From a virus, in the IMG/VR virus record IMGVR_UViG_3300021957_000160, positions 1 to 32,889 of that record: a stretch of DNA of 32,889 nt; one strand, given 5' to 3'. A program made the position numbers and the translations under genes. A model generated the notes under the pieces. The model was not told where the DNA came from. It made no database searches and saw only the letters and a list, made by a program, of their open reading frames with translations. Positions 1 to 32,889 of the stretch are shown here, one piece after another (the first letter of the stretch is position 1; the number at the start of each line of letters is the position of its first letter).

Positions 1-1
1 T

Positions 2-619
2 GAGGGTCAGAAAACTATGGACTATGTTACTAATACTTTCTCAAATAAAAAGAATGATTCAGAGTTATCAGTATTTAACATACCAGAAAGTTTTAAGTCA
101 CCATTCTCTCATGAAAAAGCAATGAAATATTTACGAAATAATAACTGTTGGGATTCTTTTATGATGAACAGAGCAGATATAAAATATGATGTAGCACAAG
201 ATAGAGTTGTATTTGTAGTTAAAAATAAATATACAAATGAATATGCAGGTGCAGTTGGCAGAGCATTACATAAGGACACATATCCTAAATGGTTTATGTA
301 CGGTAATAAGCATGTTCCTTTTATTTGTGGTGAGGGTGACGATGCAGTTATTGTAGAGGATTGTGCCTCTGCATGTGCAGTATCTGGTGTACTAACTGGT
401 ATTGCTTTGATGGGTACATCACTAGCAGATACACACCTTGCACATATCATGCAGTATAAAAATATTTATGTTGCACTAGATAGAGATGCAACTACTAAAT
501 CTTTCTCTATTGCAAAAGAGTTAAGATCAAAAGGTTTTACAAATGTAAAAGTAAAAGCATTGGAAGATGATTTAAAATATTTTAAAACAGATGAGATAAG
601 GAGTATATTTTATGACTGA
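2..619 (+). CDS. DNA primase, Toprim domain (5' end outside window)
   Basis: Catalytic part of a phage DnaG/T7 gp4-type primase, which makes RNA primers at the fork. The Toprim fold is recognised by a strand ending VIVEDCASA, whose Glu would be the catalytic acid, followed by a small hydrophobic stretch (GIALMGTSL) and then YVALDRDATTKS, the DxD of the metal site. The reading frame is open from base 2 through the first ATG at 17, and a typical primase has an N-terminal zinc-ribbon that is not visible here, so the gene almost certainly starts outside the window. Its stop overlaps the next ATG by 8 nt. In T7 this domain is fused to the helicase; here the two are separate genes. The family is secure; the true length is unknown. 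Confidence 0.85.
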   Translation, partial: EGQKTMDYVTNTFSNKKNDSELSVFNIPESFKSPFSHEKAMKYLRNNNCWDSFMMNRADIKYDVAQDRVVFVVKNKYTNEYAGAVGRALHKDTYPKWFMYGNKHVPFICGEGDDAVIVEDCASACAVSGVLTGIALMGTSLADTHLAHIMQYKNIYVALDRDATTKSFSIAKELRSKGFTNVKVKALEDDLKYFKTDEIRSIFYD

Positions 620-782
620 AGAAATGATGAAAGAGATACTTGAAAGTTGGACTAACTGGAAGTATGATATTATAGATATAAACAAAGCAGAGTGGAACCA
701 AAGAGATCAGAGCAAACTTGACACAATTACAGTTATACTAGAGAACGAACTAAAAGTACAAAAAGCAATCAACAGAAGATAA
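612..782 (+). CDS. Small protein between primase and helicase, 56 aa
   Basis: Short ORF running MTEEMMKEILES... to ...KAINRR, predicted all-helical and highly charged. It overlaps the primase end by 8 nt and its TAA shares one base with an ATG at 782 (TAATG), the coupling style used throughout the window. I recognise no family. Position between primase and helicase suggests a replication accessory or a linker-like protein, but this is inference. It contains an internal TTGACA (718-723) that is best explained as coding sequence. Confidence 0.6.
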   Translation: MTEEMMKEILESWTNWKYDIIDINKAEWNQRDQSKLDTITVILENELKVQKAINRR

Positions 783-796
783 TGAAGGGAGACACG

Positions 797-2011
797 ATGG
801 AAAAGCAGATACTAAAAAAGATGTTAGATAAATCTTTTTACGACCAATACAAAGGCTCAGTATCAAGCAGTGTATTTGAGGGTGACTTGGGTTCTTTGTT
901 TGACACAATCAAACGAGCACACTCAGAGTATGAGGAGTCAATAAAAGTAGATGAGTTATATGGATTGCATACTACGATGTATAATCCTGCATTAACTAGG
1001 GCAGCAAAAATAAAATTCAATGAATTAATTGAAGACTTAAAAGATATACAAGAACCATCTAACGAGATAGCAAAAGATATTATGAAAGTTCTTGTAGAAA
1101 GGGAGACTGCACAGAAGATAGCAGTTGAAGCCACAGAAATATTTAATGGTAAGCCTGCAAACTTTAATGATATTATTTCTATAATTGAAAAGCATAAGAC
1201 AAATACCCCAGATGAGAAAGTACAATCTGTATCCAATAATATTGGAGAAGTTATGAATCAGTTAGTTGATACTACTAAATGGAAGTTCAGTATATCTACA
1301 CTTAGAGACGAGGTTGGTGGTATTGGTGATGGTAATTTAATGATTGTGTTTGCTAGACCAGAGACAGGTAAGACTGCTTTTTGGGTTAGTCTAGTGTCAT
1401 CACCAGATGGGTTTGCTGAGCAAGGTGCTAAAGTTCATGCGTTTATAAATGAAGAGCCTGCAGTTAGAACTCAGATGAGAGCCATATCCTGTTATACAGG
1501 AATGACAAGAGAAGAAATAGTTGAGAACATAGAGATTGCAAATGGTAAATGGGATTTAATAAAAGAGAATATACAACTTTATGATACTGTTGATTGGACA
1601 ATGGACGATATAGATTCGCATTGTGAAAAACATAAACCAGATATTATTGTCATTGATCAACTTGACAAAGTAAATATTTCTGGTATATACGCAAGGTCAG
1701 ATGAAAAACTCAGAGCAATATATACTAGTGCCAGAGAGATTGCAAAACGTAGAAAGTGTGCTATCATTGCAATATCGCAAGCATCAAATGATGCACATAA
1801 TAAAAGACATATGGATTTTAATATGATGGAAAACTCTAGGACTGGTAAAGCAGCTGAGGCTGATTTAATTATTGGTGTAGGTAAAGCACCAGATACAAAT
1901 GGTCAAGAGAACATGGATAGATCATTATGTATTTCTAAAAATAAAATAAATGGGTATCATGGAATTATTGATGCTAGAATTTATAGAGAGATAAGTAGGT
2001 ACGATGTATGA
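797..2011 (+). CDS. Replicative DNA helicase, DnaB/T7 gp4 C-terminal type
   Basis: RecA-fold ring helicase that would unwind the phage replication fork. Counting from the ATG at 797, the Walker A loop is ARPETGKT (about residues 186-193) and Walker B is DIIVIDQLD (about 282-290). A later stretch, AIIAISQAS, fits motif H3 with its conserved Gln, and KNKINGYHG lies where the arginine-finger region is expected. The first about 150 residues are helical and lack a zinc ribbon, so the primase activity is in the upstream gene. An ATG at 782 is in frame, but GAAGGGAG lies just before the ATG at 797, so 797 is preferred. The stop overlaps the polymerase start (ATGA). Confidence 0.88.
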   Translation: MEKQILKKMLDKSFYDQYKGSVSSSVFEGDLGSLFDTIKRAHSEYEESIKVDELYGLHTTMYNPALTRAAKIKFNELIEDLKDIQEPSNEIAKDIMKVLVERETAQKIAVEATEIFNGKPANFNDIISIIEKHKTNTPDEKVQSVSNNIGEVMNQLVDTTKWKFSISTLRDEVGGIGDGNLMIVFARPETGKTAFWVSLVSSPDGFAEQGAKVHAFINEEPAVRTQMRAISCYTGMTREEIVENIEIANGKWDLIKENIQLYDTVDWTMDDIDSHCEKHKPDIIVIDQLDKVNISGIYARSDEKLRAIYTSAREIAKRRKCAIIAISQASNDAHNKRHMDFNMMENSRTGKAAEADLIIGVGKAPDTNGQENMDRSLCISKNKINGYHGIIDARIYREISRYDV

Positions 2012-4062
2012 TTACAGTAGTTGACGTAGAAACAACATATCAAAAAAATAAAAACAATGGATTTGATCCATCACCATTTCACCCAGATAATAAACTGGTA
2101 AGTGTTGGGTTAGAATCAAAGTTTGGTAGCGAATATTATTTCACTTATCATTCTGAAAAAGTTAGTGAAGGATGTTATGATAGTATACAAGAGAGGCTAG
2201 ACCAAACTACTTTATTGATAGGGCACAATCTTAAATTTGATTTGATGTGGTTATTAGAGGCAGGTTTTAAATACACTGGTAAAGTCTATGATACTATGAT
2301 AGGTGAATATATACTTAACAAAGGTGTTAGAAAATCTTTGACATTGCAAATGTGTTGCCAACGTAGGAAGATAGGCATGAAGGATGATCGTATAAAAGAA
2401 TACATGGATCGTGGTATATCTTTTGATAACATACCTGCTGATCTTGTTGAGGAGTATGGTAGAAATGATGTAACAATTACCAAGAGATTATTTGAGTCTC
2501 AGATGCAAGACTTTAAACTTCCTGCTAATAAAGATTTAGTCAAGACTGCTAAGATGATGGGTGAGTTTTTAGTTGTATTATCTGACATGGAACGTAATGG
2601 TATCTATGTTGATCTAAATGTTTTAGAAAAAGTAAATGCAGAGTACACTGCAGAAAAAGAATATCTAAGGCAGAAGATAGGCAAGATTGTCTATAATAAA
2701 ATGGGTGATACAGAAATAAATTTATCTAGTCCAGAACAATTATCATGGTTAATCTATTCTAAAAAACCTTTAGACAAAAATAATTGGGCCAAAATATTTA
2801 ATGTTGGTGTAGATAAATCAACAGGTAAAAACAAACGCAGACCACAGTTTTCATTAAATCAATTTAGATCTCTAGTTAAAAACAATACTGCACCTGTATA
2901 TAAAACAAGTGCAAGCAAATGTATACCTTGTGATGGTAAAGGTGTAACTAAAAGAATAAAAAAAGATGGCAGTCCATATAAAAATTATACTAAATGTTCT
3001 GACTGTGATGGTGATGGATTTATATATCACAAGATGGCTAAACTTGCAGGGTTTAATCAAGTTCCTAGAAGTGTATATGATATATCAGAGTCTGGATTTA
3101 GAACAGATAAAGTAACTCTATCTAAACTTTCAGCAGAATCTGAGGGAGAACTTAGAGAATTTTTAGATGCTATTGTAAGATACAATGCAATAGATACTTA
3201 TCTATCTACTTTTATTTCTGGTATTAAAGATCACACAGATGATCAAGGTATGCTACATCCTAAATTTATGCAGGCAGTAACTGCAACAGGTAGACTATCA
3301 AGTCGTGATCCTAATTTTCAGAATCAACCTAGAGGAAAAACATTTCCTATTAGGCAAGTTGTTAAGTCAAGATTCTCTAATGGTAAAATATTGGAGATAG
3401 ATTTCTCTCAGCTTGAATTTAGAACTGCAGTGTTTATGGCACAAGATAAACAAGGTATGGAAGATATAAAAAATAATATTGATGTGCACCAATACACTGC
3501 AGACATTATTGGAGTATCAAGGCAAGATGCTAAAGCACATACATTTAAACCTTTGTATGGGGGTGTAACAGGTACTGAAGACGAGAAGAAATACTATCGT
3601 AAGTTTTTAGAAAAGTATAAAGGCATAAAAGCATGGCATGATAAATTACAAACACATGCTATTAAATTTAAATGTATACAAATACCTACAGGTAGGCAAT
3701 ACTCATTTCCATATGCTCAGCGTATGCCTTGGGGTGGTTCTAGTTATGGTACACAAATAAAAAATTATCCTGTGCAAGGTTTTGCAACAGCAGATATTGT
3801 TCCATTAGCGTGTATAAATATTCACAATCTAATGAGGGAACAGAAAGTAAAAAGTTTACTCGTAAATACAGTTCACGATTCTATCGTAGCTGATGTTTAT
3901 CCTGGTGAAGAAAGTGTGATGGGTAAAATATTCAAGCAGGGCACAAGTAGTGTTATTGATTCATTGAAAGAATATTATAATATAGATTTCAATGTTCCAC
4001 TTGACACAGAAACAAAAATAGGATATAACTGGTTAGATATGAAGGAGGTAATAACCATATGA
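2008..4062 (+). CDS. polA: Family A DNA polymerase with 3'-5' exonuclease and DnaJ-like zinc insert
   Basis: Replicative polymerase of 684 aa. Exonuclease motifs: Exo I D6-V-E8, Exo II GHNLKFD with D78, and Exo III Y150xxxD154. Between the exonuclease and polymerase halves is a cysteine insert, C305xxC308DGKG ... C330xxC333DGDG, which matches the DnaJ central zinc repeat and the insert described for phage HMO-2011 polymerase. Polymerase motifs follow: TGRLSSRDPNFQNQPRG, motif A EIDFSQLEFR (D465), motif B R505xxxK509xxxF513xxxY517G, and motif C VHDSI (H623, D624). F513 corresponds to E. coli Phe762. Motif C carries Ser where HDE has Glu. No thioredoxin-binding loop is evident. All catalytic Asp residues are present, so I expect it to be active. 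Confidence 0.95.
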   Translation: MITVVDVETTYQKNKNNGFDPSPFHPDNKLVSVGLESKFGSEYYFTYHSEKVSEGCYDSIQERLDQTTLLIGHNLKFDLMWLLEAGFKYTGKVYDTMIGEYILNKGVRKSLTLQMCCQRRKIGMKDDRIKEYMDRGISFDNIPADLVEEYGRNDVTITKRLFESQMQDFKLPANKDLVKTAKMMGEFLVVLSDMERNGIYVDLNVLEKVNAEYTAEKEYLRQKIGKIVYNKMGDTEINLSSPEQLSWLIYSKKPLDKNNWAKIFNVGVDKSTGKNKRRPQFSLNQFRSLVKNNTAPVYKTSASKCIPCDGKGVTKRIKKDGSPYKNYTKCSDCDGDGFIYHKMAKLAGFNQVPRSVYDISESGFRTDKVTLSKLSAESEGELREFLDAIVRYNAIDTYLSTFISGIKDHTDDQGMLHPKFMQAVTATGRLSSRDPNFQNQPRGKTFPIRQVVKSRFSNGKILEIDFSQLEFRTAVFMAQDKQGMEDIKNNIDVHQYTADIIGVSRQDAKAHTFKPLYGGVTGTEDEKKYYRKFLEKYKGIKAWHDKLQTHAIKFKCIQIPTGRQYSFPYAQRMPWGGSSYGTQIKNYPVQGFATADIVPLACINIHNLMREQKVKSLLVNTVHDSIVADVYPGEESVMGKIFKQGTSSVIDSLKEYYNIDFNVPLDTETKIGYNWLDMKEVITI
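4001..4029 (+). promoter_or_regulatory. Possible sigma70-like promoter inside the end of polA
   Basis: TTGACA (4001-4006), 17-nt spacer, TATAAC (4024-4029), about 30 bases before the next gene at 4059. It lies within coding sequence and such matches arise by chance in AT-rich DNA, so confidence is low. If real it would raise expression of the three small genes downstream. Confidence 0.25.
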
Positions 4063-4265
4063 GTTTAAATAATACTGAAGATAAAACTAGAAAATATATA
4101 ATCATGGGTAAGTTTGATCACTCAGATAAATTTATATTTGAAAAACAATTCATTAACAGGCATAGTGCAAATGCATACGCAGAGTTGATGACTGCAAATA
4201 AAGAGCATGACGGATACGAATACTTTTTATTTGAACAATCGAAAGCCTATAAATTGGAGGACTAA
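4059..4265 (+). CDS. Hypothetical protein, 68 aa
   Basis: Strong ribosome-binding site AAGGAGG (4042-4048) precedes the ATG, and the start overlaps the polA stop (ATGA). The product alternates charged and aromatic residues (KYIIMGKFDH, EKQFINRHSAN) and looks like a small alpha/beta protein. I recognise no family. It sits in the replication operon, so a role in early infection or DNA metabolism is possible, but nothing in the sequence shows it. Confidence 0.7.
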   Translation: MSLNNTEDKTRKYIIMGKFDHSDKFIFEKQFINRHSANAYAELMTANKEHDGYEYFLFEQSKAYKLED

Positions 4266-4266
4266 T

Positions 4267-4476
4267 ATGATTGAGGCATTAGAAACTTTAGATGAATATG
4301 ATGATTCAGACATTACTGTCTACGATGAGTATCAAGCCTTTGTAAATAGTTTCGAAGGAACTTATGATACTTTGTATTTAAATAAAGATCATGAAGACTA
4401 TTCATCATGGAAGCAATATGCTGAGTATGATGGATTCAAAGTAATACAAACCGATGAGGAGACACGCTTATGTTAG
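4267..4476 (+). CDS. Small acidic hypothetical protein, 69 aa
   Basis: Starts at ATG 4267, placed by GGAGG at 4256-4260 with a 6-nt gap. The in-frame ATG at 4207 would bury the start inside the upstream gene and has no comparable site. The protein is rich in Asp, Glu and Tyr (TLDEYDDSDITVYDEY) and strongly acidic, with one Cys at the end. Small acidic phage proteins sometimes mimic DNA or bind host regulators, but that is only a possibility here. No family recognised. Confidence 0.65.
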   Translation: MIEALETLDEYDDSDITVYDEYQAFVNSFEGTYDTLYLNKDHEDYSSWKQYAEYDGFKVIQTDEETRLC

Positions 4477-4568
4477 ATATATTTCTATCTGCCTGCTTAG
4501 CAGTTGTTATTTTCTTTTGGGTATGCGACTTAGTGTACCCACCATACAAGAAAAAAAATAAAAAATAG
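4470..4568 (+). CDS. Tiny single-span membrane protein, 32 aa
   Basis: MLDIFLSACLAVVIFFWV followed by CDLVYPPYKKK and a lysine-rich tail: one hydrophobic helix with a basic C-terminus, so probably an N-out/C-in inner-membrane peptide. It overlaps the end of the upstream gene by 7 nt and has GAGGAG about 8 nt before the ATG. Its stop lies 3 bases before the TTGACA of the next promoter. Function unknown. Confidence 0.55.
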   Translation: MLDIFLSACLAVVIFFWVCDLVYPPYKKKNKK

Positions 4569-4571
4569 TAC

Positions 4572-4600
4572 TTGACATTTACTATAAAATATGATATACA
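4572..4600 (+). promoter_or_regulatory. Sigma70-like promoter before the SSB-like gene
   Basis: TTGACA (4572-4577), 17-nt spacer, TATACA (4595-4600) in the only clear non-coding gap of the replication arm, followed by AAGGAGG (4612-4618) and the ATG at 4625. The match, spacing and location make this the best plus-strand promoter in the window. It would drive the 285-aa protein, the nuclease and downstream genes using host RNA polymerase. Confidence 0.6.
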
Positions 4601-4624
4601 TTAATTTTTACAAGGAGGTGTTCA

Positions 4625-5482
4625 ATGTCAGACAATGAACTTATAAATATAAACCAAATGACCGATGAGCAAATAATGAAAGCTATAGGTCAAGACGATG
4701 GTACATCTAGTAGTGATGGCATTCCTAGATTATCTATTAATAGAAGCCCAGAAGATGACGATGGTAATCAAATACCAGTTGGTTATTTTTCTGTGTTTGA
4801 TACTACTGTAGGTAAAGTTGCTTATGGTAAACCAGTTAACTTCAGACCATTTATTAGTGGTATGCAATACATGCATTATGATACTGATAAAGCAGAATAT
4901 GTTAACAGATCAGTTATCTTTTCATCTCACAAAGATGAAGCAATTGATATGTTAGGTGGAGTTAATTGTGGTAAAGTCCCGTACAAAGACAGAGACTCAC
5001 TTACACCAGATCAGCAAATGATACAGAGAACTATCAGATGTTATAGATTAGTGTATGGTCTAGTTAGTTTTGATGGGGTCTTATCTAATGGTGAAAAGCA
5101 CAAGGTAGAAAATCTACCCACATTGTACAGAGTATCTGGTACAGCATTTTTACCTGTAAGTAATGCTATCAAAAGACTAAAAGATAGTGGTAAAGTTATG
5201 CTTAAACAAGTGCTTTCTATTGATACTGAAAGACAGAAAAAAGGTGGTAATACTTTTTATGTACCTGTACTAGACTCTAAGTCTGGTACTGAATTGCAGT
5301 TTACAAAAGAAGATAGCGACACTCTAACTGTGTTTCAACAGGCTGTTAAGAAAGAAAACGATGAAGTTCTTACAGCTTACAAAAATTCTAGATCAAAGAA
5401 ACCGAATGATCAAGATGGTGAAGACGCTAAAATTGTGGAAGAGATGGACGATAAACTTCCAGAGGAAGTATTGGCATCTTAA
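4625..5482 (+). CDS. Putative single-stranded DNA-binding protein, 285 aa
   Basis: Abundant-looking phage protein: own promoter, a near-perfect Shine-Dalgarno (AAGGAGG, 4612-4618) and a one-base overlap with the nuclease gene. The central part (about residues 50-235) is beta-rich with conserved-looking aromatics (GYFSVFD, NFRPFISGMQYMHYD, CYRLVYGLVSFDG). The last about 35 residues are acidic and unstructured (DQDGEDAKIVEEMDDKLPEE), the tail type by which T7 and other phage SSBs contact polymerase and helicase. I see no specific OB-fold signature, so SSB is an inference from layout, tail and position beside polymerase and exonuclease. Confidence 0.5.
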   Translation: MSDNELININQMTDEQIMKAIGQDDGTSSSDGIPRLSINRSPEDDDGNQIPVGYFSVFDTTVGKVAYGKPVNFRPFISGMQYMHYDTDKAEYVNRSVIFSSHKDEAIDMLGGVNCGKVPYKDRDSLTPDQQMIQRTIRCYRLVYGLVSFDGVLSNGEKHKVENLPTLYRVSGTAFLPVSNAIKRLKDSGKVMLKQVLSIDTERQKKGGNTFYVPVLDSKSGTELQFTKEDSDTLTVFQQAVKKENDEVLTAYKNSRSKKPNDQDGEDAKIVEEMDDKLPEEVLAS

Positions 5483-6381
5483 TGAATACAATACTAGATA
5501 AAGTAAAAATATATCTTGATAAAGTATCTAGCAATCCTGTCGCTATTTCTGAGAATTTAGTTGAGGAGTTTGGCGAGGCATGTAAAAGTGCCTTGCGTAG
5601 ACAGTTCTCAGAAAAGCGTAGGGATAGTTTTGAACCTAGAATGTCGAATATAGGTAGGCCACTCTGTCAACTACAAATGGAATCAAAAGGTATTAAAGGT
5701 GATGGACAACCTTATAATAATAAAATGAGAAATACATTTGGAGATTTGATAGAGGCCTTAGCTATATTTGTTTTAAAATCTGCAGGAGTTAAAATTGATA
5801 GTGAACAAAAAGAAGTTAAGTATAAATTTAAAGAAGACTCTATGTCTGGAAGATTGGATGTTGAGATTGATAACAAGATTTGGGATATTAAGAGTGCGTC
5901 ACCGTATTCCTTTGAGCATAAGTTTGGTGAGAAGGGGGGCTTTAATGAAGTAGTTAATAATGATTCCTTTGGTTATGCATCGCAAGGTTTTCTCTACGCA
6001 GAAGGTATGGGAAAGCCTTTCGGTGGTTGGATAGCTATCAATAAGTCTACAGGTGAATGGACTGTATGCGAAGCACCAGATTTCCAAGATGAACATAAGA
6101 ATAAATACATTAAAATTGCAGCAGATAATTACACCGCATTAAAAAATAAAACAGAATTCCAGAAATGTTTCGATGACATAGCCGAAACTTTCAGAGGTAA
6201 ACCAACAGGCAACAGAACGCTAGGCACTGTATGTTCGTTTTGTCCATACAAAGTGCCATGTTGGGGAGATGGATTGCAACACTTACCGCAACAGCAATCC
6301 AAGGGAAAGAATCCTAAATGGGTTTGGTATACTTCTGTAACCAATCCTAAGAAGGATGACATGGAGAGTAATGGGGAATAG
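5482..6381 (+). CDS. PD-(D/E)XK exonuclease, Cas4/RecB type, probable Fe-S cluster
   Basis: Nuclease of 299 aa. The core is GDLIEALAIF (helix with the upstream Glu), then GRLDVEID with D126 and WDIKSAS with D135-x-K137, the PD-(D/E)xK metal site. Cysteines flank the domain as in Cas4/AddB nucleases: C62 near the N-terminus and C251xxC254xxxxxC260 at the C-terminus, suited to a 4Fe-4S cluster. In phages such enzymes process DNA ends for recombination or degrade host DNA; pairing with a candidate SSB suggests a recombination or replication role. The start ATG overlaps the upstream stop by one base. The nuclease family is well supported; the substrate is not known. Confidence 0.85.
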   Translation: MNTILDKVKIYLDKVSSNPVAISENLVEEFGEACKSALRRQFSEKRRDSFEPRMSNIGRPLCQLQMESKGIKGDGQPYNNKMRNTFGDLIEALAIFVLKSAGVKIDSEQKEVKYKFKEDSMSGRLDVEIDNKIWDIKSASPYSFEHKFGEKGGFNEVVNNDSFGYASQGFLYAEGMGKPFGGWIAINKSTGEWTVCEAPDFQDEHKNKYIKIAADNYTALKNKTEFQKCFDDIAETFRGKPTGNRTLGTVCSFCPYKVPCWGDGLQHLPQQQSKGKNPKWVWYTSVTNPKKDDMESNGE

Positions 6382-6410
6382 TTTGAGGGGTCTATTTTCT
6401 ACTTACTCTC
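6364..6410 (+). promoter_or_regulatory. Nested inverted repeat spanning the nuclease stop codon
   Basis: GAGAGTAA (6364-6371) pairs with TTACTCTC (6403-6410); inside it AATAG (6377-6381) pairs with CTATT (6392-6396). There is no T-run after it, so it is not a standard terminator. It sits 10 nt before the ATG at 6420, which lacks a clear Shine-Dalgarno, and may be an RNA structure affecting translation or mRNA processing. Confidence 0.35.
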
Positions 6411-6419
6411 TGTGTTAAT

Positions 6420-6602
6420 ATGCATTTGTATTTTGTAGTGTTTAAGAATAAAAAAGATAATGAGTATAGATTATTTAATAATACTGTGTTTGATGACGAG
6501 AAAAAAGCAGAGTACTTTGGTAAAAAAAGTATGAAAAGGGGATTCGAACACAAAGTATTAGAGTACAATAATGATAACGTAAAAAGGTATTGGCATGACT
6601 AA
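6420..6602 (+). CDS. Small hypothetical protein, 60 aa
   Basis: Begins MHLYFVVFKNKKDNEYRLF and is basic and aromatic, with a beta-like first half and a helical middle. No good Shine-Dalgarno precedes the ATG; the inverted repeat at 6364-6410 occupies the leader instead. The end overlaps the next gene by 8 nt, which supports it as a member of the operon. No family recognised. Confidence 0.55.
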   Translation: MHLYFVVFKNKKDNEYRLFNNTVFDDEKKAEYFGKKSMKRGFEHKVLEYNNDNVKRYWHD

Positions 6603-6930
6603 GAAAAAAGATACGTTTAAGAATTGCATAAAAGTTTTAATTTCCCCATGGGAAAAAGGATTTACATGTGGTATTATGATGGATAGCAAATCTCAAATGA
6701 CCACTGAGCAATACGAATTATGTTCTACTATAGCTAGAGGCATGATAAAAATGGCAACTCAAGATCCACAATCTATTTTTGTTTATGGATTAAAAGGATT
6801 TGCCGCAGATAAAAAAAACCCCGAAAGATCTAACCTAAGCATGAATGCAGTAGCAGAGTTTGACGAAGAAGATAATGTTATTGATTTTATAGAATGGTTA
6901 AAAGCCAAACGTGAAAAGGAGTTAAACTAA
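6595..6930 (+). CDS. Hypothetical protein, 111 aa
   Basis: Predicted alpha/beta protein with two cysteines in the first third, a helical centre (QYELCSTIARGMIKMATQ) and an acidic helical end. It overlaps both neighbours, sharing one base (TAATG) with the phosphoesterase start. I do not recognise the family. Location between nuclease and phosphoesterase suggests a role in early infection, but no motif indicates a reaction. Confidence 0.65.
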   Translation: MTKKKDTFKNCIKVLISPWEKGFTCGIMMDSKSQMTTEQYELCSTIARGMIKMATQDPQSIFVYGLKGFAADKKNPERSNLSMNAVAEFDEEDNVIDFIEWLKAKREKELN

Positions 6931-7673
6931 TGGCAACACATTTAGTAATGGGTGATCCGCATTGCACACCCAAAGCAAGCAATGATAGATTTCTGTGGGC
7001 AGGTAGACTAGCCGCAGATATAAAAGCGACACATGTAATATGCATGGGTGACTTTTGTAGTATGGATTCTCTGTCTACATATGACAGAGGTAAGAAATCT
7101 TTTGAAGGTAGAAGATACCAGAAAGATATGGAGCATTCGCATGAAGCATTGCATTTGTTTAATAAAGGTTTAGGAAAACATAAACTTAAAAAGATAATGC
7201 TACATGGTAATCATGAGGATAGAATAGATAGATTTGTAGAAGAAAATCCAGAGTTAGATGGCACTATGAAAATATCTGATTTACAATTTAAGAAATATGG
7301 TTGGCAAGAAATACCATATAAACAATTTAAAGTTGTTGATGGTATTTATTATGCACATCACTTCCCATCTGGTATTATGGGGTCAGCTATATCTGGTGAA
7401 AATATTGGCAGAACTCTCTTGACAAAACACAAAGTTTCTGCTACAGTAGGCCATAGTCATTTATTAGATTATGCTATATCTACTTTACCTAATGGTAAAA
7501 AGATTCATGGGCTATCTGCAGGATGTTATTTAAGTCATCCAGAACATTTTGCTAGAGATACTCAGCATCTATGGTGGAGTGGGTTAGTAGTTAAAAGAGG
7601 AGTTAAAGATGGTAACTATAATATAGAGACTATTGATATTAAAACTATTAGGAGAGAATATGGCAGACGTTAA
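6930..7673 (+). CDS. Calcineurin-like metallophosphoesterase, 247 aa
   Basis: All signature motifs of the metallophosphatase fold are visible in order: D9-P-H11 (GDPHC), G40-D41, G93-N94-H95-E96 (HGNHED) and G174-H175-S176-H177, with an extra AHHF segment between the last two. These provide the two-metal site. Family members hydrolyse phosphoesters of nucleotides, nucleic acids or proteins; in marine phages they occur commonly next to replication genes, where the substrate is unknown. The start overlaps the upstream stop (TAATG) and the end overlaps the DUF3310 gene by 14 nt. Confidence 0.88.
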   Translation: MATHLVMGDPHCTPKASNDRFLWAGRLAADIKATHVICMGDFCSMDSLSTYDRGKKSFEGRRYQKDMEHSHEALHLFNKGLGKHKLKKIMLHGNHEDRIDRFVEENPELDGTMKISDLQFKKYGWQEIPYKQFKVVDGIYYAHHFPSGIMGSAISGENIGRTLLTKHKVSATVGHSHLLDYAISTLPNGKKIHGLSAGCYLSHPEHFARDTQHLWWSGLVVKRGVKDGNYNIETIDIKTIRREYGRR

Positions 7674-7965
7674 AAAAGAAATTATTTATAATGGAAATAA
7701 GTATATTCTTGAATCAGAAGATAATTATACTATTGATCATGATGATCCTGTAAATCATCCTAATCATTATAAACAAGGTAACAGAGAAACTATTGAAGTC
7801 ATAAAAGATTATATGACTAATGATGAGTTTGTCGGATACCTTAAGGGCAATATAATTAAGTATGTTGGGAGGTTTAAATTTAAAGGTAATCCTTTACAGG
7901 ATTTAAAAAAAGCAAGTTGGTATTTAGATAAATTAATAAAGGAGATTGAAATATGGCAAGAGTAA
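7660..7965 (+). CDS. DUF3310 protein, 101 aa
   Basis: The core DDPVNHPNHYKQG followed later by GYLKGNIIKYVGRFKFKG and DLKKASWYLDKLI is the DUF3310 pattern, common in phages and sometimes annotated as nucleotide kinase-like without biochemical proof. The start is set at ATG 7660, preceded by GGAGAG at 7651-7656; an upstream in-frame ATG at 7633 lies inside the phosphoesterase and adds only nine residues. The end overlaps the next ATG by 13 nt. Role in nucleotide metabolism is a family-level guess. Confidence 0.8.
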   Translation: MADVKKEIIYNGNKYILESEDNYTIDHDDPVNHPNHYKQGNRETIEVIKDYMTNDEFVGYLKGNIIKYVGRFKFKGNPLQDLKKASWYLDKLIKEIEIWQE

Positions 7966-8141
7966 AGCAAGCATTTATAGAAGTTATAGATTTAGTTTGT
8001 GGATGTTTACAAGAAAATAAAACATTATCTCAAACTATTAATGAACTAAGGGAACTACATGATTTTAAAAATGGTAGTAATCCTTACCTGTTAGATGAAG
8101 ACTATATAGAAAAAACATTTTATGAATACAGAGGATACTAA
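7953..8141 (+). CDS. Small hypothetical protein, 62 aa
   Basis: Opens MARVKQAFIEVIDLVCGC and continues as mainly helical, ending with an acidic, Tyr-rich tail. AAAGGAG lies inside the DUF3310 gene about 10 nt before the ATG, and the stop shares a base with the next start (TAATG). A CxC pair near residues 17-19 is the only notable motif. Family not recognised. Confidence 0.6.
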   Translation: MARVKQAFIEVIDLVCGCLQENKTLSQTINELRELHDFKNGSNPYLLDEDYIEKTFYEYRGY

Positions 8142-8353
8142 TGGATACAAAGTTACTGATGTTAGATGCGTTAAGAAAAAAATACGAGGCACAGATAGCA
8201 GATGCGTATGCTAGTGCACTTGTTTATCTTAATTCAGCTGTTGGTATTGGTGAGCATCCACAGTTCATTGATGAGTTGGATAAACTGGTAAATAAAATAT
8301 CTTCAGCAGAAGAAAGTATACAAACCCTCAATAAATATTTTACTGATAAATAA
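8141..8353 (+). CDS. Small helical hypothetical protein, 70 aa
   Basis: Predicted long helices with regularly spaced Leu and charged residues (MLDALRKKYEAQIADAYAS, then ELDKLVNKISSAEESI), so a small helical bundle or coiled coil is likely. It starts on the upstream stop (TAATG). No catalytic motif and no recognised family. Ten bases separate it from the next gene, where AGAGGGG provides a ribosome site. Confidence 0.6.
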   Translation: MDTKLLMLDALRKKYEAQIADAYASALVYLNSAVGIGEHPQFIDELDKLVNKISSAEESIQTLNKYFTDK

Positions 8354-8363
8354 GAGGGGAACA

Positions 8364-8570
8364 ATGAGTAAAGAAAAAAAACAACAAGAAGTTAATGGGA
8401 AAACATATCTGATAACATCAGAACAACTAATGGATATTATGAGGTATTTAATGACTAGACCATACGGAGAAGTAGTTAATATCATGAGTAAATTATCTTC
8501 GTTAAGTCCGTTGGATCCTAGAATTAGTGCAGAGTTTGTGAAACAAGGAGAAAGCAATGACAGAAAATAA
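8364..8570 (+). CDS. Small hypothetical protein, 68 aa
   Basis: AGAGGGG just before the ATG gives a good start. The Lys/Gln-rich opening (MSKEKKQQEVNGKTYLIT) is followed by an amphipathic helix (QLMDIMRYLMTRPYGEVV). The end overlaps the next gene by 14 nt. No recognised family; a DNA- or protein-binding role is only a guess. Confidence 0.6.
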   Translation: MSKEKKQQEVNGKTYLITSEQLMDIMRYLMTRPYGEVVNIMSKLSSLSPLDPRISAEFVKQGESNDRK

Positions 8571-8799
8571 AGAAGATGAGATACTAAAACATACAGGAAT
8601 ACTATTTGAACTTAAGATTGGTTTAAATAAAAACAATATGGTAGTCATAGACTATGGGGGAAAGCCTGTTACTAAGATTAGAGAAGCGTTAAAGACTCAT
8701 CCATTTCATGCGAGTCTTTGTGCATCAATAATTAATCATGCAAACTCTGTTTGTAAAAAACTACAAGAAGATGTTAAACAGATTATACAAAAAATTTAG
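8557..8799 (+). CDS. Small hypothetical protein, 80 aa
   Basis: ACAAGGAGA lies upstream inside the preceding gene, at normal spacing to this ATG. The product has a beta-like middle (NMVVIDYGGKPVTKI) and a helical end with two Cys. It overlaps both neighbours, consistent with translation coupling. Family not recognised. Confidence 0.6.
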   Translation: MTENKEDEILKHTGILFELKIGLNKNNMVVIDYGGKPVTKIREALKTHPFHASLCASIINHANSVCKKLQEDVKQIIQKI

Positions 8800-8935
8800 A
8801 TATTACTTCTGGCATAACTGTATCATGGATAAGTTAGAAGGTTATGCTAGTAAATTAAGTAACTGGTTTTGGACTAAGCGATGGGGTGATCCTTCACTGT
8901 ATCGTAAGGCCCAAAAAAAAAGGAACCCAAGATAA
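8771..8935 (+). CDS. Small basic, Trp/Tyr-rich protein, 54 aa, last gene of the plus-strand operon
   Basis: Basic aromatic protein containing FRYYFWHNC, LSNWFWTKRWGDP and a KKKRNPR end. The start is uncertain: the frame is open from ATG 8738, ATG 8771 follows an AAGAAG-like site, and ATG 8825 would give only 36 aa. The 3' end doubles as the hairpin and T-tract of the minus-strand terminator. Short amphipathic Trp-rich peptides in phages may be membrane-associated; no family is recognised. Confidence 0.45.
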   Translation: MLNRLYKKFRYYFWHNCIMDKLEGYASKLSNWFWTKRWGDPSLYRKAQKKRNPR

Positions 8936-8945
8936 CTTAGGTTCC
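8913..8945 (-). terminator. Rho-independent terminator of the minus-strand late operon
   Basis: Read on the minus strand, a hairpin (8945-8936 pairing with 8931-8922, one C/A mismatch, 4-nt loop) is followed by nine T residues (8921-8913). It lies about 50 nt beyond the stop of the last minus-strand gene and inside the 3' end of the last plus-strand ORF. Confidence 0.75.
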
Positions 8946-8970
8946 AAATTAGTCGTGTTGCCTTGCTACG

Positions 8971-8997
8971 GGGGAGTCTTTATGGCTCCCCTTTTTT
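8971..8997 (+). terminator. Rho-independent terminator of the plus-strand operon
   Basis: GGGGAGTC (8971-8978), loop TTTAT, GGCTCCCC (8984-8991), then six T (8992-8997). It is a strong GC stem in AT-rich surroundings, 36 nt after the last plus-strand stop. Its T-run overlaps the stop codon of the convergent 801-aa gene. Confidence 0.85.
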
Positions 8998-11401
8998 ATG
9001 CAAATAATCTATCTGTTTGCTGTTTAGCTTTACTTAGTTTGATAGGCTTGCTTAGTATTTCTTTTTGTAATTTCTTTGGTAGTTTCATTTTAATAATTTC
9101 ATGAGGATATTTAATATTAAAGTTTTCACCACTAAAGTATTCAGATATATAAGAATTATAACTATTTATATCTGTGCCACCTGAAGGGATAACTGATGAT
9201 ATAGGCATTTGTAAATTAATATCTCTATTATTCCATACTCTTGCTATGTTCATTAACTCACCAGCATTAGCTTTTGTTATTGCTTTATCTATTTCACTAT
9301 CTGGTTTTACCCACATATAATAATTTTTTTCATTTTCTATATCTGGGTTATCATCAATAAGTGTATCTAAAATACTATCTCCTGCACCCCTACCTGTTTC
9401 AGTAAATATGCTTGCATAATCTGGAAGTGTGGCATTGTCAGGAAGTGGATCTCCCTCTACAGTTCCACGATTTAGACTTTCAATTGTATTTGCTAATGAA
9501 CTATAGCTAATTTTACGCAAAACAAACCCATCTCTTAATGCAGTTCGAGTTCTACGAGTTATATTTAAAGCATCTGATTCTTCTGTAGGTTCATTTAAAC
9601 CAACATCATCAAATTCTTTTAACTTACCTTTACCAGGAAGTTCAACTGTTTCTAATTTTACGTTATATTTATCTGCAATTTTTTCTAATTGTTTATATAC
9701 AATTTCATCATAAAATTTTTTTAAACCTTCTTTATCTTCCATAGGTTGACCTTCATATCTATCAAATTGTATTTGACCATTAGTTATACCTATACTATCT
9801 AAATCTTTTTCTACTGCTTTTTTTATCATAGCATTTAATATTAACTCTACATATTTTTTTGATTCAGTTATAGGTAATGGATTGTAACCTCTTAGATCTA
9901 CCTGTTTTTGTGCTTGCTCTTTTGTTTTGTAAGAACCCTTAGTAACTAAATTATTTTTATCAAAAACATAAAAGTTGTTATCCATTAATCTAACTTCAGG
10001 CACACCACGTTCATTTGTTATATCTCTTCCTGTATCTACAGAATATAAAACATTTTGATTTTCAGTAGCAAAATTTTTTGCTTCATCTAATATTTTTTTA
10101 TTAGTAGGTTCTGTATCTGTTAATCCTGCTATTGGCCCTTCTCTATCATTTTCAATTTGTCCAAATATACCACGACCAGATAATACATCTGGTTCTTTTT
10201 TAACAAGATAGTTAGGATAATTTTTTTTTAAAAAATCTTGAGTAATATCTTTACCTTTTATTATAACAAAATCATCTTTAGTTCCTTCTTGCTGTATCTT
10301 TTGTATCATATCAGATTGTATTTCATCTATGATAAAAGTATCTTCTAATTGTCTAGATGCATTTTTTAAAGTTTTATCATCGTTACTTAACTTTACACCA
10401 TCAGCTTCTTTTTTATTTAATCTTTTTTCCACAGCATCAGCATCAAAGTATCCTGTCTGTGCTCTAGCATGTCCTATAGCATTAGTTGCATATTCTTTAG
10501 CAAAATGATCAGGGTCAGCTGACCATTGCTCTGGCCCATCTACTTGAAAAACATATTGCTCTACAGTAGATTTGTATCCTTCTTGTAATTTTTGTCCAGT
10601 TGGATTAACTGCATAGTCATATGGTAAAGTACTAACAGCCCTTTTACCACCTGCACCACCAAGTGAAAAAGTTGTAAAATCATATTGATCTTCTAATGGT
10701 ACCTCAACTACACTTAGTTTATCTGCTATATTTTTTTGCTCTACAAAATCCAATAAGTCTTGTTTAGTTATAGATTCGTTACCTTGTAGATACTCTGATA
10801 ATCCTAGGTAATCCATTTCTTCTTTAGTAGAATTACTCTGTACAATACTTTTCCATTTACCTTTAGTAAATTTATTTTGTTTAGCATTCTTAATAGCATC
10901 AACAGCACGAGAATAGAACTCTGGTTTATCACCCATGAGTGCCTGTGCTGTTTGTTTTTCTGTTTCTGTTAGTGGCCCAAATTCTACTTTGGGTTCTAGT
11001 GCTTTTTGTGTTTGGGATTTAATGTCGTCTTCTTTGGATAAGTTTTTAGATATTTCTAACGCAGCTTCGGTAGCTACTTCTGTGCCAATGTTTGGCTCTT
11101 TATCTTCAGGGGGTTCCTGTTGTGGTTGGTTGGATTGATTTGGGTCTTTGACCATTGGTAAATTAGGATCATCATCATCGCTATCAGTAGATGCAAAATT
11201 AGGATTTACCATCGGTACACTATCTGCCTTAACCATAGGTGTATCAGCAGCTAATGTTTCATTTAAACTAGTAAATGCATCTTTACCATAAGTTGAAACA
11301 AACTTATTGAGTCCTAGCTTACTTAATTCTTTAGATAAGTAGGGTGCAGCAAATCTACCTACTGCTGTAATTATAGGGATTGCAAGTAATGGTGGTGCCA
11401 T
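8996..11401 (-). CDS. Large polyvalent-type protein with EIQSD domain, 801 aa
   Basis: The N-terminal about 150 residues are low-complexity (PMVKADSVPMVNPNF, Pro/Gln/Asp-rich) after a short hydrophobic start. A conserved domain follows: IIDEIQSDMIQKIQ (about residues 352-365), a block with AMIKKAVEKDLDSIGITNG (about 525-545), GLKKFYDEIVYKQL and a C-terminal KLPKKLQKEILSKP. The same order (E[IV]QSD, a xxTxGxxxxxRY segment, KxFYDxI, then a terminal beta segment) is known to me from large polyvalent proteins of phages and conjugative elements, where its biochemical role is unknown. It is the last gene before the terminator and probably a virion or injected protein; that is inference. Confidence 0.65.
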   Translation of the reverse strand: MAPPLLAIPIITAVGRFAAPYLSKELSKLGLNKFVSTYGKDAFTSLNETLAADTPMVKADSVPMVNPNFASTDSDDDDPNLPMVKDPNQSNQPQQEPPEDKEPNIGTEVATEAALEISKNLSKEDDIKSQTQKALEPKVEFGPLTETEKQTAQALMGDKPEFYSRAVDAIKNAKQNKFTKGKWKSIVQSNSTKEEMDYLGLSEYLQGNESITKQDLLDFVEQKNIADKLSVVEVPLEDQYDFTTFSLGGAGGKRAVSTLPYDYAVNPTGQKLQEGYKSTVEQYVFQVDGPEQWSADPDHFAKEYATNAIGHARAQTGYFDADAVEKRLNKKEADGVKLSNDDKTLKNASRQLEDTFIIDEIQSDMIQKIQQEGTKDDFVIIKGKDITQDFLKKNYPNYLVKKEPDVLSGRGIFGQIENDREGPIAGLTDTEPTNKKILDEAKNFATENQNVLYSVDTGRDITNERGVPEVRLMDNNFYVFDKNNLVTKGSYKTKEQAQKQVDLRGYNPLPITESKKYVELILNAMIKKAVEKDLDSIGITNGQIQFDRYEGQPMEDKEGLKKFYDEIVYKQLEKIADKYNVKLETVELPGKGKLKEFDDVGLNEPTEESDALNITRRTRTALRDGFVLRKISYSSLANTIESLNRGTVEGDPLPDNATLPDYASIFTETGRGAGDSILDTLIDDNPDIENEKNYYMWVKPDSEIDKAITKANAGELMNIARVWNNRDINLQMPISSVIPSGGTDINSYNSYISEYFSGENFNIKYPHEIIKMKLPKKLQKEILSKPIKLSKAKQQTDRLFA

Positions 11402-11662
11402 TTAACAATTCCAGGCTCTTAATGCTTTATTAATTCTAGAGTTAGGGTCATTAGCAGTTTTCTTAGAAGTAAGTTTCTTTTTCATTCCACGCATACGAGC
11501 ACAAAAAGAGGCACGCCTTTTGTTGCCTACCTTTTTACTTGGTGCTTTTAAATTACCACCAGTCTCACGGTTATAAGAATCACGACCTTTTTGATTAAGG
11601 CCACCCTTAGGATTCTGACCTTCTTTTCTAGTCCATGCTTTTGTTTTAGCTGCTCCTGCCAT
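11402..11662 (-). CDS. Small basic protein, DUF6321-like, 86 aa
   Basis: Contains AWTRKEGQNPKGGLNQKGR, SYNRETGGNLKAP and SFCARMRGMKKKL, which I know as the conserved pattern of DUF6321, a small, Lys/Arg-rich family frequent in marine phages. It probably binds nucleic acid, although no function is established. It ends directly before the 801-aa gene (TAAATGG) and starts on the stop of the DUF5872-like gene. Confidence is high that it is a gene and moderate for the family name. Confidence 0.8.
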   Translation of the reverse strand: MAGAAKTKAWTRKEGQNPKGGLNQKGRDSYNRETGGNLKAPSKKVGNKRRASFCARMRGMKKKLTSKKTANDPNSRINKALRAWNC

Positions 11663-11910
11663 TATGCAAAACTCCTATATTGTTTTACTTTCTTTGCAAT
11701 ATTCTTAGGTTGTTTAACAAACTGTTTACCTTTAGCTTTACCCGCTTTCTTTGCAGCAGTTGTAGCTGCATATTCAGAAGAAGATAATGCTTTTATTGCT
11801 TTCTCTGGTAAGTATCTTTCACCTGTTACAGATGATTTTTTACCAGACTTGGTTCTCCATTTCTGTTTGCCCCAAGCCTTAAGTGATCTTTGACTTTTTG
11901 TTAGTGACAT
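11662..11910 (-). CDS. Small basic protein, DUF5872-like, 82 aa
   Basis: LKAWGKQKWRTKSGKKSS, TGERYLPEKAIKALSSSEYA and GKQFVKQPKNIAKKVKQ match the small basic family I know as DUF5872, found in phages and large DNA viruses; function unknown, probably DNA-associated. The start overlaps the preceding 45-aa gene by 32 nt and has no strong ribosome site of its own, so it may be translated by coupling. It shares a base with the downstream start. Confidence 0.75.
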   Translation of the reverse strand: MSLTKSQRSLKAWGKQKWRTKSGKKSSVTGERYLPEKAIKALSSSEYAATTAAKKAGKAKGKQFVKQPKNIAKKVKQYRSFA

Positions 11911-12016
11911 TTTTATTTTTCTTTTTTATTTTTGCTAATATTTTAAAGTCTTGTTTGTCTAGCTTTTTATTTTTGTTAAAGTCTAACTTGTATTGTTTTC
12001 CTTTTATTGCTACCAT
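11879..12016 (-). CDS. 45-aa basic protein with EF-hand-like loop
   Basis: Starts at ATG 12016 behind AAAGGAGAATATATA, a strong ribosome site. The sequence MVAIKGKQYKLDFNKNKKLD followed by KQDFKIL contains D-x-N-x-N-x-x-L-x-x-x-D, the spacing of a calcium-binding EF-hand or dockerin-type loop, and then becomes very Lys-rich. The length, good start and recurrence of this pattern in marine phage genomes that I recall support a real gene. Calcium binding is inferred from the motif only. Its 3' end overlaps the DUF5872-like start. Confidence 0.65.
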   Translation of the reverse strand: MVAIKGKQYKLDFNKNKKLDKQDFKILAKIKKKNKNVTNKKSKIT

Positions 12017-12029
12017 TATATATTCTCCT

Positions 12030-12398
12030 TTATCCTCTCAATGGATCGTAATATTCCTCTAAAGAAACAGTTACATCCAAACTCATTGTTGCTTCTATAT
12101 AACCTATTAATTTATCACCTTGATGCATATATAACTGGCTACCACTTACTAAATCAGTAGCTGTATGTGCACCCATAGCGAGTCCATTTACAATATGATG
12201 ATATGTACCATCATCAGCATGATAAAATTGTATATATGCTTTTTTATTATTAGCTATACCACTACTTAAATGTAGAAATTTAACAATAGCACTATAATTA
12301 TTAGGGCAAGTATAAATTAAATCTGCATCTGCATTTGGTAATAAACTTGTAATAGTTTTACTTTCAGTTAAAAATTTACTTTTACTTAGAAATGGCAT
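12030..12398 (-). CDS. Putative virion beta-sandwich protein, 122 aa
   Basis: Beta-rich pattern with short alternating strands (LIYTCPNNYSAIVKFLHLSS, KAYIQFYHADDGTYHHIV, DKLIGYIEATMSLDVTVSLEEYY), typical of small capsid- or tail-decoration proteins in marine phages. The LxxGDKLxGYIEA segment resembles a decoration-type jelly-roll strand, but I cannot assign a family. It begins where the 60-aa gene ends upstream. Virion location is inferred from the late operon and the composition. Confidence 0.6.
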   Translation of the reverse strand: MPFLSKSKFLTESKTITSLLPNADADLIYTCPNNYSAIVKFLHLSSGIANNKKAYIQFYHADDGTYHHIVNGLAMGAHTATDLVSGSQLYMHQGDKLIGYIEATMSLDVTVSLEEYYDPLRG

Positions 12399-12580
12399 TA
12401 CGATTTATATCCACCACCTGCTTTCTTATATGCTTTAGCTAGTGCTTGTGCTTTTCTAGCTGACCATTTACCTGCGGCTGTGCCATGGGTATTTGCAGCT
12501 TTTATTCTATTAAAGATTTGTTTTCTTTTATTAGGTTGTGTATAGTTTCCTGCTTTATTTACTGTACTTTTATTACTCAT
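12398..12580 (-). CDS. Small basic protein, 60 aa
   Basis: STVNKAGNYTQPNKRKQIFN, then KAANTHGTAAGKWSARKAQA and LAKAYKKAGGGYKS: a Lys/Arg/Gly-rich small protein of a type that recurs in marine phage late operons. It probably binds DNA or the capsid interior; no function is known. It overlaps the 216-aa gene's end by 8 nt and shares one base with the downstream gene. Confidence 0.75.
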   Translation of the reverse strand: MSNKSTVNKAGNYTQPNKRKQIFNRIKAANTHGTAAGKWSARKAQALAKAYKKAGGGYKS

Positions 12581-13223
12581 CTTTTAACTCCTTAAAATGA
12601 TAATCGTAGCTGCCTTCCTCATGCTCATCAGTTATCCATTTAGAACTAGTCTCAACTGACCATCTTCTAGTATTAACTAATCTATTAATAAGAGGTTTCT
12701 TATCTAAATCTGTGCCCATAGATGCATCAAATACTCTTAATCTATTGTTAGGTTGTATTGCATAATTACCATCATCTAATTCTAATACATGGCCACATTT
12801 GTGTTGGTCTGGTTTTTCTGCATAACCAAAATTTAATTCGTTATAATCTCCTGGCCCCCAATCTATAGTAAATAAATATGTGCCTACTCTTTTTACTTTA
12901 CGTCTAGATATATACTGCATTTTATTACCTGATAATTCATAAAACGTAGTAACACTTACATTATAACTAAAACTATCCCACATAACTAACTCATTAAGTG
13001 GCAACTCTTTTACATTAGGCTCTTTACAGAATGCTGATATAGGTGCTCTCCACCATAGCCCACCATCTTCCATCATAAAATGAAACAATGGTACTTGATT
13101 TGGTATAGAACTAAATCCAAATATAGCACACCCAAAGTATTTATCAAAGGAATCTTTTTGATCTCTTAAATAATTACCTCTAACATAGCACTCTATGATA
13201 GGTATGTTAGCATTAAGGTACAC
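12573..13223 (-). CDS. Hypothetical late protein, 216 aa, GTG start
   Basis: The open frame begins with GTG at 13223, sharing one base with the TAG of the upstream gene (TAGTG). No ATG lies near, and the conserved-looking text starts immediately (IPIIECYVRGNYLRDQ), so GTG is the likely start. The product is aromatic-rich (FHFMMEDGGLWWRAPISAF, DWGPGDYNELNFGYAEKP) with several Cys/His and looks like a compact globular cytosolic protein. It lacks a signal peptide or membrane span. I do not recognise a functional family. Confidence 0.7.
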   Translation of the reverse strand: MYLNANIPIIECYVRGNYLRDQKDSFDKYFGCAIFGFSSIPNQVPLFHFMMEDGGLWWRAPISAFCKEPNVKELPLNELVMWDSFSYNVSVTTFYELSGNKMQYISRRKVKRVGTYLFTIDWGPGDYNELNFGYAEKPDQHKCGHVLELDDGNYAIQPNNRLRVFDASMGTDLDKKPLINRLVNTRRWSVETSSKWITDEHEEGSYDYHFKELKDE

Positions 13224-13540
13224 TAGTTTGCTAGCGGGTTAGAAGATTTAATTTTTAATTCCTCTATTTGATTTTGTAATACTTGAAGTGTTTTTTCGTT
13301 TACTAATATTTTAGTATGGCTATGCTCATTATCATGTGTATGTGATAGATCTTTATTTTCTAGAGCAGTAACTTTTTCTTCTAATACAGCTATTTGTGCA
13401 GACCAATCTGTACCACCTGCATTTTCTAATGCATCTAGTTTAGTTGTTATTTCACCATACTTTACAAAGCCACCACCTATTGCGGCAATGACACCTAGTA
13501 AAGCTGCTACACCTGCTAATTGATTTTTTATTTTATCCAT
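13223..13540 (-). CDS. Membrane-anchored coiled-coil protein, 105 aa
   Basis: One N-terminal membrane helix (GVAALLGVIAAIGGGFV), then a coiled coil (TTKLDALEN, IAVLEEKVTALENK), a His-rich stretch (HTHDNEHSH) and a second coiled coil (LQVLQNQIEELKIK). The layout resembles inner-membrane spanins, but no outer-membrane lipoprotein partner is seen, so spanin is only one possibility. The His cluster could bind metal. AGGGG precedes the ATG. Confidence 0.65.
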   Translation of the reverse strand: MDKIKNQLAGVAALLGVIAAIGGGFVKYGEITTKLDALENAGGTDWSAQIAVLEEKVTALENKDLSHTHDNEHSHTKILVNEKTLQVLQNQIEELKIKSSNPLAN

Positions 13541-13541
13541 A

Positions 13542-13697
13542 TTATATCCCCTGCATCCTTGGATCTTTTGAAGTTATATTTTTTGTTGCCTTTGGTCTGG
13601 CTATAGAAGTTTTACTTCTCTGCCTTAGCTGTGCTAGTGCTGAGTCTTTATATTTTTTCTGCTTTATTAATTTTAATAAGTCAAATTTAAAGTTCAT
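13542..13697 (-). CDS. Small basic protein, 51 aa
   Basis: ORF MNFKFDLLKLIKQKKYKDSA continuing through LAQLRQRSKTSIARP to KDPRMQGI, highly basic. AGAGG about 10 nt before the ATG supports the start. It overlaps the end of the 471-aa gene by 11 nt and ends two bases before the next start, filling what would otherwise be an unexplained gap. Possibly a virion- or membrane-associated peptide; family unknown. Confidence 0.6.
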   Translation of the reverse strand: MNFKFDLLKLIKQKKYKDSALAQLRQRSKTSIARPKATKNITSKDPRMQGI

Positions 13698-15102
13698 TTT
13701 TAAGTACCTCTAATTGTATTAACAATTGCTGTCTTTCATTTTGTAATTCATTTATTTTATTTACCTTAGTAGATATAGGATCATTAGCTACATATTTATC
13801 TAGATTTATATTAGAATATATATCTCTATTATCTGCAATACTTACCTGGTCTAGGTAAATATCTTTTGGTTTATAAAAAGGTACATTATAAGTATCTAAT
13901 ATAATATCGTTATTGGACATAGCTTTAATTTTTATTAAGTTTTTAAATTCTAAGTTTTTACCAATGTCTTTTACTTTCTCGTCTATCTTATCCATAACTT
14001 GTTGTAGCTCTAGAGACTCTGACTGTGACTTAGCATTTGCTGTTTTAGTTTTTCTCGAGTTAATTTTTTCTTGCTTAGTATCACTCTCTTTCGTAGCATC
14101 GGTAGTTTGAGTAGTTTCGCTATCGGATTCTGCTTGTTCATTTTCTGTTTGTTCATCTTCAAAACCTTCTTGCATCATTTCAGAAGTTGTTTTTTCTTCT
14201 TCTTTAGATTCTTCCTCTACTACTTCTATTATACCCTCATCCGTAGAATTGTCAATATCTTCTTTATCCTCATTTTCCTCAACAAATAGCTGCGTCATAA
14301 GTTCCATTTCAGGTTCTTCTTGCTTTTGTTCTTCTGGCATTTCCATAACCATAGGCTCTTCAAATGATGGCTCTTCTTTAAACTCTGGTTCTTCCATACC
14401 AAACTCTTCTTCTATTGCAAAGTCAGGTTCAGGTAGTGCTACAAAGTTATCTTCAAACTTTGTATCTTCAAATTTAATATTGTCTTCAGGTTTGAAGTCA
14501 TCAAACAAATCTATAATCTCCTGTTCAACAGAGTCTTCTATGAAAATAGGTTCAGATTCGTAAGTGATAGTGAGGCTTGGCTCTTTGAGATCGACACCAT
14601 AATGACCTGTAGCATTTGAAGTATCTGAGAAATCATACTGTACAGAGATACTATAGTCGGTTTCAGTATTTCTAGATACAATAAAGCTGTCAGACCCAGT
14701 GTCGAAAGAACCGCAGTTAGTATAGCCACAGCCAGTAGAGTTGTAAGTTCGTATTTGTGTCGTTGTTTCACCACTTTGTCCTGTTATTGTTATAGTCGAT
14801 TGGACAGTAGATTCATAATCATTCCAATGCCAGTATTGAAATTCATGATCTCCACTAAATCCATACTTTATCTGATCCTCTGTTAGTCCTGCATCATTTC
14901 TTAAACTTATATCGTCTGATATGATATATTCATTATTGTGAGCAGCAATAACATCAGACCCGTGGCGACCATCAGCGGTACCAGACCAGGATCCTGAATC
15001 AAAGTTTTGATTGAGTAAATTATTTGTAGTAACTTCTTCACTTTTTATGGAAGTTGTAAGGATTAATGTAATCAGCAAACTTATTAATGCTATATATTGC
15101 AT
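13687..15102 (-). CDS. Exported or membrane-anchored acidic protein, 471 aa
   Basis: Starts at ATG 15102 (AGGAG six bases upstream); an in-frame TTG at 15108 is less likely. The N-terminus MQYIALISLLITLILTTSIK is a signal peptide or anchor. Residues about 25-180 form a beta-rich domain (NQNFDSGSWSGTADGRHGSD, FQYWHWNDYES, CGYTNCGS with a Cys pair, GHYGVDLKEPSLTITY) that I recall from other marine phage proteins without a known role. About 185-330 is extremely acidic and Met/Pro-rich (Glu runs), then a Lys/Thr/Ser-rich linker, and the C-terminus is a coiled coil (INELQNERQQLLIQLEVL). A periplasmic or cell-surface role in infection or lysis is inferred. Confidence 0.75.
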   Translation of the reverse strand: MQYIALISLLITLILTTSIKSEEVTTNNLLNQNFDSGSWSGTADGRHGSDVIAAHNNEYIISDDISLRNDAGLTEDQIKYGFSGDHEFQYWHWNDYESTVQSTITITGQSGETTTQIRTYNSTGCGYTNCGSFDTGSDSFIVSRNTETDYSISVQYDFSDTSNATGHYGVDLKEPSLTITYESEPIFIEDSVEQEIIDLFDDFKPEDNIKFEDTKFEDNFVALPEPDFAIEEEFGMEEPEFKEEPSFEEPMVMEMPEEQKQEEPEMELMTQLFVEENEDKEDIDNSTDEGIIEVVEEESKEEEKTTSEMMQEGFEDEQTENEQAESDSETTQTTDATKESDTKQEKINSRKTKTANAKSQSESLELQQVMDKIDEKVKDIGKNLEFKNLIKIKAMSNNDIILDTYNVPFYKPKDIYLDQVSIADNRDIYSNINLDKYVANDPISTKVNKINELQNERQQLLIQLEVLKNEL

Positions 15103-15139
15103 AACCAACTCCTATTATTATCCCTATTAACCAAATCAT
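15038..15139 (-). CDS. Tiny membrane protein, 33 aa
   Basis: MIWLIGIIIGVGYAIYSINK plus a short polar tail: one transmembrane helix. Its ATG overlaps the stop of the 62-aa gene (ATGA), the same arrangement as the two genes before it, and it carries the ribosome site of the 471-aa gene within its own coding sequence. It overlaps the 471-aa start by 65 nt. Plausible by layout, not proven. Confidence 0.4.
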   Translation of the reverse strand: MIWLIGIIIGVGYAIYSINKFADYINPYNFHKK

Positions 15140-15324
15140 TTACTAGTTAATCTATCCATATGATTGTATATTCTACCTATTTGTTTATCAATAGACATTA
15201 TTTCTTCAGTAAGCATACCTATATGAACTTGAAGTTCTACAATTGTTATTAATACATAAGTAGATAAACCTAAAAGTATAGTGCCTAACAAAGCAATCAT
15301 AGCTGTATTAGTTTTTCTATTCAT
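15136..15324 (-). CDS. Single-span membrane protein with coiled coil, 62 aa
   Basis: Basic N-terminus (MNRKTN), one membrane helix (MIALLGTILLGLSTYVLITI) and a helical tail with heptad-like spacing (IGMLTEEIMSIDKQIGRIYN). Topology is probably N-in/C-out. ATGA overlaps join it to the 30-aa gene before and the 33-aa gene after. It could be a holin/antiholin-like or spanin-like element close to the lysis genes; no family recognised. Confidence 0.65.
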   Translation of the reverse strand: MNRKTNTAMIALLGTILLGLSTYVLITIVELQVHIGMLTEEIMSIDKQIGRIYNHMDRLTSK

Positions 15325-15413
15325 TTTTTACTTTTACTTTTTAATAACTTATTTATCCAAGAAGTTGCACTATCTATCTTACCCAAAAACTTATATATAA
15401 ATTTATCTATCAT
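15321..15413 (-). CDS. Tiny amphipathic peptide, 30 aa
   Basis: MIDKFIYKFLGKIDSATSWI followed by NKLLKSKSKK: a basic amphipathic helix. Both ends use ATGA overlaps (start with the 221-aa gene's stop, stop with the 62-aa gene's start), which is hard to explain by chance and supports translation. It may be a peripheral membrane peptide. Function unknown. Confidence 0.55.
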   Translation of the reverse strand: MIDKFIYKFLGKIDSATSWINKLLKSKSKK

Positions 15414-16075
15414 TTAGGATTAGTCCATTCTATTTTTTGTTTAGTCTTCTTATCTTCTGACTCTTTATGAATATCCATAGTTATCATTTCTTTTGTAATT
15501 TGTTTTTCTTCTTCTTTATTTTTCTTTTCTATAATTTTTAAATTCTGCACATATGTTTCATAGTCTGGTCTTAACTTATCATATTTCTTCCAAGCTGCTT
15601 TAGCTTCTTTACCAATCTTACCTTCAAATGGACATGGTGTTCCTGCCTGTTCCATAGCAAAAAAGACTCTTTCATCTTGACAAAGTATTGCAACTGCTGC
15701 AACTTTCATACCTAGACTATTCATTTCTCTAGATAATTTAATTCTTTCACAGTTCTTATCTCTAAATGATTTACCTGCTGATACACCTACACCAAAAGTT
15801 TGAATACCTGCTGATGCACCTGCAAGACAAACATCTGAACCTGAGTTAGTAACATTGGGTGCAGCTGCTGTTGGTGGTGCAGATTTCATATTCGAAGTAG
15901 AATTATTTGTAGTTGTAGTATTATTAGAACTACCACTTTGATATGTATTTGTAGCTGAACTAGTGTATCCACCAGTGATAGATGTGTTTGATCCTGATGT
16001 ATTATTTTGTGTAGTATCTGCAAAAGCAAATGCTGAGTATATGATAATTAGTAGTGTAAGTATAAGGGTTTTCAT
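15410..16075 (-). CDS. Exported protein with conserved cysteine domain, 221 aa
   Basis: Clear signal peptide MKTLILTLLIIIYSAFAFA with likely cleavage after AFA. A Ser/Thr/Asn-rich, low-complexity segment follows (about residues 22-75), then a conserved block: SDVCLAGASAGIQTFGVGVS, RDKNCERIKLSREMNSLGMK, VAILCQDERVFFAMEQAG and TPCPFEGKIG, containing four cysteines that could form two disulfides in the periplasm. The C-terminus is a charged helix. I recall similar sequences in marine phages, always without a function. It opens the chain of ATGA-coupled small genes. Confidence 0.75.
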   Translation of the reverse strand: MKTLILTLLIIIYSAFAFADTTQNNTSGSNTSITGGYTSSATNTYQSGSSNNTTTTNNSTSNMKSAPPTAAAPNVTNSGSDVCLAGASAGIQTFGVGVSAGKSFRDKNCERIKLSREMNSLGMKVAAVAILCQDERVFFAMEQAGTPCPFEGKIGKEAKAAWKKYDKLRPDYETYVQNLKIIEKKNKEEEKQITKEMITMDIHKESEDKKTKQKIEWTNPK

Positions 16076-16080
16076 AAGGG

Positions 16081-16206
16081 TTAAGTATCTTCAGTTGGTT
16101 TGCATTCACATTTTTCACAAGTACATACACCATACTCATCTGCATGAAGATCATTATCTTCTCCGCAGTGACATGGGTGGTGACATTTATTACAAATTTT
16201 TTCCAT
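16081..16206 (-). CDS. Cysteine-rich 41-aa protein, likely zinc-binding
   Basis: MEKICNKCHHPCHCGEDNDL followed by a spacer and CTCEKCEC. Eight cysteines in two clusters (5, 8, 12, 14 and 28, 30, 33, 35) plus four histidines in 41 residues indicate a zinc-ribbon-like or other metal-binding mini-protein, without a signal peptide. It starts on the stop of the 19-aa ORF (TAATG) and ends just before the 221-aa gene. No named family; partner and role unknown. Confidence 0.65.
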   Translation of the reverse strand: MEKICNKCHHPCHCGEDNDLHADEYGVCTCEKCECKPTEDT

Positions 16207-16265
16207 TATTTACTTGTGTCTTTAAAAAGCCATTCAATGTATTTGTTCCAGACTTTTTTAATCAT
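16206..16265 (-). CDS. Possible 19-aa amphipathic peptide
   Basis: MIKKVWNKYIEWLFKDTSK, a cationic amphipathic helix rich in Trp and Lys. It overlaps the end of the 73-aa gene by 8 nt and its TAA shares a base with the next ATG. Such mini-peptides appear in marine phage genomes but the length makes chance plausible. Confidence 0.35.
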   Translation of the reverse strand: MIKKVWNKYIEWLFKDTSK

Positions 16266-16479
16266 CTGTTTTATTTTTTTGATCATGGTCTTCCTCCAGT
16301 TTTTTTATTTTACTAGTTGCTGCTTCTAAATCCTGTGTTACATGTTCTAGCTTTTGTAAACATCTTTTATTGGCTGCGTCTTTACTTTTACCAGCATCCT
16401 GTAACTCGGCTACTTCTTGGCGAAGTATACGGATTTGGTCTTTATATTCGTTTATCAGTTCGAGACTGTTTTCTGACAT
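16258..16479 (-). CDS. Coiled-coil protein, 73 aa
   Basis: Almost entirely a charged helix with heptads (LINEYKDQIRILRQEVAELQ, LEHVTQDLEAATSKIKKLEE) and no membrane span or signal peptide. It starts directly after the holin stop. It may be a soluble partner of the lysis proteins or a virion component; no family assigned. Confidence 0.65.
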   Translation of the reverse strand: MSENSLELINEYKDQIRILRQEVAELQDAGKSKDAANKRCLQKLEHVTQDLEAATSKIKKLEEDHDQKNKTDD

Positions 16480-16866
16480 TTACTTTTTTCCGTTACGAAA
16501 AATTTGTGTACCCTTTATACCATAAATACTCGCCACGACAAGAATCCATAAATTTGTGAACCATGACGGGAGCTGCTGGAATTGCTCAAAGAAAACTTTT
16601 ATCTTCTCCATAGCCTGTGGATCATCTGACCATACCCCCCACGCAATCACCAAAATTGGCAGCGTGAGCACGACCAAAACGAACTCGTCTTTCCAGTCCG
16701 ATTGCCTAGCCTCTAGCAATTTTCCCTGGTACTCACTCTCCCCACGGGCCATCTTAGAAGCATGCATATGCTGTGCATCTGCCATAGCCATCTTTGTTTC
16801 TTGTTTCTTTTTATAAATATGCGTTGCCGCATTTAATCCTAATTTAAGAGCACTAAACCACATCAT
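16480..16866 (-). CDS. Holin-like membrane protein, about 128 aa
   Basis: A basic amphipathic N-terminus (KLGLNAATHIYKKKQETKMA) leads to DWKDEFVLVVLTLPILVIAW, a short loop with SDDPQAMEKIKVFFEQFQQL, and a second span (FTNLWILVVASIYGIKGTQI), ending RNGKK. The WKDE-span-loop-span pattern matches holins I know from marine phages, which would form the pore releasing the amidase. The start is ATG 16866 or 16863 behind GGAG; a longer frame to 16920 lies inside the amidase and is rejected. Bases 16561-16800 are about half G+C against about 30 % on each side, suggesting recent acquisition. Confidence 0.7.
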   Translation of the reverse strand: MMWFSALKLGLNAATHIYKKKQETKMAMADAQHMHASKMARGESEYQGKLLEARQSDWKDEFVLVVLTLPILVIAWGVWSDDPQAMEKIKVFFEQFQQLPSWFTNLWILVVASIYGIKGTQIFRNGKK

Positions 16867-17284
16867 TTTTCTCCAACCATTTTGGTACATCAAATGATGG
16901 ACATTTTTTTCTGTCATCAATTTGATAGTGACCTATTATTTTTTCTATATCATATTTATCTTTTAATTTTAATATGATACTTTTCAATGTTTCAAATTGT
17001 ATAGGTGCAAAGTTCTCTTCCCATTTACCATTACTATCTGAACCACCAATTAAACATACGCCTATAGATGTGCCATTAACTGCTCTAGCATGCGAGCCTA
17101 CCATAGCTTCATCTCTACCTATCTCTAACGTTCCGTCTCTACGAATAACGTAGTGATAACCTATGTCATCCCATCCGTTATCGTCAACGTGCCATTTTCT
17201 TATTTTGTCTACACCTATATCCATATTACTTGGTGTAGCAGAACAGTGTATTACTATTGTATCTGTACTATCTCTCTCTATCAT
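16853..17284 (-). CDS. N-acetylmuramoyl-L-alanine amidase, T7 lysozyme type
   Basis: Endolysin of 143 aa that cleaves the amide bond between MurNAc and L-Ala. It aligns closely with T7 lysozyme: IVIHCSAT (zinc ligand H13), GYHYVIRRDG (Y43, counterpart of T7 Tyr46), SIGVCLIGG, GHYQ (H119) and K126-K-C128-PSFD (K128 and C130 of T7). All zinc and catalytic positions are kept. The N-terminal extension that T7 lysozyme uses towards T7 RNA polymerase is shorter here, and no phage RNA polymerase is seen in the window. It lies between a XhlA-like membrane protein and the holin. Confidence 0.93.
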   Translation of the reverse strand: MIERDSTDTIVIHCSATPSNMDIGVDKIRKWHVDDNGWDDIGYHYVIRRDGTLEIGRDEAMVGSHARAVNGTSIGVCLIGGSDSNGKWEENFAPIQFETLKSIILKLKDKYDIEKIIGHYQIDDRKKCPSFDVPKWLEKNDVV

Positions 17285-17496
17285 TTTAATAATCCTACTA
17301 GTGTTGCTATGATTGCCCCTAACCCACCCAATATTACATACAGTAGCTTATCTACCTTTTCATGTAACTTATCCACATCTTGATGTAAATGCTTAAGATG
17401 ATTATTTTTTATAATATTTATTTCTCTTTTTAAACCTGTTATATAACCATACATTGATATTAAATGTTCGCTGGTTGTTCTAGGTTTCTTAGCCAT
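17281..17496 (-). CDS. XhlA-like membrane protein, 71 aa
   Basis: A basic start (MAKKPRTTSEHLISMYGYIT), a coiled coil (LKHLHQDVDKLHEKVDKL) and a C-terminal membrane helix (LYVILGGLGAIIATLVGLL). This layout matches haemolysin XhlA-type proteins which sit beside amidases in phage lysis cassettes and assist holin action. The stop overlaps the amidase start by 4 bases. A holin partner role is inferred. Confidence 0.7.
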   Translation of the reverse strand: MAKKPRTTSEHLISMYGYITGLKREINIIKNNHLKHLHQDVDKLHEKVDKLLYVILGGLGAIIATLVGLLK

Positions 17497-17498
17497 GA

Positions 17499-20400
17499 TT
17501 AATTCTGTCTTTCGAATAGACCTTTTACGTCCTCGAATGGTTTTTTAGGTTGTGAGTATGTAGCTTTTTCAAATTCTACACCATATTTTTCTGCAAGTAT
17601 TCTCATTTCTTTAGCAACTTTATCTATTTTGTTTTTAGCTGTTTCTCTATTAATTAATCCTTTTCTAAAATCATTTCTATGTTTGTTTATTTGCTCTTCA
17701 TAGCCTTTTAACTTTCTCTTTAACTCATATACTTTACCTGTTTTAAGTTTATCTAGTTCTGCTTTTTCTATCTTAAATCCAAGTGTTTGCATTAATGCAG
17801 TTAATTCACTTTGTTCTGGTACAAATGGTGAGTCTTTTCCTTTTCTAGTTTTTTCTAATTTTTGACTTGAGTATGACCCAGGTAAGAAAGGAATATTAGG
17901 AATTAACTTATCTTTAATAGCATTTAATCTAATAGGCATATCTTCTTTAAACATGCCTGTTTGCCCTTTTATTTTCTCTCCTCTAAATAAATCATAACCT
18001 AACATAGGAAATAATATTTCACCACCTAATCCAAATGATGGTTGAAAAGGTGCAGGCAAACCAGGTATACCAGGATTACCTAAATCAAATATATCTCCAC
18101 CTGGTACAAATCTAGTAAAGTCCATGTAATAAGGATTACCTTCATCGTCAGGTGCTACAGGTATTTTTATACTTCTATATGGTAAGAATGGCATACCAAA
18201 AAAGCTACCTTGTTTTCTTTCTGGCATCAATGCTCTTTCAGCTTCTTCATCTCCACCACCTACAAGATCACCCATTTGATTTAAACCATAACCTAATGCT
18301 GCATATTTTGCATACTTCCATGGTCTAACTATTGCAGTCTCTGCAAGTATAGGTATGATTCTATAAGTGTATGCTAAGAAAGGAGTGATAGTATTTCTCA
18401 TCCAATTAATAGCAGGTGCGTCAATATTGTAATCAATAAATGCTCTTCTTGCATCTAATGCTGCATCTGAGTATGAAAAACCTTTTGCTATTCTATCTTG
18501 GAATACAGATAATCTAAATACCGCATCTTCAAATCTATAAAAATTTGTAAGACTAGTTAATACATTTTTGTTAAGTACATCATCATATATACCTTTTGCA
18601 GCGTTAACTGAATTATTAAATGGGTCTAGTCTGTCATTAAATGCATATGGAAATTTAGAACCTACCTTAATATTTTTTAATTCTTGTGTTACAAAGTCAG
18701 CATCAAATACACCATACTTTGTGGCAGCTTCTACTAGTTTAGATTTTTGTATACTAGTCTTACCATTCTTAGTTACAGTTTTACCATGAGTAGTTAAAGC
18801 AGTCCATGCTGGTTTTAAATACTTAAACTCTGCATCAATTAAATCATGTAATACAAAGTTACTCATTACATTGTTTACATGTACTGTAGGATTCCATGCA
18901 GTCTTAGATACTTTCCAAACAGAATTTAGTTTTCTATATCCAGAATAAAAAGTATTACCTTCTGCTTTTGCATATCTATTAGCAGCTACTAAATTTTTAT
19001 AAACTTCTTCTGGTACATATTTACCAGCCAAAGCACCATACCTTTGTTTACCATCTGTTTTACTTATAACAGTTACAGGCATCTTTTTGTAATTTTGTCT
19101 TTGTGCCACGGGTATTTGTCTTAAACCATCAAAAACATAATCTTGTTTTGATATGTTTTGATAAAATCTATATTGACTTATAGTTTGTGCAAAACCTCTA
19201 CCTGTTTCAGCTATAGCAAAAGCCGCATCTTCTATTTCACCTAAGCCTACTCTTTGTGGTTTAGTAAACTCCCATCTAATCTGTACTTCATCATTAGCTT
19301 TTAGTTTTCTAAATTCCTTTTGAGATGTACCTAATAGTTCCCAACCTCTATGTCCTTTTATTAATTTTCTTTTACCTTCAGCTTGTCTAAACAAACCAGT
19401 TTTTTTATCTAAATCTTGAGTAGTTGTTGTGTATGCTTTTTGTTTTTTATATAATTTATTATATTCATCTTTGGTTATAATAAGTGTAGCACCTCTATTT
19501 CTAAGTTCCTCTCCAAATGGTCTGTCTTCTAACTTACCTCTGTATGATCTTTTTAAATATATATCTTTATTTCTTTTAAAAGTAATAGGAGATATAAGAC
19601 CCATATCTACATACTCTTGTGCTATTTCTGTAATTAAATCTCTTGATTCTTTTTTTAAACCAGTTAAACTTTTTGTTTTAACACTATGTTTAATATCACC
19701 TTCAAGCATGTTAAACAATATCTTCTGCTCATCTGGTGATAATTGTAATTTAATTTTATTAGCTAAGAATGAAAATCTCATACCTATATGGTTTGAGAAA
19801 CCTTGTGCTTCAGCCTTTAACTGTTTAAAGTTACTAGGCATTTTATATCCATCAATAAAATTTCTACCTAAAATATCTCCAACACTTTCAGTAACTTCTA
19901 TAGCTTCTTCTTCTTTACCAAAAGTTCTTGTAACTTTAATTCTTTTTATTCCACCCAATCCTAATGCACCAGTTAGTGCACCTGTAAATGCAACCCCTAA
20001 TTTAGTTGTTGTTGGTGCTTCTTCATCAGTAAATGCATAGCTAGTAACACCACCTGTTAGTGCACCACCTGCTTCTGCACCATATTCACCATTAGTAATA
20101 TAATTTAATGCAGGTTTACCAAATTTATTTTGATAAGGTTTTACTATATTTTCTTGAAAAAATAATCTTGGGCCTCTAAGTAATTTTGTTTTATCTTGAG
20201 GCATATCTTTTAGATCTTCTATCTCTACATCTTCTATTTTTCTTCTGTTAAATGCTTCTCTATCTTTTTTGCCTGCCTCATTAGATAATTTTAATTTATG
20301 TAATTGTGCATCTGCTTGTGCTTTTACAGTTGGTTCAAATCCAGGTATACCTAATGATTCTCTACTAAATACTTTTTCACCTTTTATTTTTTTACCAATA

Positions 20401-21014
20401 CCTGCAATAACAGGAGATATAATAGTACCACCAATTGCACTAGCTGCAGCTTGCTTTGCTCTAGTATCTAATATAGATTCTTCATCTACATAACCTAATC
20501 CACCTACTATACCAGAACTTACAAAACCATATTTAGCTGCTTGATATAAAGTTTTTGCTTTTGTCACAGGTATTAACCAACCTGCAGGATCTAATAATGC
20601 ACTACCAAAATATGCAGCAGCAACCATATAGTTAGTACTACCATCTGGATCTTGCATAAACTCATACAATTTCTTTTGATCTTCTTTCATTTTTTCAAGA
20701 TCAAATCCAGCTAATTGTTTTACACCTCTAGCAGTATCAAAAAATCCCATGCCTGCGGCAAACTTAACCTTTTGCCAAAGATCTTTATCACCATCAATAT
20801 CTTCTTCTTTTGTCTCTGGTTTTAAATCATCAAATAATCCTGGATTTTCTACATTAGAAAAATCTACACTTTCACCAGGGTTGCCCTCAGTAGTTAATTT
20901 AAACTTCTGCTTTTGATCATTAGGCATTAAATCATTAAACAGACCTGTATTAACCTGAACATTATCAGGTAGTTTTGGGGCCTTAGCCTTTATATCTTCA
21001 AATAATCCAGCCAT
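17499..21014 (-). CDS. Large internal virion/ejection protein with LPD38-like region, 1171 aa
   Basis: The largest gene in the window. The N-terminus repeats a GLF-acidic motif (GLFEDI at 3, GLFNDL at 24, GLFDDL at 59) and GLFERQN closes the C-terminus. Hydrophobic, glycine-rich helical segments occur at about 125-215 and 315-370. A region with WNPTVHVNNVMSNFVLHDLI (about 705-725) and FYRFEDAVFRLSVFQDRIAK with ARRAFIDYNIDAP and TPFLAYTYRIIPI (about 820-890) matches the large polyvalent LPD38 pattern of giant phage proteins. By size, position and hydrophobic stretches it probably is an ejected core protein forming the DNA conduit, comparable in role to T7 gp15/gp16. Confidence 0.75.
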   Translation of the reverse strand: MAGLFEDIKAKAPKLPDNVQVNTGLFNDLMPNDQKQKFKLTTEGNPGESVDFSNVENPGLFDDLKPETKEEDIDGDKDLWQKVKFAAGMGFFDTARGVKQLAGFDLEKMKEDQKKLYEFMQDPDGSTNYMVAAAYFGSALLDPAGWLIPVTKAKTLYQAAKYGFVSSGIVGGLGYVDEESILDTRAKQAAASAIGGTIISPVIAGIGKKIKGEKVFSRESLGIPGFEPTVKAQADAQLHKLKLSNEAGKKDREAFNRRKIEDVEIEDLKDMPQDKTKLLRGPRLFFQENIVKPYQNKFGKPALNYITNGEYGAEAGGALTGGVTSYAFTDEEAPTTTKLGVAFTGALTGALGLGGIKRIKVTRTFGKEEEAIEVTESVGDILGRNFIDGYKMPSNFKQLKAEAQGFSNHIGMRFSFLANKIKLQLSPDEQKILFNMLEGDIKHSVKTKSLTGLKKESRDLITEIAQEYVDMGLISPITFKRNKDIYLKRSYRGKLEDRPFGEELRNRGATLIITKDEYNKLYKKQKAYTTTTQDLDKKTGLFRQAEGKRKLIKGHRGWELLGTSQKEFRKLKANDEVQIRWEFTKPQRVGLGEIEDAAFAIAETGRGFAQTISQYRFYQNISKQDYVFDGLRQIPVAQRQNYKKMPVTVISKTDGKQRYGALAGKYVPEEVYKNLVAANRYAKAEGNTFYSGYRKLNSVWKVSKTAWNPTVHVNNVMSNFVLHDLIDAEFKYLKPAWTALTTHGKTVTKNGKTSIQKSKLVEAATKYGVFDADFVTQELKNIKVGSKFPYAFNDRLDPFNNSVNAAKGIYDDVLNKNVLTSLTNFYRFEDAVFRLSVFQDRIAKGFSYSDAALDARRAFIDYNIDAPAINWMRNTITPFLAYTYRIIPILAETAIVRPWKYAKYAALGYGLNQMGDLVGGGDEEAERALMPERKQGSFFGMPFLPYRSIKIPVAPDDEGNPYYMDFTRFVPGGDIFDLGNPGIPGLPAPFQPSFGLGGEILFPMLGYDLFRGEKIKGQTGMFKEDMPIRLNAIKDKLIPNIPFLPGSYSSQKLEKTRKGKDSPFVPEQSELTALMQTLGFKIEKAELDKLKTGKVYELKRKLKGYEEQINKHRNDFRKGLINRETAKNKIDKVAKEMRILAEKYGVEFEKATYSQPKKPFEDVKGLFERQN

Positions 21015-21024
21015 GTATTATATT

Positions 21025-22005
21025 TTATAAGTTATAGTCACGAATATCGTAACCAGCATCAATTAATCTTTGCTTAATTACTTTAACTGTATCTTCATCA
21101 CCTATAGCTCTATATTGATTTATTAAAGACTTAGCATCTACAATATCTGCAGGCAGTGATTTTTCAAATGTATAATTATTATCAGGTAAAAAAGTATTTT
21201 TAAAGTAGTTATCAAAAGCAAACTGACTTAATGTTACAGATCTTTTCTGTGGCTCTGGTAAATTATCATAAGCATCTTTTACAGCAGGTGCAACTCTAAC
21301 ATCACCAGTTAACTCATCTCTAAATAGTGCATTAAATTCTGACAATGCTCTATTTCTTATAGGCATTTGGTCTTCTCTACTTAAATCTTTAAATACTCTA
21401 TCTTCACTAGTTGTTCCAAATATTTCGGCAAAACTAGGGAGTTTAGTTGTGGTAGTATCTTCTGCCATTTCTGGTGGCACTGGTGCTACAGCTTGTGTTT
21501 CTGCAGGTGCCATAGGTTGTTCTTCAGTAGTATCTCTACCTAACTGGCTCATAAGAGTATTAGTTCCAAAACCATTTTTAGTTAGATTACCCATTACAAA
21601 TTTTTCTTGATCAGCTATTGAGCTAAATCTTTTTTCTTTTCTAGATGAGTATGTTCCACCTTCTACAGCCTCAAGATATGCTTTTAGTTTATCTCTATTA
21701 AAATTATCATTTTCAGATAACATATCATTAATAGTACTGAAGTCATTTGCTTGTCCTGTAATGAATCCACTTTGATCAAAGTATTCAGCTACATCATTAC
21801 CATATATTTTACTAACTTGGTTATATGTATTCTCTCTATTCTTTTCTCTCTTTTGAAATTCTGGTAAAGTATTATTATAAAAGTTTTCTCCCGACTGTCT
21901 TATAATATCTTCTTTTAATCTATCATTAGCTTCTGTGTTTGCTATCTTTGCACTCAAATATCCTGTAGCAACTCCTCTTGCCATTCTACCAAAATCTATA
22001 GCCAT
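21025..22005 (-). CDS. Probable internal virion protein, 326 aa
   Basis: Predominantly helical with a Gly/Ala-rich first segment (GRMARGVATGYLSAKIANTE), then charged helices, a Pro/Thr/Ala-rich linker (about residues 163-190: PMAPAETQAVAPVPPEM) and a second helical domain. There is no membrane span. It lies between the 168-aa gene and the 1171-aa protein; the start overlaps the upstream stop. Composition and position suggest an ejection/core protein; no family is recognised. Confidence 0.65.
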   Translation of the reverse strand: MAIDFGRMARGVATGYLSAKIANTEANDRLKEDIIRQSGENFYNNTLPEFQKREKNRENTYNQVSKIYGNDVAEYFDQSGFITGQANDFSTINDMLSENDNFNRDKLKAYLEAVEGGTYSSRKEKRFSSIADQEKFVMGNLTKNGFGTNTLMSQLGRDTTEEQPMAPAETQAVAPVPPEMAEDTTTTKLPSFAEIFGTTSEDRVFKDLSREDQMPIRNRALSEFNALFRDELTGDVRVAPAVKDAYDNLPEPQKRSVTLSQFAFDNYFKNTFLPDNNYTFEKSLPADIVDAKSLINQYRAIGDEDTVKVIKQRLIDAGYDIRDYNL

Positions 22006-22511
22006 TACTCTTCCTCCTTAGCAGGTGCAGCCATTAGCCCACCTTTTGGTTCAGCTCCAGCATCTTTAGCGATACCCATAGCCATCTTTTCAAATTCATC
22101 TTTACTCTTTTTAATTTTAGAAATAGATTGCATTTGTTTTTCATTTGTTAAATCTTGCATAGACATTCTAAATTTTTTAACATTACCATGAATACCTACA
22201 GCTGCAATCATTTTCATTACAGGCTCTGCAATAATAAATGCTACATCGGGTGTCCACTTACCTTCTGTAAATCCTGCAAATATAATTATTCTACCTATAG
22301 CTTCTACAGGTATACCTGCATCAAGCATAGCAATAACTTGTTCTGCAAATTCTGGTTGTGATAATTTATCCCAAACATAATCAGCAGCTTCTGATGTGTC
22401 TGTATATTGTGGTGCATGCTCCCATGGATAGTTTCCTGGTTTGTCAGTTAAACTCTGGCCAGGTACTGGTGCATCGAAAGGATTGTTTTCTGCTTCTCTA
22501 AATTTATCCAT
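22005..22511 (-). CDS. Conserved marine-phage virion-type protein, 168 aa
   Basis: The opening NPFDAPVPGQSLTDKPGNYP and the following WEHAPQYTDTSEAADYVWDK are a pattern I know from virion proteins of marine podo- and myoviruses. The centre is helical with a hydrophobic stretch (GIPVEAIGRIIIFAGFTEGK, then PDVAFIIAEPVMKMI); the C-terminus is Lys- and Glu-rich. AGGAG precedes the ATG. Exact function unknown; probably a structural or ejected component. Confidence 0.7.
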   Translation of the reverse strand: MDKFREAENNPFDAPVPGQSLTDKPGNYPWEHAPQYTDTSEAADYVWDKLSQPEFAEQVIAMLDAGIPVEAIGRIIIFAGFTEGKWTPDVAFIIAEPVMKMIAAVGIHGNVKKFRMSMQDLTNEKQMQSISKIKKSKDEFEKMAMGIAKDAGAEPKGGLMAAPAKEEE

Positions 22512-22518
22512 GTTTCTC

Positions 22519-22878
22519 CTATGTATATAAATTTCTGTTTCTTAAACCTTTAGTTAATCTGTATTCCCATTCTGCATTTAATGTTTCGCCATCAACAGTT
22601 TTCATTCTCATACTAGGTGCTTGTGCTTCTCCCATTGCTTGAGTTCTCATTGAATAGCTACCAAGACTAGGTGCTGATACACTTGTATCAACTAATTTAA
22701 AATCGCCAGCCCCAGGTTTCTTTTCAAATAATCCACCTACTTTAGAACCAATCATTGCACCAATTTTAGATCCTGTTGGCCCACCAACTGCTCCACCAAT
22801 AGTACCACCTACCCAAGCACCAGCTTTACCTACAGCACCTTTAATTATACTTCCTATACTTCCTAGTTTATCAAACAT
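22519..22878 (-). CDS. Glycine-rich small virion protein, 119 aa
   Basis: The first half is a Gly/Ala/Ile-rich segment with GxxxG-like spacing (WVGGTIGGAVGGPTGSKIGA), able to insert in membranes or pack helices tightly; the second half is polar and ends YRLTKGLRNRNLYT. Such glycine-zipper proteins occur among phage ejection proteins. GGAG lies before the ATG. Assignment to the core group is inferred from neighbours. Confidence 0.65.
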   Translation of the reverse strand: MFDKLGSIGSIIKGAVGKAGAWVGGTIGGAVGGPTGSKIGAMIGSKVGGLFEKKPGAGDFKLVDTSVSAPSLGSYSMRTQAMGEAQAPSMRMKTVDGETLNAEWEYRLTKGLRNRNLYT

Positions 22879-22887
22879 ATATTCTCC

Positions 22888-24261
22888 TTAACCTGTTAAT
22901 AAATCAAATCCAAACTTACCAATCATTTGATACATTGCATCTTTAGATGCTTGATCTTGTAAGTCTACAGCTGTAGATCTTTCTAATGCAGCCATAGCTA
23001 AATTATGATTTCTATTTGCATCATTCTCAGAAGATGTATTAACCCATGATGCTTCATCTCTCCATTGTTGCCATGCAGCAGATATAGCCCAGTTAGATAA
23101 ATTTAATAAGTTCTGAGCATTAGCTTGATTAGCAGCATTAGTAGCAGCTGTGTTAGCTGTGTTAATTGCTCTTCTCCAAACTACATTTGATTGGTCTATT
23201 TCTCTTTGATTGTTTACATTAAATTGTTGTCTTTGACTTTCTAATGTTGCATTAAATTGATTGATAGCAGCTTCTCTAGCAGCATTTGCTTCTGCTACAG
23301 CTACTTCATTTTGTGCATTTAATGCAGAAATTTTGTTTTGTTCACTAACTGCATACTGATTCATAGCATCAGTTCTAACAGCATTTTGTTCTGCCATCTG
23401 TGCAGACATACCATCATAAAATTGATTTACTTGATTCTGGCTTGTTGCATTAAATTGCAATGCAGCATTCTGTGCAGCTTGATCAGATAGTAAAAAAGAT
23501 TGTCTTGCATTTAAATTAGCTAAACTTGTTTGTTGTCTATTAGATAAATTAGACACATCCATCTGTAAATATGATTGTGCGTTTACAATGTTAGCTTGCT
23601 GATTGTTAGCAAGATTTTGGAATATCATTTGCTTATAAGTATCTGCATCTGCTTTAGCAATAGGTACAGCAGCATTCATAATACCTTCAGCTAATGCTTC
23701 AGCTGCCATAGAACTAGCACTCATGCCTCTTCTATTCATTGCAGCTTCAGTAGCTTTAGCAGCACCTCTAGCCCATACAGGTAAAGGATTACCTGATTGA
23801 ATAGCTGTACTTACTTCATTTTGTAAAGATTGTAGTTGTCCCTTAACTGTAGCATCAGCAGTAATAGCACCTGTTGCAGCTTGTGCAGGTGCAGTTAAAG
23901 TACCTTGTGCAGCCGTAGCTGTAGGGGTAACCCCTGCTACTTGAGCAGCAGTCATTTGTCCCGCAGCCTGTGCCGTAGGTACAGTTGTAGTAGTAGCTGT
24001 AGGTACAGTTCCAGTTGTTATAGTTGGTGCAGTTGGAGCAGTAGGTGTAGCAGCAGTTACAGGTGCTTGAACACCTTGTGTAGCCATTAGTTCCCCAGTG
24101 CCTAGATTTTGTAACTGTGGAGTTACAACTGTGCCTGTAGGAAGTGTTGGTTGTGCTACTAAGTTTTCAATTAAAGTAACTGCTTTTTGACTTCCTGTTT
24201 GCTCTGATTGAGCAGGAGCCAAAGCACCTTTTTGTAATTGCGTATCGTTTGGTGTAGCCAT
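22888..24261 (-). CDS. Probable internal virion protein with low-complexity N-terminus, 457 aa
   Basis: Residues about 40-145 are Thr/Ala/Pro/Val repeats (PTAPTAPTITTGTVPTATTT); the rest is long Ala/Gln/Asn-rich helix (NAREAAINQFNATLESQRQQ) with a conserved-looking RGAAKATEAAMNRRGMSASS near 165-185. The absence of Cys and of catalytic motifs fits a structural or ejected core protein, comparable in place to T7 gp14/gp15. The Thr/Pro part could be a flexible leader. No exact family. Confidence 0.65.
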   Translation of the reverse strand: MATPNDTQLQKGALAPAQSEQTGSQKAVTLIENLVAQPTLPTGTVVTPQLQNLGTGELMATQGVQAPVTAATPTAPTAPTITTGTVPTATTTTVPTAQAAGQMTAAQVAGVTPTATAAQGTLTAPAQAATGAITADATVKGQLQSLQNEVSTAIQSGNPLPVWARGAAKATEAAMNRRGMSASSMAAEALAEGIMNAAVPIAKADADTYKQMIFQNLANNQQANIVNAQSYLQMDVSNLSNRQQTSLANLNARQSFLLSDQAAQNAALQFNATSQNQVNQFYDGMSAQMAEQNAVRTDAMNQYAVSEQNKISALNAQNEVAVAEANAAREAAINQFNATLESQRQQFNVNNQREIDQSNVVWRRAINTANTAATNAANQANAQNLLNLSNWAISAAWQQWRDEASWVNTSSENDANRNHNLAMAALERSTAVDLQDQASKDAMYQMIGKFGFDLLTG

Positions 24262-24263
24262 TG

Positions 24264-24407
24264 TTATCTTCCTTGTCCTTTATATATTTTTACTCCACTA
24301 TGTCTTCGTTTATGTTTGTTCATAGTACTAGTATTTGGTCTTCTTCCTTGCGAACTTCCTTTTTGTATTGGAACGTGTGCAATATGATCTTTAAATTTTT
24401 TAGCCAT
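24264..24407 (-). CDS. Small basic protein, 47 aa
   Basis: MAKKFKDHIAHVPIQKGSSQ followed by GRRPNTSTMNKHKRRHSG and YKGQGR: a very basic peptide whose GSSQGRRxNTSTMNK core I recall as recurring in marine podophages. Its ATG overlaps the upstream stop (TAATG), and AAGGACAAGG-like bases at its end serve the next gene. Probable virion or DNA-binding role; unproven. Confidence 0.75.
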   Translation of the reverse strand: MAKKFKDHIAHVPIQKGSSQGRRPNTSTMNKHKRRHSGVKIYKGQGR

Positions 24408-24694
24408 TATGGTTTAGTTGGCCATGTAACAGCATTAACATCTTCAACAGTTGTTAAGCCATTTGTAATATCTCGTAAATCTTGTCTGTAAGTTGTCATG
24501 TCAGCAGAAAGTGTATTGTCAGATAATGCTAAATAGTCTGTAGCTTTTAAAAGGTTATCTCGTCTTTGTCTTAAATCTGCCATAGCACGATCAAAAGCAC
24601 CATCATTCCATGCTTGTTCTTCAGCATCTCTTTGTGCTTCTTCTTCTGCTGTAAAGGGTACTTGAACCCCATTTATGTTGTGATGTCTTGGCAT
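24407..24694 (-). CDS. Tail assembly chaperone-like protein (Phage_tail_APC type), 95 aa
   Basis: The C-terminal half reads LRQRRDNLLKATDYLALSDN, then TYRQDLRDITNG and VTWPTKP, the pattern of the Phage_tail_APC family: R-D-xLLxxTDxxxLxD ... YRQxLRD ... WPxxP. The first half is a charged helix (FTAEEEAQRDAEEQAWND). In other phages the domain is found in or beside fibre genes and helps assembly. Its place directly after the fibre array agrees. Confidence 0.75.
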   Translation of the reverse strand: MPRHHNINGVQVPFTAEEEAQRDAEEQAWNDGAFDRAMADLRQRRDNLLKATDYLALSDNTLSADMTTYRQDLRDITNGLTTVEDVNAVTWPTKP

Positions 24695-24720
24695 AATTAT
24701 TTATACTCCATTGTTAATTG

Positions 24721-25341
24721 TTAAGCAATACCATAAAGACAAATATCTCCAGCGTCTATGTTTCCGCTAGACATTTTAAATTGAATAGCATCTACTGCTG
24801 AAGTAGTATTTCCATATCCAGCTACATAAGTTGATAAATTGTAATCTTGATGTTGATATTCTGAACTTTTAAATAAAAAATGTTTAACAAATGTAGTTGA
24901 AGATGGATTAAATAAACTCATTGTTCCTACAAAACATTCGTCATTTTCATTTCCTGTATTTTCTGTTAATTGTTGAAATGAAGTTGATTGTGCTAAATCA
25001 TAACTAGCTTCATATATTAGCCCACTAGCTGAACCAGCCTCATTATGATAGGCTTTAAAATATGTGGTTGTCTTAGTTATATTATAGTTACTGCCGCTAT
25101 CTGAACTCATGTTAAATTGTAAAGACACACTATTAGTTTGTGGGTGTATGTTATTAAATGTAAATAAATACTCTTTATAGGTAGAATCTAATACAACACT
25201 ACTTGCCCCATCAACAAAAGATAAAGTAGCAGAAGATGATGCTGTTAGTTTTTTAATAAATACCATACTGCCTAAACTTGATATAGAACCAAATTCTGTT
25301 GCGTTTTTTACAGCTTGATTATTTAATTTAATGATAGACAT
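24721..25341 (-). CDS. Tail-appendage beta-sandwich paralogue 3, 206 aa
   Basis: Last of three tandem paralogues. Shared blocks: LTASSSATLSFVDGASSVVL, the NIHPQTNSVSLQFNMSSDSG strand pair, NPSSTTFVKHFLF, GYGNTTSAVDAIQFKMSSGN and a terminal I(D/T)xGxIxLYGI. The architecture (repeated beta strands ending in GNIDxGxIxLYG) is common in marine phage and virus surface proteins and probably forms a trimeric or decorating receptor-contact domain. AAAGGA precedes the ATG. Function inferred from location and composition. Confidence 0.7.
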   Translation of the reverse strand: MSIIKLNNQAVKNATEFGSISSLGSMVFIKKLTASSSATLSFVDGASSVVLDSTYKEYLFTFNNIHPQTNSVSLQFNMSSDSGSNYNITKTTTYFKAYHNEAGSASGLIYEASYDLAQSTSFQQLTENTGNENDECFVGTMSLFNPSSTTFVKHFLFKSSEYQHQDYNLSTYVAGYGNTTSAVDAIQFKMSSGNIDAGDICLYGIA

Positions 25342-25342
25342 A

Positions 25343-25969
25343 TTATGAATCCTTTATTCCATATAGTTTTATTGTGCCAGAATCTATGTTGCCTGATGCA
25401 AAATTAAACCTAATAGCATCTACAGGACTTGTAGTATTTCCATAACCTGCACCGAACCAATTATAAATAGTTCCATCAGAATCTCCTCTAGTTGTATGTG
25501 TTTGAGATATAAAATGCTTAACAAATGTGCTTGAACTAGGATTGAAAATCATCATAGAACCAGAACAACTAGAACTACTTGCATTTCCTGTAACTGTATT
25601 TAAAACTGCATCTCCTGTATCTTGAGCCAAATCTGAGCCTGTATCATAAGCTAAATTACTAGAGCCTAAATCATCATGTATTGCATAAAATGTAGTTGTA
25701 GTTTTAGTAACATTGTAGTTAGAACCACTATCTGTACTCATATTAAATTGAAATTTAACAGTGTTATTAGCTGGGTGGCAGTTAATAAACTCAAACTTAT
25801 AAATAGGATATGTGCTATCCAAAACAACATCTGAACTTCCATCTACGAATGACAATGTAGCACTAGAACTAGCAGTTAAAGTTTTAATATGTGTTAATGC
25901 TCCACTTGGCATTGAAGCAGTAGAGGTTATAGCACTTATACTATTGTCGTTATACTTAACTAATGCCAT
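25343..25969 (-). CDS. Tail-appendage beta-sandwich paralogue 2, 208 aa
   Basis: Middle paralogue of the three. It keeps LTASSSATLSFVDGSSDVVL, NMSTDSGSNYNVTKTTTTF, FNPSSSTFVKHFI and YGNTTSPVDAIRFNFASGN, but differs between these blocks (DDLGSSNLAYDTGSD, TTRGDSDGTIYNWFG), which suggests diversified surface loops on a fixed frame. It starts on the stop of the upstream copy (TAATG). Role in host contact is inferred. Confidence 0.7.
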   Translation of the reverse strand: MALVKYNDNSISAITSTASMPSGALTHIKTLTASSSATLSFVDGSSDVVLDSTYPIYKFEFINCHPANNTVKFQFNMSTDSGSNYNVTKTTTTFYAIHDDLGSSNLAYDTGSDLAQDTGDAVLNTVTGNASSSSCSGSMMIFNPSSSTFVKHFISQTHTTRGDSDGTIYNWFGAGYGNTTSPVDAIRFNFASGNIDSGTIKLYGIKDS

Positions 25970-26574
25970 TATCCTACTCCATACATTTTAATTGTTCCAC
26001 TATCTATGTTGCCTGTACTAAAATTAAATTTTATTCCATTAATAGCACTTGTAGTATTTGCATATCCACCAACAAAATTATCATTTGCCATTGGAAAATC
26101 ATGGCTACTAGATATTCTGCTTATAAAATGCTTTACAAATGTTGTACTTGATGGATTAAATAATTGAAAAGTACCACATAAATTTTCATCATTATCATTA
26201 CCAACAGCACCTATTAAATCTGCTGGATATGATTGAGCAACATCTAACGCAGTTTCATATTGTAATTGTGCATATGAAGTATCATCTTCAGAATGAATAG
26301 CATTAAAGAATGTAGTCGTCATATTAACAGTATATGTAGAACCACCATCTGTACTAAATTGAAATTTTAAATTTCTTCCATCATTTTGTGGGTGTAAGTT
26401 TATAAACTTAAACACATAAGAATCATAAGTTGAATCTATCCCAGATGTAAAATCTATTGTAGCTGAACTAGATGCAGTTTGCTCTGAGATTAAAGTCATA
26501 GCACCACCAGAAATAGATGCTGGTAGAGTTGTTATTGCTGATAAGGAGTTGTTGTTAGCAAAGTTTAGAGCCAT
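25969..26574 (-). CDS. Tail-appendage beta-sandwich paralogue 1, 201 aa
   Basis: First copy in transcription order, and the most divergent N-terminally (LISEQTASSSATIDFTSGID). It retains FINLHPQNDGRNLKFQFSTD, FNPSSTTFVKHFISR, GYANTTSAINGIKFNFSTGN and IDSGTIKMYGV. It lies next to the chaperone-like 99-aa gene. Likely a fibre-tip or decoration protein; the exact structural position cannot be told from sequence. Confidence 0.7.
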   Translation of the reverse strand: MALNFANNNSLSAITTLPASISGGAMTLISEQTASSSATIDFTSGIDSTYDSYVFKFINLHPQNDGRNLKFQFSTDGGSTYTVNMTTTFFNAIHSEDDTSYAQLQYETALDVAQSYPADLIGAVGNDNDENLCGTFQLFNPSSTTFVKHFISRISSSHDFPMANDNFVGGYANTTSAINGIKFNFSTGNIDSGTIKMYGVG

Positions 26575-26874
26575 TTAAACTCCTATCAAAGCCTTTACCT
26601 CAGCTTCGGTTAATCCTAAGTCTAAAAGTTTTTGTTTGCCAGATGCTTTTTTAGTTATTGCGTCTGCTTCAGCATCTTTTAATTCTTGTATCTTTGCATT
26701 TACTTCTGCCTCTGTTGGCATAGTTGCTGTTTCATCATTTAAGATTAAACATTCATAACACATTCGTTGGTCGTTAGGAATTTTAGTTCCATCATCATTG
26801 TATTTTTTCCAACCATACCATTGAGGTTTATCTGAATTAAAATATGCTAATGCTTTTTGTAAGTAATCTATCAT
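26575..26874 (-). CDS. Tail fibre chaperone-like protein, 99 aa
   Basis: The first half (DYLQKALAYFNSDKPQWYGW, DGTKIPNDQRMCYECLIL) is aromatic and compact; the second is a charged helix (TEAEVNAKIQELKDAEADA) ending KLLDLGLTEAEVKALIG, the small C-terminal motif common in tail-fibre assembly proteins. It overlaps the end of the 309-aa fibre gene by 4 bases, the usual position for a dedicated chaperone. Two Cys are close together (CYEC). Function inferred. Confidence 0.6.
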   Translation of the reverse strand: MIDYLQKALAYFNSDKPQWYGWKKYNDDGTKIPNDQRMCYECLILNDETATMPTEAEVNAKIQELKDAEADAITKKASGKQKLLDLGLTEAEVKALIGV

Positions 26875-27800
26875 TGGCTATCTCCTAAACGAATAAAAGT
26901 AAAATAAGTAAAGTTATAACCTGTGTTTCCATTTACTTCAGCACCAGCTCCACCAAAACTAGCAGCAAGAAACTTTACTCTAAAAGTCGAAGCATTTGTA
27001 ACATTTACAAAAACATGAGCACCAGCATGACCACCATAAGTGGCAACACTATCTGCTTGTTGAAATTGAACAAGGGTATCATAAGTACTTCCACTATCTG
27101 TAGATGCTTCTATTTTTAAATATACAGTATCTGCTGAACTTGTACCTATATTTGCATTACCAAAAACTTGCCATAATCCTGTAGACGGAAAAGTCCAATG
27201 ACCAGAACTAACTGACATTCCTGTTCCGATTTTTGAAAATGTTGCATCATCAACTCTTTCTAGGTTAGCACTAATTGGATCGGTATCAGATGTTATGCTA
27301 GAAGTTAATCTCCATTGATCTGCTTCTGTAATTCCACCACCTTTAATTAAGGAATAATCAATTCTTTTTATTGTTCCAGCATCTGATACTAAAAATTCGT
27401 CTGTGTCTGCTGGTTCACTAGCAAGTTCAGTAGCACCAGAAATAATATCGTTATTTAATTTTGCACTTGTAACTGCGTTAGCCTGTAGTTTGGCAGTAGA
27501 GATAGTATTATCTGAAGGAGTGCCTATGTCTAAGCTGTTACCTAATACCAATACAAAATCTATTACATCTCCTGTAGAAAGATTAGATGCAAAGGTAAGT
27601 GTAGAACCACTTACTGTAAAACTATCTGTCGGTGATTGAAGTATACCATTTAATGAAACTAAAAACTGATTGACATTGTCGTAAGATGTGAAGTTCACAC
27701 CTCCATTTTGCATAGTGTATGCAGCTTGACCATTAACAACAGTTATGCTGTCTAGCTTTACAAAGTTTCCTATTACTGGTGTCTTACCTATATATGCCAT
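26871..27800 (-). CDS. Tail fibre protein, T7-fibre-like N-terminus, 309 aa
   Basis: The N-terminal FVKLDSITVVNGQAAYTMQN, LVSLNGILQSPTDSFTVSGS and LTFASNLSTGDVIDFVLVLG follow the pattern of tail-attachment domains in podovirus fibres. A linker with PADTDEFLVSDAGTIKRIDY is shared with the 277-aa fibre gene. The C-terminal half (DDATFSKIGTGMSVSSGHWT, PSTGLWQVFGNANIGTS, FTYFTFIRLGDSQ) looks like a C1q/TNF-type trimeric head, probably binding the host surface. The fold assignment comes from pattern only. Confidence 0.75.
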   Translation of the reverse strand: MAYIGKTPVIGNFVKLDSITVVNGQAAYTMQNGGVNFTSYDNVNQFLVSLNGILQSPTDSFTVSGSTLTFASNLSTGDVIDFVLVLGNSLDIGTPSDNTISTAKLQANAVTSAKLNNDIISGATELASEPADTDEFLVSDAGTIKRIDYSLIKGGGITEADQWRLTSSITSDTDPISANLERVDDATFSKIGTGMSVSSGHWTFPSTGLWQVFGNANIGTSSADTVYLKIEASTDSGSTYDTLVQFQQADSVATYGGHAGAHVFVNVTNASTFRVKFLAASFGGAGAEVNGNTGYNFTYFTFIRLGDSQ

Positions 27801-27803
27801 TTA

Positions 27804-28133
27804 TTAACTCTTTGGGTTATTTGTTTTAATTCCTTGTATTCTTGCTTTCCAAGCATCTATGTCATGGTAGATTTCATCTAACTGATCTCCCCAAGAACCA
27901 TATTGGCTTCTTCTTGTTGCATCGACTGTTGCATTACTCTCAGCAGTATTTGCAGCAGTCTCAAATGTTGCTAGTTGTGCGTCAGTTGGTTGTGCAATAT
28001 CTAAGTTCCATTCTTTGATATACGCACCTTGACCATTACTGTCGTCTTGCAACTTAACATCATTTAAAAAATCTACTTCGCTAACTCCGTTAGCTTCGCA
28101 GTATGATTTTATTTTTGTACTTAGTTGTGCCAT
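27804..28133 (-). CDS. XkdW-like tail fibre accessory protein, 109 aa
   Basis: Ends with RRSQYGSWGDQLDEIYHDID and AWKARIQGIKTNNPK, a motif typical of XkdW-like and related small proteins coded beside tail fibres (YxSxGDQLDxxxHD). The first half is acidic and helical. It lies between two fibre genes with a 3-base gap downstream; AAGGAGG precedes the ATG. A chaperone or base-plate accessory role is inferred. Confidence 0.7.
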   Translation of the reverse strand: MAQLSTKIKSYCEANGVSEVDFLNDVKLQDDSNGQGAYIKEWNLDIAQPTDAQLATFETAANTAESNATVDATRRSQYGSWGDQLDEIYHDIDAWKARIQGIKTNNPKS

Positions 28134-28147
28134 AGTTTGTTACCTCC

Positions 28148-28672
28148 TTATTCTATAATTCTATATCCTTGAAAAAAATTTTTATTATCTTTAGCTACAT
28201 AAACACCACCAGAAGTACTAGAAATATAAACATACGCCTCTACATAATCTGACACAGATAAATCTAAAATTCCATTTGCGTTTAAAAACATTTCAGTTCC
28301 ACCAGATATAATATTATCATCCATTTTTAGTTTAATCTGTATATCATTTACAAGACTACCATTTTTATAAATCATACCTTTCATTTCTGTTACGTCATAT
28401 TGACCTTCTAAAGATATTTGTAGACTTATAAAATACTTACCAGCTTTATCACTTGGAACTGTAAATTTATCAGATGCAAAAGCATTATCAGTATCAAAAA
28501 TTTCACTATCTAATGTAAGTTTTGTAGCAGTAGCATTTGATAAAGATACATCTGAAGCATTTTTTACTTTAAAAGCTGGAGTATTAACACCACCAGCACC
28601 AGTTACAGTTCCTGTAAAATCGTAAGTGTCTGCTAAGTTCAACGATTCCGATTGTATCTTAGTAATAGCCAT
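28148..28672 (-). CDS. C1q-like fibre protein with short N-terminus, 174 aa
   Basis: Opens MAITKIQSESLNLADTYDF, a short fibre-type N-terminus, then NTPAFKVKNASD and a beta-rich C-terminal head ending FFQGYRIIE. The body parallels the 277-aa protein (NTPAFRAKVSS, KFTxxxxxAGKYF, GYKIIE), so the two share a C1q-like head. It starts on the stop of a 32-aa ORF bearing the same N-terminus (TAATG); the AAGGAG site is inside that ORF. Confidence 0.72.
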   Translation of the reverse strand: MAITKIQSESLNLADTYDFTGTVTGAGGVNTPAFKVKNASDVSLSNATATKLTLDSEIFDTDNAFASDKFTVPSDKAGKYFISLQISLEGQYDVTEMKGMIYKNGSLVNDIQIKLKMDDNIISGGTEMFLNANGILDLSVSDYVEAYVYISSTSGGVYVAKDNKNFFQGYRIIE

Positions 28673-28770
28673 TAGTTAATCTCCTTCGTTAAACTTAGAA
28701 TCTTTTCTTTACTTTCGTAAGAAAGTGAAGCTAGGTTAAGACTTTCAGATTGTATTTTTGTTATTGCCAT
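28672..28770 (-). CDS. Free-standing fibre N-terminal peptide, 32 aa
   Basis: MAITKIQSESLNLASLSYES plus KEKILSLTKEIN. The first 14 residues are identical to those of the next gene, yet 9 of the 14 codons differ at synonymous positions, so the peptide was kept rather than freshly copied. AGGAG lies before the ATG and TAATG joins it to the 174-aa fibre gene. It may be a truncated fibre whose head was lost, or a functional adapter. Confidence 0.55.
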   Translation of the reverse strand: MAITKIQSESLNLASLSYESKEKILSLTKEIN

Positions 28771-28782
28771 AATTTATTTCTC

Positions 28783-29616
28783 CTACTCAATAATTTTGTA
28801 ACCCATAAAACTACTATCAGCTCCACCATAAAGTGTTTTACTGCTTCCACTTCCTTGATAATAATTTACCTCAAAATAATCACTAGAACCATTTGCTGAT
28901 TGTATAGTTGATAATTGTAGACCATAATCTCCACTAGCTCTTGAACCAACATTTTCATAATTAGAATGAACATTACTTCCATTTTTTCTAAATTCCATGT
29001 AAACAATTCCAGTTCCAAGTGCTACTTTTAATTTACAATATAGAAAATATTTTCCAGCAGTCGTTGGAGTAAATTTTCCATTTGACGTATTGTAATTTGA
29101 ACCAACATCAAATTCTTCTGTATCAAAGGTAATTATTGTATTTGTTCCATTGCTTATTGTTTGATTTGAACTAACTTTTGCTCTAAATGCTGGAGTATTA
29201 GTTCCACCTTTTAAATAACTAAAATCTACTCTCTTTAATGTTCCAGCATCAGAAATTAAAAGCTCATCTGTATCTGCTGGTGTTGCACCTAAAGCAGTTT
29301 GACCAGTAATTAAATCAGCAGAAACTTGAGAACTACCTACTGAACCACTTGAAGGATTTACTGTTTGAACAGCTTTACCTAAATACACACAGTACATATC
29401 ATCTGATGCAGATGTAGCACTTGTTAATGTTAGAGTTGTACCACTAGCAGAGTATGCAGTTGTAGGTTCTTGTCTTACAAAGTTAATAAATAATGCTAAC
29501 TCATTTTCGTTAGTTACAGGATTATCAAGTGTGTAAGATGTAGTCGCACTTGTAGTGAAGTCTTGTTTAGCAAAACTTGTGAAAGCTAAAGCTGGTTGAT
29601 TTCCAATAAAAGGCAT
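28783..29616 (-). CDS. Tail fibre protein with C1q-like head, 277 aa
   Basis: N-terminal attachment-type segment (FTSFAKQDFTTSATTSYTLD, LALFINFVRQEPTTAYSASG, DMYCVYLGKAVQTVNP), linker with TPADTDELLISDAGTLKRVD shared with the 309-aa fibre, then a C1q-like head (FDTEEFDVGSNYNTSNGKFT, AGKYFLYCKLKVALG, GYKIIE). It is the first fibre gene after the short 111-aa protein and probably attaches to the tail. The adhesin role is inferred from family and place. Confidence 0.75.
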   Translation of the reverse strand: MPFIGNQPALAFTSFAKQDFTTSATTSYTLDNPVTNENELALFINFVRQEPTTAYSASGTTLTLTSATSASDDMYCVYLGKAVQTVNPSSGSVGSSQVSADLITGQTALGATPADTDELLISDAGTLKRVDFSYLKGGTNTPAFRAKVSSNQTISNGTNTIITFDTEEFDVGSNYNTSNGKFTPTTAGKYFLYCKLKVALGTGIVYMEFRKNGSNVHSNYENVGSRASGDYGLQLSTIQSANGSSDYFEVNYYQGSGSSKTLYGGADSSFMGYKIIE

Positions 29617-29625
29617 TTATTTCTC

Positions 29626-29961
29626 CTATGTACTTATTGCGTCTACGGCTGATACCCAAACATCTAATGATGAAGCTGTATCTGATTGAACATAAATTCT
29701 ATCACCAGATTGAACTACAAACTTAGCCCCGCCATCTAAAACCTGTAATGCAGATCCACTTGGAATCGGTGCATCTTTAACAAGATAAATGTCGTTAGAA
29801 CCATCATTAATATATACAGATGCAGTAACAGCAGATGTTGTTATATTTGCAACTGAAATACCTACAACAGTATCATAGCTATCAAATGCTGCACCGCTAG
29901 GTATAGCAGCAGCTGATGTTCCTACATCGTTGCTTGTGTATCTTCTAAAGTTTTGTGCCAT
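29626..29961 (-). CDS. Conserved small virion protein, 111 aa
   Basis: MAQNFRRYTSNDVGTSAAAI, then YDTVVGISVANITTSAVTAS, VYINDGSNDIYLVKDAPIP, SGSALQVLDGGAKFVVQSGD and VQSDTASSLDVWVS form a regular beta-sandwich. I recall this pattern in many marine phages beside tail or neck genes, where it is annotated as a structural protein. It is the first gene downstream of the internal promoter at 29985-30012 and has AAGGAG before its ATG, so it may be made in high copy. Confidence 0.75.
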   Translation of the reverse strand: MAQNFRRYTSNDVGTSAAAIPSGAAFDSYDTVVGISVANITTSAVTASVYINDGSNDIYLVKDAPIPSGSALQVLDGGAKFVVQSGDRIYVQSDTASSLDVWVSAVDAIST

Positions 29962-29984
29962 TATTTATTTCTCCTTATTAATAT

Positions 29985-30012
29985 ATTATATAGCTATTAC
30001 AAAAATTGTCAA
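29985..30012 (-). promoter_or_regulatory. Sigma70-like promoter within the late operon
   Basis: Minus strand: TTGACA (30012-30007), 16-nt spacer, TATAAT (29990-29985), a consensus match in one of the few intergenic gaps of the late arm. It lies just after the stop of the 598-aa gene and 24 bases before the ATG of the 111-aa protein. Confidence 0.7.
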
Positions 30013-30014
30013 TG

Positions 30015-31811
30015 TTAAAGTGCAATTGCCATAGCTATAGAAAAACCCGCAGTTGCAGCACTGTCTAATTGTGTTTGAATATTAGATGTTACACCATTTA
30101 AATATCCAAATTCAGTATTTGATATTGTACCATCATGTATTTTAGTTGCATCTATAGCAGCTGATGCATTAATATCTGCATTAACTATAACGTCACTAGA
30201 TATTCCAAATACACCAGCATTTGTTAAAGTTACATCTCCACTAGGAACTACTGGGTTAAAATTACTACCATCTGCAACCATAATTGCAGTGTCTGTATTT
30301 GTACCCATAGTGATGTCATTACCCGATACTGTTAAATCACCACTGATAATAGCATTACCAGTTATATCTACTCCAGTATTTGTAGTTGTAAGTTTTGCAC
30401 CATATCCTGTACTACTATCATAATACCCTATATATGAAACACCATTTCCACCACTAAAATCAAAACGAGATATGACTTTATTTTGTGTGCTATCATTAAT
30501 TATAACACTATCGCCACCAATTGATAAATTATCAGATGCAGTAGGATTTGTAATATAATGATTACCAGATGTTCTGTCTTTATAAAGTTCTACATCTCCA
30601 AATTTAAATACATCTCCTTGCTGTACTTCTAGTGCTAATACTTTTCCAATATTTGTATCAGGATTTAAAGTAAGTTGTTTTATAGTTACTGCATCAGGTA
30701 GACCAACCGTAATAGTTTGACCAGAAGCAGAAGTTTCTATTTCATTAGCAGTTCCTGCAATAGTAAATGATTGACTATCTAAATCAACTGCACCTGTCCC
30801 TGTATCTCCTGCAAAATCTAAATCTTCAGCAGTAATTTGTGCATCTACATAAGCCTTAATAGACTGTTGTGATGCTACTGCTGTTGCAGAGTCCGAAGAC
30901 ATAGTATCTTCATCTAAAAATGCTGTACCAGATAATGAACCATTTAAAACTGGACTAGTTAAAGTTTTATTTGTTAAGATATCTGTTGTAGCTTTTCCAA
31001 CTAATGTATCTGTAGATGTGGGTAATGTTAAAGTTCCAGTATTAGAAATAGTAGATATAACAGGAGCTGTTAGAGTTTTATTTGTTAAAATTTGAGCTGT
31101 TGATAAATCAACTGTAGTTCCTGTATCTATACTTAAAGTTACATCACCAGTTGTACCTCCACCTGATAAGCCTGTACCAGCATTAACTGCAGTAATATCT
31201 CCTATAGGTAATGCAGCAATTTCAGTATCAACATATGCTTTAATAGATTGTTGTGTAGCTAATGCAGTTGCACTATCAGATGACATTGTATCTTCATCAT
31301 TAATAGCTGTAACTGTTGCACCTGATGCTAAAGCTAAACTTGTATTTGCAGTTAATGTAGTAAATGTACCAGCAGCAGGAGCTGTACCCCCAATAACTGC
31401 ATCTACTGTACCTGCATTAATATCAGCTGTATCAGCTACTAAGCTATCAATATTAGCTGTACCATCTAAGTGTAAGTCTTTAAATTCTAAACTAGACGTA
31501 CCTAAGTCTATATCATTATCTGTAATAGGTACAATAGCACCATCTTCTACTCTAAACTGTTGTACAGCTGAAGAGGATACATTTACATAAAATTCTAAAT
31601 GATCATTAGTGCTATCAATTAATACTTTATTATATCCGTTTGCATCCCTTAATGTAGTTACAGGCCCACCATCACCCGCAGTACCATCATGCGTGTGTCC
31701 TGTAGTTGCATTAAATGCAGATAATAACTGATTAAACTCATCATTAGTATCTGCAGCTGCAATTGTATCACCTGTTGTGTATGTTGATTGTCGTGCACTA
31801 TATCCTGCCAT
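30015..31811 (-). CDS. Repeat-containing tail fibre/appendage protein, 598 aa
   Basis: A Thr/Ser/Asp/Asn-rich, almost Cys-free beta-repeat protein. The N-terminus (TYTTGDTIAAADTNDEFNQL, NATTGHTHDGTAGDGGPV) is typical of fibre attachment regions. Repeated units include EDTMSSDSATA[LV]A[TS]QQSIKAY twice (31.3 and 30.9 kb), ILTNKTLTAPV / ILTNKTLTSPV and short GTAPAAGTFTTL segments. It ends with ADINASAAIDATKIHDGTIS and an AAxAGF/AMAIAL tail. This fits a long trimeric shaft on the tail or a side fibre. It lies directly after the nozzle-like gene and shares one base with it. Confidence 0.75.
   Translation of the reverse strand: MAGYSARQSTYTTGDTIAAADTNDEFNQLLSAFNATTGHTHDGTAGDGGPVTTLRDANGYNKVLIDSTNDHLEFYVNVSSSAVQQFRVEDGAIVPITDNDIDLGTSSLEFKDLHLDGTANIDSLVADTADINAGTVDAVIGGTAPAAGTFTTLTANTSLALASGATVTAINDEDTMSSDSATALATQQSIKAYVDTEIAALPIGDITAVNAGTGLSGGGTTGDVTLSIDTGTTVDLSTAQILTNKTLTAPVISTISNTGTLTLPTSTDTLVGKATTDILTNKTLTSPVLNGSLSGTAFLDEDTMSSDSATAVASQQSIKAYVDAQITAEDLDFAGDTGTGAVDLDSQSFTIAGTANEIETSASGQTITVGLPDAVTIKQLTLNPDTNIGKVLALEVQQGDVFKFGDVELYKDRTSGNHYITNPTASDNLSIGGDSVIINDSTQNKVISRFDFSGGNGVSYIGYYDSSTGYGAKLTTTNTGVDITGNAIISGDLTVSGNDITMGTNTDTAIMVADGSNFNPVVPSGDVTLTNAGVFGISSDVIVNADINASAAIDATKIHDGTISNTEFGYLNGVTSNIQTQLDSAATAGFSIAMAIAL
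30870..31302 (-). repeat. Diverged internal duplication in the 598-aa fibre gene
   Basis: Two copies of a unit coding EDTMSSDSATA ... QQSIKAYVD lie about 385 bp apart (around 30870-30917 and 31255-31302) and are similar but not identical in DNA. Each is near a TNKTLT unit. This points to in-gene expansion of a shaft repeat. Confidence 0.6.
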
Positions 31812-32889
31812 TATCTTCTTCCTCCTGGGGTAAATTCTAGCTGAAATCCTTTAACTGAAAATGCATCTGCTTGGTTTCTATCATCTATTTTCAAAGCTAC
31901 TGCAAATCCAGATCCTTCTACTGTTTGTCTTATAAGTGGTGTACCTGATGCTCCATATAATGCACTACCATAAATAGCTGTGCCATACAGAGCTGCCCCA
32001 CCAGCAGAAGTTAAACTTATTTTATTTGGTTGGGGTGTATCTGAACTATCATAGTCATATCTAATTGCTAAATCAGCATTAACTGAAGTACCTTCCCCTT
32101 CGTAGTTTAGATTAACCCTTTGCATATACTTTCTTAAACCTGGGTCACCTAATACCATATCTGGAGATCTATATGTAGCTACAATAGTATTCGTGCTTGC
32201 ACCATTAGCAAAAGTATTACCTACTTCCATTTTATAAATGTATCCATCAAATCCACCAAATACTTGCGTTTCAACATTACTTATAAAATCAGAATCTGTA
32301 CATGCAGGTTTAATACCTATCATATCAGAGTATTCAAAACCAATCTGTCCTGTATTTGGATTATTTTTTAATACTCCTATAATTCCTTTTGATGATGCTT
32401 GAGATCCTGCTGTAGTAGGATAGTATATTCTATATTGTGATTTGTCTCTAATAACTAATGATGTTATTCTATCTAATCCCACTTCATCAATTCTAGCTTG
32501 TATTTGTCTGGATATAGATCCAAGTTCAACGTCACCAATTCTAGCTGTACCAGCAATAGTTCTTAATCCATCTGGTGCTAAAAATATAACGTCACCGCCA
32601 ATCTCTTGAATACTACCACCATCTCTACATCCAATATTTCTTGTAACTTCTTGTACTGCAAAATCTGCAGATGATGAGCCAGTCAATTTATAAATTCTAT
32701 CTATACAAAATATAAATAATTCATTCCTAAATACTCTTAATCCAACTACTTCAGAGTCAACTTTAAATGAACCTGCACCATCAGCTGTATTAAAATCATC
32801 TTCAGCAAAAGGTGCACTAAATAAAACTTCTTGTGTATTTGTAGCACCTGCATAAAACATATGGTTTTGAAATGCTTTTACAAATTTAG
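31811..32889 (-). CDS. Tail nozzle/stabilisation-like protein, N-terminus outside window
   Basis: The frame stays open to the right edge beyond the Met at 32860 (FVKAFQNHMFYAGATNTQEV), so the gene is partial. FVKAFQNHMFYAG resembles the WNNRLFxAG entry into the beta-propeller of podovirus tail tubular protein B/stabilisation proteins. Further marks are VVGLRVFRNELFIFCIDRIY, EVTRNIGCRDGGSIQEIGGD, VIFLAPDGLRTIAGTARIGD and a late YGTAIYGSALYG repeat. The product probably closes the distal tail tube. It overlaps the 598-aa gene start by one base. The family call is moderate. Confidence 0.65.
   Translation of the reverse strand, partial: KFVKAFQNHMFYAGATNTQEVLFSAPFAEDDFNTADGAGSFKVDSEVVGLRVFRNELFIFCIDRIYKLTGSSSADFAVQEVTRNIGCRDGGSIQEIGGDVIFLAPDGLRTIAGTARIGDVELGSISRQIQARIDEVGLDRITSLVIRDKSQYRIYYPTTAGSQASSKGIIGVLKNNPNTGQIGFEYSDMIGIKPACTDSDFISNVETQVFGGFDGYIYKMEVGNTFANGASTNTIVATYRSPDMVLGDPGLRKYMQRVNLNYEGEGTSVNADLAIRYDYDSSDTPQPNKISLTSAGGAALYGTAIYGSALYGASGTPLIRQTVEGSGFAVALKIDDRNQADAFSVKGFQLEFTPGGRR

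Follow-up and report, generated by a model that had tools for sequence, protein, structure and literature searches.

A conserved three-gene cassette of marine phages, usually found beside the lysis genes, with a possible spanin-like role

Organisation of the locus

The window is the whole stretch of viral DNA that was analysed (32,889 nucleotides, IMG/VR record IMGVR_UViG_3300021957_000160). All open reading frames and coordinates of an earlier sequence-only reading are present in its minus-strand sequence, and three ATGA overlaps occur as described, at 15413, 15324 and 15139. The cassette and its neighbours comprise the following features:

12573..13223, minus strand: 216-aa protein, PHROG 3704
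13223..13540, minus strand: gene C, 105 aa; predicted N-terminal membrane span, periplasmic coiled coil, C-terminal NPL
13542..13697, minus strand: g51, 51 aa; basic protein between B and C
13687..15102, minus strand: gene B, 471 aa; predicted signal peptide, beta-sandwich, acidic disordered linker and helical C-terminus
15038..15139, minus strand: g33, 33 aa; one-span microprotein with a conserved NPYNF
15136..15324, minus strand: g62, 62 aa; one-span protein, PHROG 33111
15321..15413, minus strand: g30, 30 aa; peptide of cationic, amphipathic character that overlaps A through ATGA
15410..16075, minus strand: gene A, 221 aa; predicted signal peptide, Asn/Ser/Thr-rich segment, four-Cys domain, long C-terminal helix
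16081..16206, minus strand: g41, 41 aa; Cys/His-rich microprotein upstream of A
16206..16265, minus strand: 19-aa amphipathic ORF (26 aa if the in-frame ATG at 16286 is used)
16258..16479, minus strand: g73, 73 aa; coiled coil
16480..16850, minus strand: holin-like membrane protein of PHROG 2524; its start codon is provisional
16853..17284, minus strand: endolysin, an amidase (PHROG 822, 1.3e-59)
17281..17496, minus strand: 71-aa candidate holin of XhlA/haemolysin type, with a membrane span at its C-terminal end (PHROG 1193, a weak match, E 0.084)

Gene B has an alternative in-frame TTG start at 15108 (giving 473 aa), and a TAATG overlap at 16206 joins the 19-aa ORF and g41. Scans for consensus promoters and terminators returned site counts no higher than in shuffled sequences.

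Conservation of the trio and of the small genes

Gene A is carried by at least 596 stretches in IMG/VR, and isolated phages have it too, both pelagiphages and roseophages. The comparison of gene order in relatives, proposed by the sequence-only reading as a check, revealed that, of the 99 loci long enough to show the order, 89 have A, B and C in succession on one strand. The carriers are marine phages that for the most part infect SAR11, an ocean bacterium, and are otherwise unrelated (HTVC023P, HTVC033P, the T4-like Mosig, Baldr, HTVC202P and Votkovvirus). The ten-gene chain described from the window survives in part: A, B and C stay together, but the micro-genes are mostly lineage-specific insertions, and the conserved unit is a three-gene core A-B-C plus lineage-specific small genes. 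As that reading had supposed, no named system accounts for A-B-C in Pfam, PHROGs or PDB, and no description was found in the literature searched. A note on JWAlpha points to a link with Ralstonia phage RSL1, which was not reproduced here.

The small genes were counted over the 137 loci that hold both A and B. Among the micro-genes only g33 is widespread (52 loci); it always lies in the gap between A and B and, with a single exception, overlaps the start of B in a different frame. The others are g41 (39 loci), g73 (25), g30 (24), g62 (15; in the A-B gap in the window and in Baldr, after C in one further locus, L051) and g51 (10; limited to close relatives and HTVC023P). The 216-aa PHROG 3704 protein borders the cassette, on either side, in 94 of the 137. 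The pN/pS values obtained from homologues (g73 0.30, g41 0.52, g30 0.60, g62 0.51, g33 0.57, g51 0.24) place the small ORFs beyond chance, and the micro-genes are real. The co-conservation that the sequence-only reading proposed to test is supported, and it is A, B and C that stay together; the small ORFs vary in occurrence (10 to 52 of the 137 loci).

Both g30 (eight Lys and two Asp among its 30 residues) and the 19/26-aa ORF have a cationic amphipathic composition, which recalls the disruptins, short amphipathic peptides serving in place of spanins (PMC12819732). These peptides might act like antimicrobial peptides and breach the outer membrane themselves, with A-B-C otherwise engaged; we regard this as quite improbable, since homologues of g30 occur in just 24 of the 137 loci and the peptides do not explain the conserved trio.

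Predicted properties of A, B and C

The envelope targeting claimed for these proteins is upheld at the level of prediction, with signal peptides in A and B and a membrane span in C. In an alignment of 43 distinct sequences, C shows a single N-terminal span with Lys ahead of it and a coiled coil, including a His-rich stretch, behind it (topology judged by inspection, without a dedicated predictor), and NPL stands at the C-terminal end in 43 of 43. Its predicted plan is that of an i-spanin, i.e., a type II inner-membrane protein with a periplasmic coiled coil. Weak matches to the Rz-like spanin PHROG 739 (4 of the 43 homologues, best 2.8e-4) and a match to PHROG 8821 (1 of the 43, 0.0089) are open to coiled-coil bias, and the spanin matches may reflect coiled-coil composition; the sequence profiles of Pfam, PHROGs and PDB returned only weak or coiled-coil families for C. 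Two 'lysozymes' of roseophages also prove to be membrane proteins resembling C.

Gene A, whose product is predicted to be exported by its signal peptide, has four conserved cysteines (C83, C109, C132 and C148). It belongs to no named family in the sequence profiles of Pfam, PHROGs and PDB, and its structure model has no matching fold in PDB. In CRP-207, CRP-810 and ct7L0027, a lipoprotein of 71-86 aa is encoded directly upstream of A, and the top matches of an HMM built from the three lipoproteins, these three aside, are members of the A family; the lipoproteins are a short version (paralogue) of the Cys domain of A. A itself may reside at the outer membrane with its cysteines in disulphides.

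Virions are assembled in the cytoplasm, and because A and B have signal peptides, the virion coating considered in the sequence-only reading is unlikely; a role as virion protein was rejected on this ground. It is highly improbable that the proteins form fibres or adhesins outside the cell, in the manner of phage curli (T8SS), and aggregate cells after export. The Asn/Ser/Thr-rich segment of A is conserved and loosely curlin-like, and curli genes are known from other places in pelagiphages (PMC9599517), but the four-Cys helical domain of A differs from curlin repeats, and a curli module was rejected because no CsgG/CsgF-type family was found among the Pfam and PHROG matches of the cassette genes and the neighbours searched.

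The product of gene B is predicted to consist of a beta-sandwich (residues 23-182; AlphaFold2 pLDDT mostly >90), an acidic linker of about 150 residues (208-357) and a helical C-terminus. Foldseek matched the beta-sandwich with the Fbs1 sugar-binding domain, CBM22, CBM16 and CBM61 (E down to 1.5e-7, at a sequence identity of merely about 7-17%). The model thus points to a CBM-type beta-sandwich fold, and B may bind glycans. Sequence profiles of Pfam, PHROGs and PDB gave no named family for B (a weak CBM_4_9 match, 0.0089, in 1 of 33 members). The N-terminal domain varies independently of A, of C and of the C-terminus of B itself: in a close relative (L007), A compares at 86% and C at 97%, the N-domain of B at 37%, and the domain looks swapped between close relatives. 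Such swapping is more readily understood for a domain engaged in recognition than for one that simply ruptures membranes, and it speaks against the spanin-like reading given below.

This independent variation, the glycan-binding-like fold and the high pN/pS of B (0.70) would also suit a block of superinfection or an envelope remodelling, with A and B coating or altering the host surface late in infection and the exchangeable head of B binding host or phage glycans. We consider this unlikely, as the favoured site is the lysis cassette rather than an early or accessory region, and A and B have no recognised outer-membrane anchor or surface export route.

Lysis-gene neighbourhood and the spanin-like reading

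The proximity to lysis genes first seen in the window extends to other loci. Among 30 non-redundant loci with long flanks, an endolysin lies within 4.5 kb of the cassette in 23, and an endolysin or holin in 25, compared with an endolysin near 0 of 19 helicase-anchored control loci (all from one phage lineage). The endolysins are non-homologous and fall into at least three enzyme classes (amidase, M15 peptidase, GH24 lysozyme); the M15 peptidase gene often directly adjoins C, and the holin-like family PHROG 2524 is found near the cassette at other loci too. Votkovvirus has, in sequence, a tail fibre gene, further genes, an XhlA-like gene, a holin gene, A, B, C, two small genes and TerL. In Baldr and HTVC202P, C stands just ahead of TerL, the place of the T7 spanins. 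Against the spanin-like reading, the cassette of these two phages is distant from their endolysin gene, and no endolysin was found near the cassette of Mosig in the stretches examined. The cassette mostly lies where spanin genes are expected, with the holin/endolysin or in another conserved late position.

This neighbourhood serves equally a control of lysis timing (an antiholin or lysis-inhibition role rather than outer-membrane rupture), in which the head of B and the coiled coil of C would hold or gate the holin or endolysin and A would be a periplasmic sensor. The glycan-binding-like fold of B accords with this, and A and B, as soluble exported proteins, are built broadly like periplasmic regulators. 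Timing control is nevertheless rather unlikely: the endolysins and holins that accompany the cassette are of several non-homologous kinds, all of which a specific inhibitor would therefore have to fit, and it lies far from the endolysin in HTVC202P and Baldr.

Because of its conserved order, usually beside lysis genes, A-B-C is a good candidate for an outer-membrane breaker. We propose, with a probability of roughly one half, that it is a late lysis module which does the job of spanins, i.e., opens the outer membrane; this is the best reading, since C has i-spanin topology and relatives encode a lipoprotein paralogue of the Cys domain of A. The module would act once holin and endolysin have acted. 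C would be the i-spanin part, anchored in the inner membrane and extending its coiled coil into the periplasm; A and B would be exported to the periplasm, B crossing it via the acidic linker and gripping an envelope glycan with its beta-sandwich, and a disulphide-held A would be the partner on the outer-membrane side. With the cell wall cut, the complex would contact or draw together both membranes, and the outer membrane would fail.

A-B-C does not qualify formally as a spanin, since an outer-membrane lipoprotein is missing from the window: no lipobox ORF was found in any of its frames by a scan that recovers T7 18.7 as a control. The statement that there is no known spanin pair here is thus strictly true, but it passes over the topology of C and the lipoprotein paralogue in relatives. 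Missing spanins were rejected as proof of the role of A-B-C, since the same lipobox scan detected no credible o-spanin in the pelagiphages HTVC010P and HTVC011P, which lack A-B-C. A small lipoprotein ORF of Baldr (L178:5344) is far from the cassette and on inspection not spanin-like.

We further suggest, tentatively and as a somewhat unlikely case, that A-B-C is an undescribed outer-membrane-rupture machine that takes the place of a lipoprotein-based spanin: B would span the periplasm, grip a glycan and work with a disulphide-bonded A (with a small-residue beta-hairpin) and the coiled-coil C. If true, many phages that infect the most abundant bacteria of the ocean would usually leave their hosts in this way.

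Comparison with known systems

With the T8SS/curli genes of pelagiphages the cassette shares adjacent genes for exported envelope proteins, common to several SAR11 phage families, but the proteins differ, the cassette is mostly at lysis genes, and no CsgG, CsgF, CsgA/B, FecR, kinase or cyclase genes were identified here. The disruptin of phage phiKT is, likewise, a candidate spanin replacement, and cationic amphipathic peptides occur in the gene chain of the cassette; here, however, the peptides are optional and the core consists of three larger exported or membrane proteins. CBM-type domains (CBM22/16/61, Fbs1) resemble residues 23-182 of B in predicted fold, whereas in B the domain is fused to a linker and a helical tail.

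The two-component spanins (lambda Rz/Rz1, T7 18.5/18.7, T4 PseT.3/PseT.2) share with the cassette the inner-membrane and periplasmic coiled-coil plan of C, the lysis-cassette or pre-terminase position and conserved Cys in the presumed outer-membrane-side partner, as in A, whose domain has a lipoprotein form in three relatives. They differ in comprising two proteins instead of three core proteins, and the window is without any lipobox protein. We know of no spanin counterpart to the 471-aa B with its glycan-binding-like domain and long acidic linker. The cassette offers possible functions for proteins that at present are annotated as hypothetical. In a survey of phages, no spanin could be identified in about 13%, of which about a fifth were cyanophages; how such phages break the outer membrane is a standing question (PMC6139136; PMC12819732), for which A-B-C is a concrete candidate.

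Gene order and spread of the A-B-C cassette

The window is a complete virus record of 32,889 bases, possibly a piece of a longer genome, from a podovirus-like phage related to isolates infecting SAR11. The ORFs of the sequence-only reading were all found where it had placed them, and its three ATGA overlaps are exact. The minus-strand order is as follows (small genes named by length in aa):

71-aa XhlA-like protein
amidase endolysin
holin-like protein
73-aa coiled coil
19/26-aa peptide
16081-16206, 41-aa Cys/His-rich protein
15410-16075, A, 221 aa
g30
g62
15038-15139, g33, one membrane span
13687-15102, B, 471 aa
g51
13223-13540, C, 105 aa
12573-13223, 216-aa protein

Elsewhere, three tandem, apparently paralogous proteins of about 200 aa (24721-26574) lie close to other tail-fibre-like genes, and an 801-aa protein (8996-11401) has no PHROG match.

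At least 596 IMG/VR stretches encode a relative of A (pattern scan; at least 600 stretches matched). In the GenBank phages collection it occurs in HTVC023P, HTVC033P, Mosig, Baldr, HTVC202P, HTVC115P, two roseophages, a Votkovvirus and freshwater phages, with more distant relatives in Achromobacter, Agrobacterium and wastewater phages. A was followed by B and then C in 89 of the 99 loci in which A was present with more than 3.5 kb downstream, and the B and C genes overlap in most loci. The other 10, without both B and C, are distant metagenomic contigs and loci of isolated phages in which B and C have diverged or been replaced (CRP-207, CRP-810, ctXG6705 and JWAlpha among them); in HTVC115P, B-like and C-like genes score weakly.

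Small genes

Co-conservation of the short ORFs, a check proposed in the sequence-only reading, held in part: pN/pS was below 1 for all and g33 is widespread, but g30, g62 and g51 are lineage-specific (g62 also shifts position, lying after C in the relative L051). The sole widespread micro-gene of the cassette, g33, is present in 52 of the 137 loci that have A and B. It lies between these two genes and in almost every case overlaps the B start; in the window, its 3' end shares sequence with the signal-peptide-coding part of B, read in a different frame. Its NPYNF motif is kept across 41 distinct sequences. The overlap could supply part of the constraint on g33, although the B signal peptide within it is variable and NPYNF is not.

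The 41-aa protein, conserved in 39 loci and mostly directly upstream of A, resembles a metal-binding microprotein. The 216-aa protein (PHROG 3704, labelled 'ferredoxin') flanks the cassette in 94/137 loci. Its conservation is strong (pN/pS 0.24), and the related HTVC023P protein carries the label PurM.

Predicted features of A, B and C

Topology and signal peptides were assigned by eye. In A, a signal peptide precedes a disordered Asn/Ser/Thr-rich stretch (residues 19-79), a predicted beta-hairpin (84-105, low confidence), helices and, at the C-terminus, a long helix. C83, C109 and C132 do not vary in either alignment, and C148 is nearly invariant. A search for a PDB match to A returned none. 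B has a signal peptide, a confident beta-sandwich (23-182) resembling the sugar-binding domains Fbs1, CBM22, CBM16 and CBM61 (E 1.5e-7 to 1e-4), a disordered acidic linker (208-357) and a helical tail. Between the window and the relative L007, identity is 86% for A, 97% for C and 83% for the B tail but only 37% for the B N-domain, so the sandwich looks exchanged between relatives, judging from these alignments. This exchangeable head is the best argument that A-B-C blocks superinfection, a role we nevertheless consider improbable. C consists of an inner-membrane anchor and a coiled coil, with NPL at its very end in 43/43 distinct sequences.

In CRP-207, CRP-810 and ct7L0027 a lipoprotein gene (71-86 aa) lies directly upstream of A; in the latter two it follows, with an overlap, a gene for an 80-aa membrane coiled coil. 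The best non-self matches of a profile of the three lipoproteins, among all ORFs, were A-family proteins (E 1e-5 to 1e-3); conversely, an A profile omitting the roseophages matched two of them (E about 0.01). CRP-207 gp73 (L089:3292-3873) and CRP-810 gp51 (L091:6168-6590), labelled lysozyme in GenBank, have one membrane span and a coiled coil and end in NPL/NPLGR, as in C; the label is probably a mis-annotation. In Baldr, a 72-aa ORF (L178:5344-5562) opens with a lipoprotein signal; the 39-aa CDS annotated there begins at an internal start codon of this ORF.

Lysis-gene neighbourhood and comparison with spanins

Among 30 non-redundant loci whose flanks extend at least 4 kb upstream and 3 kb downstream, an endolysin lay within 4.5 kb in 23, and an endolysin or holin in 25. 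For a single randomly placed endolysin (31% chance of being in range), P(at least 23/30) is 3e-7, a guide only, as the loci are non-independent. None of 19 helicase-anchored control loci (9-13 kb), all of one lineage, had an endolysin or holin. The nearby endolysins are of unrelated classes (amidase, M15 peptidase, GH24 lysozyme, and an HTVC033P-type protein annotated as amidase), and PHROG tallies concur, endolysin PHROG 894 being the commonest downstream family (11 proteins). Control of lysis timing by A-B-C is an unlikely reading, marginally ahead of the superinfection block.

Location, topology and the lipoprotein paralogue, taken together, make a spanin-like function of A-B-C at the outer membrane our preferred reading, with a probability of roughly 0.5. 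A search of the open library literature found no description of the cassette. The window lacks the lipoprotein that defines a spanin, and for this reason we do not class the cassette as one. Classical spanins are also missing from the pelagiphages without A-B-C (HTVC010P, HTVC011P); their absence is therefore not evidence for A-B-C. The cassettes of Baldr and HTVC202P adjoin the large terminase, the same place that the spanins occupy in T7.
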